From positions 1 through 63,018 of the IMG/VR virus record IMGVR_UViG_3300009119_000001: 63,018 bases of DNA. One strand, written 5' to 3'. The first letter of the stretch is position 1. Each line of letters begins with the position of its first letter. Both the position numbers and the translations under genes were made by a program. Positions 1 to 63,018 of the stretch are shown here, one piece after another. This DNA comes from a virus. The notes beneath the pieces were generated by a model, which saw only the letters and a program-made list of their open reading frames with translations, was not told the origin of the DNA and did not search any database.

Positions 1-91
1 CTGTGGGTTTATTGCTGATAAAATTGATGTTGAGTTTTGAGGTATAGCTAAGCTCGCTGAATCCGCTCCAATCCCTAATCCGGTTATGCCC
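1..91. repeat. Terminal direct repeat, left copy
   Basis: These 91 bases are identical to the last 91 bases of the window (62928-63018). The reading frame of the gene that enters here continues in frame at 62927, so the window is a circular or circularly permuted genome with one redundant copy. The length fits an assembler k-mer overlap as well as a short biological terminal repeat, and the sequence alone cannot separate them. Confidence 0.97.
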
Positions 92-555
92 CCTGTAAGA
101 GAAGGTTCAGCCGCTGCACCAAAGCCAACTCCTGCAGCTTCTGTTGTTGTTGGGATTTCTTTAACCAAGGCGTCTTTACCAAACTCTGCCACATTTGAGC
201 CCAAGCCAAACCCACCTGCACCGCCTAGGCCCGCAGATAACGCCTTCATAGGATCCCCAGTAAGTGCATAGGCACCAGCACCGACAGCCAAACCAGCGGT
301 CAACGCGGAATTAAAGAGGCCAAACCCGCCCGGACCCAAAGCAAAACCTGCGGCTATCGGAGCTACTGTACCTAATACATCCCCCAAAAACCCTGCTTCA
401 GGCAACCCAGTTTCTGGATTAATAGTCAAGGAACCACCATGGGCTTTTGCTAATGCTTGAAGCCCTTCAACCTCTCTCGGCTGAATGTGAATAAGCATAG
501 AGTCGCCTCTACGCCCTAAACCTGCTAATCCTTGAGCCACCTGTGCTGTTGTCAT
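1..555 (-). CDS. Ejection/internal virion-type protein, N-terminal part (continues across the join)
   Basis: The ATG at 555 opens 185 codons that run off the left edge. After removal of the terminal repeat the frame continues at 62927 into the coding region ending at 61653, giving a protein of about 609 residues. This N-terminal part has a Gln/Arg-rich start, a MLIHIQPREV-like stretch and then a long Ala/Gly-rich hydrophobic stretch (roughly residues 55-125) that could be membrane-seeking. I recall similar proteins in marine and freshwater phages, always of unknown function. Its position next to the fibre and ejection genes suggests a virion or DNA-ejection component, which is inference. Confidence 0.85.
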   Translation of the reverse strand, partial: MTTAQVAQGLAGLGRRGDSMLIHIQPREVEGLQALAKAHGGSLTINPETGLPEAGFLGDVLGTVAPIAAGFALGPGGFGLFNSALTAGLAVGAGAYALTGDPMKALSAGLGGAGGFGLGSNVAEFGKDALVKEIPTTTEAAGVGFGAAAEPSLTGGITGLGIGADSASLAIPQNSTSILSAINPQ

Positions 556-611
556 TTTTAAGTCCTTACTGTTTTCTGAATAATATCACGTAGTTAGCGC
601 CTGTACAAACG

Positions 612-1757
612 TTATTGCTGCACTTGAGTTACTTCTAATAACATGCCGGGTACTGCAGGTCTAGCGAATGTTGCAGTGCCGTTAGCCCCGGTTTGTGCTG
701 CTTTAGAAATGATACTCACGTTCGTTGAATCTGCTGCATAAATAATCTCAAAGTAGTCGTTCTTGGCCATGGATATAGTCCAAGACCACGCGGGTGCAAG
801 TACAGTTCCACTACCATTGAATGTAGTCTCAGTATTACTTCTGGGAACGTTAACGCCATTGTGCCTAGGCCATATCCATATCTTCTTGTTTGAGGCGCTA
901 CTACTTTCAACCTGTGCAGAAAATGAGAACTGATATAGTCCTGACGCCGGTACTACTATTCTGGACGTCGGTGTACCTCGAGTAACCCCATTACTAATGT
1001 CTGTAGTGTCAAAATTAATTGCATATGGCGTATAGATTACGGCAGGAGATTGTGTAGTGTTGTCTGAGAACACCCCGTAGTATTGCATCTGTTCAATTGT
1101 AGGACGGACAAAGATCACGCCTTCTGTTGCATGAGATGTAATGCATGCCGCTACTGGAATAACATTGTTTGGGGCTGTAGGTTTTACATTAGTCAGTCCA
1201 CCAGTTATTGTAGGTGACGCGTATAGCACATCCCCGGGAGTGAAGGCACTTGTGTTTAGCTCCCGAACAAATCCCCATGTAGTGCAGTACCCTTTTTGTC
1301 CGGAGTCCGGTAGGTCGTGCGTCATCACCCCTAGTATATAGAGAGACGATGGGGTTCCGTTGGCTAAGTATGGAGATACTAATAACGCATTTGGTGTTGC
1401 CCCCGCAAACCCAACAACAGTACCACTAGGGATTGTAGACCCTGTAGTGTTTCCTACCCGTGCGTAGATCTCTTCTCCAACCTGCTGGATAACTCCATAG
1501 TCCATACCAAGGTTAAGTGTTTTATCAGTTTCATTCCAGCCTAGCCTCGCCTCTTGGTTTGTGTAAACTGCGTCTTTACTGAAGTCAATAAAACTAAATG
1601 GGCCCCCGTTAGAAACAGCTGTAGTAAAATTATCTAACCTATTGAAGTACAAACGTAATACGTTATTCAATACATCAAAGTGAGTATGTCCATACTGTAT
1701 CGGAGCAATAGGTAAATTCGGTGCCGCTGGAGACTCTAACTTTCTAATCTGGGCCAT
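612..1757 (-). CDS. Putative virion fibre protein with C1q/TNF-like C-terminal domain
   Basis: 381 residues. The N-terminus (MAQIRKLESPAAPN then LNNVLRLYFNRLDN) resembles a virion-attachment segment seen on phage appendage proteins. Residues from about 265 to the end alternate beta-strand-like segments (GLYQFSFSAQVE, KIWIWPRHNG, NDYFEIIYAA, PGMLLEVTQV), the pattern of a C1q/TNF jelly-roll that often forms trimeric fibre tips. It ends three bases before the nozzle-like gene begins to be read and follows it in the same operon. A receptor-binding or head-fibre role is inferred. No enzymatic motif was seen. Confidence 0.75.
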   Translation of the reverse strand: MAQIRKLESPAAPNLPIAPIQYGHTHFDVLNNVLRLYFNRLDNFTTAVSNGGPFSFIDFSKDAVYTNQEARLGWNETDKTLNLGMDYGVIQQVGEEIYARVGNTTGSTIPSGTVVGFAGATPNALLVSPYLANGTPSSLYILGVMTHDLPDSGQKGYCTTWGFVRELNTSAFTPGDVLYASPTITGGLTNVKPTAPNNVIPVAACITSHATEGVIFVRPTIEQMQYYGVFSDNTTQSPAVIYTPYAINFDTTDISNGVTRGTPTSRIVVPASGLYQFSFSAQVESSSASNKKIWIWPRHNGVNVPRSNTETTFNGSGTVLAPAWSWTISMAKNDYFEIIYAADSTNVSIISKAAQTGANGTATFARPAVPGMLLEVTQVQQ

Positions 1758-1759
1758 GT

Positions 1760-3703
1760 TTATCCCCTACGTCCGTCTTGTCTTGCATCCACACGGGGCA
1801 TGCCTAGTTGCCATTGCACACCTACATCTGAGGAGCCTATCTTGAAACTCATTTGACGACCACGGGCCCTGACAAACACTTGATTTGTGTACTGATCGAT
1901 TGTTGCTTCAGTTATTACGCCTCGTGCAGTTGATATGTTGCTTGCGTTGTCGTACTCACTTGCCGCGCCCGGAAAGTTTCTAACCCCAATTGTCATAGTA
2001 ACCTCTGGAGTGAGGGCCTCACCAGTTACAGGGTTTGCAATATCAGAGCTAGTGAAGTTAACATCAGGGATAATACGACGGATTAACATAAAGTTGTCCC
2101 CATCTGAGATATCCACATCCGCTGACTGAATATAGCTTTCAATACCTACCGGCGGAGCACCTAACGGTTGCCCATCATTGTGCCCATCTTCGTGTTGGTA
2201 TATCCATCCATTATTAGCTGCGACCGGATAACTTGTGTTACCGGCATCGACCCATGAAGTTCTTTCGATTGTTCCAAAATACCAGATGTTTTCTGCGTAG
2301 TTATATATAACATACCTATCTATTTGAGAGGCGTTTGCAGAACAGTAGAACCAAACAACTTCATTGAACTGCGCGTTGCTTCCAGCAAAAAAGATCTGGC
2401 TTTGTGTACGGTTGATATTGCTAAATACGTACTGTCTCAATGTGCAAGGTAGCGTATCGACACGGCCAGAATAGGTGTAGAACTTATCATTGCCCATCCA
2501 GTAGGTTACGTTATTCGCGCCAGAGACCACATTTGGGCCGGCGATAGATACATGAGAGGACAGAGGTTGCTGTCCAAATACCTCAGAGGTGCCTAGGAAC
2601 TGCACGGAGTACAGTGATGTGTTAGTCCATATGAGAGTTTCTTGGCGGGTATTAATTGCAGTTACAATCTCAGAACCCGCCTGTAGTCTAAAAAACCCAG
2701 CGGTATTTGTCAGCTGTGGATCCCACACTTCTGGTTCCGGGCCGATATCAGGGTCTACGTTTGACCAACGTACCATCAACGGATCGTAATATCCTAAGTA
2801 TTCTGGAGGTAGCACATTTGGGTCGTATGTTGTACACCCTAAAGCCAGTAAGTGTCCAGTAGAGGCAAACAAAATCTTAGTTACTTGCTGTGGAACTGCC
2901 ACGGCTGATGCAATGGACTGCAACAAAACTGCCCTAGTACTAAAGGAGGTGTCGTACGCCCAGTAATATATGTCCCCACCAGATATGTTAAACAACAAGT
3001 CATTATTGAAGTTTTGGAACTGGACCAACCTTGCAGGTTGCCATATAGGGGTGGTAGTACCAGAACCCCATGTACTCCGGCCCCAGACTCCTGAGCTCCA
3101 TCCATAACCTGCAGTTACATTGTTATTGCCTATGTTTATTTGAAACTCGGCGGTTATCGCAGTCCCGCCTCCAGCTGCTACGGTGGACGATGCAGTTGTA
3201 AGAACAGTTATGTCAAACGCATTCGTTGTTACATTAGATACTACAAACTCTTTATTAAACTCATCATCTGGAATCCCGGCAAACCCAACAACTCCACTGA
3301 ATGTAACATAGTCCCCATCTATCGCACCATGCGCCGTTATAGTAACCGTTAGGGTTTTAGACCCGTTGGTTGAAGCGAAGCAATTATCAGTCGATGGAGA
3401 AGAGCCACTTGTATAGGTTTCACGAATTGGAGTAATATCAATCAAGTTAGATGACACTACCAGATAAATCTTTTTCTCAGTACCTACAGCAGTTAACAGT
3501 GCTCCGTCAGATGCAACCCAAGGGTATAATGCTCGCGCAGCCCCGATATATGGAATTGTTGTTTGTACGGTCCAACCCCCAATTTTTTCTGGAAAGCCTG
3601 AACGGAACCGTACTTTATCCATGTCATACCACCCGCCTTCACTAGCGTAATTGGTTTGGTCACGGTTCGCACCGGGTTTGAATACAAGTTTACTTAGTGC
3701 CAT
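1760..3703 (-). CDS. Putative tail nozzle / packaged-DNA stabilisation protein (P22 gp10-like)
   Basis: About 647 residues, starting at the ATG at 3703 (MALSKLVFKPG). An upstream in-frame ATG at 3733 lies deeper in Rz1 and is less likely. The N-terminal signature, with NYASEGGWYDMDKVRFRSG and EKIGGW, is typical of the podovirus family annotated as phage stabilisation protein or tail hub. The rest is rich in beta-strand segments, as expected of a propeller-like nozzle. It overlaps the 3' end of Rz1 by 14 bases. The family assignment is from memory of the signature and would need a profile search. The alternative is another tail-tube B-type protein. Confidence 0.65.
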   Translation of the reverse strand: MALSKLVFKPGANRDQTNYASEGGWYDMDKVRFRSGFPEKIGGWTVQTTIPYIGAARALYPWVASDGALLTAVGTEKKIYLVVSSNLIDITPIRETYTSGSSPSTDNCFASTNGSKTLTVTITAHGAIDGDYVTFSGVVGFAGIPDDEFNKEFVVSNVTTNAFDITVLTTASSTVAAGGGTAITAEFQINIGNNNVTAGYGWSSGVWGRSTWGSGTTTPIWQPARLVQFQNFNNDLLFNISGGDIYYWAYDTSFSTRAVLLQSIASAVAVPQQVTKILFASTGHLLALGCTTYDPNVLPPEYLGYYDPLMVRWSNVDPDIGPEPEVWDPQLTNTAGFFRLQAGSEIVTAINTRQETLIWTNTSLYSVQFLGTSEVFGQQPLSSHVSIAGPNVVSGANNVTYWMGNDKFYTYSGRVDTLPCTLRQYVFSNINRTQSQIFFAGSNAQFNEVVWFYCSANASQIDRYVIYNYAENIWYFGTIERTSWVDAGNTSYPVAANNGWIYQHEDGHNDGQPLGAPPVGIESYIQSADVDISDGDNFMLIRRIIPDVNFTSSDIANPVTGEALTPEVTMTIGVRNFPGAASEYDNASNISTARGVITEATIDQYTNQVFVRARGRQMSFKIGSSDVGVQWQLGMPRVDARQDGRRG

Positions 3704-3968
3704 TATTCTGTTCTTTCGGTGCTTGTACTGCATCTATTAAGGCATTGTGCCTTTCACGGCACTCATTATACTCTGATGCCCAACGAAGCATAGTAGAGAA
3801 GACCATAGCGCCTGTAGTGCCTTCGTGCTTACTTAGTTCCGGACACTTCGCCAGTAGGTTCTGCTGTACTGGATTTACCGGCTCTGGCTGCTTCAATGAG
3901 GCGCAACCCATCAGCGTCAAGGCACTCAGAGTGATACACATCACGGTTAATAATTTTAAGTTTTTCAC
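3690..3968 (-). CDS. Rz1: Outer-membrane spanin subunit (o-spanin, Rz1-like lipoprotein)
   Basis: 92 residues. A short positive N-terminus and hydrophobic stretch end in a lipobox, LMGC, with the acylated cysteine at residue 22. The mature part starts with a Pro-containing linker. The gene overlaps the 3' end of the Rz-like gene in another frame by 140 bases, the classic embedded/overlapping Rz1 arrangement. The predicted lipoprotein would sit in the outer membrane and pair with the i-spanin to fuse the membranes at lysis, which implies a Gram-negative host. The protein is longer than lambda Rz1, with an extra C-terminal region of unknown role. Confidence 0.85.
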   Translation of the reverse strand: MKNLKLLTVMCITLSALTLMGCASLKQPEPVNPVQQNLLAKCPELSKHEGTTGAMVFSTMLRWASEYNECRERHNALIDAVQAPKEQNNGTK

Positions 3969-4188
3969 GTTCTATTACCCTCTCATTGGCACGTAGATCA
4001 GCTAGTTTGTTCTCCAGTATCTGCGCTTTACCTGCTTCATTCACCCGGTACTCAGCAATCATAGCGTCACGAGCCTCCATAATGGCAAGATCACGCTCTG
4101 CTACAAACGCGGCCTTTACTCTCCATCCTGCACCAAATGCGGCAATAATTACCGCAAGTAAAATAATCAGCTGTGCTTTTAAAGTCAT
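3829..4188 (-). CDS. Rz: Inner-membrane spanin subunit (i-spanin, Rz-like)
   Basis: 119 residues: one N-terminal membrane segment (about residues 6-22), then a charged, predicted coiled-coil periplasmic region (about 28-80). This is the usual i-spanin layout, with the N-terminus in the inner membrane and the coil spanning the periplasm. It overlaps the holin-like gene by four bases (ATGA) and contains most of the Rz1 start region in another frame. Recognition rests on topology and context, because Rz proteins diverge quickly. Confidence 0.82.
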   Translation of the reverse strand: MTLKAQLIILLAVIIAAFGAGWRVKAAFVAERDLAIMEARDAMIAEYRVNEAGKAQILENKLADLRANERVIEREKLKIINRDVYHSECLDADGLRLIEAARAGKSSTAEPTGEVSGTK

Positions 4189-4397
4189 TTTGCCACGCCT
4201 GTGGTTGTCATAAAGCGCAGTATAACGTTAACGCCTGAAGTAACCGCAATAATTGCTAAAAACACACGGGGATCAAAGTACCCTTGAATCAAACTTAACG
4301 ACGCCTCTATTGCTGCGCCCACGCCGACTAATACGTTGAACCATACCATCTTTGAACGGTACCAAGGTTTAGATGAAACTATAGGTTGGTTTTCCAT
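4185..4397 (-). CDS. Putative holin, two membrane segments
   Basis: 70 residues with two hydrophobic stretches (about 18-38 and 46-62) separated by a short turn, and a charged/polar N-terminus containing KPWYRSKMVWFN. The size, topology and position between the M15 endolysin and Rz/Rz1 fit a class II-type holin, which would permeabilise the inner membrane and time lysis. It overlaps the endolysin gene by 29 bases and Rz by four, so the four lysis genes are probably translationally coupled. Confidence 0.75.
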   Translation of the reverse strand: MENQPIVSSKPWYRSKMVWFNVLVGVGAAIEASLSLIQGYFDPRVFLAIIAVTSGVNVILRFMTTTGVAK

Positions 4398-4803
4398 TTT
4401 TAAAGCTCGCTTTCATTACTTGTTTACGCATTGTAGGGGCGAAGGATATATGCACCCAAGTTCCTTCTTCTATGATTTGATCAAACTTCAGATTACTATT
4501 TTTAAGTTTTTCTACCACTTGCAATGGCGTTCCAAACGCAGGGCATATAAAATCAACCGCCCAGCCATTAACATGCGCTGATGTTGCCGACCCGCCTACG
4601 GCACGGTTGAGTGCTGGGCTTCTGTAACCAGAAGAGATTGTAATTGGTTTGTTATCTAGCAGTGCACGCACAGTTTCCATATTGGCTGCAACAATGGTTA
4701 AGTTGTTTTTAACTACTGCATCAGGTGTGTTATCAATACTTTTACGGGCCGCTGTCTGTGACTGCGTAAACTCGGCTAAATTAAAATGCTCGGATAGTTT
4801 CAT
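4369..4803 (-). CDS. Peptidase M15-family endolysin
   Basis: 144 residues. It has the zinc-peptidase signature SGYRSPALN (58-66), SAHVNGWAVDF (75-85) and WVHISF (116-121), with probable zinc ligands H77, D84 and H118. This is the M15A carboxypeptidase/L-alanyl-D-glutamate peptidase fold used by many phage endolysins to cut the peptide stems of peptidoglycan. No signal peptide or cell-wall-binding domain is visible, so export would depend on the adjacent holin. It is the first gene of a compact lysis cassette. Confidence 0.92.
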   Translation of the reverse strand: MKLSEHFNLAEFTQSQTAARKSIDNTPDAVVKNNLTIVAANMETVRALLDNKPITISSGYRSPALNRAVGGSATSAHVNGWAVDFICPAFGTPLQVVEKLKNSNLKFDQIIEEGTWVHISFAPTMRKQVMKASFKNGKPTYSFI

Positions 4804-4804
4804 A

Positions 4805-5563
4805 TTAATACCTTATAACTACCACACCAGCAGCACCACTACCTCCAGTGCCATTACCCCAACCCCCACCAGTTTGTGATGCAGCTGCGCCACCGCCACC
4901 GGAACCATAGCCCGTACCACTACCACCCGGAACAGCTGGACCCGGATAAGTACCGCCAGCACCTCCAGTACCTATAGGATTACTACCACCTGCACCCCCA
5001 CCCACTGCATTAAACGCTCCATATACATTCCCACCGTTAGTTGCTACCCCACTTGTGGGCGTACCAGCTGCGCCACCGCCACCCGCTCCTAAGTTATATC
5101 CGCTTACAGTAAACCCACCAGCACCGCCGGTAGAAGTATAAGCCCCAAACGTAGTGCTACCCCCCGAAGCCGCGGTACTCAAAGCAGAAGTGCCCGGCCC
5201 CGCCGCACCTATAGAGTAACTAAATGTCTGGCCGGGAGTTACTGGAATTGTAACTACTTGATACCCACCCGAACCACCACCGCCTGAGCCATAAGAAGGT
5301 TCACCATCGTTTTCTTGAGATCCTGCACCGCCACCACCGCCACCAACAATAGTAGCTTCTATCTGATAAACGTCAGCGGGCACTGTGAACGTACCTGTTC
5401 CAGTAGCAATCGTTTGTGTTCCTGTATATCTGTAATACAGCAAACGCCATGAGCCGGCGTTCTTAATCCATACCGCTTTAGCAGCGCGCCATACACCCCC
5501 CGCCCTTACGTTGGGCTGGGTTATTGTTTGCCATGTACCACTTTGTCTAACGTAAATAGTCAT
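4805..5563 (-). CDS. Glycine-rich tail adhesin-like protein
   Basis: About 252 residues when started at the ATG at 5563. A TTG six codons upstream lies inside the previous gene. The N-terminal 55 residues are aromatic/basic with repeated AGG.W and GSWR elements. From about residue 80 it is dominated by runs of Gly (GGGGGGAGS, GSGGGGSGGY and others), ending in AAGVVVIRY. Such Gly-rich tips are known in phage adhesins that form stacked polyglycine helices with receptor-binding loops. A receptor-binding role is inferred from this and from its place at the end of the fibre genes. Confidence 0.75.
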   Translation of the reverse strand: MTIYVRQSGTWQTITQPNVRAGGVWRAAKAVWIKNAGSWRLLYYRYTGTQTIATGTGTFTVPADVYQIEATIVGGGGGGAGSQENDGEPSYGSGGGGSGGYQVVTIPVTPGQTFSYSIGAAGPGTSALSTAASGGSTTFGAYTSTGGAGGFTVSGYNLGAGGGGAAGTPTSGVATNGGNVYGAFNAVGGGAGGSNPIGTGGAGGTYPGPAVPGGSGTGYGSGGGGAAASQTGGGWGNGTGGSGAAGVVVIRY

Positions 5564-5565
5564 AG

Positions 5566-6375
5566 TTAGTATTGATACCAAATATCGCCGTCAGCGCCAC
5601 CTGTAGGGCCAGAAGTAGATACAGTGCGGGCGCCAACAGAGTTTGAACCTACAACATTTGTGTTAATAGTTGTTCCGGAAATTGCCCCACCAGTAATATT
5701 TACGTTATTCGCATTCTGTGTTGATATTGTACCCAAAGCCCCGGTTGCTGCAGTGATAGCGGCGGAAGTAAAAGCAGTTGTTGCCACTTTTGTAGAGTTA
5801 TCCCCCGCGGTTTGTGTAGTTGCTACTGTAGCAGATGCGATTGTGCCTGTTAGGGTTCCTGTAACGTTACCCGTTACATTACCAGTTAAGTTAGCAGTTA
5901 TTGTGCCAGCAGCAAAGTTGCCCGAAGCGTCACGAAGCACTAGTGTATTTGCAGTATTGGTCGAAGCTGATGCGCGACCTACCAGTCGGAAGTCGTTTGA
6001 TGTTGTATCGTAGTATGCGAGGTATACTTCACCCGCTGGAACCGTTAAGCCTGTAGATATAGATGTTTTCAGAACTACTACAGCATCAGAACCGTTTGCA
6101 ATCACATATAGTTTACTCACAGCTGGAGCAACGACATTTCTGGAAACGCCCGGGGTACCTACCACACGGAGTGCGGCACAGCGTGCCTGATCAGTTGTAC
6201 CATTAAAGTCGGTAAGGGTTACATTAGCTGCAGTAACATCAATCGTGGCGGTACCTGCAATGGCCTGCTCAATAAGCGTACCTAAGTTAATGTTAGTCGT
6301 ATTGCCCCAAGTACCAGACTGATCGCCCGTTCCTATAAGTTCAATACGTAATATCGGTGAAAATGAACTTGCCAT
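5566..6375 (-). CDS. Putative short tail fibre protein
   Basis: 269 residues. The N-terminus (SPILRIELIGTGDQSGTWGNTTNINLGTL, in part) is the common attachment segment of phage fibre proteins. Around residues 160-180 there is a short triplet-like repeat, NLTGNVTGNVTGTLTGT, typical of fibre shafts, followed by low-complexity Thr/Ala/Asn. The C-terminus DGDIWYQY is a common fibre end. The gene sits directly upstream of the glycine-rich adhesin gene, which may extend or cap it. No chaperone or peptidase domain was seen. Confidence 0.75.
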   Translation of the reverse strand: MASSFSPILRIELIGTGDQSGTWGNTTNINLGTLIEQAIAGTATIDVTAANVTLTDFNGTTDQARCAALRVVGTPGVSRNVVAPAVSKLYVIANGSDAVVVLKTSISTGLTVPAGEVYLAYYDTTSNDFRLVGRASASTNTANTLVLRDASGNFAAGTITANLTGNVTGNVTGTLTGTIASATVATTQTAGDNSTKVATTAFTSAAITAATGALGTISTQNANNVNITGGAISGTTINTNVVGSNSVGARTVSTSGPTGGADGDIWYQY

Positions 6376-6407
6376 GATTTAATCCTTTGTATTTTCTCAA
6401 TTTTACA

Positions 6408-8459
6408 CTATTGCTGCGTGTCGTCAACAGGGCCCCAGTTTGGGTTTTGGGGTGTGTCAATACCATTCCAGTTAGGGTTTTGAGAGTCATTAATGTTCCC
6501 CCACAAAGCTAACTGAGCATCATCTAGTGCATACCACCCTCTGTTTATGTACTGGTCTGTGAGCATGACTGGCTCTAGCACTACATCATTAAACTTGTAC
6601 CCCCCGGGTACCATGTCAGTTAGTGTAATGTATTCAGACACTGTAGTTATAAAGGCTATGCTAAATACATTTGTATCAGTTAGCGTCTGTGTTTCTGTAA
6701 TAGTGTTGGGATATCTTTTACCCCCTGATTCATTTGATGTGAGGGTTGTTGTCTCTGAAAGAGATACCACTGTGGCTGAGGCAGAAGTCTGCGTGTTCGA
6801 TAGCGTCTGTAGGTCTGTCAGTGCAACCGCGTAGAACCGGCCACCCCTGAATGAATCTGATACCGTTAGCCCCTCTGAAACCGATGATGCCCCTGCACCT
6901 GTACCTGTTTGTGCATCGCTTAGTGTTTCTGATTCCGTGATGGAATGTCGAAAAGAACCTATAGCTGTTTGAGAATTTGTTAGTGTTGTTGATTCTGATA
7001 CGGTATTTACAGAGGTTAGAATCGCGCTTATGGATTCAGATAGGGTGAAGGTTTCTGTTATTTCTTCTAAACTAAATGTCCACCCTGAATTATTCCCTGC
7101 ATCCGTGTTGCCGTTTATTGTTAAGGCATCAAATACAGCCCCGCCGGTAGCATCTATATCTTGGATCGTGTTGTAACTAACACTGACTGTACCCGTGCTT
7201 TGGAATATGGTGGCTTGAGACCCCGCCAAATCTGAGCTTAATGTTACTATATTACCTACAGTACCTGAAAGATTCCAATTTGAAACTGTTGTGGTGGTAA
7301 ATGCCTCTAGTAATACAGTAAATGCGGAAGTTTTTGTACTTGAAACAGTACCAAAAGTGGTACTCGTAAAAATAGTAGTGGTACATATATTGCTTCCGGC
7401 AAACGTTAGGTTGCCAAAGGTTAGCCCACCTCCTGAAAATGTTCTTGCAGTAGTGCTTGTATCTAACAACGTAATATTTGTCACAGGGAATGTCAGCCCT
7501 GTAGGGGTAGCCCCACTAAATATAGTTCCTGAGCCAGTAAGTGTTACTCCACCAGAAGTGTTAGATAGCGCTCTAGTAGCTGTCCCAGTAACATATAGGG
7601 CTTGGCAAGACACTGCCTTACTATTTAGATCAAAGGTACCCGCCGTTAATGTAACCCGTTGAGTGCCTGTAAACGCATCTTGAAGCTGTGTCAGATTTCC
7701 AGTGCCATTTATGTTAATTCTTTGGCCAAATGAAACCCCGTTTGTGGTAATCCGTTGTATCCCGGAAGTGGCCCTAAATGATGTTGTCTGTGACGAAGAA
7801 GTGACAGTCATCCCTGAAGATATTGTTAAATCCCCATATATAATCCTGTTAGTTCCACTTACTGATCCTGAAAACCCTGTAAAGTCTACTGATTTAAAAC
7901 TTCCGTTTAATACAACTGCATCTGAACTCGCTGTGATATTTATATTGACCACATTAGATTCTATTGCACCGGACACAGACCCAAAAAGCACTGATCGACC
8001 TGCCCCACCGGGAGAGGTTAGGTTTACAGTAGGGGTTCCTGTGTATGCAAAATTATCTGCGGAGCCTATAGACACCACGGTGCCCGTTGTTCCGCTTACG
8101 TCTATCCTACCAGTACCAAATACCACTGTTCTTGCATTGACTGCGCTAGATAAAAACGACCCACAAGTTAGAACGTTGTTATTTAGGGTTAGTGTTCCTC
8201 GAGTGAAGTTCACCGCAGTAGCTACTGAAAAATTTAACCCAAGGCTTAGATTAAATGTGCTCGATGAATGGGAAATGCCTACGCACGCTGCTCCGGACGC
8301 AACTACAACTATCCCGGAGCCGGACAGTGAGTCAATAAATACTGTATCAGCGGTAGTAGGTACAGATGCCCCGCCGGCGCCGCCGGAAGTTGTGGACCAA
8401 TTTGTGGTATTTGACCCATCCCAAGTACCTGATCCACCAACCCAATAGCGGTTTGCCAT
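6408..8459 (-). CDS. Large fibre/adhesin-like virion protein with repetitive C-terminus
   Basis: 683 residues. The N-terminus MANRYWVGGSGTWDGSN resembles adhesin-like phage proteins. Residues about 60-460 are Ser/Thr/Gly/Val-rich with short beta-strand periodicity, suggesting a beta-helix or beta-solenoid. From about residue 465 there are five to six imperfect repeats of roughly 25-30 residues around SE..TLS(D/N)..T. The tail ends with two QNPNW elements (SQNPNWNGID and PQNPNWGPVDD). It lies among the fibre genes. A host-recognition or appendage role is inferred from composition and context. Confidence 0.72.
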   Translation of the reverse strand: MANRYWVGGSGTWDGSNTTNWSTTSGGAGGASVPTTADTVFIDSLSGSGIVVVASGAACVGISHSSSTFNLSLGLNFSVATAVNFTRGTLTLNNNVLTCGSFLSSAVNARTVVFGTGRIDVSGTTGTVVSIGSADNFAYTGTPTVNLTSPGGAGRSVLFGSVSGAIESNVVNINITASSDAVVLNGSFKSVDFTGFSGSVSGTNRIIYGDLTISSGMTVTSSSQTTSFRATSGIQRITTNGVSFGQRININGTGNLTQLQDAFTGTQRVTLTAGTFDLNSKAVSCQALYVTGTATRALSNTSGGVTLTGSGTIFSGATPTGLTFPVTNITLLDTSTTARTFSGGGLTFGNLTFAGSNICTTTIFTSTTFGTVSSTKTSAFTVLLEAFTTTTVSNWNLSGTVGNIVTLSSDLAGSQATIFQSTGTVSVSYNTIQDIDATGGAVFDALTINGNTDAGNNSGWTFSLEEITETFTLSESISAILTSVNTVSESTTLTNSQTAIGSFRHSITESETLSDAQTGTGAGASSVSEGLTVSDSFRGGRFYAVALTDLQTLSNTQTSASATVVSLSETTTLTSNESGGKRYPNTITETQTLTDTNVFSIAFITTVSEYITLTDMVPGGYKFNDVVLEPVMLTDQYINRGWYALDDAQLALWGNINDSQNPNWNGIDTPQNPNWGPVDDTQQ

Positions 8460-8482
8460 TTACGGGGCCTTTAAGTTAATTA

Positions 8483-9043
8483 CTACGCTGCAGTGGCAGT
8501 GTAGGATACGTTGATTGTGTCGCCGTTAGCAACCGTACGAGAGCCACCTGTAAAATCGCCCACACTAAACAGTGTACCTGTTGTGCTGTCTTTAGTCGCA
8601 GAGCCCCCGATATTGATAAAGGCGCCAGCTACAGTGCCTGAGCTTGTCATCGAAAAGATAACTGCAACGCTGGTTGCTTTTGCACCTGCGGCAGCTGCAC
8701 CGAATGTAGGTGTAGGTCGAGTACCTGTGTATGCAGGAGCGTTAGTACCACCAACTTCTAACCAACCAGCATGAGACACCTGAGTGTCACCAACTGCGGC
8801 AGTGCCGGTACCTTTGAGGCCCATAACAACTGCTCCTGCAGCGGCATTACCCAACACCGTATCCATTGTTAAATTCTTACCGACTGTAGTAACTAAGTTG
8901 TGAATCTCGTCGTCCCACTTACGGTTGCCAGAAGCGTCTAAACACTCTACAGTATAATAACCATTCAACTGCATAGCGTCCTCGGCACCAACACCGCGCA
9001 CAAGAGTGGCGGTAGTAACATCACCTACTTTAATATTTTCCAT
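8483..9043 (-). CDS. Putative virion structural protein
   Basis: 186 residues beginning MENIKVGDVTTATLVRGV, preceded by a good AGGAG ribosome binding site. The second half is Ala/Gly/Thr-rich with strand-forming stretches and no charged clusters, a typical virion-protein composition. It lies between the adaptor-like genes and the large fibre. I do not recognise a characterised homologue and do not assign a function beyond virion component. Confidence 0.65.
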   Translation of the reverse strand: MENIKVGDVTTATLVRGVGAEDAMQLNGYYTVECLDASGNRKWDDEIHNLVTTVGKNLTMDTVLGNAAAGAVVMGLKGTGTAAVGDTQVSHAGWLEVGGTNAPAYTGTRPTPTFGAAAAGAKATSVAVIFSMTSSGTVAGAFINIGGSATKDSTTGTLFSVGDFTGGSRTVANGDTINVSYTATAA

Positions 9044-9052
9044 GAAAAACTC

Positions 9053-9472
9053 CTATAAAATCCTGATTATCGCATTTGTTGCGTCTGCTGTTGGGAACGT
9101 AATTGTAAACACAGTGCTCGTAGTTATTGTTTCACCAAAGTTTAATACTGCTACCGCGGCGTTCGTTGTCGCATTGTAAATCAACGCGCCTTTAACTGAG
9201 AACCCTGCTGGGTCCCATGTCACATTACCAAACGATGTTAGTGCAGTAGTACCTGATGATGTTGGTACGGTCGGAGTTAATGTCTTACCCCCAGCTATAT
9301 AGCCCGTACCTGACGTTTCACCTAGTATGGAGTACTGTGTCGTACTGGCATCAAGCTCTGCGATGTCTGTGTAAAGTGCAATCTTATAAACGTAAGGAGA
9401 ACCAGTGTTAAAATTCTCCAACCCCTTCAACAGGTTCGTTTTAAATACTGTACATAATGTTTGAGTTATCAT
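9053..9472 (-). CDS. Putative virion structural protein (hypothetical)
   Basis: 139 residues, with segments such as YKIALYTDIAELDA and GYIAGGKTLTP that recur in small virion proteins of tailed phages. It is strand-rich and low in charge, with no enzyme motif. Its start overlaps the end of the adaptor-like gene by four bases (ATGA), implying translational coupling with that gene, and it may assemble at the head-tail interface or tail surface (inference). Confidence 0.65.
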   Translation of the reverse strand: MITQTLCTVFKTNLLKGLENFNTGSPYVYKIALYTDIAELDASTTQYSILGETSGTGYIAGGKTLTPTVPTSSGTTALTSFGNVTWDPAGFSVKGALIYNATTNAAVAVLNFGETITTSTVFTITFPTADATNAIIRIL

Positions 9473-10098
9473 ACGACTGGCACCCTAACTTGACCGTTTC
9501 TATATGCGTCACGTCTATTTTTACCGTCACCAAGTTGTTTGAGCATGCCCATAGCACTGTCAAATTGTTTTTGGTATTGTGCAATAACGTCTGGTTCACC
9601 CTTCATGTACGTGTACGCTTCGAGCAATGAGCCATACAATAGAACGGAATCAAAGTTATCGCCAACCCAAGACGTGCCAGCAGTAACAATAGACTCAGGG
9701 TAATAAAAGTAATGAAGTTCCATATCGTAATTCGCATCGGGCGTCGGGCCCAATAGGAATGTGTTTTGGTCGAACTGCGCATAGTACTCTGGTAAGCCCT
9801 CATCTGTAGGTGACGGATAAGCTTCTCTAATGAAGTTCACGTCTTTATCCAAAAGGTATTTAAAGTTACCTGTGCCATCAATAACAGCCAAGCTGAATGT
9901 AGCTAACCAATCCGTAGGAGTAGACAAATACTTATTCCCATCAGTCAATGTGCCTATCACATTCTTACGCAAAACTGGAAGCTGGATGCTGTTGTATATG
10001 CGCTGCTCAGCCTGATCTATGAAACGATCTACATCTACCGTCTCAAATTGATTTTCGACTGTGCTCTGTATGGCAGCGACTAATTGGGTATAGTTCAT
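9469..10098 (-). CDS. Putative head-tail adaptor protein
   Basis: 209 residues. The N-terminal helix-rich part (YTQLVAAIQSTVENQ, FIDQAEQRIYNSIQLP) followed by P.DWL, strands and a final helical hairpin with YM.GEPDVIAQYQKQFDSAM is characteristic of the adaptor ring proteins of short-tailed phages (T7 gp11/SU10 adaptor type). Such proteins dock on the portal after DNA packaging. A second protein of the same general plan is encoded at 10829-11542. Assignment is by pattern and context. Confidence 0.68.
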   Translation of the reverse strand: MNYTQLVAAIQSTVENQFETVDVDRFIDQAEQRIYNSIQLPVLRKNVIGTLTDGNKYLSTPTDWLATFSLAVIDGTGNFKYLLDKDVNFIREAYPSPTDEGLPEYYAQFDQNTFLLGPTPDANYDMELHYFYYPESIVTAGTSWVGDNFDSVLLYGSLLEAYTYMKGEPDVIAQYQKQFDSAMGMLKQLGDGKNRRDAYRNGQVRVPVV

Positions 10099-10106
10099 GC
10101 TTTACC

Positions 10107-10250
10107 TTACTGACTATTCTTACTGTAGCCTGTACCTTTAGTAGCTGCACCCGTACCACGTTTCTTTTTAGTTTGGGTATTCGCTACATTGTTTGGGTAG
10201 CCAGATGTATTAGGCACTGGCACTTCCTGTGGTTTTTTATACTCAGCCAT
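10107..10250 (-). CDS. Small basic virion-region protein, 47 residues
   Basis: An open frame of 47 codons (MAEYKKPQEVPVPN... ending GYSKNSQ). It starts at the ATG at 10250 with an AAGG element 8-11 bases upstream, and fits exactly between two neighbouring genes. The middle carries a KKKRGTG stretch rich in Lys/Gly/Thr. Its composition matches the other small basic proteins of this operon. Function unknown. It is supported by packing, ribosome binding site and composition, not by a recognised domain. Confidence 0.65.
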   Translation of the reverse strand: MAEYKKPQEVPVPNTSGYPNNVANTQTKKKRGTGAATKGTGYSKNSQ

Positions 10251-10252
10251 GA

Positions 10253-10435
10253 TTAACCTTTCTTCTGCGCAGCGATTTTAGCTAGGCCTCGACCCATTGC
10301 TTTCATATCTGCATTAGTTTTACCACCACGACTACCTGCGTGCTTAGGGCCTTTTTCAATACCTAAGTGCTCGCCGTCTGCCTTGACAGTTGCTTTGGAT
10401 TTACCACGTTTTTCAATACCGTTACCTTTAGCCAT
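10253..10435 (-). CDS. Small basic Gly/Lys-rich protein, 60 residues
   Basis: 60 residues, strongly basic (MAKGNGIEKRGKSKATVK...). The GIEKRGKSK element resembles the GIEVRGKTKG element at the C-termini of two proteins encoded at 12.1-12.7 kb, so they may share a short functional tag. Lys/Gly-rich small proteins of this kind are common in the structural operons of marine and freshwater phages, with no known function. DNA binding inside the capsid is possible but unproven. Confidence 0.68.
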   Translation of the reverse strand: MAKGNGIEKRGKSKATVKADGEHLGIEKGPKHAGSRGGKTNADMKAMGRGLAKIAAQKKG

Positions 10436-10445
10436 TTTAATACTC

Positions 10446-10817
10446 CTATACTGTTACTGTTACGGTACCAACGGCACCGGTTGCTACTAAGTTGTTTGGG
10501 ATTGGCAACCCTAGCGGATTGTTTAGTCCTACAGGGTTAAACCCCCATTGTGTTATTCTACTGCCCCCATCTCCGCCTACACCTGACTCATAGTACCCAA
10601 GTTCTGGTCTAGGCTCACGTAACGCCTGTGGGTCATTAACAGGATACATACCTAATTGCAACTGCGGCTGATCAGGTTCCCAACAGTCTGGACATACCAA
10701 TATGTTAACATTCTTGGTTTTAATTACCAGCTTTTTTAACTGTTTCAGTTTAAATCTAAATCCGCATCTATCACACGATGCGATAGCATTCTTACCACTA
10801 GCATACTTTGAGCCCAT
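10446..10817 (-). CDS. Zinc-ribbon protein of the head-tail region
   Basis: 123 residues. CDRCGF (about residues 15-20) and CPDCWE (about 42-47) form a CxxC...CxxC zinc-ribbon. The C-terminal half is Pro/Gly/Asn-rich (NPVGLNNPLGLPIPNN) and ends in a short strand-like GTVTVTV. It sits between the two adaptor-like genes, so a small structural or assembly role is plausible. The function of this family is not known to me. Confidence 0.72.
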   Translation of the reverse strand: MGSKYASGKNAIASCDRCGFRFKLKQLKKLVIKTKNVNILVCPDCWEPDQPQLQLGMYPVNDPQALREPRPELGYYESGVGGDGGSRITQWGFNPVGLNNPLGLPIPNNLVATGAVGTVTVTV

Positions 10818-10828
10818 TATCTAATCTC

Positions 10829-11542
10829 CTAGTAGAACTGCTGCCTTGGGGCTAGCCGGAGCGCAGCCTTTTCACGGTCCTCATCTGCTGCAAGCTGGTA
10901 CGTTTGTTCGTAGTCCGCTTTTAACATCTGAATGCGTGGCATAGCTTCAGGAATCTTTATGCTTAAGTAATACGCCAATCCTGCAACAAGTGCTGGTAAG
11001 AAGCGAAATGGTATGTCTTGTGTCGCTGTACCGCCCGCGCCGGCGTCTTGTATTCTACGTAGCCTATAGGCTACAAATATGTATGGGGTTGACCCATCCG
11101 GCGTTGGCCAGACGTTGATCTGAGGATACCTAACTCCATCTACCGGGTAGTCTGCGCCTGATTGACGGTTAATCCATACTTGAATCGGGCGACCCTGTGC
11201 ATTCTTGTTTGGGATTGTGATGTATGTTGACTCACTGATGCGGGTAATGTTAATGTCCAGTTGGTTTTGACCTGTACCGGTACGCACTACGTGATCTAAT
11301 AAGTCTATGGTATCTGCAGGAAGGTCATATACTGCTTGGCCTTGCACTAATGGGATTGTTAGCTGTTCTAAGGTCCACAGATTAATACCTCGGTTTGCCC
11401 ACTCTATCGTCAATAGATTTAAAGAACGTCTGGCAGTACGCAAGTCATAGCCTGTACGAAGCTCGGCGCCACAGCGCTCAAATGCTTCTTCCACTAACTC
11501 ATTTAAATTTAAATTAAACCCTACGGTTCCGCTAGTTGTCAT
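10829..11542 (-). CDS. Putative head-tail adaptor/connector protein
   Basis: 237 residues. An N-terminal helical region (LNELVEEAFERCG, DLRTARRSLNLLTIEWANRGINLW) leads into strands around QGQAVYDLPADTIDLL, and a C-terminal helical pair contains FLPALVAGLAYYLSIK. This is the common plan of podovirus tail-adaptor proteins that bind under the portal. It overlaps the preceding small basic gene by four bases. Two adaptor-like genes in one genome suggest two stacked rings or a gp4/gp11-like division of labour (inference). Confidence 0.68.
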   Translation of the reverse strand: MTTSGTVGFNLNLNELVEEAFERCGAELRTGYDLRTARRSLNLLTIEWANRGINLWTLEQLTIPLVQGQAVYDLPADTIDLLDHVVRTGTGQNQLDINITRISESTYITIPNKNAQGRPIQVWINRQSGADYPVDGVRYPQINVWPTPDGSTPYIFVAYRLRRIQDAGAGGTATQDIPFRFLPALVAGLAYYLSIKIPEAMPRIQMLKADYEQTYQLAADEDREKAALRLAPRQQFY

Positions 11543-11790
11543 TTAATTTTCCTAAAAGGTTTTACCTTTTCCTTAATCTTATCGGGTTGAGCTACAAACT
11601 GCTTCCCTGCAGCTTTCCCTTTGCGTTTTGCCCGGGTCGTTGCAGAGTACTCTTTATCACTTAGCGATTCTATTGCCTTTTTAGGCAAGTACCGCTCCCC
11701 AGTTTCAGATGATTTTTTACCTGACTTCGTAGTCCATTCTTGTTTCGTCCAAGCTTTTAAGGACTTCTGAGGTTTAGCTAACCCATTCAT
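11539..11790 (-). CDS. Small basic conserved phage protein (DUF5872-like)
   Basis: 83 residues, very Lys-rich. WTKQEWTTKSGKKSSETGER, then YLPKKAIESLSDKEYSATTRAKRKG, match my memory of a short protein family widespread in tailed phages and named only as a domain of unknown function. Start and stop both overlap neighbouring genes by four bases. The strong basic charge suggests nucleic-acid contact. No function is known. Confidence 0.7.
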   Translation of the reverse strand: MNGLAKPQKSLKAWTKQEWTTKSGKKSSETGERYLPKKAIESLSDKEYSATTRAKRKGKAAGKQFVAQPDKIKEKVKPFRKIK

Positions 11791-12068
11791 TTGTATCCAC
11801 CACCAGCTGCTTTATATTTCTTTGCAACCAATTGTGCTTTTCTGGCAGACCACTGGCCTGCACCAGTGCCGTGTGTTGCTGCGGACTTAACCTGCGATAC
11901 TATGCGCTTTCTAAGCTCAGGTTTTGTATAGTTGCCCGCAGCATTAACTTTGCCGCCTTCGGCGTATAGGTCTACTTTATTTGGATTATCCTTACGGGTA
12001 ATCTTCTTCGGTAGTTTCTTCCCAAACTTTTCAGGGTTTGTAATCCCCATACCCCTAGATGCACGCAT
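11787..12068 (-). CDS. Small basic conserved phage protein, 93 residues
   Basis: The start chosen is the ATG at 12068 (MRASRGMGITN), just past the previous stop and preceded by an AGGATGG element. A longer in-frame start at 12143 would lie wholly inside the neighbouring gene. Sequence blocks KKITRKDNP, LYAEGGKV and THGTGAGQWSARKAQLVAKKYKAAGGGY are Lys/Gly-rich. The AEGGKV element recurs in neighbouring proteins. Unknown function, probably a virion-associated protein. Confidence 0.68.
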   Translation of the reverse strand: MRASRGMGITNPEKFGKKLPKKITRKDNPNKVDLYAEGGKVNAAGNYTKPELRKRIVSQVKSAATHGTGAGQWSARKAQLVAKKYKAAGGGYK

Positions 12069-12093
12069 ATTACACCATCCTGCCTTTAGTTTT
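12066..12093. repeat. Direct repeat encoding shared C-terminal tag, copy 1
   Basis: 28 bases identical to 12295-12322. Similarity continues imperfectly for about 20 more bases. On the minus strand it encodes the KTKGRMV end, the stop codon and the start of the following gene, so both the tag and the translational junction were duplicated. Confidence 0.9.
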
Positions 12094-12297
12094 GCCACGT
12101 ACCTCGATACCGCCCCCACGGGCCATACATTTGACTTTACCACCTTTGGCTTTTTTCACAAGTGGGCCACCGGCTTTGTCATAATCTTTTTCTGCTTTCT
12201 TTGCTGCAGCTTCTTTCTCGTAGTCGCCCATAGTTTTGGTTGAAGCTTCACGAAATTTCTTATCGTTTTCAACGATTGTTTTGTATGTACCAGCCAT
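12070..12297 (-). CDS. Small basic protein with C-terminal GIEVRGKTKGRMV tag, 75 residues
   Basis: The start is placed at the ATG at 12297, immediately after the upstream stop. The first half is a charged helix (NDKKFREASTKTMGDYEKEAAAKKAEKDYDKAGG). The end, ARGGGIEVRGKTKGRMV, is almost identical to the end of the protein encoded just upstream, and the DNA encoding it is a 28-base exact repeat. The tag was probably copied by duplication or recombination between adjacent genes. Function unknown. Confidence 0.68.
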   Translation of the reverse strand: MAGTYKTIVENDKKFREASTKTMGDYEKEAAAKKAEKDYDKAGGPLVKKAKGGKVKCMARGGGIEVRGKTKGRMV

Positions 12298-12322
12298 ATT
12301 ACACCATCCTGCCTTTAGTTTT
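12295..12322. repeat. Direct repeat encoding shared C-terminal tag, copy 2
   Basis: Exact copy of 12066-12093. It covers the end of the DUF3008-like gene and the start of the next one. Confidence 0.9.
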
Positions 12323-12745
12323 ACCACGGACTTCAATACCGCCACCTTTGGCGTATTTCTTCATACTGCATGATCCACCTTTTTTCAAACCGAGTGGACC
12401 CATATCTTTACCTTCAGGCATAGCTTTGTCTGATTTTCCTACTTTTCCTACTTTACCACCTTCGGCATACTTAGCAACTTTACCACCACATTTAAGGGTT
12501 GACAGATTTGATTTCTTGCCGCCGTGAAGTTGTTTCTCGTGCATGCCAACAGCTTTTTTAGCCATAGCTTTATCTTGTTTGATGTCGTCTTTCATAGTAT
12601 CACCGCCTTCTTTAAATTTTCTGCCTTTGTCGGCCATGTTAAATTCTTTAGCAACCTTTGTAGGGATGCCTACTTTTTTAGCGAACGCGGGATTATGCGA
12701 CGCTGCAGCCATCAGCCGAGCTTGGGCTTTAGACTTACTTGGCAT
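12299..12745 (-). CDS. Conserved phage protein, MPSKSKAQ family (DUF3008-like)
   Basis: 148 residues from the ATG at 12745. An upstream in-frame ATG at 12820 would overlap a small gene in another frame and is less likely. MPSKSKAQARLMAAASHNPAFAKK-type N-termini with VGIPTKVAKEF and DKGRKF belong to a well-known short protein family of tailed phages with no assigned function. The C-terminal half is low-complexity Lys/Gly (KYAEGGKVGKVGKSDK) and ends in the GIEVRGKTKGRMV tag. Confidence 0.75.
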   Translation of the reverse strand: MPSKSKAQARLMAAASHNPAFAKKVGIPTKVAKEFNMADKGRKFKEGGDTMKDDIKQDKAMAKKAVGMHEKQLHGGKKSNLSTLKCGGKVAKYAEGGKVGKVGKSDKAMPEGKDMGPLGLKKGGSCSMKKYAKGGGIEVRGKTKGRMV

Positions 12746-12830
12746 CTTTCTTCGCCTTTGGTTTATCGTCCTGCTTTGGTTCTGGAGCCTGTACGGGTTT
12801 ATTGCCGTGACCGTTTTCATTAATAATCAT
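12735..12830 (-). CDS. Very small hydrophilic protein, 31 residues
   Basis: An open frame from the ATG at 12830 (MIINENGHGNKPVQAPEPKQ, then Lys/Asp-rich to a TAA at 12735). An AGGA element lies about ten bases upstream. It fills the gap between the membrane-protein gene and the DUF3008-like gene and overlaps the latter's start by 11 bases. Short Pro/Lys-rich peptides at this place are common in related phages as I recall. It could be non-coding chance. Confidence 0.5.
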   Translation of the reverse strand: MIINENGHGNKPVQAPEPKQDDKPKAKKDAK

Positions 12831-12840
12831 GTTTATTGTC

Positions 12841-13098
12841 CTATTGCTTGTGTTGAAAATATGTGTGGAATACGTCAATTAACCAAATGCCTAACCATCC
12901 CAGTGCAGCAATCATTAAGCCTGTCAAAGTTTTTTCAATTACTGCTTTTCTAAAGGCAGCACGTTCAACTTCTGCTTGTATTGCCAACCTAACCCATTGA
13001 ATTTCTTCTGCAGATAACGGATGAACTGCAACGGAGCTACTAACAGCCTCTTTAACTAAATCGAGCAATTCATCTTTGGTCATAGTATCTAAACTCAT
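12841..13098 (-). CDS. Small membrane-anchored protein (DUF6127-like)
   Basis: 85 residues: an acidic amphipathic N-terminal half (TMTKDELLDLVKEAV...VRLAIQAEVERAAFRKAVIEK, in part) and one C-terminal membrane segment (about residues 58-76, LTGLMIAALGWLGIWLIDVF). The layout resembles small phage proteins of unknown function that are sometimes confused with holins. The dedicated holin here is better placed at 4185-4397. A membrane-bound virion or host-interaction role is possible. Confidence 0.65.
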   Translation of the reverse strand: MSLDTMTKDELLDLVKEAVSSSVAVHPLSAEEIQWVRLAIQAEVERAAFRKAVIEKTLTGLMIAALGWLGIWLIDVFHTYFQHKQ

Positions 13099-13099
13099 T

Positions 13100-13354
13100 T
13101 TAGCACTTCCATCTTTTTAACGATGCTGCTTTACGTGTTGGACGACCTTTTTCGTCTTTCATTGGCCCCGGCATCCCGCTCATACGTGCGCAGAACGACT
13201 TCTTCCGTGGGCCGCCTTCTGGTTGCGGGGCTTTTAAGTTTGACCCTGTTGCTTTATTGTATTTTGCACGGCCTTTAGCTGTAAGTCCAGCCCCTTTTGA
13301 GACCGGTAACTTTTCACCTCTGCCTACTGCTAATGATGGGTTTTTCTTTGCCAT
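13100..13354 (-). CDS. Conserved phage protein (DUF6321-like)
   Basis: 84 residues. The run of motifs AKKNPSLAVGRGEKLPV, GAGLTAKGRAKYNKATGSNL and KKSFCARMSGMPGPMKDEKGRPTRKA (given here in pieces) is highly characteristic of a short basic protein conserved in many tailed phages and known only as a domain of unknown function. Two cysteines (one in SFCARM, one at the C-terminus) are present. It is read just downstream of the 101-residue gene and just upstream of the small membrane-protein gene. Confidence 0.75.
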   Translation of the reverse strand: MAKKNPSLAVGRGEKLPVSKGAGLTAKGRAKYNKATGSNLKAPQPEGGPRKKSFCARMSGMPGPMKDEKGRPTRKAASLKRWKC

Positions 13355-13363
13355 ACTTAGTCC

Positions 13364-13669
13364 TTAAGCATCTACGTTTTCTGGGGTTTCCGGTTCAGGT
13401 GCAATAACTATCTGTAATCCTAGATAATCCAAAGCCGCCTGCCAGTCATCTCCAAAAGAAATTTGATAGGGCCATGTGAATGCGCCTTCGCCTATATTAC
13501 AAATACGGTCTAACTCCTCATTAAAAAACCAGCCAGATGACATCCAGTTAGTAGCTGGAAGCTCCCCGGTACTTGATAAAGGTACGTTAAAGAGCCCATC
13601 ACCCATATCAGATTGCGCTTGTTGTTTATTTGCGTCCGTAATAATTACTGTTGCGTATGTGCTATTCAT
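13364..13669 (-). CDS. Hypothetical protein downstream of the tail fibre gene
   Basis: 101 residues. YATVIITDANKQQAQSDMG at the start and SFGDDWQAALDYLGLQIVIAPEPE near the end are visible. It is acidic, with no recognised domain. It follows the 1432-residue fibre gene with one base between stop and the next start, so it may act in fibre assembly or be a small accessory subunit, which is inference from position only. Confidence 0.65.
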   Translation of the reverse strand: MNSTYATVIITDANKQQAQSDMGDGLFNVPLSSTGELPATNWMSSGWFFNEELDRICNIGEGAFTWPYQISFGDDWQAALDYLGLQIVIAPEPETPENVDA

Positions 13670-13670
13670 A

Positions 13671-16600
13671 TCAATATGCCTTAGTTATAGAATTTACATA
13701 GGTCTCTGTATCAGCCATTTGTGTATTAGTTAGGGGTATGCCACTAGACGACGCTACTCGTACAATTAAAGAATAAACACGCCCTTGGAAATATACAGAA
13801 CCTAACCTGCCAAAATAAAATTGACTATCTGCTCTATAGTTTCCTGTACCTTGGTCTGTATTAATTGTTTGAATATCAGTTCCATCGACTTTTAATGTTG
13901 CTATATCCTCTGAAATACTACCTATACCGGTTAAAACATCTGTACTAGGTACTGCTGTAAAAGTTCCAGTACCCGCATTAGCAGCTATAGTCCCTTGATT
14001 AGTAAACCTATAAGATGCTGTTGAAAATGAAGCATATAAAACAAAATATCCTGAACTTGCTGTCGATGCCGCACTGCATACAACTACGCTATTAAAACCA
14101 TCTCTATATTTACGTTGCCCTGCCCAAACGGTAACAGCATTAGATCCTACAGTTTGGTAAGCGGTGGATGATGAACCTACTTCTAACTGAGCGTCGGAGA
14201 TATAAACCCCAGATGTGCCATCGCCTGCATATCCTACCGTGCTTGTACCAGTTACTAAAGATAGTGAAGATACAAAAGTGTTAGGAGTCGCTGTAATAGT
14301 TATTGTTACTCTATAAAAATCATTTGAAGCTGGGGCGATGCTAGCCGTAGCTCCTGTATGTCCACCATATTGAGTAATTGCCGATAACGTGCCATTAGAT
14401 AAATCAGCTATAACAGAAGCTCCATAAGCAAATCCTCCTGTAGCTAATCCAACTCTTACTTTTGACCTAGTATCAGCTTTAACATAAATTGAATTTGAAT
14501 ACCCTGTTGCTGATAGAAGTGTTGATGAATAAATTAAATGCTCTGTATTAGCGGTGTCTTCAATTAATTTCTGAGCAGATATTGCACCATTGTAATTAGG
14601 GTATGCCACTGCCACTGCTATCCCATCAGTTTTACAATAGTCCCCAGCTACTGCCCCTTGTACTAATTGAGCGCCTCCGATGTATATTCCAGATGAGCCA
14701 TTGCCTGCAAATGAAGCAACATTATTAGCCGAACAAGCAAAGATAGCTGAATATGAACTGACTGTTCCAGTAGACGTTTTTGTGATAGAGCAGCGATACC
14801 AACCATCCCCTATTGATGTGATACTTGCAGTTGGGGCGTTTACAAGAGTTCCAACTACCCCGTTTTCCAAATCAAAATAGGCACTAGAAATAAGAGATGT
14901 ACCTCCGAGCTCAATAGCACACCAATTATACTCGCCTTTTTTTACGTAGTACGATGTGGTATACGTTACGCCGCTGCTAGGGGTAAACGTTTGGGTTGCA
15001 CTATGTACCCCATTAGTTGTAGTTGCAACTAATTTTTGGGCAGTAATTTCTTCATTGTAGACAGGATAGAATACAGGCATGGCTGTTGCTTCAGTCATAC
15101 GATAGTCCCCTGCTACTGAGCCTTGTACTAACTGTGCGCCCCAGATGTAAACACTTGACCCTGCTGCTGATGCGCCCAACCTACCAGAAGTTATTGTATC
15201 TACCAAAGCAATAAGTGTGGTGTTTTGCCCAGCAGCGATAGTTCCTGTAGCAATCCCGGTAACAATGCACCTCCACCACCCATTTCCTGCATTTTCAATT
15301 GTGCTAGATATTGTACTTGTTCCTGTACTTCCTAATGTCCCATTTGCTACATTAAAATTAGCCCAAATATTTGTACCATCAAATGTACTAGTAAAAGAAA
15401 GTTGAACAATTTCAGATGTGTTTTGTTTTACATATGCACTGAATGTATACGTAAGCCCAGTAGTAACCCCACCTGCCTTCCCAATTAGAGCTTGGCTTGT
15501 TCCCCCTGCTGATGTGATTGAACCTGCGGTTTGGAACGTATTAGGAGCAGTACCCACATTAGCCGCTGGAATAATTCCCCCTAAAACTGCCCATCCAGCT
15601 GTTGTTGTGTAAGCTTCTGAATATAGTTGTAAGTTGGTCTGCACAAAGCTATTAGTTTTTGCCCACGTAGCTGTTTCAAAGGCTTCACTTTGTAAGAGCA
15701 AATTAGTCTGTATGACGCTATTAGTTTTTGTCCACGCGGCGTTACCAAACTCCGCAGGTAATGTAAGTAAGTTTCTTACAGCCAGCCCATCACTTGTATT
15801 AGTGTTTAAATTTAAGCTAGGCTGCCCAATTAAGTGATCATCAACACCATCGTATAATAAGTATGGTGGGAAGTTAGTGGTGTCATAATCAGTAGCAGCA
15901 TTCACCCATTGGTAGTTAGGTAAACCTACACCATCATTTTCTGGAACTACTTGAATACCCCAAACATCTGCTGATACAGCAGCTTGATTTGCACCACCAT
16001 ATGTTGAGCCAAGCGTACCAAAAGTAAATGACTTACCTGCCCCAGATGCCATTGATAGAGTTTTAGTAACTCGTTGCCAGTCTGCTGTTAGTGTTACTGT
16101 TACAACATCTTTTAAAACGCCATCTGTTACATAAAAATATAACAACTTTCCTACATCTGCTGGTGTTGTAGCTTTTACATAAATAGAGCGAGTATAGTTT
16201 TGAGTTGCTGGTAAAGTTAAAACTTGACTAACTATAGAAAAATCATCTGCTGCATCTATTGCACCAAAAACAATAGTGTCTGCTGTCTGAGAACCATTAG
16301 GAGCTAAAACCGTATTAGCAGTAACTACTACGTCTGTTGATGTTCCATTAACTTTTAACCATACAGGATTATCAAACTGTTCTGTATAAGTAAGTAAATT
16401 ATACCTCGCACTTAATGTCGGGCGAGATGCCCCCACAATTTGATACCCATCATTACCAGTAACCTCCTGCATATACACATTGTCTAGCGTTCCGGCAAAA
16501 GTTGCATCAGCAGCAAACTCAAGTAAATTATTCCCTGTTAAAGCAGTAAGATGTTCTACATAAGTACCTGAGATATTTTTTGCTGGACCCGGTAAAAGAG

Positions 16601-17969
16601 TTCCACCACTAAATCTTGGAGATATTGATCCTGCTGTACGAGTAATAGTATAAACAATACGGTATGTTCTACCTGCACGTAAAGGGACTGATTGAGTTAT
16701 TGAAGAAGCTGTACCAGCAGTTTTTGTAGCAACACCAGAGCCAATTACCCATCCTGTATTAACTGACCATGATGAGCCGGCTACAGATGCAAATGTTGGA
16801 TTCATTACAATATTAACGCTGGCATTAGATTCTTTTATAGAGAACCCAGTATATATAACAGGATTTACTACTGTTCTAAATGAAATAAAAGTTGTTGTTG
16901 TAGTTGCTACAAATACAAAAGAATAAGGGGCTTGTATTGGAGAGCCTCTACCAATGTATAAAGAATTACCTATTGATGTTCCAACGGCAAAATTAGATTG
17001 TGCTGCATTAGATCCTGGAGTAAATGAGCAAATATATCGTTTACCTATTTCAGTAGGAATAGATTGATATGCCCAAAGATTAGACCCTGAAACCTGTAAG
17101 CCAGTAGCTGTCCATGTAAGTGTGCCACCAGCTTGAACGGACCAGCCATCTGTGTTTACAGGGAAGTTACCGTTAACGACCTGTTCAGGCCCAAAGTATA
17201 TTTCCCCTTTACGGGTGTCTAATGTTAACGCCACAGGCTGTTCTACCCCTGTAACCGGAATTGTTGCCGATACGTCTTGGAACATTGTGGCATTAGCTAT
17301 ACTGGTTACTTCTTTAACAGAAATGTTATCCCACTCCGCCCAAGCATTAGCATTATTTTCGTATGCGCCAAGGTTAATATATACTGTTGTACTTGGAGCT
17401 ATAAATGTAGCAGTTGATGTCACTTGGTTTGCTAAAATATTTGTAGCTAATCCAGCATCATTAGGTGCTGTTCCTACATGCCATTTTGCTACTGTATTGG
17501 GAATTGATTGCCCCAGTCTGGTAACAGTTACTAAATACGTTTTACCAACAACACAAGAGATTGCTTGAGATCCAAGACCAAAATTAACTCCGGTAGCATT
17601 ATTAGTAACTCTAAGCCCCCCACTAGAAACTGAAAGGGTAGCGCCACCAACATTTGAAACCGCAGGAGCAGCAATCCATCCTGTAGTGCCATCACTAAAA
17701 TTACCATTGGTTATTAGTTCAGAACCAAGCCCACCCATGTAAGTATTAATGTTAGAAGGGTTATACCATAGGCCCTGTTCATTATTAGTAAACAATGACA
17801 CTGGTGAATATGGAGTAGGGCCGCCTCTAAAAAACAGATTAACTGCCCCTCGACCGCCTACTCCCAGACCAACTGCCAAAGCCTGTGTTACTGAGGCGCA
17901 AACACCTAGCGCGTACCCAGTTTCAGTATTGTATTGGTTTGCTACTCCACTCCACCCGATTGTTCCCAT
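13671..17969 (-). CDS. Large modular tail fibre / receptor-binding protein
   Basis: 1432 residues built from repeated beta-rich modules. Residues about 85-220, 265-380 and 390-500 resemble carbohydrate-binding jelly-rolls (ELITNGNFSDGTTGW, VVNGNFPVNTDGW, NIVMNPTFAS openings). Three later modules share AQLVQG.VAGDY-type ends (GAQLVQGSVAGDY, GAQLVQGAVAGDY, DAQLEVGSSSTAY). A 23-residue tandem repeat (KTNSVIQTNL.../KTNSFVQTNL...) lies near residue 750. The last 170 residues look like a LamG/concanavalin-like lectin domain. Glycan binding at the cell surface is the likely role. It overlaps the upstream gene's stop by one base. Confidence 0.82.
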   Translation of the reverse strand: MGTIGWSGVANQYNTETGYALGVCASVTQALAVGLGVGGRGAVNLFFRGGPTPYSPVSLFTNNEQGLWYNPSNINTYMGGLGSELITNGNFSDGTTGWIAAPAVSNVGGATLSVSSGGLRVTNNATGVNFGLGSQAISCVVGKTYLVTVTRLGQSIPNTVAKWHVGTAPNDAGLATNILANQVTSTATFIAPSTTVYINLGAYENNANAWAEWDNISVKEVTSIANATMFQDVSATIPVTGVEQPVALTLDTRKGEIYFGPEQVVNGNFPVNTDGWSVQAGGTLTWTATGLQVSGSNLWAYQSIPTEIGKRYICSFTPGSNAAQSNFAVGTSIGNSLYIGRGSPIQAPYSFVFVATTTTTFISFRTVVNPVIYTGFSIKESNASVNIVMNPTFASVAGSSWSVNTGWVIGSGVATKTAGTASSITQSVPLRAGRTYRIVYTITRTAGSISPRFSGGTLLPGPAKNISGTYVEHLTALTGNNLLEFAADATFAGTLDNVYMQEVTGNDGYQIVGASRPTLSARYNLLTYTEQFDNPVWLKVNGTSTDVVVTANTVLAPNGSQTADTIVFGAIDAADDFSIVSQVLTLPATQNYTRSIYVKATTPADVGKLLYFYVTDGVLKDVVTVTLTADWQRVTKTLSMASGAGKSFTFGTLGSTYGGANQAAVSADVWGIQVVPENDGVGLPNYQWVNAATDYDTTNFPPYLLYDGVDDHLIGQPSLNLNTNTSDGLAVRNLLTLPAEFGNAAWTKTNSVIQTNLLLQSEAFETATWAKTNSFVQTNLQLYSEAYTTTAGWAVLGGIIPAANVGTAPNTFQTAGSITSAGGTSQALIGKAGGVTTGLTYTFSAYVKQNTSEIVQLSFTSTFDGTNIWANFNVANGTLGSTGTSTISSTIENAGNGWWRCIVTGIATGTIAAGQNTTLIALVDTITSGRLGASAAGSSVYIWGAQLVQGSVAGDYRMTEATAMPVFYPVYNEEITAQKLVATTTNGVHSATQTFTPSSGVTYTTSYYVKKGEYNWCAIELGGTSLISSAYFDLENGVVGTLVNAPTASITSIGDGWYRCSITKTSTGTVSSYSAIFACSANNVASFAGNGSSGIYIGGAQLVQGAVAGDYCKTDGIAVAVAYPNYNGAISAQKLIEDTANTEHLIYSSTLLSATGYSNSIYVKADTRSKVRVGLATGGFAYGASVIADLSNGTLSAITQYGGHTGATASIAPASNDFYRVTITITATPNTFVSSLSLVTGTSTVGYAGDGTSGVYISDAQLEVGSSSTAYQTVGSNAVTVWAGQRKYRDGFNSVVVCSAASTASSGYFVLYASFSTASYRFTNQGTIAANAGTGTFTAVPSTDVLTGIGSISEDIATLKVDGTDIQTINTDQGTGNYRADSQFYFGRLGSVYFQGRVYSLIVRVASSSGIPLTNTQMADTETYVNSITKAY

Positions 17970-18286
17970 TATTTCCCCGGCATGCCTGCTTGAACGATTG
18001 TTGCGGTTGCTGATCCTGCGCCTGCTGTCACCAGCACTTTTACTGCGCGAACTGGAAAGGCATAGTTACCATCAGCATTAGCTGTCTGCGCGATAAGTGT
18101 TGGATGGTTGAACCATACAGGTGTTACCGCAGCGTTCTGAATGTCATCAAATGTATGTTGGATCGAATACGTCACCGTGCCGGATACAACCACGCCGATA
18201 CCCACATTAAATGGATTCTCGTAGGTATCAAGCGGCGCAGTGCTGGATGATCCAACCCCTGTTTTTGAAATTACTATAGGGCGCAT
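17969..18286 (-). CDS. Putative small virion protein, 105 residues
   Basis: 105 residues. MRPIVISKTGVGSSSTAPLD and YSIQHTFDDIQNA are found at the head of tail-operon proteins in related phages as I recall. Beta-rich, no charged clusters. Its stop overlaps the start of the giant fibre gene, so the two are translationally coupled and it may be part of the fibre base or a decoration protein. Function unknown. Confidence 0.68.
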   Translation of the reverse strand: MRPIVISKTGVGSSSTAPLDTYENPFNVGIGVVVSGTVTYSIQHTFDDIQNAAVTPVWFNHPTLIAQTANADGNYAFPVRAVKVLVTAGAGSATATIVQAGMPGK

Positions 18287-18301
18287 TGAAGTTCCCCTAG
18301 G

Positions 18302-18766
18302 TTATAGTAAGTTTGTGTTTTGTAAGTAACGAACAGTGATTGTTCCTGTACCTGTACCTGTATTGCCCGGAGTAACAGTGAGGCGAACATCAGTTGTACC
18401 TACGTCCACAAATGCATCTGTACGAGTGCCATCAGTACCCGGAGTAACTGAAACGATACCGATTGTGCCCCCTGCTACTGCGTTAGCTGCTGTGAATGCT
18501 GTGGCCAATGCACTTGTACCTACACCGAATGTAGAAACTGCGCCTGTGAATGCCGCGTCAACATAAACTGTAATTTCTACGATTTGACTGTTTGCTGGAA
18601 CAACGATTGGTGTGTTTGCTGAAGTTGCTAAGCCTGCTTGTGTAAAGCGGAAGCTTTGACCCATAACTACTTGACCTACGTTCGTTACGTCGGTACCAAG
18701 AGTGGTACCTGTTGTTTCACGGATGGTGCCTGCGCGAATTGGGCCTGAGAAGGTTGTATTTGCCAT
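18302..18766 (-). CDS. Putative virion structural protein, first gene of the tail operon
   Basis: 154 residues, MANTTFSGPIRAGTIRET at the start. It is Thr/Val/Gly-rich with strand-forming segments (IVEITVYVDAAF, RLTVTPG, TITVRYLQN) and lacks enzyme motifs, fitting a small beta-sandwich virion protein. It is the first gene after a near-consensus minus-strand sigma70 promoter and has an AAGGAAAA ribosome binding site. Probably abundant in the particle, judging from promoter strength and position (inference). Confidence 0.72.
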   Translation of the reverse strand: MANTTFSGPIRAGTIRETTGTTLGTDVTNVGQVVMGQSFRFTQAGLATSANTPIVVPANSQIVEITVYVDAAFTGAVSTFGVGTSALATAFTAANAVAGGTIGIVSVTPGTDGTRTDAFVDVGTTDVRLTVTPGNTGTGTGTITVRYLQNTNLL

Positions 18767-18863
18767 GATTTTTCCTTGTGATATAGCACGTTACCCGCTC
18801 AGTCTCTATAACGTCCGGCTAAGCCCGGTCTGGGACGGGGAAAATATTGCTTAGATGTGCTTC

Positions 18864-18892
18864 TTTATACTATGATATATTTGGTTTGTCAA
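18864..18892 (-). promoter_or_regulatory. Strong sigma70-type promoter for the tail operon
   Basis: On the minus strand, TTGACA (18892-18887) and TATAAA (18869-18864) are separated by exactly 17 bases. Transcription would begin near 18857 and give a leader of about 90 bases before the gene at 18766. It lies in the divergent gap between that gene and the HNH gene, and restarts late transcription downstream of the terminator at 19.5 kb. Confidence 0.82.
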
Positions 18893-18912
18893 CGATTTAT
18901 TTAAGGGCAAAT

Positions 18913-19302
18913 ATGGCAACAAAACCAGCTGTGAGGAGTAAGGAAAAACAGAAAGAATATTCAAAAACACATTACTACAAAAACCGAGAAGCAGTTATGG
19001 CAAGAGTGTCTGCCAACAAAAAGAAAGCCCGAGAATTCTGGGAAACATTTAAATCTAGGTTACGCTGTACCCAGTGTGGAGAATCCCACCCGGCTACTCT
19101 TGATTTCCATCACCTAGTGAAAGACCCATCCAACAAAAAGATAAATCATCTGACCTGTAACGGAGCTTATAAACAGGCAATTGAGGAGATACAAACTAAA
19201 TGCATCGTACTGTGTAGTAACTGCCATCGTAAGCACCACCACGAAGAAAGAAAACCCCTCAAGGTTGCGCTTGTCTCAAATGATAGCAGTCCAGAGGCGT
19301 GA
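18913..19302 (+). CDS. HNH-family endonuclease, probably homing type
   Basis: 129 residues from the ATG at 18913. A longer in-frame start at 18847 lies within promoter sequence. A basic N-terminal helical region is followed by a zinc-HNH core: CTQC (52-55), LDFHHL (63-68), CSNCHRKHHH (101-110). Paired cysteines would hold zinc, with H66/H67, N103 and H108 as the HNH residues. It is on the plus strand inside an otherwise minus-strand structural operon, the typical footprint of a self-inserted homing nuclease gene. It converges on pqqA. It could alternatively be a packaging-associated HNH protein, though those usually sit beside the terminase. Confidence 0.88.
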   Translation: MATKPAVRSKEKQKEYSKTHYYKNREAVMARVSANKKKAREFWETFKSRLRCTQCGESHPATLDFHHLVKDPSNKKINHLTCNGAYKQAIEEIQTKCIVLCSNCHRKHHHEERKPLKVALVSNDSSPEA

Positions 19303-19307
19303 GGGGT

Positions 19308-19326
19308 ATATATACAAAGTATATAC
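19308..19326. promoter_or_regulatory. Palindrome in the pqqA/HNH convergent gap
   Basis: TATATAC-AAA-GTATATA with further partial symmetry lies between the stop codons of pqqA and the HNH gene. It is A/T-only in the stem and lacks a T-run, so it is a weak candidate for transcript 3'-end formation or stabilisation on either strand. Confidence 0.4.
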
Positions 19327-19398
19327 TTATTTATTCATTACGTACATTGTTACTTCAAAGCCAAAACGCATTTCTGTAGCAGCAGGTTTAGTCCACAT
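19327..19398 (-). CDS. pqqA: PqqA-like pyrroloquinoline quinone precursor peptide (23 residues)
   Basis: A 23-codon gene with ATG at 19398 and TAA at 19327, preceded by a clear AGGAG ribosome binding site. The peptide begins MWTKPA, has RFGFEVTMY at residues 11-19 and ends in NK, matching the known PqqA family in length and pattern. The family's essential residues are present at the right spacing: Glu15 and Tyr19, which PqqE cross-links to start PQQ synthesis. pqqB, C, D and E are absent from the window, so the peptide would need host enzymes. It lies on the late strand just downstream of the capsid terminator and convergent with the HNH gene. A 23-residue chance match of this quality is very unlikely. 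Whether it is expressed and matured is unknown. Confidence 0.9.
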   Translation of the reverse strand: MWTKPAATEMRFGFEVTMYVMNK

Positions 19399-19420
19399 AA
19401 TAATCTCCTAATTTGGTTTT

Positions 19421-19436
19421 GCGCATTTTATTGCGC
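19421..19436. promoter_or_regulatory. Small hairpin upstream of the pqqA ribosome binding site
   Basis: GCGCA-TTTTAT-TGCGC forms a five-base-pair stem about 25 bases upstream of the pqqA start on its transcript. It could stabilise the 5' end or modulate translation. No known riboswitch shape was recognised. Confidence 0.35.
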
Positions 19437-19440
19437 TTTC

Positions 19441-19460
19441 TATACATATTGGTATGTATA
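19441..19460. promoter_or_regulatory. Operator-like palindrome upstream of pqqA, site 1
   Basis: TATACATA-TTGG-TATGTATA, a perfect eight-base inverted repeat. A related half-conserved copy follows at 19482, and both are preceded by GCGCTTT(C/T)-type sequence. This looks like a duplicated control element for the short pqqA transcript. No convincing -35/-10 pair was found beside it. Confidence 0.45.
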
Positions 19461-19481
19461 TGTACACATTGTGCGCTTTTT

Positions 19482-19501
19482 TATACATATCACCATACGT
19501 A
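19482..19501. promoter_or_regulatory. Operator-like element upstream of pqqA, site 2
   Basis: TATACATATCACCATACGTA shares its left arm exactly with site 1 and part of its right arm. The start-to-start distance of 41 bases is close to four helical turns, which would put two bound proteins on the same face of the DNA. Confidence 0.4.
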
Positions 19502-19507
19502 GAATCA

Positions 19508-19532
19508 TTAAAAAAGCCCACCGAAGTGGGCT
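19508..19532 (-). terminator. Intrinsic terminator after the major capsid gene
   Basis: Read on the minus strand: AGCCCAC-TTCG-GTGGGCT followed by a run of T. It lies 33 bases past the capsid stop codon at 19565 and separates the capsid operon from pqqA and the tail operon. Partial read-through could feed pqqA. Confidence 0.92.
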
Positions 19533-19564
19533 CTAAACGTACCGGGTTTCCCCTGTCAGTTTAA

Positions 19565-20473
19565 TTAGGCACCGGCAGAGCCGTACATACCTAGTGGATC
19601 TGAATAGCCAAAGCTATAACGTTCACGTGATTTGTAGCGAACATTACCTGTGTCGAAGTCACCGTCCATTGAAGTAGACAGTGGTGAACGAACAAAGTGC
19701 TTCATACCGTTTGGCACGTCAGTAGTCAAGAACCATGCGTTTGTGTCGGTCAAGAAGTGGTTAATTGCGTAACCTTCTGGGATTGAACCGTTGTTTTTCA
19801 ACGCATTGATGTCATTGTCAGCTGTACCTACACGCAGTTCAGTTTCCAACAAGCGAGTTGCAACGAATTGCAGTGCTGGTGGGATAACCAACTTTTTAGG
19901 TTTAGCAGCAATCAGCAAACCGCGCTCATCAGTCCATGCTGCGATCTGAATAACTGCGTTTTCCAATGAAGTCTCGTTCAAATCTGACGCTACTGTTGGA
20001 ACGTTGCTGTTCACACCACCAGTTACTAATGGGTGGTCATTTGCAAACAATGCTTTACCATCACCGCCCGGGTATGAAGCACTGAAGCCGTTGTTTAGAA
20101 CGTTAGCCGCTTTAACCTGTTTGGTGTATGCCATAGCACGAGCCAGAGCTTTAGTGTAGCGAGCAGATAAAGTGTCATACAAGTTATCTTCTACTGCTTC
20201 TTCAGTCAAGCTGAAGCCCAAAGCGATGGTTTCGTGTGTGTATCGAGCAGTCCATGCTTCTTGAGCATTGTCGTAAGCGATGGCGTTGCCTTCGTTTTTA
20301 ACAGGTGCCGCTGAGAAGCCAGACAGTTTTGTTTCTTCCTCGAAAGAACGCTCTGAGGTCTCTGTTTCGTAGATCTCTTTGTGTTCTTCGCCGTAACGCT
20401 TGTACTCTAAGCCGAACAATGCGTTCAGACCCGGTAAAAGCTCTTTAAGTAGTTGTGCGCGTGAAATAGCCAT
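19565..20473 (-). CDS. Major capsid protein (Mu gpT-like HK97 fold)
   Basis: 302 residues. Features of the gpT-like major head subunit family are visible: an N-terminal helical region (RAQLLKELLPGLNALFGLEY), an Ala-rich central helix (YTKALARAMAYTKQVKAANVLNNGF), then ALFANDHPL, LIAAKPKKLVIPPALQF and a C-terminal RYSFGYSDPLGMYGS. It is preceded by a decoration-like gene and scaffold and followed by an intrinsic terminator, the usual end of a capsid operon. No N-terminal cleavage domain is seen, consistent with a separately encoded scaffold. Confidence 0.9.
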   Translation of the reverse strand: MAISRAQLLKELLPGLNALFGLEYKRYGEEHKEIYETETSERSFEEETKLSGFSAAPVKNEGNAIAYDNAQEAWTARYTHETIALGFSLTEEAVEDNLYDTLSARYTKALARAMAYTKQVKAANVLNNGFSASYPGGDGKALFANDHPLVTGGVNSNVPTVASDLNETSLENAVIQIAAWTDERGLLIAAKPKKLVIPPALQFVATRLLETELRVGTADNDINALKNNGSIPEGYAINHFLTDTNAWFLTTDVPNGMKHFVRSPLSTSMDGDFDTGNVRYKSRERYSFGYSDPLGMYGSAGA

Positions 20474-20485
20474 TATTTATTCTCC

Positions 20486-21088
20486 TTAATCGCCAACGCC
20501 GGTACCATTGTAATAGCTATGGATACCAAAGTTAAATTTAACGATACAATCAGTATATGCATCACCAACAGTAGAGAATGGGCCATTTACAAAATCAACC
20601 AAACGCAATGCGATGGTATTTGTAGTGGCACGTGTAGCTACGTCTAGTGAAATTTTAGAATCACCAGTAGTTGTTGAACCTGCGGTTTGGTTAACACCAA
20701 AGTTTGAACCCAACATAGTTTGCGTTACTGCATCATCTGCTTGGATTTGGAACAATGTGTCTGGATCGTCACATACATATGCAACAGCATCTGAAGCCGC
20801 AGTACCGGTAGGCCAGTATTGTGAGTTCAAGAAGTATTTCAATGTAGGGCTTGTGTATGCACAACCTAAGAATACGCCCACTACACCAGCTGGGAATTGA
20901 TCCGCGTTTGTACCTACGTTTGTTACTTTTACGATAGTTCCGTCTGCACCGATTGCAACTACATCACCAAAAAAGATATTGGCAGCGTAACCACTAGCGA
21001 TTTTAATTTGACGAGTTGAGCCAGCGAAAGACTGACCACCAATCAAATTAATTGGACGAAGACCGTATGGGGCAGAAGTTGTCGCCAT
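20486..21088 (-). CDS. Putative capsid decoration/stabilisation protein
   Basis: 200 residues. MATTSAPYGLRPINLIGG, followed by a strand-rich segment with FFGDVVAIGADGTIVKV and VGVFLGCAYT, matches a protein commonly encoded next to the gpT-like capsid gene. A beta-barrel core like that of head decoration proteins is suggested by G-D-V and P-A-G-V-V-G-V-F turns. The separation from the capsid start is only 12 bases, so the two are probably made together in comparable amounts. Confidence 0.72.
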   Translation of the reverse strand: MATTSAPYGLRPINLIGGQSFAGSTRQIKIASGYAANIFFGDVVAIGADGTIVKVTNVGTNADQFPAGVVGVFLGCAYTSPTLKYFLNSQYWPTGTAASDAVAYVCDDPDTLFQIQADDAVTQTMLGSNFGVNQTAGSTTTGDSKISLDVATRATTNTIALRLVDFVNGPFSTVGDAYTDCIVKFNFGIHSYYNGTGVGD

Positions 21089-21106
21089 AATAAATCTCCT
21101 AAAAAA

Positions 21107-21556
21107 TTATTTACCTTTACCGAACGATGTCGTTGTGCGTTTCTCTTTAAATAGAGGCATACGTGCATCGTTTTCCTTCATGAAGCTGTTGTCAATAGCA
21201 TCAGTTTGAGACTGGGTCTGTTTACTGTAATACGCTGCGCGTTGCTCAACAAATTCTTCCGGGGTTTTCATTAAAATCAATCCACCAATTTCAATCGAGT
21301 CGGTAAATTTAGACTCGGTATTAGTGTAAAGATGTGCCTCTGGGTGCTCTGACAATTTGACAGGTTCCCAGCCTTCTCGCATTTTTGAAGAAACGTTTTG
21401 GGCATCTGCTTGACCTGCCATACTTGTACGGACCCAACGATGTGCCCAACCGGGCTCTTTAGCAATTTCAGGCAATAGAGCAGCTGGTGCCCATTGTGCT
21501 TGACGCTTAAATACTTCTCGTGTGTCGAATTCGCGGTTTTGTCTATTATCAGCCAT
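21107..21556 (-). CDS. Conserved capsid-operon protein of unknown function
   Basis: 149 residues, hydrophilic and basic/acidic mixed. The visible pattern is REFDTREVFKRQAQWAPAALLP, GWAHRWVRTSM, MREGWEPVKLSEHPE, EIGGLILMKTPEEF and a Ser/Thr/Gly/Lys tail. Its start overlaps the scaffold stop by one base. A role in procapsid assembly or as a minor head protein is inferred from the conserved neighbourhood. I do not recognise a domain. Confidence 0.68.
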   Translation of the reverse strand: MADNRQNREFDTREVFKRQAQWAPAALLPEIAKEPGWAHRWVRTSMAGQADAQNVSSKMREGWEPVKLSEHPEAHLYTNTESKFTDSIEIGGLILMKTPEEFVEQRAAYYSKQTQSQTDAIDNSFMKENDARMPLFKEKRTTTSFGKGK

Positions 21557-22530
21557 TATTTATTCTCCAATTTCAATGCCTCACGTGCATAATGTTCCGG
21601 TGTTACTCCTAATTTCCGTGCCAATTGAGCAGCAGACTTAGTAATATGTACTTTTTTTGGCGCGGTACTACGCGATGCCGAAGCAACTACTGTGGGCGGT
21701 TTAGTGCGTTGGGCGGGTGCTTCCTCGTCCAGCGTAGAGTCCCCAAAATATTCTGGGAAACGTTTGCGCATCGTATCATCTATACGACGGTAATAATCAT
21801 CTGAGGTTGGGTTTATGCCCGATCTAACAAGCTTCTCATGCAACCCCAAGGCTAAGCTTGTCATTTCCTCATCTTGTCCAAACCATGTATTTTTCTCTTG
21901 CCATCCAAGAGCTTTTACGTCTGGTCTAGGAGCTTGGGGTCGTTCTTGTGGTATATATACTTCATTTTTTTGTTCTTGTAAAGCACTTTCGTACTGTGGT
22001 TTATAATTTTGTGTCTGATTAAGCTTAAATTGAGCCTCAGTCATGCGTTGTTGGGCATCAATGAGTCGATCAGTGTCTCCAGAATCATACGCTTCACGGT
22101 ATTCGCGCTTAGCTAAACTTAGGTCACTTTCAGCGGATTTTTTAGCGATTTCAATGTACGATTGCTCACCAGAAGTTAGCGTGCTCTTGAGGCGGTTGTT
22201 TTCCTCAATAATAGTTTGGGCATATCGAATTGCCTCTTCACGTTCCCTATCTGCTGCTTCTTTCGCCCGGCGCTCGTCGTGCCATACCTTTTTAAGTTGA
22301 GACATGCGAGTTTTTACTCGCTCTGAATAATCAGTTAGCTCATCTTTTTCTAATTCTTGGACAACCTCCGCAGGGAGAGGGGTTCTATCTCGGTCTTGTG
22401 GTGGGGTGTCATCGATAATATCGACCTCAACTTCATCCGAACCTAAACTTTCTTCTGCGGGTTCAGTGCCCGTACCTTCATCTTTCTCGTCCGGAAACAC
22501 AAACTCATCGCTTTCAAATGTATTCGCCAT
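21556..22530 (-). CDS. Putative capsid scaffolding protein
   Basis: 324 residues. A very acidic N-terminal 60 residues is followed by a long charged coiled-coil region (about 70-185: ERVKTRMSQLKKVWHDERRAKEAADRE and onward), a Pro/Gln linker and a basic C-terminus (KKVHITKSAAQLARKLG). This acidic-coil-basic plan, the size and the position between portal and capsid genes fit a scaffold that nucleates procapsid assembly through its basic C-terminal helix. No protease motif was seen, so it is probably released rather than cleaved (inference). Confidence 0.8.
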   Translation of the reverse strand: MANTFESDEFVFPDEKDEGTGTEPAEESLGSDEVEVDIIDDTPPQDRDRTPLPAEVVQELEKDELTDYSERVKTRMSQLKKVWHDERRAKEAADREREEAIRYAQTIIEENNRLKSTLTSGEQSYIEIAKKSAESDLSLAKREYREAYDSGDTDRLIDAQQRMTEAQFKLNQTQNYKPQYESALQEQKNEVYIPQERPQAPRPDVKALGWQEKNTWFGQDEEMTSLALGLHEKLVRSGINPTSDDYYRRIDDTMRKRFPEYFGDSTLDEEAPAQRTKPPTVVASASRSTAPKKVHITKSAAQLARKLGVTPEHYAREALKLENK

Positions 22531-22542
22531 ACTATTTCTCCT

Positions 22543-22944
22543 TTATGCGCGGGAATATCCGCGTGGGTCGTCCACAATACCTTCAACAGAATCGTCGTTT
22601 AAAATTCTAAACTCACGGCCATGAATCTTAAATCGAGTGCCAGCGTATGCTCTAGTCAATACAAAATCACCTTCTTTACACCATGGTCCAGTAGGAAACC
22701 TTGATTCATCTTTGTAGCATAAATCACCCATTTTAAGCACGAACAACACTACCGTTGAATTCTCCTCAATCCGCTTTGTAGACGAATCTTTGATAATCCC
22801 ACTGTCGTAAGCATCCTCTGCTTCTGGGACCGCACATAAGATACGATATCCTTTAGGCTCTGGAAGTTGTGTGGCTTTCTGCTCATCCTGTTTGTTCAAG
22901 ATCTGCGATAGGTCAACTGCTTGACCTAAGTTTAAATCACTCAT
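22543..22944 (-). CDS. GroES-like co-chaperonin
   Basis: 133 residues. After a 28-residue extension the sequence follows the GroES barrel: EPKGYRILCAVPEAE (about 29-43), a mobile-loop candidate DSGIIKDSSTK (47-57), and KEGDFVLTRAYAGTRFKIHGREFRILNDDSVEGIV (90-124, quoted here as the segment from KEGD to EGIV), which matches the GroES VGD-V-I...G...I.....LI...DILAIV pattern. Extra residues in the roof region recall phage co-chaperonins such as T4 gp31. It would cap the host GroEL during folding of the capsid protein, and lies in the capsid operon between portal and scaffold. Confidence 0.82.
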   Translation of the reverse strand: MSDLNLGQAVDLSQILNKQDEQKATQLPEPKGYRILCAVPEAEDAYDSGIIKDSSTKRIEENSTVVLFVLKMGDLCYKDESRFPTGPWCKEGDFVLTRAYAGTRFKIHGREFRILNDDSVEGIVDDPRGYSRA

Positions 22945-23128
22945 CTGAGTTCTCCATTTGTTTTGCGAGGTCTAAAATACTACGTTGCGCCATAAGGATC
23001 CCCCGAACAATCCCTGTGGTATATCTATACTCGTCGTACGACTTGGGGGCGCCATCCCCCAAGGATTCTAAGATTGTTTTGCGTTCTTCTTCGAGTTGCG
23101 AGACTAAAAGCTCGAGTGTTTCATTCAT
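22937..23128 (-). CDS. Small helical protein between portal and co-chaperonin genes
   Basis: 63 residues, nearly all predicted helix: LELLVSQLEEERKTILESLGDG, then YRYTTGIVRGILMAQRSILDLAKQME. Start and stop overlap both neighbours (TAATG with the portal gene, eight bases with the co-chaperonin gene). Small helical proteins at this place are frequent in podovirus capsid operons. Role unknown. Confidence 0.68.
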   Translation of the reverse strand: MNETLELLVSQLEEERKTILESLGDGAPKSYDEYRYTTGIVRGILMAQRSILDLAKQMENSDE

Positions 23129-25635
23129 TATTCAGCTTCTCCTTTGGGTTGTTGCGGCTGCCTAACTGCTGAGGCCCGCACTTGAGCCCGTTCTGTAGAA
23201 CTCATCTGGGCTTTAGATTTAGCAATGTCAGCACCGATGCGTACACCTTCCATCTGCTGGTTAGCTTCAAGCTTAGCTTTATCCCCTGTAGCCTTGAGAC
23301 CCATCTGAGCACCAGTTTTGCGTTCCTCTGACTGAATACGCATGATATCAACCTGTAACTTAGCTTTATCAAGCTCGATATCCGCCTGTGACTTCTGGGC
23401 TTTAATCTGAACTTCTTGGGCTTTAAGTTGTAGCTCTTGCTGCTGCATCTGTACCAACGGGTCTTGTGCTTGCTGTTGCGCTTGCTCTTGCTGCGCCTCG
23501 CTCTCGTTTTTGGCTAGTAGTTGTTTAGCTGCTTGTGCGGTGAGGCGTGACAACTGTACTTCTACTTGCTCTGTTAGTTTCTCTTCCGGAGCCGGGAGTG
23601 CCGCACCTAACTGTTCTTCAATCTGCGCACGATATGCGTAACCCAAGTGCTCACTGATGTGCGCAACAAACGCTGATGATATTGCCTGAGCCTGTGGCGC
23701 CTGACCGATGAGCTTTGCCATCTTCGGATCTTTTAGCGCCGCCATATGTACTTCAATGTGTGCTTGGTGGTCCTGATAGATGAACGCTTTCGCCGGCTTG
23801 CCGTTGATCATATTCATGTTCTCAGACACTGGGTCTCGAGGGGTATCAGTCTCTGCAGCTGGGATGAGCTTGCCAATGTTCTTGACGCCTAACACTTCCA
23901 ACATCTGCTTGTTGAGCTCTACCATGTCGTAGATCTGAGGACTGTCCTTGGCCATCTGCATAACAGCTTGGTACTGAACTACTTTCTGGCTCATTGTAGC
24001 TGCGTTAGGATCAGACACTGGAATTACAGTCACCATGTCATAGTCGCTACGCTTAGCCCTACGGTCGCCCTCTATCGGGTCATATGAATAGTCGTCCGGG
24101 GTGTAGTCTCGAATAATCCCTGCTAACAACTTGAACTCTTGCTTCATCGCATAGTGAATTCTTGCCTGAACTGCTGACATCACTTTTAGAGTGCGCTCAA
24201 GAATTGCCAACGTAGTACCCACCGGGCTATTTGCGGACATGTCTGACACTTTAAGATCGGCTGCATTTGCAAACGCTTTACCCTCAGCGATAATCTGATT
24301 CATCAAACTCTGCAATACTTGGCTTGGCTCTTTGTATGGAAGCGGAAGAATGTTATCTCTAATCGTGCCTGACGGAACGTCAACATCACGGAACTCTGCC
24401 GGAGCAATTGGAGTGTCGTCACCTTTAATACGCAAGCCACGTGATTTAAACCCGCCCGGTAGATTTGCCAAAGTACCAGCGTCTACTAATTGACGTAGCA
24501 ACATGGTGCCTGATTTAGCAGTAGCACCGATCAGGTGGATCATACCGAAGCAATAGAACCCGAATCCCGGGATGTAGCCATAATGTACGAAGTGCTGACG
24601 TTTCTGTTTTGTCTCGTCTTCTGGGTTCCAGTTCCTACGAATTGCTAGGATCTCACCTGTGCCTCTATCTAGCGTTACTACGTATGGTAGTGCAATACCT
24701 GTTTCTTCACCGTCCTCGTCCGTATCTTCATAGCCGGGTAAATCCAAATCTACATGCATCTCAAGGAGCTTGTAGCGGTCGTCCATAGAAGCGTTGAAAC
24801 CCATCTTCTCGGCGATCTTTTTCTCTACCTGCTCAATTGAATGGCTAGGCTCGCCTAGCTCAATATCCCTATAAAAGCCTGCGACCTGTAGCTTGCGAAG
24901 TTCATTCTCTGTTTTACGCATTACGTGTGTTACACGTGGCGCTGTTTCTAAGGACGACGCACCATAAGGCACTACAATGTCCTCAGCAGGAATAAACATA
25001 GACGCTTGGCGTTGCAACGATGGATCGTAGTAAACCTTTTTAAACGCATTACCACTTAAACCCAAACCCCATAACATACGCTCATGCTCTGGCCTGAATT
25101 CTGGCATTACGTCTGTAAGCTGGTAGTTCATATCTTCTTTTACACGAACTGCGGCTTCTTCCTTCTCAGGAGTTAGCTTACCAATGATCTGCGTTTTTAC
25201 TGGGCCGGCAGCTGGGAAAGTCTCCATCATAGTCTCAGCTTGGAACTTAACTAACGCTTCCGCCATAATCGGGTGGAACACACTACATGCTCCGGGCCAT
25301 GGCTCCGTACGATCTTCTACCTTCATGCCAAGTAACTCAATGCCGTCAGCGTACGTATCTAACCAGTCCTTACGGGAATTTACATCCGTTTCATACTCGC
25401 CAAGTAAGTCGCCAGATAGCTCTGCAAGATCACCCTCGGACATGTATTCCGCCAAGTTTGCATCGAAGTCTTCATTCGACTCTTCTTCTGGTTCCAGCTG
25501 GACCGTTAAGCCGTTCATAGAGATCTCAACGCTCTCTGGATCCTCAATCTCAATTTCTAAATCCGGCTGATCCCCAATTAAATCTTCGAGCCCCTGCGGT
25601 GCCGCGTACACACTTTTATCTATATTTGTTGCCAT
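23128..25635 (-). CDS. Portal protein
   Basis: 835 residues. The N-terminal 60 residues are very acidic. RKDWLDTYADGIELLGMK and EPWPGACSVFHPIMAEALVKFQAETMMETFP are characteristic of P22/SU10-type podovirus portals. A wing/stem region with IPAEDIVVPYGA, YGYIPGFGFYCFGMIHLIG and DNILPLPYKEPS follows, and the last 130 residues are a Gln/Ala/Lys-rich helical barrel. It forms the dodecameric ring through which DNA enters and leaves. It lies directly after TerL in transcription order, the classic packaging-module position. Confidence 0.88.
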   Translation of the reverse strand: MATNIDKSVYAAPQGLEDLIGDQPDLEIEIEDPESVEISMNGLTVQLEPEEESNEDFDANLAEYMSEGDLAELSGDLLGEYETDVNSRKDWLDTYADGIELLGMKVEDRTEPWPGACSVFHPIMAEALVKFQAETMMETFPAAGPVKTQIIGKLTPEKEEAAVRVKEDMNYQLTDVMPEFRPEHERMLWGLGLSGNAFKKVYYDPSLQRQASMFIPAEDIVVPYGASSLETAPRVTHVMRKTENELRKLQVAGFYRDIELGEPSHSIEQVEKKIAEKMGFNASMDDRYKLLEMHVDLDLPGYEDTDEDGEETGIALPYVVTLDRGTGEILAIRRNWNPEDETKQKRQHFVHYGYIPGFGFYCFGMIHLIGATAKSGTMLLRQLVDAGTLANLPGGFKSRGLRIKGDDTPIAPAEFRDVDVPSGTIRDNILPLPYKEPSQVLQSLMNQIIAEGKAFANAADLKVSDMSANSPVGTTLAILERTLKVMSAVQARIHYAMKQEFKLLAGIIRDYTPDDYSYDPIEGDRRAKRSDYDMVTVIPVSDPNAATMSQKVVQYQAVMQMAKDSPQIYDMVELNKQMLEVLGVKNIGKLIPAAETDTPRDPVSENMNMINGKPAKAFIYQDHQAHIEVHMAALKDPKMAKLIGQAPQAQAISSAFVAHISEHLGYAYRAQIEEQLGAALPAPEEKLTEQVEVQLSRLTAQAAKQLLAKNESEAQQEQAQQQAQDPLVQMQQQELQLKAQEVQIKAQKSQADIELDKAKLQVDIMRIQSEERKTGAQMGLKATGDKAKLEANQQMEGVRIGADIAKSKAQMSSTERAQVRASAVRQPQQPKGEAE

Positions 25636-25655
25636 GTTTTATCCTTTGTGTCGTA

Positions 25656-27179
25656 TTAAAGTGCGTACAGCACTTTTCCTTTTGAACTTCTAAACCCGTC
25701 TGGTTCGTCCTCATAGTCTGTCTGCAATCGTAAGAACCCGCCACGTCTAAACCGCAGCAGCGCTTGGGTCATCGAGTCAACTAAGTCATCATGCTCTCCT
25801 GACGGGAACGAAGCAACCTCATCCACCATCTCTTCCGCCCAGCTAGTATCTGGAACCCATACCCGCCCTGACGCAAATATATCAGATACTGCGTTTAACC
25901 TAGCAATCTTGTCATTCCCTTTTGACGGTGTAAACTCTTGCACCGGTATACCCATTGCCCGCAACTCAAATATTAGCGGGGTTCCGGACGCCTTAGCCTC
26001 TACAATCAGAGAGTCTGGCTGCCAATATGTATACGCCTCCATAACCCTTTGTTTTAATTCCGGAAACTCCATCCGATCCTTAACAACGTCGAGCAGTATT
26101 ATATTCGCTTGTGGGATTCCTGTGTCATCGTCTTTATAAAATATTCCCCAAGTAGTACCCGCACTAAAGTCGGACCGTTGAGTCTTAAGGAACGCTGTAT
26201 CCCAAGACTGTATAACAAACTCACACTCAGGGGCAGTTTCTTTCTCCCATATCTTCCACCATTCCCGTTTTACGATAGCAGATTCTTCAGATGTAGGCTG
26301 TTGTTGGTACTGCGCCATCCATTTAGAGTTAGGCAACTCGTTTTTAAGCGCCTCTAATTGATCTTTTGGCCAAAACTCAGGCCACAGGGGGCGCCCGCTA
26401 GGCAATAACGCAGGGAACTCAATAACTTCCCACTCTTCTCCCCCTCGTTGGGCCGCGGATTTCAAAACTCGCCCTGTCAGGTCCTTCTTAGACCACCTAG
26501 TCATAACAACCACGATAGCCCCACCCGGTTGCAGACGCTGCCTAGGGCCTGATGTATACCACTCGTACGTCTTATCGTACACTTCCGGGTTAACCTCGGC
26601 TAGGGCGGCCTCTTGCTCGCTGTGTGGGTCATCGATGATCAGAATATCCGCACCTTTACCGGTAACGGCACCGCCAATACCGATCGCAAAGTAGTCACCA
26701 CCCTTGTTTGTGTTCCACCGACCCGCTGCTTTTGAGTCTGCTTGCAGCCCCATGTCCGGAAATATCGATTTATACGCCTCAGAGTCGACTAAGTTACGCA
26801 CTTTACGACCAAAACCTACCGCAAGTTCTGCTGTATGGGACGTCTGGATCACTTTTCTGTTTGGGTACTTACCTAAAAACCATGCCGGCAGTAGGTACGA
26901 GGCGAATTCTGACTTTGTGTGGCGTGGTGGCATGTTGATTATCAAGCGTTTTACTTCTCCACTGGCAACTCTCTCGAACGCCTCAGCCATTTTCTCGTGG
27001 TGTGCCCCATGAATAAACGATGGCCATACTTGATGCACGAACTCCATGAAAGAATTGGAACATTTCTCAACTTTATTTGCCTTTTCAAACTCTTCCAATA
27101 GCTTTTCTGTAGCCACCCGCTCATGTTCTGGCATTCTTGGAAGGGCTTTGGCAAGTGCTCTAGCTAATTCGGGGGTCAT
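25656..27179 (-). CDS. terL: Terminase large subunit
   Basis: 507 residues with both motor and nuclease domains. ATPase: Walker A-like MPPRHTKSE (83-91), Walker B LIIDD (180-184) and coupling motif MTRW (226-229). RNase H-like nuclease acidic residues: D327 in SWDTA, E394 in VEAKASG, D464/D465 in EHDDLVD. The Walker A has Thr where many have Gly (PPRHGKS). It translocates and cuts DNA at the portal. It overlaps the putative small subunit gene by four bases. Confidence 0.95.
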   Translation of the reverse strand: MTPELARALAKALPRMPEHERVATEKLLEEFEKANKVEKCSNSFMEFVHQVWPSFIHGAHHEKMAEAFERVASGEVKRLIINMPPRHTKSEFASYLLPAWFLGKYPNRKVIQTSHTAELAVGFGRKVRNLVDSEAYKSIFPDMGLQADSKAAGRWNTNKGGDYFAIGIGGAVTGKGADILIIDDPHSEQEAALAEVNPEVYDKTYEWYTSGPRQRLQPGGAIVVVMTRWSKKDLTGRVLKSAAQRGGEEWEVIEFPALLPSGRPLWPEFWPKDQLEALKNELPNSKWMAQYQQQPTSEESAIVKREWWKIWEKETAPECEFVIQSWDTAFLKTQRSDFSAGTTWGIFYKDDDTGIPQANIILLDVVKDRMEFPELKQRVMEAYTYWQPDSLIVEAKASGTPLIFELRAMGIPVQEFTPSKGNDKIARLNAVSDIFASGRVWVPDTSWAEEMVDEVASFPSGEHDDLVDSMTQALLRFRRGGFLRLQTDYEDEPDGFRSSKGKVLYAL

Positions 27180-27820
27180 ATCTTGATGTCGTTCAAGTTT
27201 ATATCTGCTGGTGGCACGTAGGGCACAGTAACCTGTGCTTCATCTTCCTCTTGTGAGGTTTCCCCTACGTGTTTCAGTTCTTCTTCGAGAGACTTAACAC
27301 GATCTTCCCTAGAGTCTGGCACAACTTCAACATCCCCCATGTACTTCTCGAGACGGTTCATTAGCTCTTGCTCAATCTCCGCTGTAGATCTTATAGTGTG
27401 TGTAACTTCAACTCGTTCTGTGAACAACCCAACCTCACCGACTTTACCTAAGAGCTCCAAAGCCTTGATCTTAATCTTTGGGTCAGCGTTGTTTGACTCT
27501 TCAATCAATCGGTTTGTTACGTAATTTCTAAGTCTATGGGACGCGTTGAGCAAGCCCTTATCGTATTCGGACAGCAGTGCATCTAGGTGCAGTAAAGTTC
27601 CGGGAGTTACCTTGGCAACGTTAAGTGTTCTTTCTTCTGCGAATAACTTGTGAGAATCAAATACGTCTTCTTCAGACACTTCGATTGGGGCCCCAGCTTC
27701 AGCTAGGATGCGAACAGTATTTACCGCGGCTTTTGCACGGTCTCTAAATTGGGAAATCTCGTCCGGGCTTACATCGAACGGTAATGGGATATTTGCTTCT
27801 GGCGTTATAACCAATGGCAT
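27176..27820 (-). CDS. terS: Putative terminase small subunit
   Basis: 214 residues. A helical core (DPKIKIKALELLGKVGEVGLF) and an acidic C-terminal tail are visible. The core LLGKVG.VGLF-type segment is common in small terminase subunits of podovirus-like phages. It is the first gene of the rightmost late transcript and overlaps TerL by four bases (ATGA). DNA recognition is the expected role. The assignment is mainly by position and general plan, since small subunits are poorly conserved. Confidence 0.75.
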   Translation of the reverse strand: MPLVITPEANIPLPFDVSPDEISQFRDRAKAAVNTVRILAEAGAPIEVSEEDVFDSHKLFAEERTLNVAKVTPGTLLHLDALLSEYDKGLLNASHRLRNYVTNRLIEESNNADPKIKIKALELLGKVGEVGLFTERVEVTHTIRSTAEIEQELMNRLEKYMGDVEVVPDSREDRVKSLEEELKHVGETSQEEDEAQVTVPYVPPADINLNDIKI

Positions 27821-27879
27821 TAAAAACTTTCCTTTGCGTGATGATCACGTTGTGGGTAAAACCCTATGCAAAATTATAT

Positions 27880-27922
27880 ACCCCCCGCCATATAGTACCT
27901 AAATGTTTTTGGTATGGGGGGT
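27880..27922. promoter_or_regulatory. C6/G6 inverted repeat in the TerS leader
   Basis: ACCCCCC (27880-27886) and GGGGGGT (27916-27922) can pair around a 29-base loop. It lies in the 5' leader of the capsid operon, between its promoter and the TerS start. It could be a transcript stability or binding element. Confidence 0.4.
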
Positions 27923-27937
27923 GTTTGCTAGATTTGC

Positions 27938-27966
27938 ATAGTTACATACTGGGCTGACTTTGTCAA
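27938..27966 (-). promoter_or_regulatory. Late (capsid operon) promoter with operator-like half sites
   Basis: Minus strand: perfect -35 TTGACA (27966-27961), 17-base spacer, extended -10 TGTAACTAT (-10 hexamer 27943-27938). The -35 is part of CTTGACA-A-AGTCAG, which resembles the palindrome found at 29708, 37055 and 48223. It would drive TerS and the capsid genes. Confidence 0.65.
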
Positions 27967-28118
27967 GGGGGGTGGGGGGTAATTTTTTAAACTTCGTGAT
28001 ATCTCGAGCATATCATAGTGCATAGTCGACGCGGGGAACCTTATCACCATATCGGGACTATACCCCCATAGTGGGGTGCGGCCAATCTCAAATAGCTTAG
28101 TGCCAGCCCGTTAACCCG

Positions 28119-28124
28119 TATAAT
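28119..28124 (+). promoter_or_regulatory. -10 element upstream of the 28196 gene
   Basis: TATAAT, inside a small palindrome CGTAT-A-ATACG. No good -35 is found at 16-18 bases, so it would be weak or need an activator. It lies about 72 bases upstream of the first plus-strand gene. Confidence 0.45.
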
Positions 28125-28159
28125 ACGAAGTATGCCGAAGCAATAACGCGGCGGCTATT

Positions 28160-28176
28160 TATAAACACTGTTTACA
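28160..28176. promoter_or_regulatory. Repeated palindrome, site a
   Basis: TATAAACACTGTTTACA, one base shorter at the centre than the consensus TATAAACAGCTGTTTATA. It ends 5 bases before the GAAAGG ribosome binding site of the 28196 gene. Confidence 0.7.
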
Positions 28177-28195
28177 TATTGAAAGGTAACACATC

Positions 28196-28702
28196 ATGAC
28201 AAACGCAACCTACACAAACGTCGTATCAGCAACCCAATCAGCTATTAAGGCTGATACAACCAGCCAACAGAAGTGGCTCGACGCCGGCGTCGCAGTACGC
28301 GGCTTCTTCTCAAGTGCCGAAACGTTCCGCGAGGTTAAAAAGCAATTCGAGGCCGACGCAATTATCCCGGCACTTGATAAGAAGTTTCAAGCGTACTTAA
28401 CCGTCGAGATTCCGCGCGGTGACAAAACCGAGCAGGCCGAAGTCAACCGCAAAAACAAAGCAACCGCGCGCGGCTTAGTAGCCTCTTATTTCTCACGCAT
28501 AGAGGCCTACGCTTTCCCGAAAGAAAAGGCCGAGGCAAAACCAACCGACGCGGTAACAGCGTTTGTACGCGACGCGATTAAGCTAGCCCGTAAAGCTCAA
28601 AACCTCGAGGCCGCACCTTTCGACCTACTTAAAGCAATGGGCTTTATAAACGGCCTGCTAAAAGAACTTAATGTATCAAGTGAGACTGAGATAGCCGACT
28701 AA
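28196..28702 (+). CDS. Stand-alone early protein of unknown function
   Basis: 168 residues, mostly helical: KWLDAGVAVRGFFSSAETFREVKKQFEADAI, YLTVEIPRGDKTEQ, TARGLVASYFSRIEAYAFPKEK. No recognised domain. It is the only gene of its transcription unit, with its own upstream -10, a palindromic leader element and a terminator 16 bases past the stop. Its codons are visibly richer in G and C (for example gcgcgcggc, ggcgtcgc) than the neighbouring early genes, so it may have a separate history or be selected for high expression. It could be a DNA-binding or host-takeover protein. Function is not inferred further. Confidence 0.8.
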   Translation: MTNATYTNVVSATQSAIKADTTSQQKWLDAGVAVRGFFSSAETFREVKKQFEADAIIPALDKKFQAYLTVEIPRGDKTEQAEVNRKNKATARGLVASYFSRIEAYAFPKEKAEAKPTDAVTAFVRDAIKLARKAQNLEAAPFDLLKAMGFINGLLKELNVSSETEIAD

Positions 28703-28718
28703 TCCTAAACTTAAATTG

Positions 28719-28740
28719 ACCCGCTTCGGCGGGTTTTTTA
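28719..28740 (+). terminator. Intrinsic terminator after the 28196 gene
   Basis: ACCCGC-TTCG-GCGGGT followed by six T. A stable UUCG tetraloop. It isolates the 28196 gene from the plus-strand genes beyond 29.8 kb. Confidence 0.93.
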
Positions 28741-28835
28741 TCGCCCGCGTTTTATGCCGTGTAAATTGATACCAGTTCCCTATGATGATGTTTATGGCGA
28801 TGGCTCAGCCGATTATGTTTTGGCGTGTTTGAAAA

Positions 28836-28853
28836 TATAAACAGCTGTTTATA
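28836..28853. promoter_or_regulatory. Repeated palindrome, site b
   Basis: TATAAACAGCTGTTTATA, a perfect 18-base palindrome and the best form of the family. Unlike the other copies it is not followed by a gene start and opens the repeat-rich non-coding region. Confidence 0.75.
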
Positions 28854-28961
28854 AATTGGGAATTTTTACCATTCGACCTAAAATCGGCGTACAGCAAGCA
28901 CTGGCGCGGGTTACAGCTATCGTATTGGCCGTTATTCGGTTTTGTCCCTTATTATTTGCGA

Positions 28962-29020
28962 GTTTTGTCCCTTTCTCAACCCCGATTTTCGAGGTTCGTT
29001 TTACGATAAAGGGACAAAAC
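28962..29020. repeat. 13-base inverted repeat
   Basis: GTTTTGTCCCTTT and its exact reverse complement AAAGGGACAAAAC are 33 bases apart. A further GGTTTTGTCCCTTA copy lies at 28938-28951. Confidence 0.85.
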
Positions 29021-29103
29021 AGGGTTTTTTGCCTATTTTTTAAGCAATTTTGGAGGGTTTGTTCCTACCTCCGGAACAAGATTTTTTGGAAATATGCAGT
29101 AAA

Positions 29104-29180
29104 ATCAATGGACTAACGAAAACCTGTTCCGCTTGTTCCGGAGCAATTCTCGGACGACTATCTAGCATTGGCGCGGGTTG
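29104..29180. repeat. Large inverted repeat, left arm
   Basis: Imperfect 77-base arm pairing with 29359-29437. Exact blocks: 20 bases at 29125-29144 (TGTTCCGCTTGTTCCGGAGC) and 14 bases at 29167-29180 (ATTGGCGCGGGTTG). A related GGCGCGGGTTACAG copy is at 28903. Confidence 0.85.
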
Positions 29181-29358
29181 CAGGGTTAGTATTGTCTCTT
29201 GTTCCAATAAATGAAATATTAATAGTAAAGTAAAAGTGTCTTTTCTCTTTACCCAGTGGCTTGCATAATTTTGGCCGTTAATCGGTGACTTCGTCCCCTT
29301 CGCGGGGATAAGATATACAACATTGCCAAAATTGGAACAAAGGCCAAAACTATACCCA

Positions 29359-29437
29359 CAACCCGCGCCAATCCAAGTACTTGCTCTGGGACTCGCTCCG
29401 GAACAAGCGGAACAAGGTTTTTGCTAAGTCATTGATT
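29359..29437. repeat. Large inverted repeat, right arm
   Basis: Reverse complement of the left arm with exact blocks at 29359-29372 and 29395-29414. The 178-base centre between the arms has smaller pairings of its own, such as CTTGTTCCAAT with ATTGGAACAAAG and a CCCC-TTCG-CGGGG hairpin. Confidence 0.85.
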
Positions 29438-29502
29438 CGTAAAGGTTTGGTATGCTGCGTCGAATTTTGTCACCAGAACAGGAAAACATGCAATATTGGA
29501 AC

Positions 29503-29657
29503 AAAACACAGAAAAAACCATTTATCACGTGATAAACGGCCAAAGAGAGGTGGAACAGGACTTGGTAAAACACAGAAAAAAATGCTTTACACGTGATTTA
29601 AGGACAAAACGAGGCAAAATGATATAAAACACAGAAAAAAATGCTTTACATGTGTTT
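29503..29657. repeat. Three iteron-like direct repeats
   Basis: AAAACACAGAAAAAA occurs exactly at 29503-29517, 29567-29581 and 29626-29640 (spacing 64 and 59 bases). Each copy is followed within a few bases by a TTTAnCACGTG-like element: the perfect palindrome TTTATCACGTGATAAA at 29521-29536, then TTTACACGTGATTTA at 29586 and TTTACATGTGTTT at 29645. They lie just upstream of the early promoter. Confidence 0.85.
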
Positions 29658-29707
29658 GAGGTTGGAAAAAACAACATGCACCAAACCGAACACCCGAACT
29701 CTATAAA

Positions 29708-29738
29708 CCTTGACATTGTCAAGGATATGTGGTATAAT
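29708..29738 (+). promoter_or_regulatory. Consensus early promoter with overlapping operator
   Basis: TTGACA (29710-29715), 17-base spacer, TATAAT (29733-29738): a perfect sigma70 promoter. The -35 is embedded in a perfect palindrome CCTTGACA-T-TGTCAAGG (29708-29724), so a dimeric repressor bound there would block it. It drives the long early operon starting at 29813. Confidence 0.92.
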
Positions 29739-29779
29739 ATGTTTTAGTGAGTGAGAGAAGTTTTATGTGTGATGCAATT

Positions 29780-29797
29780 TGTAAACAGGTGTTTATA
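29780..29797. promoter_or_regulatory. Repeated palindrome, site c
   Basis: TGTAAACAGGTGTTTATA, two changes from the consensus palindrome, ending 2-3 bases before the AAAGGAG ribosome binding site of the 29813 gene. It lies within the transcript made from the 29710 promoter. Confidence 0.65.
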
Positions 29798-29812
29798 AAA
29801 GGAGAAAACAAA

Positions 29813-29989
29813 ATGAGTAAAGTAAACAGTCGACTTGAAACAGATATTGCCCAGTTGTTGGATTATATGTGGGAGACGGAACAAACCCATTATGAAGAAG
29901 TAAAAGATGATATGCAGAACCCCGAACAACACATATTTATAACTATGCAACGCATACGAGACACCATATGGGGAAAACAAAATGAGTGA
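29813..29989 (+). CDS. Small acidic early protein, 58 residues
   Basis: The start is placed at the ATG at 29813, which has an AAAGGAG ribosome binding site. An in-frame ATG at 29747 lies only nine bases past the -10 hexamer. The protein is helical and acidic (LETDIAQLLDYMWETEQTHYEEVKDDMQ). It is the first gene of the early operon. Function unknown. Confidence 0.72.
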   Translation: MSKVNSRLETDIAQLLDYMWETEQTHYEEVKDDMQNPEQHIFITMQRIRDTIWGKQNE

Positions 29990-30170
29990 AGCGGGCGAGA
30001 TACAAAAACCGAAGTGGGATAGGTTGACTGACGATAGACTTGAAAGTGCAATAGCTAACGTCGACGATATGATTGCCCTGCTAGAAAAACAAACTGCACT
30101 ATACAGGCTAACACGAAGCGCCATGCAGTATCAGTTAGAAAAACGTAGACCCGGAAGGAAAACAAAATGA
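29982..30170 (+). CDS. Small helical early protein, 62 residues
   Basis: KWDRLTDDRLESAIANVDDMIALLEKQTALY forms a likely helical hairpin, and the C-terminus is basic (LEKRRPGRKTK). The eight-base overlap with the previous gene and the four-base overlap with the next indicate one translational unit. No known domain. Confidence 0.68.
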   Translation: MSEAGEIQKPKWDRLTDDRLESAIANVDDMIALLEKQTALYRLTRSAMQYQLEKRRPGRKTK

Positions 30171-30376
30171 GTGAAGCGAACTGCATTAGGTGTGGTGAAA
30201 GTGTTGCATCAGGTCGGGCTAAGCTCGGATATACGACGTGCCTGCCTTGCGGTGAGGTTGCCGCTAGAAAAACAAAGCACACAATAGTTCCCATGCCGAA
30301 AAGCAATTACATAGTAGTAACAGACCTATCATTGCTGACTGGGTTAAATTCAAGCCACAAGGGAGGTGGGAAATGA
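30167..30376 (+). CDS. Small zinc-finger-like protein, 69 residues
   Basis: CIRCGE (residues 6-11) and CLPCGE (25-30) make a CxxC...CxxC zinc site, reminiscent of the DksA/TraR zinc-finger tail but without its coiled coil. The remainder is basic. Early position and size suggest a host-modulating or nucleic-acid-binding peptide, which is inference. Confidence 0.7.
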   Translation: MSEANCIRCGESVASGRAKLGYTTCLPCGEVAARKTKHTIVPMPKSNYIVVTDLSLLTGLNSSHKGGGK

Positions 30377-30648
30377 ACAACCAAAACACAAGAACAGTGA
30401 CGCTGCCCGCAGGGAAAGCTAAGGGTAAAACAAACGCAAGGCCAATGCTTCATCCTAACTATGCAGATGCTTTGATTGAACTAGCCACTAGGGTATCAAT
30501 ACTTGACTCAGAAGATTTAAGAAAAGTCGCAGTGTATGTGCACAAGCTAGGATTGTATCTAAAAACGCCTGAGTATCATCGGGCAAAAAGCTATCGGCTC
30601 GCATCTAAAGAGCGGCATAAAGCACGGCTAAAGGGAGGTGGGAAATGA
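30373..30648 (+). CDS. Small basic early protein, 91 residues
   Basis: Strongly basic at both ends (LPAGKAKGKTNARP and SKERHKARLKGGGK), with a helical middle containing ALIELATRVSILDSEDLRKVAVYVHKLGLYL. It overlaps both neighbours by four bases. Possibly nucleic-acid-binding. Not recognised. Confidence 0.68.
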   Translation: MNNQNTRTVTLPAGKAKGKTNARPMLHPNYADALIELATRVSILDSEDLRKVAVYVHKLGLYLKTPEYHRAKSYRLASKERHKARLKGGGK

Positions 30649-30863
30649 GCGATGAGAATAATAAAATGACGGCCGAGAAAGCTATGCGTTGGCTTATAGA
30701 GTTTGGTACTGACGGGGTATCTACTGACGTCCTATTAAATACTTGGGCAAATCGCGAACTAAACTGGGAACGCTGTATTAATGAAGGCTTGCTGGAACAT
30801 ACCCCGAGGTCACTACGCCTCGCACAAAAAGCGATAGATTTAATTAAAGGAGAAGTAACATGA
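30645..30863 (+). CDS. Small winged-helix-like protein, 72 residues
   Basis: MTAEKAMRWLIEFGTDGVSTDVLLNTWANRELNW... ends SLRLAQKAIDLIKGEV. The arrangement (helix with RWLIEFG, variable middle, then a T...L..AQKAI end) resembles the proteins at 32150 and 32508, suggesting a small paralogous family. DNA binding is possible. Confidence 0.66.
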   Translation: MSDENNKMTAEKAMRWLIEFGTDGVSTDVLLNTWANRELNWERCINEGLLEHTPRSLRLAQKAIDLIKGEVT

Positions 30864-31054
30864 TACCAAAAGAAGATTTAGAACCAATGCGGTACTACGT
30901 AGGTGAAGGTAGATTTATGGGCGAGCCGTGCGTCGGTATGTGGGATGGCACAGTATTTGTCGGTCTGGGTACGGCATGGAGTATGTACGAAGCTAACACC
31001 GCAGAGTATGGCGACAGAGGGTTTACACCACTGCGAAGCATAGATATTTACTAA
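30860..31054 (+). CDS. Small hypothetical early protein, 64 residues
   Basis: Aromatic- and Gly-rich (YYVGEGRFMGEPCVGMWDGTVFVGLG), probably a small beta-sheet domain. It begins ATGA over the previous stop. No family recognised. Confidence 0.64.
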   Translation: MIPKEDLEPMRYYVGEGRFMGEPCVGMWDGTVFVGLGTAWSMYEANTAEYGDRGFTPLRSIDIY

Positions 31055-31067
31055 TAGGAGATACAAA

Positions 31068-31274
31068 ATGAGTAAAACAAAAACACCACCGCCAGTAAAG
31101 TGGCGCTACAACCCGCTGGACTATAACTACCCACGAACAAGTAAAGATGCATTTGGGTATGACATAAAAGACGGGGAACTAGAGTTTGTGCAGGAGACAC
31201 GCTCGGATACGGATGTTTGGGTAGTGTGTGTAGTTTGGTTAGTTTTGATGGTGGCTTTAGTAGTACTTTTATAA
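31068..31274 (+). CDS. Small protein with C-terminal membrane anchor, 68 residues
   Basis: A hydrophilic basic N-terminus (KTKTPPPVKWRYNPLDYNYPRTSKDAFGYDIK, part) leads to a single membrane segment at the very end (VWVVCVVWLVLMVALVVLL). The tail-anchored layout suggests a protein facing the cytoplasm from the inner membrane. A GGAG ribosome binding site is present. Role unknown. Confidence 0.68.
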   Translation: MSKTKTPPPVKWRYNPLDYNYPRTSKDAFGYDIKDGELEFVQETRSDTDVWVVCVVWLVLMVALVVLL

Positions 31275-31287
31275 ACAGCTGTTTACA
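31270..31287. promoter_or_regulatory. Repeated palindrome, site d
   Basis: TATAAACAGCTGTTTACA, one change from consensus, overlapping the stop codon of the 31068 gene and ending a few bases before the GAGAGG ribosome binding site of the next gene. Confidence 0.75.
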
Positions 31288-31304
31288 AATCGAGAGGAAA
31301 CATT

Positions 31305-32150
31305 ATGAACTTAGTATATCAACAGATCAAAAAGCACTACGAAGAAACAAAACCTTTGCGAGGGCAGCGGGCTAGTGAAAATATACGCCCTGCGAATGGC
31401 CGTCGTAGAACAAATGAATGTGTAGTAGAAGTGCATCGTGCCGACGGGGCATGGTATGGGTATCGGCTGTACAGTACCGACGTTGTACTGGTATCAAGCG
31501 CGGGGGTGGTCGAGTTTAATACTGGTGGGTGGGTGTCAACATCAACAGCGGCGTTTATGCATTGGGTGGGGTATAACAAGTTGAATCGTTTGTTCACTAC
31601 GCATAAAAGATACAACAAGATATGGGTTGGGTGGCCAAGGGGATATAAATTCCCACTACTAGAAAATGTAACGCAGTTTCAGATAAATGAAGACCGACAG
31701 CTAACCCCACTGCAACCCATAGTTGAGCAAGTGCCTGTAATCAGCCGGAAAGCTATGAACCTTACAATGTTGCCATTCAAACCTATGGTGGAGTATATGA
31801 AAACACTGCACAAACTAACTAATGGGGTAGTAACAAAAGAAACAATGGATGAACATCGGGGTTCAGATAGCTGGAGTAGTACATTCAGTTTCAGTGTTGG
31901 GTGTAGGTTAAGTGGAGGCAGTTACCCTTCCCGCATGTATGACGAGATAGAACGCATAGCTACCGAAGGCACTACGGACGACTGGACTAAACTGTATTGT
32001 TGGATGGTGCTGAAGTATGGGTACAGTGCATATCAAACACAGAATTATGAAGACCCAGTGCCAGCAGAGACAATTAGAAACCGCATCGCTAAGATTGTGA
32101 AAGACAACGTCCCACAGGTGTGGACTTCCAAGCCAAGGGTATGGGCATAA
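31305..32150 (+). CDS. Hypothetical early protein, 281 residues
   Basis: 281 residues of mixed alpha/beta character. An N-terminal beta region (CVVEVHRADGAWYGYRLYSTDVVLVSSAG) and a C-terminal helical region (ETIRNRIAKIVKDNVPQVW) are visible. No motif of a known enzyme was found. It lies upstream of the MoxR/VWA cluster, where related phages as I recall also carry an uncharacterised protein of this size. It shares its last base with the next gene's ATG (TAATG). Confidence 0.72.
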   Translation: MNLVYQQIKKHYEETKPLRGQRASENIRPANGRRRTNECVVEVHRADGAWYGYRLYSTDVVLVSSAGVVEFNTGGWVSTSTAAFMHWVGYNKLNRLFTTHKRYNKIWVGWPRGYKFPLLENVTQFQINEDRQLTPLQPIVEQVPVISRKAMNLTMLPFKPMVEYMKTLHKLTNGVVTKETMDEHRGSDSWSSTFSFSVGCRLSGGSYPSRMYDEIERIATEGTTDDWTKLYCWMVLKYGYSAYQTQNYEDPVPAETIRNRIAKIVKDNVPQVWTSKPRVWA

Positions 32151-32518
32151 TGAAACGAAACGTTGATGTGAGAGGGCACTACAAAACTAAAACATCAAAG
32201 ACCCAGAAAAAGTTGGATAGACAAAAAGAAGCGGACGAAGCACTACTTACATGGGTGTTGTTGTTTGGGAAAGGTATTTCGGACACTAAGGCGCTATTTA
32301 CGTGGCTTGATAATGGTGGGTGGGGGATCTTTCCTATCTTACAGAATTTTAAGTATGTAAAAATGATTGGCTATGGTATGAATTTTGCAGTTACCCCGGA
32401 AGGTTTAACCAGACTTAATGAACTAACCCGAGAGGAGGCAAATAAAACTAAGGCAGAGGAGAAGTTAGCAAAATATAAACAGCTGTTTACAAATCAAGGA
32501 GGTGCACGTGACAGGTGA
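32150..32518 (+). CDS. Small winged-helix-like protein, 122 residues (paralogue of the next gene)
   Basis: The start is the ATG at 32150, which overlaps the previous stop. After a basic tail the segment DEALLTWVLLFGKGIS...FAVTPEGLTRLNELTRE parallels DELLTWLILYGKERV...LQITSTGLHRLNQLSKQ in the next protein, so the two are tandem paralogues. The pattern suggests a small winged-helix with a final recognition helix. The repeated palindrome lies in its 3' end. Confidence 0.7.
   Translation: MKRNVDVRGHYKTKTSKTQKKLDRQKEADEALLTWVLLFGKGISDTKALFTWLDNGGWGIFPILQNFKYVKMIGYGMNFAVTPEGLTRLNELTREEANKTKAEEKLAKYKQLFTNQGGARDR
32474..32491. promoter_or_regulatory. Repeated palindrome, site e
   Basis: TATAAACAGCTGTTTACA inside the 3' end of the upstream coding sequence, ending five bases before the AAGGAGG ribosome binding site of the 32508 gene. 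Conservation inside a coding sequence argues for a selected regulatory role. Confidence 0.75.
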
Positions 32519-32723
32519 TGATGAGTTGCTTACGTGGTTAATTTTATATGGGAAGGAGAGAGTTAAACGAACAAAGGAAAACGTGGAAATAGCAGTGATA
32601 TTGGAAAACATGGGGTACGTAGATGACTACTGGTTTGGGGCGGAGCTTCAAATCACATCAACAGGACTACACCGGCTAAATCAATTAAGTAAACAAAACA
32701 AAAAACTAGGAGTCGTAAAATGA
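32508..32723 (+). CDS. Small winged-helix-like protein, 71 residues, GTG start
   Basis: The GTG at 32508 is chosen because it lies five bases past a perfect AAGGAGG. An alternative GTG at 32502 overlaps that site. DELLTWLILYG and TSTGLHRLNQLSKQNKK mirror the preceding protein. It overlaps the next gene (MoxR-like) by four bases. A DNA-binding role is possible. Confidence 0.7.
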   Translation: MTGDDELLTWLILYGKERVKRTKENVEIAVILENMGYVDDYWFGAELQITSTGLHRLNQLSKQNKKLGVVK

Positions 32724-33796
32724 GTAAATTAAATTTTGGTAGCGCAGTAACATTGAAACAGTTTGCAGATGCAGTAGTAACAGTAGGTAGAGACGTGACT
32801 ATCATCGGTCAGGGTGAGATGGGTATTGGGAAGTCATCAGTGTTAAAGACTATTGCCAAGCAGTTGCCCCACTACAACACAGCGTACATAGACTGCACAT
32901 TACTAGACTTGGGTGACTTTGCCCTGCCATATACACAGCAGGAAACAAAGATGAAGGTGACTAAGTTTGCGCCGAACGCTAGGTTTATGATGCACGAGGA
33001 CAAGCCAGTGATAGTGATGCTCGACGAGATTGGTAAGGCCATGAAGTCTGTTAAGAACGTCTTACTTACTTTGATGTTAGAGCATAGGATTGGTGATCAC
33101 CGCTTGCCCGAGGGTTCTATTGTGTTCGGTACTACTAACCTGATGGCAGAGGGTGTTGGAGATTTGATGGAGGCGCATGCCCGGAACCGTGTGTGTTTCA
33201 TTACAGTAGAGAAACCTGATGCTGATGTGTGGATAGATAACTTTGCTATACCTAACGGGTTGGATGCGACTGTTATTGCGTGGGTTAAGCAGTTCCCTCA
33301 GTGTTTGGCTTCATTCACAGACCCAGCACAGCGTGAGAATCCATACATATTCCAGCCGACACGTGCCGGCACTACGGCCTTTGTTACACCACGTTCATTA
33401 GAGAAGGCTAGTCAGGTCGCAGCAAAACGTGAAGTGTTAGGCGATGGAGTTACCATAAGCATGTTATCAGGTGTTATCGGTGAGAGCGCAGCCCGTGATA
33501 TGCAAGCGTTCTTTACTGTGGCGGACAAGCTCCCATCATGGGAGGCAGTAATCAAAGCGCCGACTACGACCCCACTGCCTACTGATACCGTAGCTAAATG
33601 CATTATGGTGTTCAGTGCACTAAGTAGGGTAGAGAAAGATACATTGAGTAAGTGGATGGAGTATGTGCAGAGAATGGATCTCGAGTGGCAAGCGCTGTTC
33701 GCTAAATCTATTGTGATGTCATCAGCCAAACAAAGCATGGCTATTGGTAACGCAGACTTTAAAAACTGGGCACTAAAAAATCAATGGGTATTCTAG
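32720..33796 (+). CDS. MoxR-type AAA+ ATPase
   Basis: 358 residues. Walker A GQGEMGIGKSS (30-40), Walker B VIVMLDEIG (98-106) and a sensor region IVFGTTN are clear. The N-terminal ATPase core and C-terminal helical lid match MoxR/CobS-like AAA+ proteins. These normally act with a partner carrying a von Willebrand A domain, and such a partner is encoded at 34417. The pair remodels or inserts metals into protein complexes in bacteria. Phage versions are widespread and unexplained. In methylotrophs a MoxR works on methanol dehydrogenase, but this protein need not. Confidence 0.88.
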   Translation: MSKLNFGSAVTLKQFADAVVTVGRDVTIIGQGEMGIGKSSVLKTIAKQLPHYNTAYIDCTLLDLGDFALPYTQQETKMKVTKFAPNARFMMHEDKPVIVMLDEIGKAMKSVKNVLLTLMLEHRIGDHRLPEGSIVFGTTNLMAEGVGDLMEAHARNRVCFITVEKPDADVWIDNFAIPNGLDATVIAWVKQFPQCLASFTDPAQRENPYIFQPTRAGTTAFVTPRSLEKASQVAAKREVLGDGVTISMLSGVIGESAARDMQAFFTVADKLPSWEAVIKAPTTTPLPTDTVAKCIMVFSALSRVEKDTLSKWMEYVQRMDLEWQALFAKSIVMSSAKQSMAIGNADFKNWALKNQWVF

Positions 33797-33806
33797 GAGA
33801 TTTGAC

Positions 33807-34070
33807 ATGGATAAAGTAATGCTAACAGTGGGTGGGTGTCGCTTGATTATGGACGCAGATACAGGGTTTGAGGTGTTTAAGATGTTGACTAAAGCTAGAC
33901 CTGAAAAGTATGACTATGATTATAAATCAAAAGACGAGTCCGCTACAGGAAAGACGGAGTACTTGTACTACGTGGCACCAATGACTAGCGATATAACGTT
34001 GACAGGGGTACCAGATGAAGACTATGCAGTATGGAAACTATACGCGACAGCTAGGGAGGGAATGAAATGA
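33807..34070 (+). CDS. Hypothetical protein in the MoxR/VWA cluster, 87 residues
   Basis: Small alpha/beta protein: MLTVGGCRLIMDADTGFEVFKMLTKARP, then a charged loop and YLYYVAPMTSDITLTGVPDEDYAVWKLY. Such short proteins lie between MoxR and VWA genes in related phages as I recall. Overlaps the next gene by four bases. Function unknown. Confidence 0.68.
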   Translation: MDKVMLTVGGCRLIMDADTGFEVFKMLTKARPEKYDYDYKSKDESATGKTEYLYYVAPMTSDITLTGVPDEDYAVWKLYATAREGMK

Positions 34071-34420
34071 AAGTTAAAGTCAGTGAAGCAAGTGGTGCGG
34101 CGTTGGATTGGGCAGTGACTAAGTGTGAGGGACGGTCAGAGCCAGAAGTAGTAAATAACTTTAAAATCGCGTGGTATACGTGGGGAAATACCCACTATTC
34201 AACAAACTGGCTTGTAGGCGGGCCGATTATTGAGCGTGAAGAAATATCTTTGTCTACGGGATATGAGTGGGAAGCCGTAAAAGACATAGACGTGCGCGGC
34301 AGAACAGACGTGGTTTTAGCGCATGGTGAAACCCCACTCATAGCCGCGATGCGGTGTTATGTAGCTAGCAAATTGGGGGATGAAGTCGAAGTACCTGATG
34401 AAATAGGAGAAGGTAAATGA
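34067..34420 (+). CDS. DUF2591-like phage protein
   Basis: 117 residues. VSEASGAALDWAVTKCEG at the start, GGPIIERE in the middle and TPLIAAMRCYVASKLGDEVEVPDE at the end form the typical pattern of a phage/prophage family known only as DUF2591. It overlaps both neighbours by four bases. The family is widespread in accessory regions, with no known function. Confidence 0.82.
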   Translation: MKVKVSEASGAALDWAVTKCEGRSEPEVVNNFKIAWYTWGNTHYSTNWLVGGPIIEREEISLSTGYEWEAVKDIDVRGRTDVVLAHGETPLIAAMRCYVASKLGDEVEVPDEIGEGK

Positions 34421-35571
34421 GTAAACTATCAGCGGAACAACGAGTACAACGGGCTCATGTGTGGTTAATGGGCAACCCTGAGTACGTATTATATTCAGGC
34501 ATCATGATGATGGGCAGTACCGAGGTGAGGGATGATGTACCTACTGCATGCACTAATGGTAAAGATGTTTTGTATGGTAGAACATTCATTGATGGGTTAT
34601 CAGACCCAGAGGTACGTGGTTTGGTATTGCATGAGAACTTACACAAAGCATTCCGGCATATGACTGTGTGGGAGAACCTATACAACGAGGACGCTAGGCG
34701 GGCGAATATGGCGTGTGATTATGTTATAAACCTCATGATAGTGGACAGCGATAAGTCCGGCAGTAATGTGAAGTTGCCCAAAGGTGGATTGATAGATGAG
34801 CAGTATCGTGGGCTAGATGCACATACCGTATTCCGATTGCTGAAGGATGATGGACAGGGTGGGGGCGGTGGTGGTGAAGGGTTTGATGAGCATGACTGGG
34901 AGGGTGCTAAGGAACTAAGTAAGGACGAGAAAGAATCTCTAGCCCGGGAAGTTGATCAGGCGCTACGTCAAGGTGCGATACTGGCAGGGAAAATGAAAGG
35001 TAGTGTAGCCCGAGAGATTGCCGAGCAGTTAGAAGCTAAGGTCGATTGGCGTGAGGTGTTGCGAGATTTTGTATCGTCCAGATGTGTTGAGCGTGACTAT
35101 TCATCATACCGCAGGCCGAACCGTAGGTGGATAAGCGAGGAAGTATACCTGCCATCTATGGAGGGTGAAACCCTTGGGGATATTGTAGTTGCCATAGATA
35201 CATCAGGCTCTATTGGTAGTGCGGAACTGGGTCAGTTCTTGGGGGAGATGATGAGTATATGTAACTCTGTTCGTCCGAGTAAGGTGCACTTGTTGTATTG
35301 GGATACCGAGGTGGCCGGACATGAGACGTATGAGCAAGGGGAGTACGAAGGGTTGATTAACAGTACTAAGCCAGCAGGTGGGGGGGGTACACAGGTTGAG
35401 TGTGTGCCCGAGTATATCAAGGAGAAAAAGATTAACGCTGAGTGTTGCGTAGTTTTGACTGATGGGTACTTAGGCGGTGGCTGGGGTGATTGGTCAGTGC
35501 CAGTGCTATGGGGTATTACATCTAAGGGTATCACCGCTGATGTAGGAACATCTGTATATGTGGGAGATTAA
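34417..35571 (+). CDS. VWA-like metallopeptidase-domain protein, MoxR partner
   Basis: 384 residues. The N-terminal domain carries HENLH (72-76), an HExxH zinc-peptidase motif, in the context RGLVLHENLHKAFRH. A Gly-rich linker lies at 147-153. The C-terminal domain is a von Willebrand A fold with the metal-ion-dependent adhesion motif DTSGS (261-265), a Thr at about 325 and LTDG (347-350). This matches the DUF2201-type putative metallopeptidase plus VWA family that pairs with MoxR/CobS ATPases. The intact catalytic and metal-binding residues argue for activity. Substrate unknown. Confidence 0.88.
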   Translation: MSKLSAEQRVQRAHVWLMGNPEYVLYSGIMMMGSTEVRDDVPTACTNGKDVLYGRTFIDGLSDPEVRGLVLHENLHKAFRHMTVWENLYNEDARRANMACDYVINLMIVDSDKSGSNVKLPKGGLIDEQYRGLDAHTVFRLLKDDGQGGGGGGEGFDEHDWEGAKELSKDEKESLAREVDQALRQGAILAGKMKGSVAREIAEQLEAKVDWREVLRDFVSSRCVERDYSSYRRPNRRWISEEVYLPSMEGETLGDIVVAIDTSGSIGSAELGQFLGEMMSICNSVRPSKVHLLYWDTEVAGHETYEQGEYEGLINSTKPAGGGGTQVECVPEYIKEKKINAECCVVLTDGYLGGGWGDWSVPVLWGITSKGITADVGTSVYVGD

Positions 35572-35573
35572 AA

Positions 35574-36143
35574 ATGGACGAAGAAGATAAGACTAAGGAA
35601 GATCTGATAGAAACATATCGAGAGATTAACGTCGACCATGACTGGTGGGAGTATATCTATGAGGACTTTAAGGAGGACATGGAAAAGAACTACGGGATAG
35701 AGGTTGATGACATGTCATTCAGTGGGTTTTGGAGTCAAGGGTCTGGTGCTGCGTTTACTGGCAGGGTTACAGATGACAGGCTCTTTATGACTAGCAATAA
35801 GCTTGACGGAGAATACCCAAACATCTTTAAGGCAGTTGAGTTAAACGCGGTTAACATTAATTTTGCCGAGGCATCTCGTAGGGGTAGTTGTCAGACAAGC
35901 GGTGTAGAGGTAGATGATCTGCACTATTTTGATATTGTTGAAGACCCAGAGATGAATGAGTTTTACCAGAACATGTTTGAGGGGGGCATAGAGGAGGAAT
36001 ACACAGGGTTTGAAGATGAAGTGCAACGCCTAGCAGACTCTTGGGCACATGAGTTATATAAGACATTGGAGAGTAACTATGACTGGCTAATAAGTGATGA
36101 ACGAGTATGGGACACAATCGTAGCAAATGAATTGCATTTATAA
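35574..36143 (+). CDS. Very acidic hypothetical protein, 189 residues
   Basis: The protein is dominated by Asp and Glu from end to end (MDEEDKTKEDLIETYREI, WEYIYEDFKEDMEKNYGIEVDD). SFSGFWSQGSGAAFTGRV is a conserved patch I have seen in uncharacterised phage proteins. The high negative charge would fit a DNA mimic or an anti-restriction-type inhibitor, but nothing specific supports that. It follows the VWA gene by two bases. Confidence 0.7.
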   Translation: MDEEDKTKEDLIETYREINVDHDWWEYIYEDFKEDMEKNYGIEVDDMSFSGFWSQGSGAAFTGRVTDDRLFMTSNKLDGEYPNIFKAVELNAVNINFAEASRRGSCQTSGVEVDDLHYFDIVEDPEMNEFYQNMFEGGIEEEYTGFEDEVQRLADSWAHELYKTLESNYDWLISDERVWDTIVANELHL

Positions 36144-36156
36144 ACAGCTGTTTATA
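36139..36156. promoter_or_regulatory. Repeated palindrome, site f
   Basis: TATAAACAGCTGTTTATA, a perfect copy, overlapping the stop codon of the 35574 gene. It is followed by a tandem AACGAAATAA-type repeat (36159-36188) and an AAAAGGAG ribosome binding site. Confidence 0.78.
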
Positions 36157-36205
36157 AATAAACGAAATAAACGAAATAAACGAAACAAACAAAAGGAGTT
36201 ACATC

Positions 36206-37057
36206 ATGATTCAGAACGTATCAGTATTAGTAGATTTAAATCTGTCTGTATGGACAGGACGCAAGATGGATAAGAAAACATCAGAGGAAGTTGTGCTAAG
36301 TAAGGCGGCACACAGTAAGCAAGCGGCATCAGTATCTAAGCACCTCTTAGCCGGCACTGATGTGCTAGATAGGATTCAACGGCACGTAGCTATGGTACGT
36401 AATTGGCACTATGAGCAGACGCTACCTTGGTCGGACGGTGGGTCTCGGTTGCTACCAATGAAATCATTCTTTACATATAAGGCTCAGCTTGGGCAGTATG
36501 AAACAGAGTTCCAAACACTGGTGGACGACTTTGTTAGAGAGTACCCGGTACTGGTATCAGCGGCGGCGTTTCAGCTTGGCAATTTGTTTGACCGGGCGGA
36601 GTACCCTGACGTGGAGGACATCATTGGTCGGTTCAAGTTTAAGTATGTGTTTTTACCGTTGCCAGACACAGGAGACTTTAGGGTAGACGTGGGTGAAGAA
36701 CTTAAGTCTGAGTTGCAAGAACAGTTCAAAGGGTACTACGAGCACAAGATCAACGACGCTATGAAAGATATGTGGGATAGGTTACATGACATACTAAGCA
36801 AACTCAGCGAACGACTGGACTACGCGGATGGAGAAACTAAAAAGATCTTTAGGGATACATTGGTATCTAATGCGCTAGATTTGTGTGGCATGTTAAGTAA
36901 CTTAAATGTTACTAACGACCCGAAATTGGAGCAAGCCAGACGCACACTGGAGGGGGCACTGCATGGTATTGAAGCGGTTGATTTGCGTGAGGATGCGACA
37001 CTGAGACATGACGTGAAAGACAAGGTTGACTCCATCTTAAAAGCGTTTGACTTCTGA
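36206..37057 (+). CDS. DUF3150-like protein
   Basis: 283 residues. The opening VSVLVDLNLSVWTGRKMDKK and the long helical C-terminal two-thirds resemble DUF3150, a family that co-occurs with MoxR-like ATPase and VWA genes in phages and mobile elements. With 32720 and 34417 it would complete a three-part set. The assignment is from memory of the N-terminal pattern and neighbourhood and should be checked by profile search. Confidence 0.65.
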   Translation: MIQNVSVLVDLNLSVWTGRKMDKKTSEEVVLSKAAHSKQAASVSKHLLAGTDVLDRIQRHVAMVRNWHYEQTLPWSDGGSRLLPMKSFFTYKAQLGQYETEFQTLVDDFVREYPVLVSAAAFQLGNLFDRAEYPDVEDIIGRFKFKYVFLPLPDTGDFRVDVGEELKSELQEQFKGYYEHKINDAMKDMWDRLHDILSKLSERLDYADGETKKIFRDTLVSNALDLCGMLSNLNVTNDPKLEQARRTLEGALHGIEAVDLREDATLRHDVKDKVDSILKAFDF

Positions 37058-37073
37058 CAGTGTCAAGTATAAA
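37047..37073 (+). promoter_or_regulatory. Putative internal early promoter with operator palindrome
   Basis: TTGACT (37047-37052) and TATAAA (37068-37073) with a short 15-base spacer. The spacer contains TGACA-G-TGTCA (37055-37065), the same palindrome type as at 29708. It would transcribe the 37098 gene and beyond. Confidence 0.5.
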
Positions 37074-37097
37074 CTGCTGAGTACATTAGGAGGTTTT

Positions 37098-37526
37098 ATG
37101 TCATTTTTTAAAAATATATTTGGTGGTGCTACTATATCTTCTATTATGAACCCTGCACCCCCAACGTACACAACCACGACTACTTCATCAACATCCATAT
37201 ACCCAGTACAAGGCGGGTATTTTCAAGCGGTACAAAATGGATATTTTGCGAACGCACAGGCACTACAACAAGGAACAGGGGGGCTTATGGGAGCAGGAAT
37301 GAGTAAAACGCCCGAGGCGTTTAGGATAGACCAAGACCTACTTGCTTTACAGCGCTATACCGATGCATGTGGGGACGTATTAGATATAGTGGAGATTGAA
37401 AACGGAGAGGAGGTAACGGATGTAAACGTAGCACTGATTAGGATAGCCCCGATCGGAAAGATAGTTAAGGGTGTCGGGATGAGACTAAGCGACAACAAGT
37501 ATGCAGTAGTGCGAGAAGCTTTATGA
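37098..37526 (+). CDS. Hypothetical early protein, 142 residues
   Basis: The start is the ATG at 37098, six bases past an AGGAGG ribosome binding site. The N-terminal half is low-complexity (a Thr run, then Gly/Gln/Tyr around QGGYFQAVQNGYFANAQALQQG). The C-terminal half looks folded (LDIVEIENGEEVTDVNVALIRIAPIGKIVKGVG). No homologue recognised. Confidence 0.68.
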   Translation: MSFFKNIFGGATISSIMNPAPPTYTTTTTSSTSIYPVQGGYFQAVQNGYFANAQALQQGTGGLMGAGMSKTPEAFRIDQDLLALQRYTDACGDVLDIVEIENGEEVTDVNVALIRIAPIGKIVKGVGMRLSDNKYAVVREAL

Positions 37527-37723
37527 CAGATGAGGAACTTAAAGCGCTAGTTAAAGTGGCGGGTGGAGATTTGGTAGGCATTCACTCACTGCCTCATACT
37601 ATAAATGAAAAGCTCGTGGCAATGTATGTAGTAGAGACAGAATACGACACTCACCGGTTCTTTACCACAGACCATGACGACGCAGCACAAACAATAATAG
37701 CAGCATTAAACATTAGGAGTTAA
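37523..37723 (+). CDS. Small hypothetical protein, 66 residues
   Basis: A compact alpha/beta protein (EELKALVKVAGGDLVGI, EKLVAMYVVETEYDTHRFF, DDAAQTIIAAL). It overlaps the previous gene by four bases. Function unknown. Confidence 0.64.
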   Translation: MTDEELKALVKVAGGDLVGIHSLPHTINEKLVAMYVVETEYDTHRFFTTDHDDAAQTIIAALNIRS

Positions 37724-37725
37724 AC

Positions 37726-38013
37726 ATGAGTGATGGAATGAGTGATGAAATGTGGGAAGTTAATGAAAACTGGGTAAATGCGGAAGAAAATATGGTCGAA
37801 CATATAGAAATAACAGCGATAGATGCGCACTATACTAAGTTGGCAATTCAGCCGATAGAGTACTCAATGCACAATAAGCTGGACCCGATGCAGCACACGA
37901 TAATCAAATACGTGACCCGGTTTAGAGATAAAGGCGGGAAGCGCGACCTACTTGCGGCACGACATACACTTGATATGTTGATCGAGTATGAATATCCAGA
38001 AGGAGAATTTTAA
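37726..38013 (+). CDS. DUF3310-like protein
   Basis: 95 residues. LAIQPIEYSMHNKLDPMQHTIIKYVTRFRDKGGKRDLLAARHTLDMLIE follows the DUF3310 pattern (IQP.(D/E)Y....L......IIKYV.R...KGG..DL..A...L..L), quoted as the segment from LAIQP to DMLIE in this entry's positions 40-88. Related domains occur in T7 gp1.7-type nucleotide kinases, but here the domain stands alone. A role near nucleotide metabolism is possible but unproven. Confidence 0.78.
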   Translation: MSDGMSDEMWEVNENWVNAEENMVEHIEITAIDAHYTKLAIQPIEYSMHNKLDPMQHTIIKYVTRFRDKGGKRDLLAARHTLDMLIEYEYPEGEF

Positions 38014-38175
38014 ATGAACGAAGCAAATGGAACGCTCCCAGAGTGGATGTGGTGGGATAGAGGCAACTGTGTGGTGAAGGTTTTAAGGATGGGGCATTTT
38101 CCTACAACAGTTATGGTGAAGTTACCGGATGATAAAACATCAGAGATTGAGGTAGTGGAGCTTAGAGTGCCATGA
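38014..38175 (+). CDS. Small hypothetical protein, 53 residues
   Basis: A clean 53-codon frame from the ATG at 38014, nine bases past an AAGGAG site, ending ATGA over the next start. MNEANGTLPEWMWWDRGN leads to a short beta-hairpin (TTVMVKLPDDKTSEIEVVEL). Function unknown. Confidence 0.64.
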   Translation: MNEANGTLPEWMWWDRGNCVVKVLRMGHFPTTVMVKLPDDKTSEIEVVELRVP

Positions 38176-38627
38176 AAATTAAACGGATTATGGGAAGTGG
38201 GATGACTCGGCTAGAGATATTGCACCATAGTGACGAGATACGGCAGCAGGTGTTTGACCATATATGTGTTACAGGGTATGGGACAGTTGGTAATCTAGCT
38301 AGGCTGTTCAATATAACCAGAGATCAGACTCGTAGCCATTTACGAAATCTACTTGCAACTAAGACTATAGAAATGATAAACCCACGAGGTAAGGGCTTTA
38401 CTTCAGATGCATACTACATACCGACAGGAAGGCACTACTATCCACCTGATCGTGAAGCTAAAGTAGAACAAGCACCAAAGAACATAATCCCCGGGGCTAG
38501 GCAGATTAGGTTGCTTGATAAAAAGCCAACGCCTATGACCCCACAAGAACGCAGACGGTTACAAAGCAACAGAGGACATGTATACGGCGTACGAGGCAGT
38601 AGCATGTCAATGTTCGAGGTATTTTAA
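38172..38627 (+). CDS. Winged-helix DNA-binding protein
   Basis: 151 residues. IRQQVFDHICVTGYGTVGNLARLFNITRDQTRSHLRNLLATKTIEMINPRGKGF (about 22-76) has the helix-turn-helix and wing of a MarR/ArsR-like domain, with TRDQTRSHLRNL as recognition helix. The C-terminal region is basic and Pro-rich. It is one of the candidate regulators of the palindromic operators in this half of the genome. The gene ends before a 174-base gap. Confidence 0.74.
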   Translation: MKIKRIMGSGMTRLEILHHSDEIRQQVFDHICVTGYGTVGNLARLFNITRDQTRSHLRNLLATKTIEMINPRGKGFTSDAYYIPTGRHYYPPDREAKVEQAPKNIIPGARQIRLLDKKPTPMTPQERRRLQSNRGHVYGVRGSSMSMFEVF

Positions 38628-38801
38628 ATAGTAGGGTTGTTCCCATGTGACTTCCTTTCAAAATACCTAGGTCGGGCAACGTAACTGTGGGGTTATGCTA
38701 ATACACTTTATTCCCGCGAAAATGTGAGGTGTATTAGTTAAGGGTGGGGAACGTAATTCATAACACTTTAATAACTCAAAGACCAAATTAAGGAGAGACC
38801 T
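38628..38801. promoter_or_regulatory. Intergenic control region with inverted and direct repeats
   Basis: CTAATACAC (38698-38706) and GTGTATTAG (38729-38737) form a nine-base inverted repeat. GGG(C/G)AACGTAA occurs at 38674 and 38747, and a CACTTTA element recurs at 38704 and 38763. The gap separates the regulator gene from a run of small genes and probably holds a promoter or transcript-processing site. No consensus promoter was found. Confidence 0.45.
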
Positions 38802-38990
38802 ATGAAAGATTTAGGAATAGTAGCGAACGTAATGGCGTGTTGCATGATGGGTGTGTTGCTTGTAGGCACATGGTTTGATGCATTAACCCGCGTACCAAAA
38901 GTAGAAGTTGTAACGTGTAGCATTACAATCGAGAACATGGCACGTAAATTGAATGTAACTTTATTAGACCAGTGTGAGGTGGTGAGATGA
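38802..38990 (+). CDS. Small membrane protein, 62 residues
   Basis: A probable N-terminal membrane segment (about residues 5-25, IVANVMACCMMGVLLVGTWF) is followed by a hydrophilic domain with EVVTCSITIENMARKLNVTLLDQ. An AGGAGAG ribosome binding site is present. Function unknown. Confidence 0.68.
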   Translation: MKDLGIVANVMACCMMGVLLVGTWFDALTRVPKVEVVTCSITIENMARKLNVTLLDQCEVVR

Positions 38991-39088
38991 ACATACTATT
39001 TTTGATTATAGCTTTTATTTGTATCATCACCGGGGCATATGGATGGGCGTGCTTTTGGTTGATACTAACTATTTTATGTTTGGAGTAG
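38987..39088 (+). CDS. Tiny membrane peptide, 33 residues
   Basis: MNILFLIIAFICIITGAYGW and then a second hydrophobic stretch to the stop at 39086-39088. It overlaps the previous gene by four bases (ATGA), which supports translation. Phage membrane peptides of this size often inhibit host functions, but none is recognised here. Confidence 0.58.
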   Translation: MNILFLIIAFICIITGAYGWACFWLILTILCLE

Positions 39089-39092
39089 TGAG

Positions 39093-39290
39093 ATGAGTAA
39101 TATTTTTAAGATAAATTCTGCAAAACCCCCAGTTTTATACTCAATACATATATCCAGTGGCTATGGAGGAATAACTGAAGCAACAATGGAGGGCGTTGGC
39201 GAAAGTGAAGAAGATAAAAAAGCAATAATCGCAGACCTAGAAGTAATCATTAAAAGTATTGAGAAAACTTTAACAGGTAAAGGTGAATAG
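39093..39290 (+). CDS. Small hypothetical protein, 65 residues
   Basis: A beta-rich N-terminal half (PVLYSIHISSGYGGITEATM) and a charged helical C-terminal half (EEDKKAIIADLEVIIKSIEKTL). A GGAG-type site lies just upstream. Function unknown. Confidence 0.64.
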   Translation: MSNIFKINSAKPPVLYSIHISSGYGGITEATMEGVGESEEDKKAIIADLEVIIKSIEKTLTGKGE

Positions 39291-39291
39291 T

Positions 39292-39624
39292 ATGAGTGAA
39301 CGTGAGGAATTTGAGAAGTGGTGGGAAGTTCAAGTAAATTCAGGAGGCATATCTAAGTATGATAAGCATGAACATCAAGCTACTTGGGATGACGCTTGTA
39401 AATACCAACAACAACGCATAGATGAATTGGTTAAGTTTAGTTCTGATTTGGTTGCTGAAAATGCTGGATATAAAAATAAAAATGACTTTCTACAAACCAT
39501 GCTGAACATAGCAGTCGAGGCTATGGAAAATTTAGTAAAAGTTAAAGGCAGACACAACACCGAGATTGCCTACAAGCGCATTGAAGAAGCCCTAAACCAA
39601 ATTAACAAATTGAAAGGTGAATAG
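39292..39624 (+). CDS. Helical hypothetical protein, 110 residues
   Basis: The start is the ATG at 39292, one base past the previous stop. A GTG at 39283 is in frame but overlaps the preceding gene. The sequence EFEKWWEVQ...ATWDDACKYQQQRIDEL, then a coiled coil to the end, is the common small ea/ead-type phage protein pattern (FE.WW....W..A.....R). Function unknown. Confidence 0.68.
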   Translation: MSEREEFEKWWEVQVNSGGISKYDKHEHQATWDDACKYQQQRIDELVKFSSDLVAENAGYKNKNDFLQTMLNIAVEAMENLVKVKGRHNTEIAYKRIEEALNQINKLKGE

Positions 39625-39625
39625 T

Positions 39626-39985
39626 ATGGAACATAAATGGCCTGTCATAGAACAACAAAAACTTTTAGCACTAAAAGACCGTGAAATTATGCGGTTACGT
39701 GAGGCTTTGGAAGCAGTCATGAGGTGTGAGTATGCTACAACCGAAAAAGAAGATTATATATTGGTAGATGACTGCCAATGCCTATTAGTAACAATAGAAG
39801 AAGTACGTAAAATTAAACAATCCCTATCCACCCCAACAACCTACGATGATTTAATGGCTTGGCATGAAGCGCAGTTGGGTGAGCCTGTGGCTTGTATTGA
39901 CCACATAGAAGGAATAAAGACTGTAGTTTGGAAAGAAAGAGATTATCCTGATATTGGTACTAAACTCTACGCTAAGAAAGGATAA
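39626..39985 (+). CDS. Hypothetical protein, 119 residues
   Basis: The start is the ATG at 39626, just past the previous stop. An N-terminal helix (KLLALKDREIMRLREALEAVM) is followed by a C-terminal segment GEPVACIDHIEG...WKERDYPDIGTKLYAKKG, a motif frequent at the ends of ead/ea22-like phage proteins. Function unknown. Confidence 0.68.
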   Translation: MEHKWPVIEQQKLLALKDREIMRLREALEAVMRCEYATTEKEDYILVDDCQCLLVTIEEVRKIKQSLSTPTTYDDLMAWHEAQLGEPVACIDHIEGIKTVVWKERDYPDIGTKLYAKKG

Positions 39986-40273
39986 ATGATGGAACACCCA
40001 CAAAGAAAAAATATGCTATTAGCAGCAGATAACACAGACCAGTTGTTTGAGTGTGATGATTTAAGTTATAAATATAATATCGGTTTTGTTCTTACGCATC
40101 CACAATATAACTGGCGACCAGTGAAAACCACAAAGAAAATTAAGCGGTGGTTGTGGGCTGATAAGAATGGAAAAATCGCAGCTGGCTTATTTACAGAAAG
40201 TGAAATAGGGATTGAATCAAGATACACAATAAAACTACTATGGTCAGAGACAATTTTTGAGGTGGAAGAATGA
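39986..40273 (+). CDS. Hypothetical protein, 95 residues
   Basis: An aromatic-rich small protein (YNWRPVKTTKKIKRWLWADKNGKI, ESRYTIKLLWSETIFEVEE). Two adjacent ATG codons at 39986 and 39989 are both possible starts. It overlaps the next gene by four bases. Not recognised. Confidence 0.64.
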   Translation: MMEHPQRKNMLLAADNTDQLFECDDLSYKYNIGFVLTHPQYNWRPVKTTKKIKRWLWADKNGKIAAGLFTESEIGIESRYTIKLLWSETIFEVEE

Positions 40274-40494
40274 GCGGACTAACAGTAATAAAGACACCAA
40301 GTAAAGGTGAGCAACACGAAGTTAAAGAGAAATTACAGGCATCCATTGATATGGAATACGATGAGGTGTTTATTATTGGTAACAAAGACGGGAGATTATA
40401 TACGACGTTTAGTGGGTATAAATCTATCGAGCAAAAACTGGGGCTGTTGGAGCTACTTAAACATAACATGATTGCTGCGGCAGGAGAGTCATAA
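40270..40494 (+). CDS. Small hypothetical protein, 74 residues
   Basis: An alpha/beta fold is likely (TVIKTPSKGEQHEVKEKLQASIDM, FIIGNKDGRLYTTFSGYKSIEQKLGLLELL). It starts ATGA over the previous stop with a GAGGTGG site. Function unknown. Confidence 0.64.
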   Translation: MSGLTVIKTPSKGEQHEVKEKLQASIDMEYDEVFIIGNKDGRLYTTFSGYKSIEQKLGLLELLKHNMIAAAGES

Positions 40495-40781
40495 TGGCAC
40501 AACATAAATGGCACAAAGAAATTAAAGCGTGGGCTGATGGTGAAGAGATTGAGATGTACTTTAGACAATATGATGGATGGTCAGTAATAAAAAACCCAAC
40601 GTGGATTGATGATTGTGAATATCGCATTAAACCACAACCGAAAGAACCACAGTATTTGTATGTGTATAAAACTGTCAATGGAATTGAATTTGGTACAGTA
40701 GGGATGGCATTTATAGTTAATTCTTCAACGGACAAATTTGAATGTATTGGTAAGATAAAACTGGAGCTAGAAAATGACTGA
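40494..40781 (+). CDS. Conserved phage protein with IKAWADG motif, 95 residues
   Basis: HKEIKAWADGEEIEMYFRQYDGW...NPTWIDDCEYRIKPQP is a widely distributed phage signature (HxExIKAWADGxxIE...W....P.W....EYRIKP) without a known function. The C-terminal half is a variable beta domain. Start overlaps the previous stop (TAATGG). Confidence 0.74.
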   Translation: MAQHKWHKEIKAWADGEEIEMYFRQYDGWSVIKNPTWIDDCEYRIKPQPKEPQYLYVYKTVNGIEFGTVGMAFIVNSSTDKFECIGKIKLELEND

Positions 40782-41013
40782 TAAGGAAATGCGGCAGTTT
40801 ATTAGGGCAGAGGTTGTTAAGAAATACAAACGGATCAAAGCTTTTTGTAACGAAATGGACGCTTCGCCAAGTGTCGTAAGCTTTTGGTTTTCAGGGCGAA
40901 CTAACATGCCAGAACATGTGCTTAGTATGTTTGGGTTGGAACGAATTGAAACAGTAGAATACAGGGGGAAATCATGTACAGCTGCAACACAGCAAAACGA
41001 GAGTCAGTCGTAG
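40774..41013 (+). CDS. Small helix-turn-helix protein, 79 residues
   Basis: KEMRQFIRAEVVKKYKRIKAFCNEMDASPSVVSFWFSGRTNMPEHVLSMFG (about 4-54) has the Cro/C1-type helix-turn-helix pattern with SPSVVSFWFSG as recognition helix. It is a candidate regulator for the repeated operators. It overlaps neighbours on both sides. Confidence 0.68.
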   Translation: MTDKEMRQFIRAEVVKKYKRIKAFCNEMDASPSVVSFWFSGRTNMPEHVLSMFGLERIETVEYRGKSCTAATQQNESQS

Positions 41014-41165
41014 TATGTAAGACAACCGCATGGCCCGGGTTTAAGAGTGCACAGTATTGCAGGTTTGACCTACGGTATGACCCACTGCATCAAGGATTAG
41101 GATGTAAGGGCTGCAAGAGAGAATGGGATGTTACTTATCTGAGAAAGGTTGGGCTATTGAAATGA
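40974..41165 (+). CDS. Small cysteine-rich protein, 63 residues
   Basis: Five cysteines in 63 residues, including CKGCKREW near the end, suggest a zinc-binding knuckle. It overlaps the upstream helix-turn-helix gene by 40 bases in another frame, which lowers confidence, but its position just before the next start fits the compact gene packing. Confidence 0.58.
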   Translation: MYSCNTAKRESVVVCKTTAWPGFKSAQYCRFDLRYDPLHQGLGCKGCKREWDVTYLRKVGLLK

Positions 41166-41767
41166 CTGATATGAAAAGGTGTGGACGGTGTGAAGAGGAC
41201 AAACCAATCACTGAATTTAACCGACATAGAGGTACAAAGGACGGACTTCAGTTTACGTGTAAGGCATGCAAAAAAGCAATGTCAGCTGCTTACTATATTA
41301 AAACTAAAGAAGTTCAGATTGAAAAAGGTAAGCGGTACCGTGAAGCTAACGCTGAAAAAGTAAGGGCTAGAACGAAAAGATATTACCAAGAGAACAAAGA
41401 AAAGATCTTAAATAGGAATAAAAACGAGCATACAAAATTGTATATGCGCACATACTATTTGAAACACAAAGACGAAATTGATGCGCGGGTGGCTCTATGG
41501 CGTAAAGATAACCCCGAAAAAGCAATAGAAATTGGTAGAAATTGGCGTGGAAAGTATCCAGAAAAGCATAAGGAAGCGACTAGAAATCACGCAAAGAAAA
41601 TGAGAGCAAACCTATCTGACAGTTATATAAAACAGGTATTTAACATAGGTAAGAAAGGTGGCTCTAGATTATGGGAAATCCCACAAGCACTTATAGAAGT
41701 GAAACGGCTACAACTTTTAATTAATAGGAGAGTAAAAAATGAAATCAGTAACCCAATTACGAGATGA
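41162..41767 (+). CDS. Zinc-finger protein of HNH-endonuclease-associated type, 201 residues
   Basis: The start is the ATG at 41162, with GAAAGG upstream. A longer start at 41123 overlaps the preceding gene. CGRCEEDKPITEFNRHRGTKDGLQFTCKACKKAMSAAYY (residues about 6-44, given as the segment between the first and last finger residues) is a CxxC...CxxC zinc finger commonly found on phage HNH nucleases. The rest is a long basic helix (about 50-150), and no H-N-H core is present. It may be a degenerate homing nuclease or a DNA-binding protein. Confidence 0.75.
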   Translation: MTDMKRCGRCEEDKPITEFNRHRGTKDGLQFTCKACKKAMSAAYYIKTKEVQIEKGKRYREANAEKVRARTKRYYQENKEKILNRNKNEHTKLYMRTYYLKHKDEIDARVALWRKDNPEKAIEIGRNWRGKYPEKHKEATRNHAKKMRANLSDSYIKQVFNIGKKGGSRLWEIPQALIEVKRLQLLINRRVKNEISNPITR

Positions 41768-41933
41768 ATTATCAGATGTATTTGACCAACTTATGGCGGG
41801 CGATATAAAACCAAAAGAAGCAGGGGAACTTGCCAACGTAGCTGGTAAGATGATTAACAGTGCTAAGGTTCAACTTGAGTACTATGCGCTACGAAAAGAA
41901 ACCCCGAACATTGATTTCTTAAAAGGGGATTAG
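41739..41933 (+). CDS. Small conserved helical phage protein, 64 residues
   Basis: TQLRDELSDVFDQLMAGDIKPKEAGELANVAGKMINSAKVQLEYYALR is nearly all helix. Similar short proteins are frequent in phage early operons (L...L......G.I....A.EL.N.AGK.I....VQLEY). Good AGGAG site. Unknown role, possibly regulation of transcription. Confidence 0.72.
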   Translation: MKSVTQLRDELSDVFDQLMAGDIKPKEAGELANVAGKMINSAKVQLEYYALRKETPNIDFLKGD

Positions 41934-41935
41934 TT

Positions 41936-42058
41936 ATGCTTAACGGTATGCTCGAGTACGTGCTATGTTATAGCGAAGCATTTTTCCTTGGGTTTGCTGT
42001 GGGGATCATTTGCTTTATGGTGAGTGATATAAAAAGGCAGACAAATGATAGACCGTAG
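41936..42058 (+). CDS. Tiny membrane peptide, 40 residues
   Basis: ATG at 41936, TAG at 42056-42058. One membrane segment (about 12-30, YSEAFFLGFAVGIICFMV) and a short basic tail (SDIKRQTNDRP). It overlaps the next gene by 14 bases. Packing and composition support it. No function recognised. Confidence 0.55.
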   Translation: MLNGMLEYVLCYSEAFFLGFAVGIICFMVSDIKRQTNDRP

Positions 42059-42242
42059 GTTTCAGGTATATGACGGTGATGGGGAGTTGCTCAGAACTTT
42101 CACAACTAAGGTAGATGCATTAGAATACATAGAGAAGCGGCCTGAGTTCGTGCTTAAAGTTATTCCCAAAGCCAAACCAGTCAAGCCAGCTGAATCAGAT
42201 TACGACCGACTATTGCGATTAAACGGAGACGCATTACTATGA
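42045..42242 (+). CDS. Small hypothetical protein, 65 residues
   Basis: MIDRRFQVYDGDGELLRTFTTKVDALEYIEKRPEFVLKVIPK has a beta-beta-alpha look, and the C-terminus is charged. It overlaps the next start by four bases. Function unknown. Confidence 0.64.
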   Translation: MIDRRFQVYDGDGELLRTFTTKVDALEYIEKRPEFVLKVIPKAKPVKPAESDYDRLLRLNGDALL

Positions 42243-42466
42243 CAACATACAATGATATTACAGGTGACAAACTGCGCAGCAGGGTGAACAATAAAAGCTT
42301 TGAGGAGAACTTTGATGCCATCTTCAGGAAAGACAAAACTGAAGTGGGATACCCTCCACTTGCCCCCAATAAACCTGTGGAACCTACCGAAGACTGGGAT
42401 GAAAAACGGATTGACATCATCGGAAGCAACGGCCCAACCGGTGAACACTACGAAGGAACTAAATAA
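42239..42466 (+). CDS. Small acidic hypothetical protein, 75 residues
   Basis: Hydrophilic, with KSFEENFDAIFRKDKTEVGYPPLAPNKPVEPTEDW in its middle. Possibly unstructured. It is one base short of the next start. Not recognised. Confidence 0.58.
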   Translation: MTTYNDITGDKLRSRVNNKSFEENFDAIFRKDKTEVGYPPLAPNKPVEPTEDWDEKRIDIIGSNGPTGEHYEGTK

Positions 42467-42467
42467 A

Positions 42468-42662
42468 ATGAGTGACCCAATTGACGATGCACAAGAACAC
42501 ATCGAGCGTGAAGAACGCATGCGTCGAAAATATCAGCCGCCGGCCAAGCTGGAAGTAGAGCCTACAGGGGAATGCCTAAATTGTTTTGAGCCTGTATCCG
42601 CTGGACATAGATGGTGTAATGCTGCATGTAGGGAAGACTGGGAACGCTGGAGAAAACAATGA
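42468..42662 (+). CDS. Small zinc-binding protein, 64 residues
   Basis: The start is the ATG at 42468. A helical charged N-terminus (DPIDDAQEHIEREERMRRKY) is followed by CLNCFEPVSAGHRWCNAACREDW, a C-x2-C...C-x3-C zinc site that resembles the DksA/TraR-type and DUF2116-like fingers in phage proteins. It may bind RNA polymerase or nucleic acid (inference). Confidence 0.7.
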   Translation: MSDPIDDAQEHIEREERMRRKYQPPAKLEVEPTGECLNCFEPVSAGHRWCNAACREDWERWRKQ

Positions 42663-42925
42663 CAGTAGTGACAGTGCACTTGAAGGACGGGGAGATATAC
42701 GCGGTGCAGTGTTTGGATTATGCGGGGGCTTTGACTAGTAACTTTCCGGAATTCATCCTAGAAAAAGTAGCTATTTTAAAGATGGTGGAGTCCGGGACCT
42801 TTGTCACGGGGGTTATGGGATCCAAAGTAAATCCAGAATATCTAATCCTGACCGTGTACCCCTATCAAGCTAAAAAACTAATGAAGCTAACAGGAGAGCA
42901 GAATGGCGCAGACGCCAGAACGTAA
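42659..42925 (+). CDS. Hypothetical protein, 88 residues
   Basis: Small beta-rich protein (VVTVHLKDGEIYAVQCLDYAGAL, YLILTVYPYQAKKLMKLTG). It overlaps the VRR-NUC gene by 23 bases, so both are translated from one message. Function unknown. Confidence 0.64.
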   Translation: MTVVTVHLKDGEIYAVQCLDYAGALTSNFPEFILEKVAILKMVESGTFVTGVMGSKVNPEYLILTVYPYQAKKLMKLTGEQNGADART

Positions 42926-43205
42926 GGTAAAACAAAAAGTAGTAAAGATTTTAGAAGAGGCGGGAGCCTATTATTTTTACCCAGTTTCTGGGGGCTTCGG
43001 CAGTAGTGGAGTACCCGACATAGTATGTTGTTATAGCGGCGCCTTTATAGGTATCGAGTGCAAAGCTGGAACTAATACACCCACTGCACTGCAACTAAAG
43101 AACTTGTCACGTATAACAGAAACAGGCGGGCATTCCCTAGTGATCAACGAAACTAACATAGCCGATGTATCGGCGTGTCTAGCAAAAATAGGAGAAACAA
43201 AGTGA
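42903..43205 (+). CDS. VRR-NUC domain nuclease
   Basis: 100 residues, a minimal PD-(D/E)xK nuclease. E6 in the first helix, GVPDIV (D39), GIECKAG (E52, K54) and Q64 form the catalytic set of the VRR-NUC family. Family members cut branched or Holliday-junction DNA. Its place just upstream of DNA polymerase fits a role in resolving replication or recombination intermediates. Confidence 0.9.
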   Translation: MAQTPERKVKQKVVKILEEAGAYYFYPVSGGFGSSGVPDIVCCYSGAFIGIECKAGTNTPTALQLKNLSRITETGGHSLVINETNIADVSACLAKIGETK

Positions 43206-43453
43206 GAGTTAAGACTGGAGAGACCTCTGCAGGTAGGCGGGAAACGATCTTATCATTTATGAAAACCAGAAACTATATCAATGCAGATGCACTTTCGGAA
43301 GCATTGAATATGTCACGAAGATCTGCTTGTAGGTATTTGGCGAGTATGGTGGAGGATGGGTTTATTGAGGTTGTATTTACCGAGCCGACGTGGACATCAA
43401 AGCATCCAGTGAATCACTTTGCAATTGTAAACACATATAAACACTCGAGGTAG
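43202..43453 (+). CDS. Small winged-helix regulator, 83 residues, GTG start
   Basis: The GTG at 43202 has an AGGAG site seven bases upstream. RRETILSFMKTRNYINADALSEALNMSRRSACRYLASMVEDGFIEVVF is a DeoR/MarR-like helix-turn-helix and wing, with SRRSACRYLASM as recognition helix. It overlaps the VRR-NUC gene by four bases. Candidate early/late regulator. Confidence 0.76.
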   Translation: MRVKTGETSAGRRETILSFMKTRNYINADALSEALNMSRRSACRYLASMVEDGFIEVVFTEPTWTSKHPVNHFAIVNTYKHSR

Positions 43454-43461
43454 GAACAGCG

Positions 43462-43797
43462 ATGAGAAATGAGAATGAAGTATGCGCAGAAGTAGCCGCG
43501 CTTGTAGAACGCATGGGTATGTTTCCAGAAGAGTTCATAGGGCGGGAGACAGCGGCAAAGTGGGAATACATTTTATACGCAACGATAGAAAGAGACTCCA
43601 ACGCCAACCCACTGACTGAGGCTGAGACGGCGCTTGTCAAAAACAAGTTAGGTGAACTACGTCGAGAGCAAATTAAAAAAGACATACTAGAGGCCATAAT
43701 GCAGCCAAAAAATTACCAAGAAACATTAAACCCGTCAGGCACAGCCCTGCCCAAAAGAACACAGATGGACCTGTTTCAGGCTGAGGAGAATACATAA
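43462..43797 (+). CDS. Hypothetical protein upstream of DNA polymerase, 111 residues
   Basis: A charged helical protein (EVCAEVAALVERMGMFPEEFIGRE, LTEAETALVKNKLGELRREQIKKDILEAIM) ending in KRTQMDLFQAEENT. The QMDLFQ-type C-terminus resembles clamp-binding peptides (QxxLF), so a sliding-clamp or polymerase contact is possible. It shares one base with the polymerase start. Confidence 0.66.
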   Translation: MRNENEVCAEVAALVERMGMFPEEFIGRETAAKWEYILYATIERDSNANPLTEAETALVKNKLGELRREQIKKDILEAIMQPKNYQETLNPSGTALPKRTQMDLFQAEENT

Positions 43798-45665
43798 TGC
43801 AATTAGTCACGCTGGATTTTGAAACATTTTATGATAAGGATTATAGCTTATCTAAAATCACAACCGAGGAGTACATCCGGGACTATAAGTTTCAGACAAT
43901 TTTATGTGGGGTAAAAATAAACAATGAGCAACCATACTGGGTCACTGGCACACATGAAGAAATCAAAACGAGTTTACAGGAGATCGATTGGGAAGACTCC
44001 GCGCTACTTGCGCACAATACGATGTTCGACGGTGCAATTCTCTCGTGGGTCTTTGACTGCCATCCCAAAGCTCTGCTTGATACTCTTAGTATGGCTCGTG
44101 CACTTCACGGTGTCGAAGTGGGTGGGTCGCTCAAAGCGTTAGCAGAACGGTATAACATTGGGGAGAAAGGCACTGAAGTACTACAGGCATTGGGCAAACG
44201 TAGGGAACACTTTTCAGGAGAAGAACTTAATCGGTACGCAGACTATTGTGTCAATGATGTGCAGCTTACTTATGACTTGTTCCAGATACTCAATGCGAAA
44301 TTCCCTAAGAAAGAATTGAAGGTCATTGACCTTACCCTACGTATGTTTACGGAACCTGCATTAGAACTTGATATGTTATTGCTAGAAGACCACATGCGAA
44401 GCACAGTGGCCAAAAAAGAAAAGCTACTCGCAGCGGCATTGGCTGATAAAGAAATGCTCATGTCCAACGATAAGTTTGCAAGCCTGTTACAGCAACTTGG
44501 GGTAGATCCACCACGCAAAATAAGTGCGAAGACTGGCAAGGAAGCTTGGGCTTTTGCAAAGACCGACGAAGAGTTTAAAGAGTTATTAGAACATTCGGAT
44601 CCACGAGTACAGGTATTAGTTTCTGCAAGGTTGGGTAACAAGTCCACACTAGAAGAAACACGTACGAAAAGATTCATAGATATTGCCAACCGCGGACTGA
44701 TGCCAGTACCTCTCAAATACTACGCAGCACACACCGGCCGGTGGGGAGGCTCAGATAAAATCAACCTTCAGAACCTACCATCACGTGGGCAAAACGCAAA
44801 CAAGTTGAAGAAGTCTATTAAAGCCCCCGAGGGATACGTCATGATTGACTGTGACTCATCTCAAATTGAAGCCCGAGTGCTTGCATGGCTGGCTGGACAG
44901 GACGACTTGGTTGAGTTCTTTAGGAACAACAATGAGGAGATCGCACGCAAGGTGCCTAAAGATCAGATGCAGTTTGACCCATACAAAATTATGGCTTCTC
45001 AGATATATGTTAAGCCAGTGAATGAGGTGGCTGATGGTGAACGCTTTGTAGGTAAGTCAACAATTCTGGGTAGTGGGTACGGCATGGGTGCAGAAAAGTT
45101 TCACGGTCAGTTAAAGATTGCTGGGGCTGAGTTACCTCCAGAGGAATGCAAACGGATTATCAATGTGTACCGTACTACGTACGATAAGATTCCAGCTTTG
45201 TGGAAACAAGCTCAGTCGTGTATTGATGCTATGATGACTGGTAGTGCCGCAAATCTAGGACGTGAAGGCGTTCTTTTGTTTGACCCAGTAGAGAAAGGCT
45301 TTCAACTACCGAACGGGTTATGGCAGAAGTACCCTACGTTGCAACAATCCACAAACAAAAACGGCTATCCTGAGTACAGTTACAAAACACGCAAAGGACC
45401 AGTGAAGTTATATGGAGGAAAGCTCGTTGAGAATCTATGCCAAGCGATTGCTCGGTGTATCATAGCGGAGCAGATGGTGTTAATTGCTAAAAGGTATCGT
45501 GCAGTATTGACAGTGCATGATGCGATTGGGTGCATAGCCCCAGAAGCAGAGAAAGATGAAGCTCGGGCATATATCGAGGAATGTATGCGGTATGTACCTA
45601 AATGGGCCACCGGCCTGCCGTTAAATTGTGAATCAGGTATGGGTTATAGTTATGGAGATTGTTAA
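43797..45665 (+). CDS. DNA polymerase, family A, with proofreading domain
   Basis: 622 residues. 3'-5' exonuclease: D7 and E9 in LDFET, D78 in AHNTMFDGA, Y150 and D154 in YCVND, all intact. Polymerase: motif A D353 in DSSQIEAR, motif B RFVGKSTILGSGYG (R416, K420, Y428) and motif C D575 in VHDAI. There is no 5' nuclease domain. The residue equivalent to E. coli Phe762 is Leu (L424), and the acid after the motif C Asp is Ala (HDA instead of HDE). It would be the replicative polymerase, working with the SSB and primase-helicase encoded downstream. The stop overlaps the next ATG (TAATG). Confidence 0.95.
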   Translation: MQLVTLDFETFYDKDYSLSKITTEEYIRDYKFQTILCGVKINNEQPYWVTGTHEEIKTSLQEIDWEDSALLAHNTMFDGAILSWVFDCHPKALLDTLSMARALHGVEVGGSLKALAERYNIGEKGTEVLQALGKRREHFSGEELNRYADYCVNDVQLTYDLFQILNAKFPKKELKVIDLTLRMFTEPALELDMLLLEDHMRSTVAKKEKLLAAALADKEMLMSNDKFASLLQQLGVDPPRKISAKTGKEAWAFAKTDEEFKELLEHSDPRVQVLVSARLGNKSTLEETRTKRFIDIANRGLMPVPLKYYAAHTGRWGGSDKINLQNLPSRGQNANKLKKSIKAPEGYVMIDCDSSQIEARVLAWLAGQDDLVEFFRNNNEEIARKVPKDQMQFDPYKIMASQIYVKPVNEVADGERFVGKSTILGSGYGMGAEKFHGQLKIAGAELPPEECKRIINVYRTTYDKIPALWKQAQSCIDAMMTGSAANLGREGVLLFDPVEKGFQLPNGLWQKYPTLQQSTNKNGYPEYSYKTRKGPVKLYGGKLVENLCQAIARCIIAEQMVLIAKRYRAVLTVHDAIGCIAPEAEKDEARAYIEECMRYVPKWATGLPLNCESGMGYSYGDC

Positions 45666-46330
45666 TGATTAAGTACACGTGGTCCTATAGTAGTTTGAAT
45701 TTGTTTTTGCAGTGTCCGCACAAGTATTACAGGCTACGAGTAAAAAAGGATATTGTAGAACCCCCTGCAGAACACCTCAACTACGGGACTATGGTGCATG
45801 AAGCTGCCGAACTATACATGCGAGATGGCACACCAATTCCAGAGAAGTTCATATACATTCAAGAGCATCTAAAGCCATTGGAGCAAATACCCGGTGATAG
45901 GTATTGTGAGTACAAGATGGGGCTTAAAGAAGATCTAACTGCCTGTGATTTCTTTGACCCAGCGGTGTGGTGGAGAGGTGTTGCTGACTTACTTATTGTG
46001 CGAGACGATAAAGCTTTTCTGGTTGATTACAAAACAAGCAAGAGCAGTAAGTTTTCAGACACTAAGCAGCTTGAAATATTATCTTTAGCAGTATTTAAGC
46101 ACTTCCCACAGGTTGCTAAAATAAAGGCCGGGTTACTTTTCGTAGTTGCGAACGACTTTGTTAAGAGCGAATATCATAGTGATAACCAGCATATACACTG
46201 GATGAAATGGATAGAAGACACGAAACGTTTAGAGGGTGCAATTGAAAAACAAGTGTGGAATCCTAAGCCAAATTTTACGTGCTCGAAGTGGTGTCCTGTG
46301 GTAGACTGCCATCATAACGGTCGGAGTTAA
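45665..46330 (+). CDS. PD-(D/E)xK nuclease of Cas4/RecB-like type
   Basis: About 221 residues, started at the ATG that overlaps the polymerase stop. Motifs: SLNLFLQCPHKYY (10-22), YGTMVHEAAE (40-49), RGVADLL (104-110, D108), FLVDYKTSK (118-126, D121 and K123) and QLEILSLA. C17 with C206, C210 and C215 form the one-plus-three cysteine pattern of 4Fe-4S Cas4/AddB-type nucleases. A DNA exonuclease or end-processing role in replication or recombination is likely. Not linked to any CRISPR array. Confidence 0.88.
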   Translation: MIKYTWSYSSLNLFLQCPHKYYRLRVKKDIVEPPAEHLNYGTMVHEAAELYMRDGTPIPEKFIYIQEHLKPLEQIPGDRYCEYKMGLKEDLTACDFFDPAVWWRGVADLLIVRDDKAFLVDYKTSKSSKFSDTKQLEILSLAVFKHFPQVAKIKAGLLFVVANDFVKSEYHSDNQHIHWMKWIEDTKRLEGAIEKQVWNPKPNFTCSKWCPVVDCHHNGRS

Positions 46331-46342
46331 CAGGAGGTTTTT

Positions 46343-46582
46343 ATGCCACCGAAGGTACGTGATTACAAACGGGAATACACATTACAGCAAGAACGAGGCG
46401 AACTGCCAAATCGAATGGAACGTCAACGTGCACGACGAACCTTAGATAAAAAAGGCGTTAGCCGCAAAGGTAAAGATGTGTCTCATGTGAAGGCCCTAAG
46501 CAAAGGGGGCTCGAATTCAGATGGGTATTACCTAGAAGCACCAAGTAAAAATAGAGCAAGAAACTACAAAAAGAAAAAGTAA
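46343..46582 (+). CDS. Small basic protein resembling a degenerate HNH domain, 79 residues
   Basis: The C-terminal half, KGKDVSHVKALSKGGSNSDGYYLEAPSKNRARNYKKKK (residues about 41-79, first and last parts quoted), has the spacing of an HNH motif (DVSH.KALSKGGSN...L....KNR) but lacks the canonical D-H pair in full and zinc cysteines. Similar short basic proteins are common in phage replication regions. It may bind DNA without cutting it. Confidence 0.68.
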   Translation: MPPKVRDYKREYTLQQERGELPNRMERQRARRTLDKKGVSRKGKDVSHVKALSKGGSNSDGYYLEAPSKNRARNYKKKK

Positions 46583-46594
46583 TGTGCTAATGTA

Positions 46595-46624
46595 GCACCG
46601 ATTGACCCACGTAACGGGTCATTT
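46595..46624 (+). terminator. Weak hairpin between the 46343 and helicase genes
   Basis: TGACCC-ACGTAAC-GGGTCA followed by TTTCT. The stem is six base pairs and the T-run is interrupted, so it may only attenuate or stabilise the transcript. Confidence 0.35.
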
Positions 46625-46678
46625 CTACACCATCAAAATCACCTTTTGGTGTGTTTAGCTATTGTTGACGGGGGTATC

Positions 46679-48226
46679 ATGCAGATTATAGAAAACAAAG
46701 CACTGCTATTAAAAGTCCGAGATCCACATAAAATAACCGCGGTCATTCCTAAGAGTAAGTTACTCGACACAGGGGAAGTGCTGGTTAAGTGGGGGCTGGA
46801 AGAAGCGCAAGTATTAAAGAATTTACGGTACAAAAATATACCTAGTCCTATTCTGGGGCACTACAACTGGCCGGGGATGTACAAACCCTTTAGCCATCAG
46901 AAGACTACAGCATCGTTCTTAACCCTGCACCGTAAGGCATTCTGCTTTAGTGAGATGGGTACAGGTAAAACTGGCAGTGTGATATGGGCTGCGGACTACC
47001 TAATGAATATCGGTGCGATCAAACGTGTTTTGGTGTTGTGCCCACTATCTATCATGCAGTCGGCATGGCAGAACGACGTTTTTAAATTTGCCCTGCATAG
47101 AACCTGTGTGGTGGCTCATAGCTACTCAAAAGAGAAACGAATTAAGGCAGTAAAGAGCGGGGCAGATTTTGTTATATGTAACTTTGATGGGCTCGACATA
47201 ATTAAAGATGTTGTTAAAGAAGCGCAGTTTGATCTCATTGTAGTGGATGAAGCATCGAACTATAAAAACCCACAGACTAAACGTTGGAAAGTTCTACATG
47301 ATTTAGTTACACCAGAGACATGGTTGTGGATGCTTACTGGTACGCCGGCAGCACAATCGCCGGTAGATGCATATGGCTTAGCAAAGCTAGTCAATCCTAC
47401 GGCGGTGCCTAAATTCTTCGGTGGCTTTCGAGATATGGTTATGCAACGTATCTCACAGTTCAAATGGGTGCCGAGGCCTAGAGCAGAGAACATAGTGCAC
47501 CAAGCGCTTCAACCTGCTATTAGATACTCTAAAGAAGAGTGCTTAGACTTGCCAGAAGTTACTACGGTGTTCAGGGAAACGCCGCTATCCAAACAGCAAT
47601 TAAAGTACTACGAGATACTACGTAAACAAATGCTGACTACTGTAGCCGGAGAAGAAATATCTACGGTCAATAAAGCGACGAACCTAAACAAACTTTTGCA
47701 GCTTGCATGTGGGTCAGTATATTCGGATAGCGGGGAGGCCATATCGTTTGATTGTGGTGAGCGTATGTCTGCACTAAAAGAAGTTATTGAGGAGGCCAGC
47801 CACAAGGTCTTGATATTTGCGCCGTTCAAACATGTTATTCACCGGATCTCAGAGGAGCTAACTAATAGCGGAATATCCAACGACATAATTACCGGGGAAG
47901 TGTCGGCAACAAAGCGGACCTCGATCTTTGCAAAGTTTCAGGATACTTCTGAACCTCAAGTGTTAGTTATTCAACCTCAAGCTGCGGCACACGGGGTAAC
48001 ACTACATGCAGCCAACGTAATTGTGTGGTGGGGTCCAATCACTTCGATAGAAACTTATTTACAAGCAAACGCCCGCGTGCACCGAGCAGGGCAAAGGAAC
48101 CCAGTGACTGTAGTACATCTGCAGGGTAGTCCAGTAGAGACTAAAATCTACAAGATGTTAAGCGAGAAAATAGATGTTCACTCTCGTGTTGTTGATCTAT
48201 ATAAAACTTTGATAGAAGAAGGTTGA
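46679..48226 (+). CDS. SNF2/DEAD-like helicase
   Basis: About 515 residues from the ATG at 46679, which has a GGGGG site. A start at 46646 is in frame but lacks one. Walker A SEMGTGKT (91-98), motif II DEAS (190-193), motif III LTGTPA, motif VI QANARVHRAGQ near residue 460. This is a compact SNF2-family helicase/translocase without accessory domains. Phage members are thought to work in replication or recombination, remodelling protein-DNA complexes or branched DNA. No insertion or frameshift seen. Confidence 0.92.
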   Translation: MQIIENKALLLKVRDPHKITAVIPKSKLLDTGEVLVKWGLEEAQVLKNLRYKNIPSPILGHYNWPGMYKPFSHQKTTASFLTLHRKAFCFSEMGTGKTGSVIWAADYLMNIGAIKRVLVLCPLSIMQSAWQNDVFKFALHRTCVVAHSYSKEKRIKAVKSGADFVICNFDGLDIIKDVVKEAQFDLIVVDEASNYKNPQTKRWKVLHDLVTPETWLWMLTGTPAAQSPVDAYGLAKLVNPTAVPKFFGGFRDMVMQRISQFKWVPRPRAENIVHQALQPAIRYSKEECLDLPEVTTVFRETPLSKQQLKYYEILRKQMLTTVAGEEISTVNKATNLNKLLQLACGSVYSDSGEAISFDCGERMSALKEVIEEASHKVLIFAPFKHVIHRISEELTNSGISNDIITGEVSATKRTSIFAKFQDTSEPQVLVIQPQAAAHGVTLHAANVIVWWGPITSIETYLQANARVHRAGQRNPVTVVHLQGSPVETKIYKMLSEKIDVHSRVVDLYKTLIEEG

Positions 48227-48251
48227 CAATGTTAAGCTGTAAGAGTAAAGT
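48221..48251 (+). promoter_or_regulatory. Promoter for the SSB/primase genes with operator-like element
   Basis: TTGACA (48223-48228), 17-base spacer, TAAAGT (48246-48251). The -35 lies in TTGACA-A-TGTTAA, one mismatch from the palindrome at 29708. It overlaps the stop of the helicase gene and would transcribe the genes from 48282 on. Confidence 0.6.
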
Positions 48252-48281
48252 AGAATTTCACTAACGAGAAAGGAGACAGAA

Positions 48282-48671
48282 ATGTCTGAAGATGGCGGGG
48301 ATGTAACAAAAAAATTAGTTAAGATTTACACTAAGATTAGAGAAAAACGTAGAGCAATTGCCGAGGAGGATAAAGAACTGGAAAAACAGTTACAGACAAT
48401 CGGAGTAGAGTTGCTGGAAATCATGCGCAATATGGGAGTTGAAAGTATGCGTACTGAGTTTGGCACAGTTACTAAGCGGATAAGCAAACGGTTTACTACC
48501 AACGATTGGTATTCGTTTCACACCTTTGTTAAAGAACATGATGCCATAGACCTGATGGAGAAACGAATCAGTCAAGGTAACATGGAGCAATTTTTAGAAG
48601 ACCACCCCGACCTACATCCACCGGGATTAAACGTGGATAGAACTTATACAGCAGTTATTACAAAACGATAG
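48282..48671 (+). CDS. Helical protein upstream of SSB, 129 residues
   Basis: A long charged N-terminal coiled coil (KLVKIYTKIREKRRAIAEEDKELEKQL) is followed by a folded region with RTEFGTVTKRISKRFTTNDWYSFHTFVKEHDAIDLMEKR. The size, coiled coil and neighbourhood recall Gam-like or SSB-partner proteins of phage replication modules, but no signature is decisive. AAGGAG ribosome binding site. Function unassigned. Confidence 0.72.
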   Translation: MSEDGGDVTKKLVKIYTKIREKRRAIAEEDKELEKQLQTIGVELLEIMRNMGVESMRTEFGTVTKRISKRFTTNDWYSFHTFVKEHDAIDLMEKRISQGNMEQFLEDHPDLHPPGLNVDRTYTAVITKR

Positions 48672-48679
48672 GAACTAAT

Positions 48680-49618
48680 ATGTCTACAGAAATCACATTA
48701 GCCAGCATGCCATTACCGGCGCACTTACGCTCAATCGAGCTAGATGCAACTACAAAAGCGTTGATGGGCGGCGATAACCTAAGCTCACACCGTATCTCTA
48801 TTCGCGGTCGTGTATTCCGTATGGTTGCAAATGGTAAAGAAGTTGCAGCAAGCGAGTCTAACTCAATGAACGTTATTATTGTCGCAGCGGCAGAGAACAT
48901 TGCACGTACATTCTACGCCGGACAGTACGACCCTAGTAAGGAAGCTTCACCTCCAGATTGCCAATCACCAGATGGCATTACACCAGATCCAAAGTCACCT
49001 AACATCCAAGCCGACAAGTGCGCTAGTTGCCCACAAAACATCGGTGGGTCAGGCCAGAATGGATCCCGTGCATGCCGTTACCGCCAACGTATTGCATTGC
49101 TTTTAGAGAACGACCCACGCGGTGATGTGTATCAACTAGATCTATCAGCAACATCTATTTTCGGTGATGCAGATAACGGACGTATGCCATTGCAAGCTTA
49201 CGGTAGATTCTTGGGCTCTCAAGGCGTACCTGTATCAGCAGTAGTTACAGAGATGAAATTCGACATTAATGCTGATACCCCAAAACTTACATTTAAAGCT
49301 GTGCGCTATTTAGAGAACGATGAGTTCATGAACGCCATGGAAAAAGGTAAGTCAGAAGAAGCCAAACGTGCGATTACTATTACAGTAGCCCCACCAAAAG
49401 CGGCTAAGCCTGCACTTGCAGCCCCAGCGGAACAGAATGAAGAGTTCGCCCCTGAACCTGCACCGAAAGCAAAAGCGGCTAAACCCACGCCTCCAGCAGA
49501 CGAAGATGACATCCAAGAGCCTACTGTAGTTGCACATAAAAAAGAACCAGCAGTGGAAACTCCAGCCCCAAAAGCAGACGTGTCAAAGATCTTGAGCGAC
49601 TGGGATGACGAGGAGTAA
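48680..49618 (+). CDS. Single-stranded DNA-binding protein (phage type)
   Basis: 312 residues. The N-terminal two-thirds would form the OB-fold core with a four-cysteine zinc site (C94, C114, C117, C132). A Pro/Ala/Lys-rich linker follows (about 225-295). The last residues, ILSDWDDEE, form the short acidic, aromatic C-terminal tail by which SSB proteins of T7 gp2.5 type contact polymerase and helicase. The codon usage looks well adapted, as expected for an abundant protein. Placed between the polymerase/helicase genes and primase-helicase. Confidence 0.82.
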   Translation: MSTEITLASMPLPAHLRSIELDATTKALMGGDNLSSHRISIRGRVFRMVANGKEVAASESNSMNVIIVAAAENIARTFYAGQYDPSKEASPPDCQSPDGITPDPKSPNIQADKCASCPQNIGGSGQNGSRACRYRQRIALLLENDPRGDVYQLDLSATSIFGDADNGRMPLQAYGRFLGSQGVPVSAVVTEMKFDINADTPKLTFKAVRYLENDEFMNAMEKGKSEEAKRAITITVAPPKAAKPALAAPAEQNEEFAPEPAPKAKAAKPTPPADEDDIQEPTVVAHKKEPAVETPAPKADVSKILSDWDDEE

Positions 49619-49620
49619 CC

Positions 49621-49872
49621 ATGAAAGCTTCTTCTAAAGGCTATTCGACTGGATTTATAGACGCGGTTAACGCTGCGGACAACACAAAAGTAGGAGTACA
49701 ATTAGGGCTCGCTTGTATTACCTATGACGTTCCAGTTCTTAGTATAGCAAAACATTTTGATGTGTCTCGTACTACCGTCTATGCGTGGTTCAAAGGGGAG
49801 AGTAACGTTCCTAAGAAGCACCACGACGATATAAATAAAGTGCTACACGACTTACACGTAGCAAATAACTAG
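49621..49872 (+). CDS. Helix-turn-helix protein, 83 residues
   Basis: VLSIAKHFDVSRTTVYAWFKGESNVPKKHHDDINKVLHDL (about 39-78) is a clear Cro/C1-like or resolvase-type helix-turn-helix with SRTTVYAWFKG as recognition helix. Two bases separate it from the SSB stop. Candidate repressor or replication regulator, and a possible binder of the repeated palindromes. Confidence 0.76.
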   Translation: MKASSKGYSTGFIDAVNAADNTKVGVQLGLACITYDVPVLSIAKHFDVSRTTVYAWFKGESNVPKKHHDDINKVLHDLHVANN

Positions 49873-49956
49873 AGCAACACGGGGGGCTAGGTTAGCTACC
49901 GAAGAGGCATTACCGTCATGCCCTGCCCCTTTTTTTCTTTGACGGCTGAGGACGGT
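49873..49956 (+). promoter_or_regulatory. Leader with alternative hairpins before the primase-helicase
   Basis: TACCGTC (49911-49917) can pair with GACGGTA (49951-49957), masking the GAGGACGG ribosome binding site and the first base of the start codon. Alternatively, CCGTC pairs with GACGG at 49941-49945, leaving it free. A run of eight T lies between (49930-49936 region). This could be a translational or attenuation control. Confidence 0.4.
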
Positions 49957-52806
49957 ATGATTACTCCAAAACAATTTTTAGAATCAGTACTGCCGGCGGG
50001 AGGCAAATACTTTCTATTCGGGATAAAACAAGGCGCTAGAGGTGCATCTAATTCGGTAAGGCAGTTGGGAGTAAATTCTGTAGACGAGTTGCTGGAAAAG
50101 TCTGCGGAGTTTGTGACTGGCGGTTATGATGCGTTCTTTGGTTTAGCTGCATTTCACACCCACAAAACTAGGATCGTTGCAAACGTAGATCAGTTAAAGT
50201 CATTCTATTTGGACATCGACTGCGGAGAAAATAAACCTTACGCAGACGCATCAGAAGGCTTAAAAGCACTGAGAAGGTTCTGTAAATCCGCACATGTTCC
50301 AAAGCCTACAGTAATATCATCGGGCCGGGGCTTGCATGCTTACTGGGTATTTACTGAACCTGTATCGTACCAAGAATGGATACCACATGCAGAAGCGTTT
50401 AAGAAATCTTGTGTGGCTAAGGGATTTAACATTGACCTGAGTGTTCCAGCAGATGCCGCCCGGGTACTACGCATTCCGGGTACTAAGCACCTAAAAGACC
50501 CAGAGAACCCACTTGATGTGGCTATTCTTATGGAGGGTGAAGTTAGGCCGTTTACTGAATATAAAGATCTTTTTCCTGTTATTTTTGACTCGTTGAGTAT
50601 TCCGGGAAAACGACTTAACTATACTTTGGACCCAACTACCCAGCGTTTGATGGGCAATAAAGAGCATTCTTTCAAAAAGATCATGCAGCTTAGCCTTAAA
50701 GATATGGGTTGTGGGCAGTTGAAGAATGCATATTTAAACCAAGCCACCATTAACTATGAACTGTGGCGGGCTGCACTTTCAATCGCTGACAAATGTGTTG
50801 ACCGAGAAGATGCAGTAATCAAAATATCGCAACGCCACCCGGACTATAACCGGGATACGGCATTAGAAAAAGCTGCGGATTCTAAGCCTCATTATTGCGA
50901 GACGTTTAAGCGACTGAACCCTGCAGGGTGTGAGGGATGCCAAATGAAGGTATCAACCCCACTACATATACACACTAGAATTGTGGAGGCCTCACCTGAA
51001 GAAAACGTAGTTGTGCAAGAAGACAAAGAGACAAAGATCCCGCAGACACATGTTATACCCCAATTTCCGTTCCCATACATTAGGGGCAAACTAGGTGGTA
51101 TATACAAAAAAGCTGAGGATAGTGAAGAGAATGACGTATTGGTATATCCGTACGACTTCTACCCTACCAAGCGAATTAAAGACCCAGAACTAGGGCACAC
51201 AATTGTATTTAAACTACATCTGCCAAGAGATGGCGTAGTAGAGTTTATGATTCCGTTAGCATCTATCTTATCTAAAGATCGGTTCAGAGACGCTATCGCT
51301 ATGCACGGTATGGCAGTATTACCAAAACAGGTGGATTATCTTATGGCATACGTAACAAAATGGGTTGATCAACTAGCAACGTCATCAGAATTAGAACAAG
51401 CACGAGTACAATTTGGCTGGACTCCAGACAACGACGCAATTATCTTAGGCTCTGATGAGATCACTGCAACTGAAATTAAATATAGCCCCCCAACGTCACA
51501 GACCTTATCGTTTGTTCCTATGTACCGGGCTAAAGGCAGCTTTGAGGAATGGAAGAACGTAGTTAATGTATATGGCAAACGTGGACACGAGCCTAGAGCC
51601 TTTGCATTCTTTATGGGCTTTGGATCTCTATTAGTACGTTTCTCGAAGGTTGAAGGGTTCGTACTGCACTTAATGAGTAACGGCTCAGGTTCAGGCAAGT
51701 CAACGATATTGCACGCGATTGCAAGTATATACGGCAATCCAAAACCACAGATCGTAAATGCAAAAGACACCTACAACGCTAAGATGCAAATCATGGGTAC
51801 CTTGCATAACCTGCCGGCACTGTACGACGAGATCACAAACATGACTCAAATAGAGAAGTCAGACATCGTCTACCAAGCAACACAAGGCCGGGCTAAGCAC
51901 AAGGCAAAAGCGCATGAGAGCGGCATTAGAGTCAATACAACATCATGGGAAACTGCACTGATCAGTACAGGTAACAGTTCTTTGGTGGATGATATGCTTG
52001 CACTGAAAGCTATCCCTGATGGAGAGTTGAACCGATTGTTAGAGTTATTCATTGAGAAAGATACTGACGGTGATCCTGAATGGTCTCGTGAGCACTTCGG
52101 TAAACTATACGACAACTACGGGCATGCTGCTAGACCGTTCTGCCAGTATTTAGTAGCTCACTTGGAAGAGGTATTAGATCTAATGGCAAACGTGCGTAAG
52201 CGCATCGACAAACTGGCGGACACTCAGAACTCAGAACGTTATTGGTCAGCTATGGCAGGGGTTGCAATTACCGCAGGTATCATCTCACGCAAGTTAGGTT
52301 TGCACGATATTGATCACATTCCAGTCATGCACTATATAGTTAATCAGATCAAGGCATCTAGGACTACAGCTAAAAAGTACATTGCCGATCCCGGCGAGAG
52401 TGTTTCATCGTACCTGTACAGCCACTTGGATGAGATTGTTATTGCTAACGGCACTAAAGACAAACGTACGAACCTCGATACTCAAGCGATTCGTGAGCCA
52501 CGTGGTAGGGCGATGTCTGTTAGGTATGAGCCAGATACTAAGATGTTATACGTGTCATCGTCTGCATATAGGCAATATTGCCAGAAGCTTCAGATCAGTT
52601 TTGAAGAGTCTCTACGCCCACACCGTAAGTCAAAAGCCCTCGTGGCCGATGACAAGAAAAAACGTTTGGGTGCAGGCACGTCATTCAGTGGGATTAACCC
52701 AATCGCTGTTCTGCAGTTTGATGTCACTAAGCTTCCTAACTTTGATGAAAAGGCACTAGAGAATGTTGACAGTAATGGGGCTGCCGATACGGATAGAGTG
52801 GACTAA
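49957..52806 (+). CDS. Primase-helicase (archaeo-eukaryotic-type primase plus DUF927-like helicase)
   Basis: About 949 residues from the ATG at 49957. An upstream ATG at 49918 has no ribosome binding site and lies in the leader. The N-terminal primase-like domain has YLDID (D86, D88), SGRGLHAYW (H127) and ARVLRIPGT (168-176). A middle zinc-like CETFKRLNPAGCEGC follows. The C-terminal SF3/DUF927-type helicase has Walker A NGSGSGKST (575-583) and LYDEI (D624/E625). It would unwind and prime the template. It is the last large gene of the early operon. Confidence 0.86.
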   Translation: MITPKQFLESVLPAGGKYFLFGIKQGARGASNSVRQLGVNSVDELLEKSAEFVTGGYDAFFGLAAFHTHKTRIVANVDQLKSFYLDIDCGENKPYADASEGLKALRRFCKSAHVPKPTVISSGRGLHAYWVFTEPVSYQEWIPHAEAFKKSCVAKGFNIDLSVPADAARVLRIPGTKHLKDPENPLDVAILMEGEVRPFTEYKDLFPVIFDSLSIPGKRLNYTLDPTTQRLMGNKEHSFKKIMQLSLKDMGCGQLKNAYLNQATINYELWRAALSIADKCVDREDAVIKISQRHPDYNRDTALEKAADSKPHYCETFKRLNPAGCEGCQMKVSTPLHIHTRIVEASPEENVVVQEDKETKIPQTHVIPQFPFPYIRGKLGGIYKKAEDSEENDVLVYPYDFYPTKRIKDPELGHTIVFKLHLPRDGVVEFMIPLASILSKDRFRDAIAMHGMAVLPKQVDYLMAYVTKWVDQLATSSELEQARVQFGWTPDNDAIILGSDEITATEIKYSPPTSQTLSFVPMYRAKGSFEEWKNVVNVYGKRGHEPRAFAFFMGFGSLLVRFSKVEGFVLHLMSNGSGSGKSTILHAIASIYGNPKPQIVNAKDTYNAKMQIMGTLHNLPALYDEITNMTQIEKSDIVYQATQGRAKHKAKAHESGIRVNTTSWETALISTGNSSLVDDMLALKAIPDGELNRLLELFIEKDTDGDPEWSREHFGKLYDNYGHAARPFCQYLVAHLEEVLDLMANVRKRIDKLADTQNSERYWSAMAGVAITAGIISRKLGLHDIDHIPVMHYIVNQIKASRTTAKKYIADPGESVSSYLYSHLDEIVIANGTKDKRTNLDTQAIREPRGRAMSVRYEPDTKMLYVSSSAYRQYCQKLQISFEESLRPHRKSKALVADDKKKRLGAGTSFSGINPIAVLQFDVTKLPNFDEKALENVDSNGAADTDRVD

Positions 52807-52960
52807 GTTTCATCGGGGGACTTCTATTTTTATACCGTGTTTAAATAGGCCCCCGGTAGTTAGTTACATAATGAAGCGTACACAACGCCTAAAAATGGAT
52901 GTTTGCATTAAGTACGTGGTAGAAAACAAAGTTTACGGCTTGCGTGTGTGGCGAGTTTAG
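52775..52960 (+). CDS. Small conserved phage protein, 61 residues
   Basis: MGLPIRIEWTKFHRGTSIFIPCLNRPPVV (start) and VVENKVYGLRVWRV (end) match a short protein often encoded after phage replication genes. It begins at the ATG at 52775, overlapping the end of the primase-helicase gene by 32 bases in another frame. Probably a small basic DNA-associated or regulatory protein. Function unknown. Confidence 0.72.
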   Translation: MGLPIRIEWTKFHRGTSIFIPCLNRPPVVSYIMKRTQRLKMDVCIKYVVENKVYGLRVWRV

Positions 52961-52973
52961 TATACGATTTGGC

Positions 52974-52994
52974 CTAGTGACTCCCCGTCACTAG
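52974..52994. promoter_or_regulatory. Perfect eight-base-pair hairpin before the early terminator
   Basis: CTAGTGAC-TCCCC-GTCACTAG. It precedes the main terminator by about 20 bases and may act with it or protect transcript 3' ends from either direction. Confidence 0.55.
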
Positions 52995-53014
52995 TTTACT
53001 CTCGCTTTTCCTCA

Positions 53015-53039
53015 ACCCCACTTCAGTGGGGTCTTTTTT
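53015..53039 (+). terminator. Intrinsic terminator of the early operon
   Basis: ACCCCAC-TTCA-GTGGGGT-C followed by six T. It ends the plus-strand transcript just where the convergent minus-strand gene stops (53038), preventing head-on transcription into the late region. Confidence 0.93.
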
Positions 53040-56000
53040 ATGAGCCGTATTCTGTAGTTAGATACTGTTTCATTCTAGGGTTTAGATGCACTCCATCTAC
53101 TGAATCTTTCATAGCGTTGTTTCTAGCAGCTTCAGATCGCTTTTTAGTGCTCTCATCAATACGTAGGCCTTGTTCCGGATGCTTCGCATTGAACGTTGTG
53201 ATCTTCTCGTTTATATCCACCACACCTTCGTAATCCCCATTAGTTTTTGCCAGATATAAGGCATCTAACAAAGCTCCCCGACGATCAGTGATACTTTTTT
53301 CTGCTTCTTTCATAGCCCCAGCGCGAGCATAGGCCTCGCTTAAATCTGCCGGAGTAAACCCGAATATCTGCATCATGACGTTGTAGGAACTTATGTCGTC
53401 AACGATAGGAACACCTTTAGAATTTAACGCTCCTTCAGAAGCATACCGAACCCCTTTCATACCGTTCTTAACAAACGAAGGCATTAAGGATTCAACTGCG
53501 CGTTCTGTCTGCCCTTTTTTGAACTGATCATATGCACGACCTGCATTCATAAACGCGGAGTACGCTGGGCCCATTAAGTGTTCGATTGTGTAAACTACTG
53601 GGCCAACTTCTGCCAGTCTTCGTGGGTCATCTCTCCAAACCATTCCGTTGAAACCAGTTCTAGAAGCGATGTCTACGTTGAACAGCTGGTTGACTGGACC
53701 TTTATATCCTAAGTCACCTATGGATTCTCGAACAGACTCTGCCATATCAAATGGCTCGTCATCATCCCCTAACACTGCATTAAACATAGACGCTATAACT
53801 TCTGCGGCGCCGTACAGAGGCATGCCCTGAACACCTGAGAACATGTAAGCTGCACCGAAGATACCACTCAATTGTTTTCTTGCAACTGATCGAACCTCAG
53901 CGGACTCTCCTTTTAATGCCTGACGGGATAGCATACCCAGTAGGGCAATCTGCGCTTGCGCAAATCTCTTAAAAGTAAACATAACCTTGCCGATATTGTT
54001 CTGGAAAAACCTAGGACCTGCATCAGCTAGTGCATGGCTGTGCACTGAGGTATTTATCCTGAACGCTTCTTCAATAGCTTCTTGTTTAGACATGCCTGAT
54101 TTTCTAGCTAGGTCGTAGGTGGCGATTAAAGTAACTTCACGGTTAAAACGCTCTGAGTTCTGGAACAAGTATCCGAGAGTATGTTCAACTTTTGCTTTTA
54201 CCCCTGTGTAGTCTTCCGCTTGCACTTTGCGCATCTCAGTCAGGTCATACCCAACACCCCGGCGGATAGCTGAACGGTCTACGGCCTGCTTATAAAGATC
54301 TGCATACTCGCCTATGGCATTAGCCCCAAAGGTCCAATCAGCTAAGTAGTCTGAGTTGTTGTCTTTACCGCCTTTGAAATACATGCCCATAGCTTTAGTC
54401 ATTGCATTGAAGGTGTCATTCCAACCATACTTGCCGCCTAGTACGCTATACACAACGATTGGCAATTGAGACAAGTTAACTACTGCAGATGAGATATTAC
54501 CGGTGATGTACCAGAAATAGCTGAAGTAAGATAAGTTAGATGCCCACGGTGCAGGGGTAGGATTCGCTAAGAACTGCTCCTGATCTTTTATGTTCTCATA
54601 GATGTCCCGGTTGAGCATAGTGCGTTCTGATTCATACACTTCTCGTACGCCGTTGATAGCGTTACCTATATCCTGTGCATATTCCAGATTAGATAGTTGG
54701 TGTGCCATACGGCTACCCACTGCAGCAAACCCTTGCACTACATCAACATCAAAACCTTTTTCGCCTTTACGTTGCTGGAAGTGCTGTTTTAATGACTCCG
54801 CAGGGAATAAAGATAAATAGGATTGGTAGATGTTGTTTATAACTGTGTCGTCTACTTTAGCCAACTGCAAGTCTTTAACAATCTCCGCCATAAATCCTGT
54901 AGGTGGTGCAGACTTATGGTCGATCTGATTGATCTGTGTGTACGGAGTTATTTGAGTGCCACCTGCCGCCTTAATGGCAGTTATCAGCTGATCTAGTTCT
55001 CGTTGGGATTCTCTAGCAAATACAACACGTTCCCCGTCTTTATCCATGAATGATACCCAGTACTCACCCTGACGCAACAAAGGCAGGTAGAACGGTATGC
55101 GGTTGGACTCGAACTTAGCTTTCATCTGTTCGACGAGGGTAAGTGATTCTCTGCCAGCTTTCTGAGGGATAGACTCAGTCACAAACTTAATGTACTTGTC
55201 GCCAAATTCCTGATACTTGTTAGCTAGCTTGAGTGCATAGTCCTGCAAATCTTTAGGAAGCGCTTTGAACTGTTTCACTGCCGGCTGAGTTGCATCTGTA
55301 GCTTTACGTGGATCAAGTTTTAGGCGTGTCAATTCCAGCGTGACGTTATTAAATTTAGACACCATCTCTGGAGATAACGACTTGATCAGCTTAGAACCTT
55401 CTCGTACGACCCGGGATACATCCTCCCGGTACTCAGTGCTTTTGGCGCCACGTTGCTCAAGTGCAACTAAAAGATTTTTTAAGGTAGGAAACTTATCCCC
55501 ATAAAGCTCGATCATGTTCGGCAGACTGAAGAACCCGAATGCACCTTTACGCAAGGAGTCTGGCACATTAGACATGGCGTTTTTTGCGCCATCAATTATC
55601 TTAGATGCTGGTTCTGGTACAGAATTACGTACGTCGTCAACAATGCTAAGTTCATTGCTCATCCGATCTTTTACTTGGTTCGCAACTTGTTTAGGTGATT
55701 CCTTCTTTTCCTGTTTTAGTCTTGCATTTAATGCATTTGCAAGATCTTTTTTATTTACAGTACGGAATATGTTTTCACCTAGTTCAGCCCGAATTCGTGC
55801 GGTAGCGTCTTTAACAGATCTGATACCTTCAGTAACAAGAGCGTCAATCAACTGCACTAGGGCCTTCATTACATCGGCCGGGGTCTCTTCAACTGCAAAC
55901 GCACGACCATATTTACCGATAGCTTTATCAATTTCAGACATGAGGATCTGCGCTGCCTCTTTTACAGACATAGCTTTACTCAGCTTAATATCTTTTTTGC

Positions 56001-58437
56001 GTTTCTCTACAAGAGCAGATAAATCATTTTTGTTGTCTGTCTCTTCGACTAATACCCGACGAACATCTTTTGAAGCGCTGTAAGAACTCTTTGGGTAGGC
56101 TTTAACTCGAGCGTCGTTAACCAAAGCTGCAAGGGCCTCTTTAGCTTGTGCATTTGCCTGATCAAAGAAGTTGACTGTCTGGGCTCTGGTTGCGGATTTT
56201 AATTGCTCGTATAGTGCAGGTAAATCATCCCCATAGTTATTGATAGCCTGTTCAAGCTCAGCAATACGTGCAGTATTTACTTGGCCTGTTTCTTCGTCGA
56301 TAGTATTACGTAGGTCCAGAGATTCACGTAGCAGGTTAACTGCACGGATAGGGGTAATAACATCCTCTACCAAAGCCTTACGGTCTAGGTTTTTTTGAAT
56401 CAGCTTTGTCTCTAGTTCTTCAAGATCCGCTCTGCCTTGCGCCTTGCTTGGTACACCCTCAGTATCTAAGTCTGTTTTTACAGAGTCTTTAATAAAGTTG
56501 GATACAAACTCCGCGGCTACTTTAGGCACATTCTCTTTAATAAGCTGATCAGCTGAGGTCTCTGTAGTGTCTTCTGCAGTTAGCTGCGGTTTGAGCGGCT
56601 GTTCAGGTGCTACAGGCCCCACTTGTTCTTTGGCTTTCAGTACAGGAGCTTCTTGTTTCTTTAGCACTTCAGTTGATGCAGGAGGCAAAGATTGTTTGTA
56701 TGCATCTACTTTCTCTGCAATTTTATTACTGAGTTCTGGGCGATCTAAATAGGCATCTAGTACCTTATGGACGAAATCCACGTCTTCTTGCTTAGTAACA
56801 TCTTTGCCTTCTAGGACTTTATCCCTACGCAGTATAGCAGTCTTACCAACACCCAGATCTTGTAGAGTCTTGTCAGTGATGATGTTTGACGGCGCTTCTG
56901 GCACTTCAGGCGCGGCAGTCTCTTTTTTAGTCTTAGGGCCAAACTCTTTGGCCTGTTCTAACAATTGTTGTAACTTAGATGTAGTAGATAGCCCAGTATC
57001 TTGCATGCGTACGTTCTGCATGATGTCAAACTTCTTAGGGGCTAGATCTTCAAGCGCTTGTTTCTGTGCTGCAGCCGCATCTTTTTCAGCTTGCTTGCTG
57101 GCTTTCTCAGCCTCTTTTTGTTGGAGGGCACCCAATCGCACAGATGACAGTGCTTCTTCAGTAGGTCTACCTTTTTCTCCAAATAATGACTCTGTTTGTG
57201 GGACTAAAGCAGGGGAGACTAGATCCGCTTTTGGGATCTTTAAGCCTTTTATTTCGTCATCTGTGAGAGGCTCTGCTGCTACTTGTTCTTCAGTTTCCTC
57301 TGGACGCACAGGACCCGCTTCTTCTGGGAATAGTGTACTTTGCTCACCTAAATCGCCAGCTGCGCGGCGGCTAGCTAGATCATCTCTTGCAGCTTGTTCT
57401 TGTTGCGCTGCAGCGGCTATACCTGCTTCACGTTCCCGCTCTGCATTTATCTCAGCTAGTTGTTTGTCTTGTAATTCCTGTTGTGCAGATTTTTCCTGCG
57501 CATTTTGCGCTGCTCCGCCTACACCACCAAACACCCCGCCGCCGATAGCACCACGGATTGAGCTCTCTACAATGTCGTTGAAATCCTTACTATTCCACAT
57601 GTCCCGGTTTTGATTTACAAAACCTTCAGCTGCGATATTTATCGCTTGCTGTGCACCTTCAGTGAGGCCTTCAGTGGCAACGCCTTTCATAGCACCTAGT
57701 GTGATGTTTTTGGCTAAGCCGGGACGCATACCAGACTTTTCTAGAATCTTGCCAGTAATCGCTGCTTTTTCTGCTGGAGCAATTGATCGGAGCAAACTAG
57801 ATGGCAAGACAGAATCAAGTGCAGCACTAACAGACCCAAATAGAACAGAAGCGCCGGGCGCTAATTGGCCAGAATCCTGATAGATACTCTGAAACACTTC
57901 TGGGGCGTTCATGGCGAATGAACCTAGGTACACACCAACACCCTGTGCTGTAGCTTTACGTTTTGCAAGCGCCTCTGCGCCTAATACAGCGGCGCCTCGT
58001 CCTGCAACTTTACCAGCAAGTCCGCCGGGCACAACCATACTTGCAATATCTGGAGTTACTTCACCTAGGGTTTCCAGTGCATACCGAGCGCCAGACCCAA
58101 GACCTTTAACTTGTTTGTATGATTCAAATTGCGCTGGGTTTTCTTCTGCTAGTTGACGTTCAGTAGCCGCGGCCTCTTCCATTTGGCGTTGTGCATATTC
58201 ATCGAACCCTAAAGCAGAAGCTCCCAAAGCTGGGAGCAAGTCACCAAAGGTTTCCCCCATACGAGTTGCCCCGCGGGATACCCCCTTAGTGAAAGAGCCT
58301 AAATACCCATAGTTGTCTTCTGGCAACTCAAACCCATACTTTGTAGACAAGCTTTGCAGTTGTGCCTTAAATTCTTCTGGAGATTGGTTGTCGGCAAACC
58401 GTACTGGACCTAGTTTGGGCAAGTTAATTATAGGCAT
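53038..58437 (-). CDS. Giant internal virion/ejection protein (PLxRFG-type), 1799 residues
   Basis: The largest gene of the genome. The N-terminal 300 residues are Ala/Gly-rich helices (VSRGATRMGETFGDLLPALG onward). Residues about 310-700 are charged Gln/Glu/Lys coiled coils. The C-terminal half contains PFYLPLLRQGEYWVSF near residue 1115, matching the PLxRFG signature of very large phage proteins, and further hydrophobic helices (SYFWYITGNISSAVVNLSQLPIVVYSVLG). Such proteins are packed in the capsid and ejected with DNA in short-tailed phages. No lytic transglycosylase or polymerase motif was seen. Last gene of the late transcript. Confidence 0.75.
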   Translation of the reverse strand: MPIINLPKLGPVRFADNQSPEEFKAQLQSLSTKYGFELPEDNYGYLGSFTKGVSRGATRMGETFGDLLPALGASALGFDEYAQRQMEEAAATERQLAEENPAQFESYKQVKGLGSGARYALETLGEVTPDIASMVVPGGLAGKVAGRGAAVLGAEALAKRKATAQGVGVYLGSFAMNAPEVFQSIYQDSGQLAPGASVLFGSVSAALDSVLPSSLLRSIAPAEKAAITGKILEKSGMRPGLAKNITLGAMKGVATEGLTEGAQQAINIAAEGFVNQNRDMWNSKDFNDIVESSIRGAIGGGVFGGVGGAAQNAQEKSAQQELQDKQLAEINAEREREAGIAAAAQQEQAARDDLASRRAAGDLGEQSTLFPEEAGPVRPEETEEQVAAEPLTDDEIKGLKIPKADLVSPALVPQTESLFGEKGRPTEEALSSVRLGALQQKEAEKASKQAEKDAAAAQKQALEDLAPKKFDIMQNVRMQDTGLSTTSKLQQLLEQAKEFGPKTKKETAAPEVPEAPSNIITDKTLQDLGVGKTAILRRDKVLEGKDVTKQEDVDFVHKVLDAYLDRPELSNKIAEKVDAYKQSLPPASTEVLKKQEAPVLKAKEQVGPVAPEQPLKPQLTAEDTTETSADQLIKENVPKVAAEFVSNFIKDSVKTDLDTEGVPSKAQGRADLEELETKLIQKNLDRKALVEDVITPIRAVNLLRESLDLRNTIDEETGQVNTARIAELEQAINNYGDDLPALYEQLKSATRAQTVNFFDQANAQAKEALAALVNDARVKAYPKSSYSASKDVRRVLVEETDNKNDLSALVEKRKKDIKLSKAMSVKEAAQILMSEIDKAIGKYGRAFAVEETPADVMKALVQLIDALVTEGIRSVKDATARIRAELGENIFRTVNKKDLANALNARLKQEKKESPKQVANQVKDRMSNELSIVDDVRNSVPEPASKIIDGAKNAMSNVPDSLRKGAFGFFSLPNMIELYGDKFPTLKNLLVALEQRGAKSTEYREDVSRVVREGSKLIKSLSPEMVSKFNNVTLELTRLKLDPRKATDATQPAVKQFKALPKDLQDYALKLANKYQEFGDKYIKFVTESIPQKAGRESLTLVEQMKAKFESNRIPFYLPLLRQGEYWVSFMDKDGERVVFARESQRELDQLITAIKAAGGTQITPYTQINQIDHKSAPPTGFMAEIVKDLQLAKVDDTVINNIYQSYLSLFPAESLKQHFQQRKGEKGFDVDVVQGFAAVGSRMAHQLSNLEYAQDIGNAINGVREVYESERTMLNRDIYENIKDQEQFLANPTPAPWASNLSYFSYFWYITGNISSAVVNLSQLPIVVYSVLGGKYGWNDTFNAMTKAMGMYFKGGKDNNSDYLADWTFGANAIGEYADLYKQAVDRSAIRRGVGYDLTEMRKVQAEDYTGVKAKVEHTLGYLFQNSERFNREVTLIATYDLARKSGMSKQEAIEEAFRINTSVHSHALADAGPRFFQNNIGKVMFTFKRFAQAQIALLGMLSRQALKGESAEVRSVARKQLSGIFGAAYMFSGVQGMPLYGAAEVIASMFNAVLGDDDEPFDMAESVRESIGDLGYKGPVNQLFNVDIASRTGFNGMVWRDDPRRLAEVGPVVYTIEHLMGPAYSAFMNAGRAYDQFKKGQTERAVESLMPSFVKNGMKGVRYASEGALNSKGVPIVDDISSYNVMMQIFGFTPADLSEAYARAGAMKEAEKSITDRRGALLDALYLAKTNGDYEGVVDINEKITTFNAKHPEQGLRIDESTKKRSEAARNNAMKDSVDGVHLNPRMKQYLTTEYGS

Positions 58438-58455
58438 GCTACTTCCTTATATGTA

Positions 58456-60153
58456 TTAGTCTAGTAAATCAGCTGCGCTTGGTATCTGTGATTGGGATTC
58501 CCCCATCATCTCTAGTTCTCTAGCGAAGAATGATTTCTTCAGGTTTCCAAGATCAGCTTCACGTTGGAAGTCATTTGGACGATCTTTGTATTTTGCCATA
58601 ATTTGAGAGACTGCAGCTTGATATTCTGGGTTATCATTGATGTTTTTACTTATTGTTGCGTAGTTTTTTAACATCGCTGCACGCTGCTGCCCTACCGCGG
58701 CATTCATACGTTTTTCATACATACCGATAGTCTGTGCATGTTGTGCGGCAGATTGAGCTAGTTTCGCAGAGTCCATAGCAATATTTGCAAGACCTTCACC
58801 TTTTTTGGCTCCTAGGTTAGCTTGGGCTACTTTAACGTCTTTAACTATCTGTTTATCAGAATCGTTCATCTTACCAATAGTGCCAACGTACTTATCTTGT
58901 GCATCTTCCATACGCTCTTGGCCTCGTTGATAGACAGCGTTAGCTTCTTTTCGCATGTCGCGTTGCTCAAGTCGTTTGGCCTGTGCAAGATCTGCCAGAC
59001 CTTTTTGATATTGCTCGTTAGCAGTATCAATTTTATTAATTTTATCTAGGTAGTAATCTGCGCCTTTTGTTGCACCTTCCGCAATATTAGTCAGCGCGTA
59101 TTGAGACTTGCCAGAAGCCATACCCAAACCGGCCATCATTGCAGCAGCCCAACCAGCTTTTGTCTTGTCGCCTTCTATACCTTTTACCTTACCTTCGAGA
59201 TACGCTTTATATTCTGCATTAGGTTCTCCCTCATACAGTTTTGCTGCTTTTGCTAGCGATTCTTCTTCAGTAATCGCAGGTTTTTGCGCTCTTTCACGCA
59301 GCATACCTAAGCCCGCTTTTTCTTCTGGGGCGTACTTACCTTGGTAATTTGCAATACCCTCTAAACCTTTTTCAGCCTGTGCATAGCCAGCCATCAAATC
59401 ACGACGCGCAGTTGAGCCATACCCACCAACAGAAGGGCCAGCAGGGGCACCAGCAGGAGGACCACTAGGAGCCGGAGGTGGAGGTGGAGGCGGAACATTT
59501 GCGGTTGGGGAACCAAAGCTACCTTCAGGCACCATTAAGTTTTCACGTTCGCCGTAAGCAGAAGGAGTTATCTCTTTCGCGGATGATAAGTTTTCTATCT
59601 GCTGGGTAATATCCGCAAGCTGGGCTTCTCGTGCCTGACGTGCCTCTGGAGACTCTTTAGTAAATACACCAACGCCCGGGCCAACTCCAAGACCCATAGA
59701 CAGATATTGTTTTTGCTGCTTTAAGTCTGCTAACCTTTTTTGCTTTTCTTGCCAACTCGTAACTCTACCCCCTAGTTCCGAAATGGGGGCCCCAATATTT
59801 CTTTGAACCCATGAAGTCTCTTCACCATTATACCTAGGCACATCCCCGCCCTCGCTAAATGCAACAATCCCGCCATTAGCGTAAGTCTCTTCAGAAAACA
59901 TACCATCACGTAGTGGAAGTGCAGCAACCCCCGGCTCAACTGTTTGAGCTTTTTGGTCAAGGACCGTTTGTGTTGGTGCTTGTGTCTGAGGCTTAACCGT
60001 TGCACGTTGATCTTTAATCATACCAGCAACAAGTTTCTGCATCGGGTTGCCAGATAACAAGTAGTGATTTACGTACTGTTGAGGCATGCCTTCCATATCT
60101 GCATACAGCGAGTTAATATTCTGGCTGGTGATTGGTCTCATATTTTCTTGCAT
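58456..60153 (-). CDS. Putative internal virion/ejection protein, 565 residues
   Basis: The N-terminal 80 residues include NINSLYADMEGMPQQYVNHYLLSG. A TYANGGIVAFSEGGDV motif (about 90-105) is shared in form with other late proteins here. A stretch of Pro and Gly (seven consecutive Pro within NVPPPPPPPAP) forms a linker near residue 220. The remainder is Ala/Lys/Gln helical and probably coiled coil. Such a mix is typical of ejection proteins in related marine and freshwater phages. Function inferred from context. Confidence 0.7.
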   Translation of the reverse strand: MQENMRPITSQNINSLYADMEGMPQQYVNHYLLSGNPMQKLVAGMIKDQRATVKPQTQAPTQTVLDQKAQTVEPGVAALPLRDGMFSEETYANGGIVAFSEGGDVPRYNGEETSWVQRNIGAPISELGGRVTSWQEKQKRLADLKQQKQYLSMGLGVGPGVGVFTKESPEARQAREAQLADITQQIENLSSAKEITPSAYGERENLMVPEGSFGSPTANVPPPPPPPAPSGPPAGAPAGPSVGGYGSTARRDLMAGYAQAEKGLEGIANYQGKYAPEEKAGLGMLRERAQKPAITEEESLAKAAKLYEGEPNAEYKAYLEGKVKGIEGDKTKAGWAAAMMAGLGMASGKSQYALTNIAEGATKGADYYLDKINKIDTANEQYQKGLADLAQAKRLEQRDMRKEANAVYQRGQERMEDAQDKYVGTIGKMNDSDKQIVKDVKVAQANLGAKKGEGLANIAMDSAKLAQSAAQHAQTIGMYEKRMNAAVGQQRAAMLKNYATISKNINDNPEYQAAVSQIMAKYKDRPNDFQREADLGNLKKSFFARELEMMGESQSQIPSAADLLD

Positions 60154-60162
60154 AGTATGTCC

Positions 60163-61221
60163 TTAACCCGCTAATTTAGCGGCACTTAACCCAGCTAATC
60201 CCAAGCCAGCTATTTGTGAACCAAGGCTTGGAGGTGCAGAATATGTTTGTTGTGTTGATGCTAATTGTACAGGTAAACCACGAAGAATGTTGCTGTAAAA
60301 GCCAAGTTGCTCTTGTGGGTAGTCACGTTGGCGTAGGAAGTCTTGGTATGCAAGATCCAGCGCTTGTTGTTGCATAGCTTGTGGTTGGGCTGCTGCCGCT
60401 TGTTGAGTACCAAGACGTGTGATATCTGCAGTTTGTTGTGCAGATCCTAATGCACCTAACCCAGTAGCCGCATTTTGTGCGCTAGATATACCGGTACCAA
60501 ACAGCTGTTGTCCTAACCCAGCGGCGTATTGTGCAGCTTGTTGTCGACGAGCCTGATCAGCATTAAACTGAGCTTGTGCATTTTGATACCCTTGTTGGCT
60601 ACCTTGGGCTTGAATATCCCCCATTGTGCGCTGAGTACCGCGTTCTTGTTCTGCTTGTAGTAAGGCTTGACGTGCACCACCAAAAGTACCTCTACCGATT
60701 GACCCGAGCATACCTGCTTGTTTTTGCAAGTTGCCTTGTTGGCGAGCTTCTCTAAGTGCAACATCGGTCACACCTTGTTGGTATGGGCTTGAGTAATAGT
60801 CAGCAGCACCTTGGCTCCACATCGGAGCATTCGGATTATATGAGAGTGCACTGCCTAGACCTTGCATAGCCGCACCCATACCCAAACCACCGGTAGCTTG
60901 TAGGCCTTGTGTAGCTTGCCCAAACTGTTCTGGTGTTTGCAGACCGCCGATATTCTGTTGGATCTGCTGTTGCTCTGGAGTAAACCCTGCAATACGGGCC
61001 GAGCCGTATGGTTGGTACTCTTGATATGACAAGGCCTGAGTTCTGTTTAGTAGATTCTCAAAATACGGTCTTGCGTATTCTGGCAAGTTTGTCTGGGTAA
61101 CAGTTTGGTTTGTTGGGGCTGCACTACCACCATCGTCGCCTTTGCCGCCACCCCAAAACGTCATTAGCCCTGCTATATAGCTAGGGCTTAGAAATAATTT
61201 AAATCCGTCTAACAATTTCAT
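60163..61221 (-). CDS. Putative internal virion protein, Gln/Ala-rich, 352 residues
   Basis: TQTNLPEYARPYFENLLNRTQALSYQEYQPY, then IAGFTPEQQQI (early part), is a signature I associate with internal/ejection proteins of podovirus-like phages. After it the protein is a Gln/Ala/Gly-rich helix (QQGYQNAQAQFNADQARRQQAAQYAAGLGQQ). A C-terminal hydrophobic helix (LGSQIAGLGLAGLSAAKLAG) may insert in the membrane during DNA entry. It overlaps the GNAT-like gene by four bases (ATGA). Confidence 0.72.
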   Translation of the reverse strand: MKLLDGFKLFLSPSYIAGLMTFWGGGKGDDGGSAAPTNQTVTQTNLPEYARPYFENLLNRTQALSYQEYQPYGSARIAGFTPEQQQIQQNIGGLQTPEQFGQATQGLQATGGLGMGAAMQGLGSALSYNPNAPMWSQGAADYYSSPYQQGVTDVALREARQQGNLQKQAGMLGSIGRGTFGGARQALLQAEQERGTQRTMGDIQAQGSQQGYQNAQAQFNADQARRQQAAQYAAGLGQQLFGTGISSAQNAATGLGALGSAQQTADITRLGTQQAAAAQPQAMQQQALDLAYQDFLRQRDYPQEQLGFYSNILRGLPVQLASTQQTYSAPPSLGSQIAGLGLAGLSAAKLAG

Positions 61222-61643
61222 TGTAGTTTCTCCACCGGCAGTTCATAGAACATAAAGCGTTCCCTAAACCCGTCATTTTTAAATACTTTTCCCCAGCCAT
61301 TACGTCCAAAGGATTCTATAATTGCGCAGTTACTATCTCTAGCAAACCGTTGTAAGACTTCTAGCATTGCATCTTTCCACAAGGGTAGTTCAACCCCGCC
61401 AGTAAAATGCATGACTAATGAATTCATTCTGGGGTACGCACTAATCTGAGTGACTACTGCCCCATACACCTTAGCCTCATCGTCAAATGCAATCCATAAC
61501 TGTTGTGGCTTTTCTTTTAACCCGCTGAGGATATCATCAACAGTAAACCTACCATACGTATACTTTGCGGCCCCGTGCATATACTCTTCAATCTCAGGCC
61601 ATACTGTGTCTACGTGGTCGGTAGGGATGTATGAAATATGCAT
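61218..61643 (-). CDS. GNAT-like internal virion protein (T7 gp13 type)
   Basis: 141 residues. LWIAFDDEAKVYGAVVTQISAYPRM and RFARDSNCAIIESFGRNGWGKVFKNDGFRERFMFYE follow the GNAT fold order, but the acetyl-CoA loop (R/QxxGxG/A) is not clear, so catalysis is doubtful. T7 internal protein gp13 and relatives have such a fold and help assemble the internal core. The gene sits at the head of the ejection-protein group, which supports that reading. Confidence 0.72.
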   Translation of the reverse strand: MHISYIPTDHVDTVWPEIEEYMHGAAKYTYGRFTVDDILSGLKEKPQQLWIAFDDEAKVYGAVVTQISAYPRMNSLVMHFTGGVELPLWKDAMLEVLQRFARDSNCAIIESFGRNGWGKVFKNDGFRERFMFYELPVEKLQ

Positions 61644-61652
61644 GTTTTTATC

Positions 61653-63018
61653 CTATGCTGGTAGTTCTTTGTACGCTTTTGTATCCGTTGCAATTCCTGA
61701 TTTACCCATAGATTGTTTCCGTTTATGTTGGATTCGATCCATCATGGCATACAAACGTTTTGCACCAGCTTTAGTAGAGCCGTTGCCAATCTCAGAAACG
61801 ATACGTGCAGGGATAACAAACTCACCATCTGCAAGTCTTGCCGGGTGTTTACCATCTATTGTAGCAGGGATTGAGTCTGATACGCCGTCGCCCGGGCCAT
61901 CTAAATAACCACCTGCAGCTTTTTTAACTGGGGCTTGAGGATTAATCTGAGAGAAGTATCGTTGTTCCACACCAGTCATGCTTGGTGCTGCTGTAGGTAT
62001 GCGTTGTCTTGTGGCGGCTGCAATGTAATCATTCATATTTATAGCTGGTTGAGCTGGAGCTCTAGAAAATGCATCAATCATACCCTTGCCGCCCATGCCT
62101 GCTAGTGCTGGATGCTGACTTGATTGTGGGCGCCTACCCCACATACTTTGATACCCCATGTTCATAGTGCCCATACCTGTATTATCTACAGTTCTACCGA
62201 GCGGATCAGTTGTAGCTTGATTTAGTTGTTGCTGCAATGAGGGTTGTTGGCCACCGTTTGTTGGAATTGCTGCTACTGCACCTAAATCTGTTGGGGCTAC
62301 ACCGTAACTTGCCGCTACCGCAGGGTCTCTTACGTATGGGTTTGCCATACCACCGGCATTGAATGCAATAGGGCCGCCAGCAGCATAAGCTTGGCCTCCA
62401 TCAGATAAGCGCTGTAAACGCCCTAAACCATAACCATCTTGGCTCAATGCAGCGCCATCTAATTGGTCATCAGGGGAACCGTACAAATCTCGAATACCAC
62501 CAGAAGCTATAGATCCCCCATCGGCATAACCTGCACGAACAAAGCCCGGACTTGGATTTACATCATTAAAATATGAAAACTCTGGAGACCCGGCATTCAT
62601 CATTGCTTGTTGTTCTTCTGATGTAGGCATTCTACGGCCACGGTCTGGGTATGAATACGGACCTTCGTAGTTCATTTGATACCCTTCATCAATTGTAGGC
62701 AGCTCAGGAGTTTGTTGTTGTGACGCAGCACTTAAAATAGGAAGACCTACTGTAGCAGCATCCTGCCAAATAGAACCACCACGGCCTGTAACAAAGTCTT
62801 TATACGCGCCAAGACCTTCACCCGGGCCAGAACCAAACATACGACTAACTCCGGATCCAGTGTTGCCCCAGCCTGAAGCAGGAACTGCGTTACTTAAACC
62901 AGAAGTAGGAACTGCTGATACCGCATTCTGTGGGTTTATTGCTGATAAAATTGATGTTGAGTTTTGAGGTATAGCTAAGCTCGCTGAATCCGCTCCAATC
63001 CCTAATCCGGTTATGCCC
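61653..63018 (-). CDS. Ejection/internal virion-type protein, C-terminal part (starts across the join)
   Basis: Open at the right edge. Its N-terminus is the 185-codon segment at 1-555. An internal ATG at 62840 is not the true start because the frame runs on through the join. This part has repeated Gly-rich motifs (GYADGGSIASGG, AYAAGGPIAFNAGGMA, KAAGGYLDGPGDGVSDSIPAT) and a conserved C-terminal block DGEFVIPARIVSEIGNGSTKAGAKRLYAMMDRI. This block recurs in many marine and freshwater phage genomes as I recall, always of unknown function. Virion or ejection role inferred from neighbours. Confidence 0.85.
   Translation of the reverse strand, partial: GITGLGIGADSASLAIPQNSTSILSAINPQNAVSAVPTSGLSNAVPASGWGNTGSGVSRMFGSGPGEGLGAYKDFVTGRGGSIWQDAATVGLPILSAASQQQTPELPTIDEGYQMNYEGPYSYPDRGRRMPTSEEQQAMMNAGSPEFSYFNDVNPSPGFVRAGYADGGSIASGGIRDLYGSPDDQLDGAALSQDGYGLGRLQRLSDGGQAYAAGGPIAFNAGGMANPYVRDPAVAASYGVAPTDLGAVAAIPTNGGQQPSLQQQLNQATTDPLGRTVDNTGMGTMNMGYQSMWGRRPQSSQHPALAGMGGKGMIDAFSRAPAQPAINMNDYIAAATRQRIPTAAPSMTGVEQRYFSQINPQAPVKKAAGGYLDGPGDGVSDSIPATIDGKHPARLADGEFVIPARIVSEIGNGSTKAGAKRLYAMMDRIQHKRKQSMGKSGIATDTKAYKELPA
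62928..63018. repeat. Terminal direct repeat, right copy
   Basis: Exact copy of bases 1-91. It lies inside the gene that crosses the join, so it carries coding sequence rather than a recognisable packaging site. Confidence 0.97.

Follow-up and report, generated by a model that had tools for sequence, protein, structure and literature searches.

A stand-alone gene for the PQQ precursor peptide PqqA with a candidate host-type upstream motif in the capsid module of a probable methylophage

The best-known phage metabolic genes, psbA and other cyanophage auxiliary genes, are phage copies of short-lived or rate-setting components of host metabolism. They encode an enzyme or a reaction-centre protein, whereas the gene described here encodes a precursor peptide of 23 residues that is itself consumed. 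Glu and Tyr of PqqA are the residues that become pyrroloquinoline quinone (PQQ), and one PqqA peptide is consumed per PQQ made. The presence of pqqA in phages is already known. In Lake Baikal, the phage population VP_266, predicted to infect Methylophilaceae, carries pqqA beside a phage methanol dehydrogenase, and a benefit for methanol oxidation has already been proposed for this gene (Coutinho et al. 2020, PMC7678222). Neither the promoter nor the copy number or distribution of the phage gene is analysed in the accessible text of that paper. A study of a reservoir (PMC13188868) also lists viral pqqA. Among the freely available full-text journal articles searched, none dealing with pqqA in cultured methylophages was found, and PQQ appears in the Melnitz paper solely as an addition to the medium. 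In bacteria, multiple copies of pqqA accompanying a single pqqBCDE cluster (PMC4109929) and solitary, strongly expressed copies (PMC9851590) have been published. What is new here is a pqqA that stands alone, is widespread, belongs to a different phage family and is predicted to retain host-type control, together with nine cultured carriers lacking a pqqA annotation, purifying selection on the phage gene, and the excess of pqqA over pqqE copies in the hosts.

The locus was found in a 63,018-nt viral record (IMG/VR IMGVR_UViG_3300009119_000001), the whole of which is called the window. As far as VP_266 is described in the accessible text, it shares with the window a phage-borne pqqA, a predicted Methylophilaceae-type host and the same proposed benefit, but it is T4-like and carries a methanol dehydrogenase, whereas the window phage has a capsid of the HTVC023P-like family and no such dehydrogenase was found in it. 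The solitary chromosomal pqqA copies of Methylophilaceae (PMC4109929, PMC9851590) encode an identical peptide in a unit away from pqqBCDE, with apparently the same plan of upstream motif, -10 element, ribosome binding site and terminator as the phage cassette; the window copy differs in lying on a phage, within the capsid module. The pqqA genes of the cultured methylophages P19250A, Venkman, MEP301, MEP401/402 and Melnitz belong to the same peptide family and also stand alone, and that of P19250A matches the window promoter too, but these phages have unrelated genome types and carry the gene elsewhere, at a late/early junction or next to tRNA-Leu.

The pqqA ORF occupies positions 19327-19398 and is read on the minus strand from 19398 to 19327, ATG to TAA, in 24 codons comprising 23 residues (MWTKPAATEMRFGFEVTMYVMNK) and the stop; the assignment draws on the translation, the TIGR02107 and PF08042 models, conservation and pN/pS. 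A ribosome binding site, AGGAG (19405-19409, minus), lies 6 nt before the ATG, and a purine-rich site also precedes pqqA in relatives. The plus-strand reading of the same interval gave a meaningless translation and was discarded. The peptide scores 40.4 bits with TIGR02107, whose cut-off is 20 (E 1.8e-10, model positions 1-21 of 21), and, queried without the first Met, 41.2 bits with PF08042, whose cut-off is 21.1, about twofold above both curated cut-offs. It was the sole match of the PqqA profiles in the 63-kb record, and none was obtained in 14 control genomes. Glu15 and Tyr19 are present in the translation as E-x-x-x-Y. Among the loci fetched, letter-identical peptides number 16 in bacteria, mostly Methylophilaceae, and 18 in phages. 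The identification of the ORF as PqqA is well supported by these sequence comparisons, and the preliminary description, which had proposed a PQQ precursor peptide of 23 residues with this start codon, AGGAG site and Glu/Tyr pair but had given no strand, is borne out on the minus strand.

The contig encodes a major head protein, portal, terminase large subunit, DNA polymerase and helicases assigned to phrog families, and its capsid protein is 72% identical to that of Planktothrix phage Pag-Yong1 and 64% to that of pelagiphage HTVC023P. Because these families are present and the capsid-pqqA junction recurs in independent contigs, the gene is taken as a metabolic gene within a true phage genome. 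Neither PqqE nor a PQQ-dependent methanol dehydrogenase was found in the window contig; the record is classed as 'linear' and possibly incomplete, and therefore these absences hold for this contig only. A pqqB-E neighbourhood is typical of PqqA without defining it: the window has no PqqE, and the solitary Methylophilaceae copies likewise lack this neighbourhood. The earlier suggestion of a single-peptide gene without pathway enzymes is upheld as regards PqqE. Elsewhere in the window, a DUF2201/VWA metallopeptidase-like protein (34417-35571, plus) is encoded beside an AAA ATPase (32720-33796, plus), so that this phage encodes a pair resembling MoxR-VWA.

The upstream neighbour of pqqA is the major capsid protein gene (19565-20473, minus; phrog_371), and an HNH endonuclease gene (18913-19302, plus; phrog_2255) converges with it, an arrangement recurring in L096/L178, L044/L187 and L084. 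A hairpin resembling an intrinsic terminator, GAGCCCACTTCGGTGGGC-TTTTTT (19510-19533, minus), was read by eye after the capsid gene; it is missing from the output of a consensus scan, and comparable hairpins were seen by eye between the capsid gene and pqqA in L044, L065, L084, L048, L095 and others. Directly after pqqA, a second hairpin with a T-rich tail (19250-19307, minus; fold -17.8 kcal/mol) is likely a terminator, and such a structure follows pqqA in most members of the capsid group, again as judged by eye. This hairpin resembles the Rfam abiF RNA (RF03085), scoring 27.1 bits at 19254-19306 (minus), under the gathering score of 37, while the same structure in L096 (4292-4329, minus) reaches 45.5 bits, above it. 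No Abi_2 gene occurs in the window, and the hairpin may be nothing more than a terminator, or else the phage's version of an antitoxin-like RNA. The cassette comprises, in order, the capsid-gene terminator, an operator-like motif, a -10 element, the ribosome binding site, the ORF and the hairpin. Since terminator-like hairpins stand before and after it, pqqA looks like an independent transcription unit. Among 17 fetched pqqA contigs with capsid proteins 75-90% identical to that of the window, pqqA lies downstream on the capsid strand in all 17, and in 12 of them 48-266 nt 3' of the capsid gene; loss of the frame in close relatives, which the preliminary description had regarded as evidence against the gene, was not what these contigs revealed.

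The operator-like motif of the window, TTTAATGATTCTACGTATGG (19493-19512, minus), is a candidate copy of an element common to host and phage pqqA upstream regions. Expectation-maximization (EM) motif finding, run separately on host (n=118) and phage (n=104) regions, returned the same element from both, CTCATGATTTTCCTTAG for the hosts and TaATGATTTTcctTA for the phages, with log-likelihoods of 886.9 versus 60.1 for shuffled host regions and 468.9 versus 55.0 for shuffled phage regions. With a threshold of 12 bits, the host matrix recognized 106 of 124 host regions and 56 of 123 phage regions; with a threshold of 8 bits it recognized 82 of 123 phage regions versus none of 73 capsid relatives lacking pqqA, a score reached by 0.7% of Markov-simulated regions. 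The window copy, correctly placed and with one C in the conserved T run, scores 5.6 bits by the host matrix, equalled by 2% of null regions, and 19.5 bits by the phage matrix, which was itself partly trained on it; the motif of the relative L096 reaches 14.9 bits. A -10-like element, AAAAGCGCACAATG (19467-19480, minus; hexamer CACAAT at 19468-19473), follows 12 nt after the motif, the commonest phage spacing, and fits the phage consensus AaAAGaGcATAATt derived by EM, while a consensus sigma-70 scan did not include it among the listed sites. Phages mostly show this 12-nt gap, some having 34-36 nt, whereas in hosts the gap to a GCGTATAATG-like -10 element is 35-38 nt. Because these spacings are fixed, they argue for a predicted working activator site. 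Motif, -10 element and gene of the window all align with those of P19250A, an unrelated siphophage, which suggests that the pqqA cassette moves as a whole; the window motif was also aligned with that of its relatives.

Two other explanations of the motif were rejected. A general phage late promoter does not account for it, the short core occurring 6 times in the window against 5.45 expected and the motif being absent from the 73 capsid relatives without pqqA. For an RNA element, Rfam gave nothing credible upstream of pqqA; host copies of the motif point either way, and a DNA site is therefore favoured. Six host genomes have the majority of their motif sites before pqqA, and the CTCATGATTTTCCTTAG motif was located 5' of scattered host copies (L331, L334, L336, L337, L343, L346, L349, L351, L354, L358). 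One site of Methylophilus methylotrophus (L343) lies immediately 5' of pqqB; elsewhere, katG (L344) and a gene for an OmpA-type lipoprotein (L340) are also preceded by a site. The motif looks like the site of a PQQ-centred regulon in Methylophilaceae, which is apparently undescribed, no description of such a regulon having been found in the full-text literature searched.

Bacterial loci with PqqA of the MRFGFEVTMY form come nearly all from methylotrophs; the great majority are from Methylophilaceae and Methylophaga, and a few are from Methylomonas or from unplaced proteobacteria. As bacterial PqqA of this form and the exact peptide are found there, the host of the window phage is most likely a member of the Methylophilaceae, in agreement with the methylotrophic host class supposed beforehand. 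Across 100 genomes from the family to which Methylotenera mobilis 13 belongs (Methylophilaceae), 458 pqqA genes were counted (mean 4.6, range 1-12), while PqqE above the cut-off was found about once per genome. What the host has multiplied is the gene for the substrate and not those for the catalysts, presumably because each PQQ consumes one peptide, and the phage would add one further copy of it, mirroring the host arrangement. The same numbers leave some room for a more modest role, in which a true PqqA merely sustains PQQ synthesis through a shut-off of host transcription and does not lift it above the level of uninfected cells. Hosts already hold several pqqA genes, so that one more would be a small dosage unless the host copies were silenced, and the phage copy seems to retain host-type control; host shut-off in these phages was, however, not found documented in the literature searched, and we regard this role as unlikely. 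A substrate-only auxiliary gene that adds to PQQ supply is the reading preferred here.

The distribution of the gene was surveyed in named phages and in viral metagenomes. A tblastn search of the peptide matched 12 named-phage records. Nine are cultured Methylophilales/Methylophilaceae phages (P19250A, Venkman, MEP301, MEP401, MEP402 and four Melnitz phages), and one is a podovirus from Manatee Spring with a peptide identical to that of the window. The remaining two are 'Acinetobacter phage' records holding a bacterial pqq cluster. The record named 'Acinetobacter phage MD-2021a' (CAKLQF020000010.1, L327) contains a pqqBCD-type cluster, polyphosphate kinase and Fur; in this part, at least, it appears to be host chromosome, and it was set aside as bacterial. 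None of the nine cultured methylophages has pqqA annotated: P19250A, Venkman, MEP301, MEP401 and MEP402 have no feature on the gene, and in the Melnitz phages it is overlapped only by a 'hypothetical protein', on the opposite strand in Melnitz-1. Degenerate DNA patterns for the GFEVTMY codons retrieved at least 120 stretches from IMG/VR, and a complete PqqA is encoded in 120 of 120 among the matches listed. The expectation that most pipelines would miss the gene was borne out.

Co-occurrence was assessed in 50 chosen pqqA records, 44 viral contigs and six whole genomes of named phages. All 50 contain pqqA, none has PqqE above the cut-off (one gave a weak radical-SAM match) and a single one, a 72-kb contig, has methanol dehydrogenase; many of the records are partial contigs, and absence weighs less for the short ones. 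In that 72-kb contig (L043; G015:C1:34049-35731 and 41890-41952), a PQQ-dependent methanol dehydrogenase accompanies pqqA, comparable to Baikal VP_266. Shared-gene grouping at three shared genes placed the pqqA phages in 31 groups, only an upper-bound impression because the contigs are short. Phage pqqA is common and usually stands alone. In two capsid relatives (L018, L024), the PqqA is of a different type and its gene lies at a greater distance 3' of the capsid gene; it may have been acquired independently, to suit a different host.

That the peptide stands without its enzymes would also fit a decoy or a regulatory role, in which it binds PqqD/PqqE or a sensor and is not converted to PQQ. 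In the case of a decoy the crosslinked pair would be expected to be altered or lost, and in many instances phage peptide and host substrate have the same sequence. Glu15 and Tyr19 are retained in all listed phage peptides, the search pattern having imposed GFEVTMY on the IMG/VR set, and equally in the isolates found by tblastn with no fixed pattern. A decoy is accordingly very improbable, and conversion of an intact substrate remains the favoured interpretation.

Selection on the gene was estimated from pooled pair counts, ignoring kinship, which gave pS 0.59 and pN 0.11 for all phage copies, a ratio of 0.19. Because the search pattern had fixed seven residues, the ratio was recomputed without them, giving 0.29; in the capsid group of the window it is 0.14, or 0.21 without the pattern-fixed residues. 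Between L096 and the window, pqqA shows five synonymous changes and zero amino-acid changes. Phage pqqA is, as judged from these substitution patterns, under purifying selection, and the lack of selection that the preliminary description had considered damaging to its proposal was not found. In the capsid tree, 15 carriers require 6 changes versus a mean of 14.1 after shuffling, with none of 500 shuffles as low, and 11 of the 12 members of the window's set carry pqqA; many forks of this tree are weak, and carriers were gathered by pattern while the others were gathered by capsid similarity. Chance acquisition of host DNA as an unselected passenger might be suspected from the small cassette adjoining an HNH endonuclease, a mobile element, and from the nearest capsid loci fetched, of which 78 of 80 lack pqqA, the two with pqqA at this place being contigs already in the pqqA set. 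Against it stand a pN/pS far below 1, the maintenance of the gene in unrelated phages together with its clustering in one capsid clade, and the likewise retained regulatory motif and -10 spacing, so that a passenger is as hard to credit as a decoy. An assembly artefact joining bacterial pqqA to phage sequence, for which the bacterial sequence under the label 'Acinetobacter phage MD-2021a' might be invoked, is refuted by the capsid-pqqA junction in 12 independent contigs and by the complete cultured phage genomes carrying pqqA.

Phage pqqA is probably a genuine, substrate-only auxiliary metabolic gene whose cassette is designed for expression. During infection, the host RNA polymerase and a host factor reading the motif would transcribe it, and host PqqD/PqqE with the remaining pathway would turn the phage peptide into PQQ. 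New methanol dehydrogenase (XoxF/MxaF) would stay charged with PQQ, and methanol oxidation would continue as host transcripts fall. Phage pqqA may in this way raise PQQ and methanol oxidation. In Acetobacter pasteurianus, overexpression of pqqAB gave an increase of 29%, versus eightfold with pqqABCDE; because this effect of a partial pathway is modest, substrate need not be limiting (PMC7936290). We lean, with less assurance, towards a more general view, in which stand-alone pqqA cassettes with a host PQQ-type operator would form a mobile, substrate-only auxiliary gene of methylophages, left under the host regulator.

The gene also marks a routine blind spot, as a 69-nt gene that is common in viral metagenomes escaped annotation in five or more deposited genomes of methylophages. 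The common promoter motif offers a concrete handle on the apparently undescribed PQQ regulon of Methylophilaceae. If the proposed function is true, a class of phage metabolic genes would provide not an enzyme but a precursor peptide made on ribosomes, and phages would deliver a consumed precursor encoded by the same gene that the host has multiplied. Viruses of abundant freshwater and marine methylotrophs would then affect methanol oxidation via cofactor supply.
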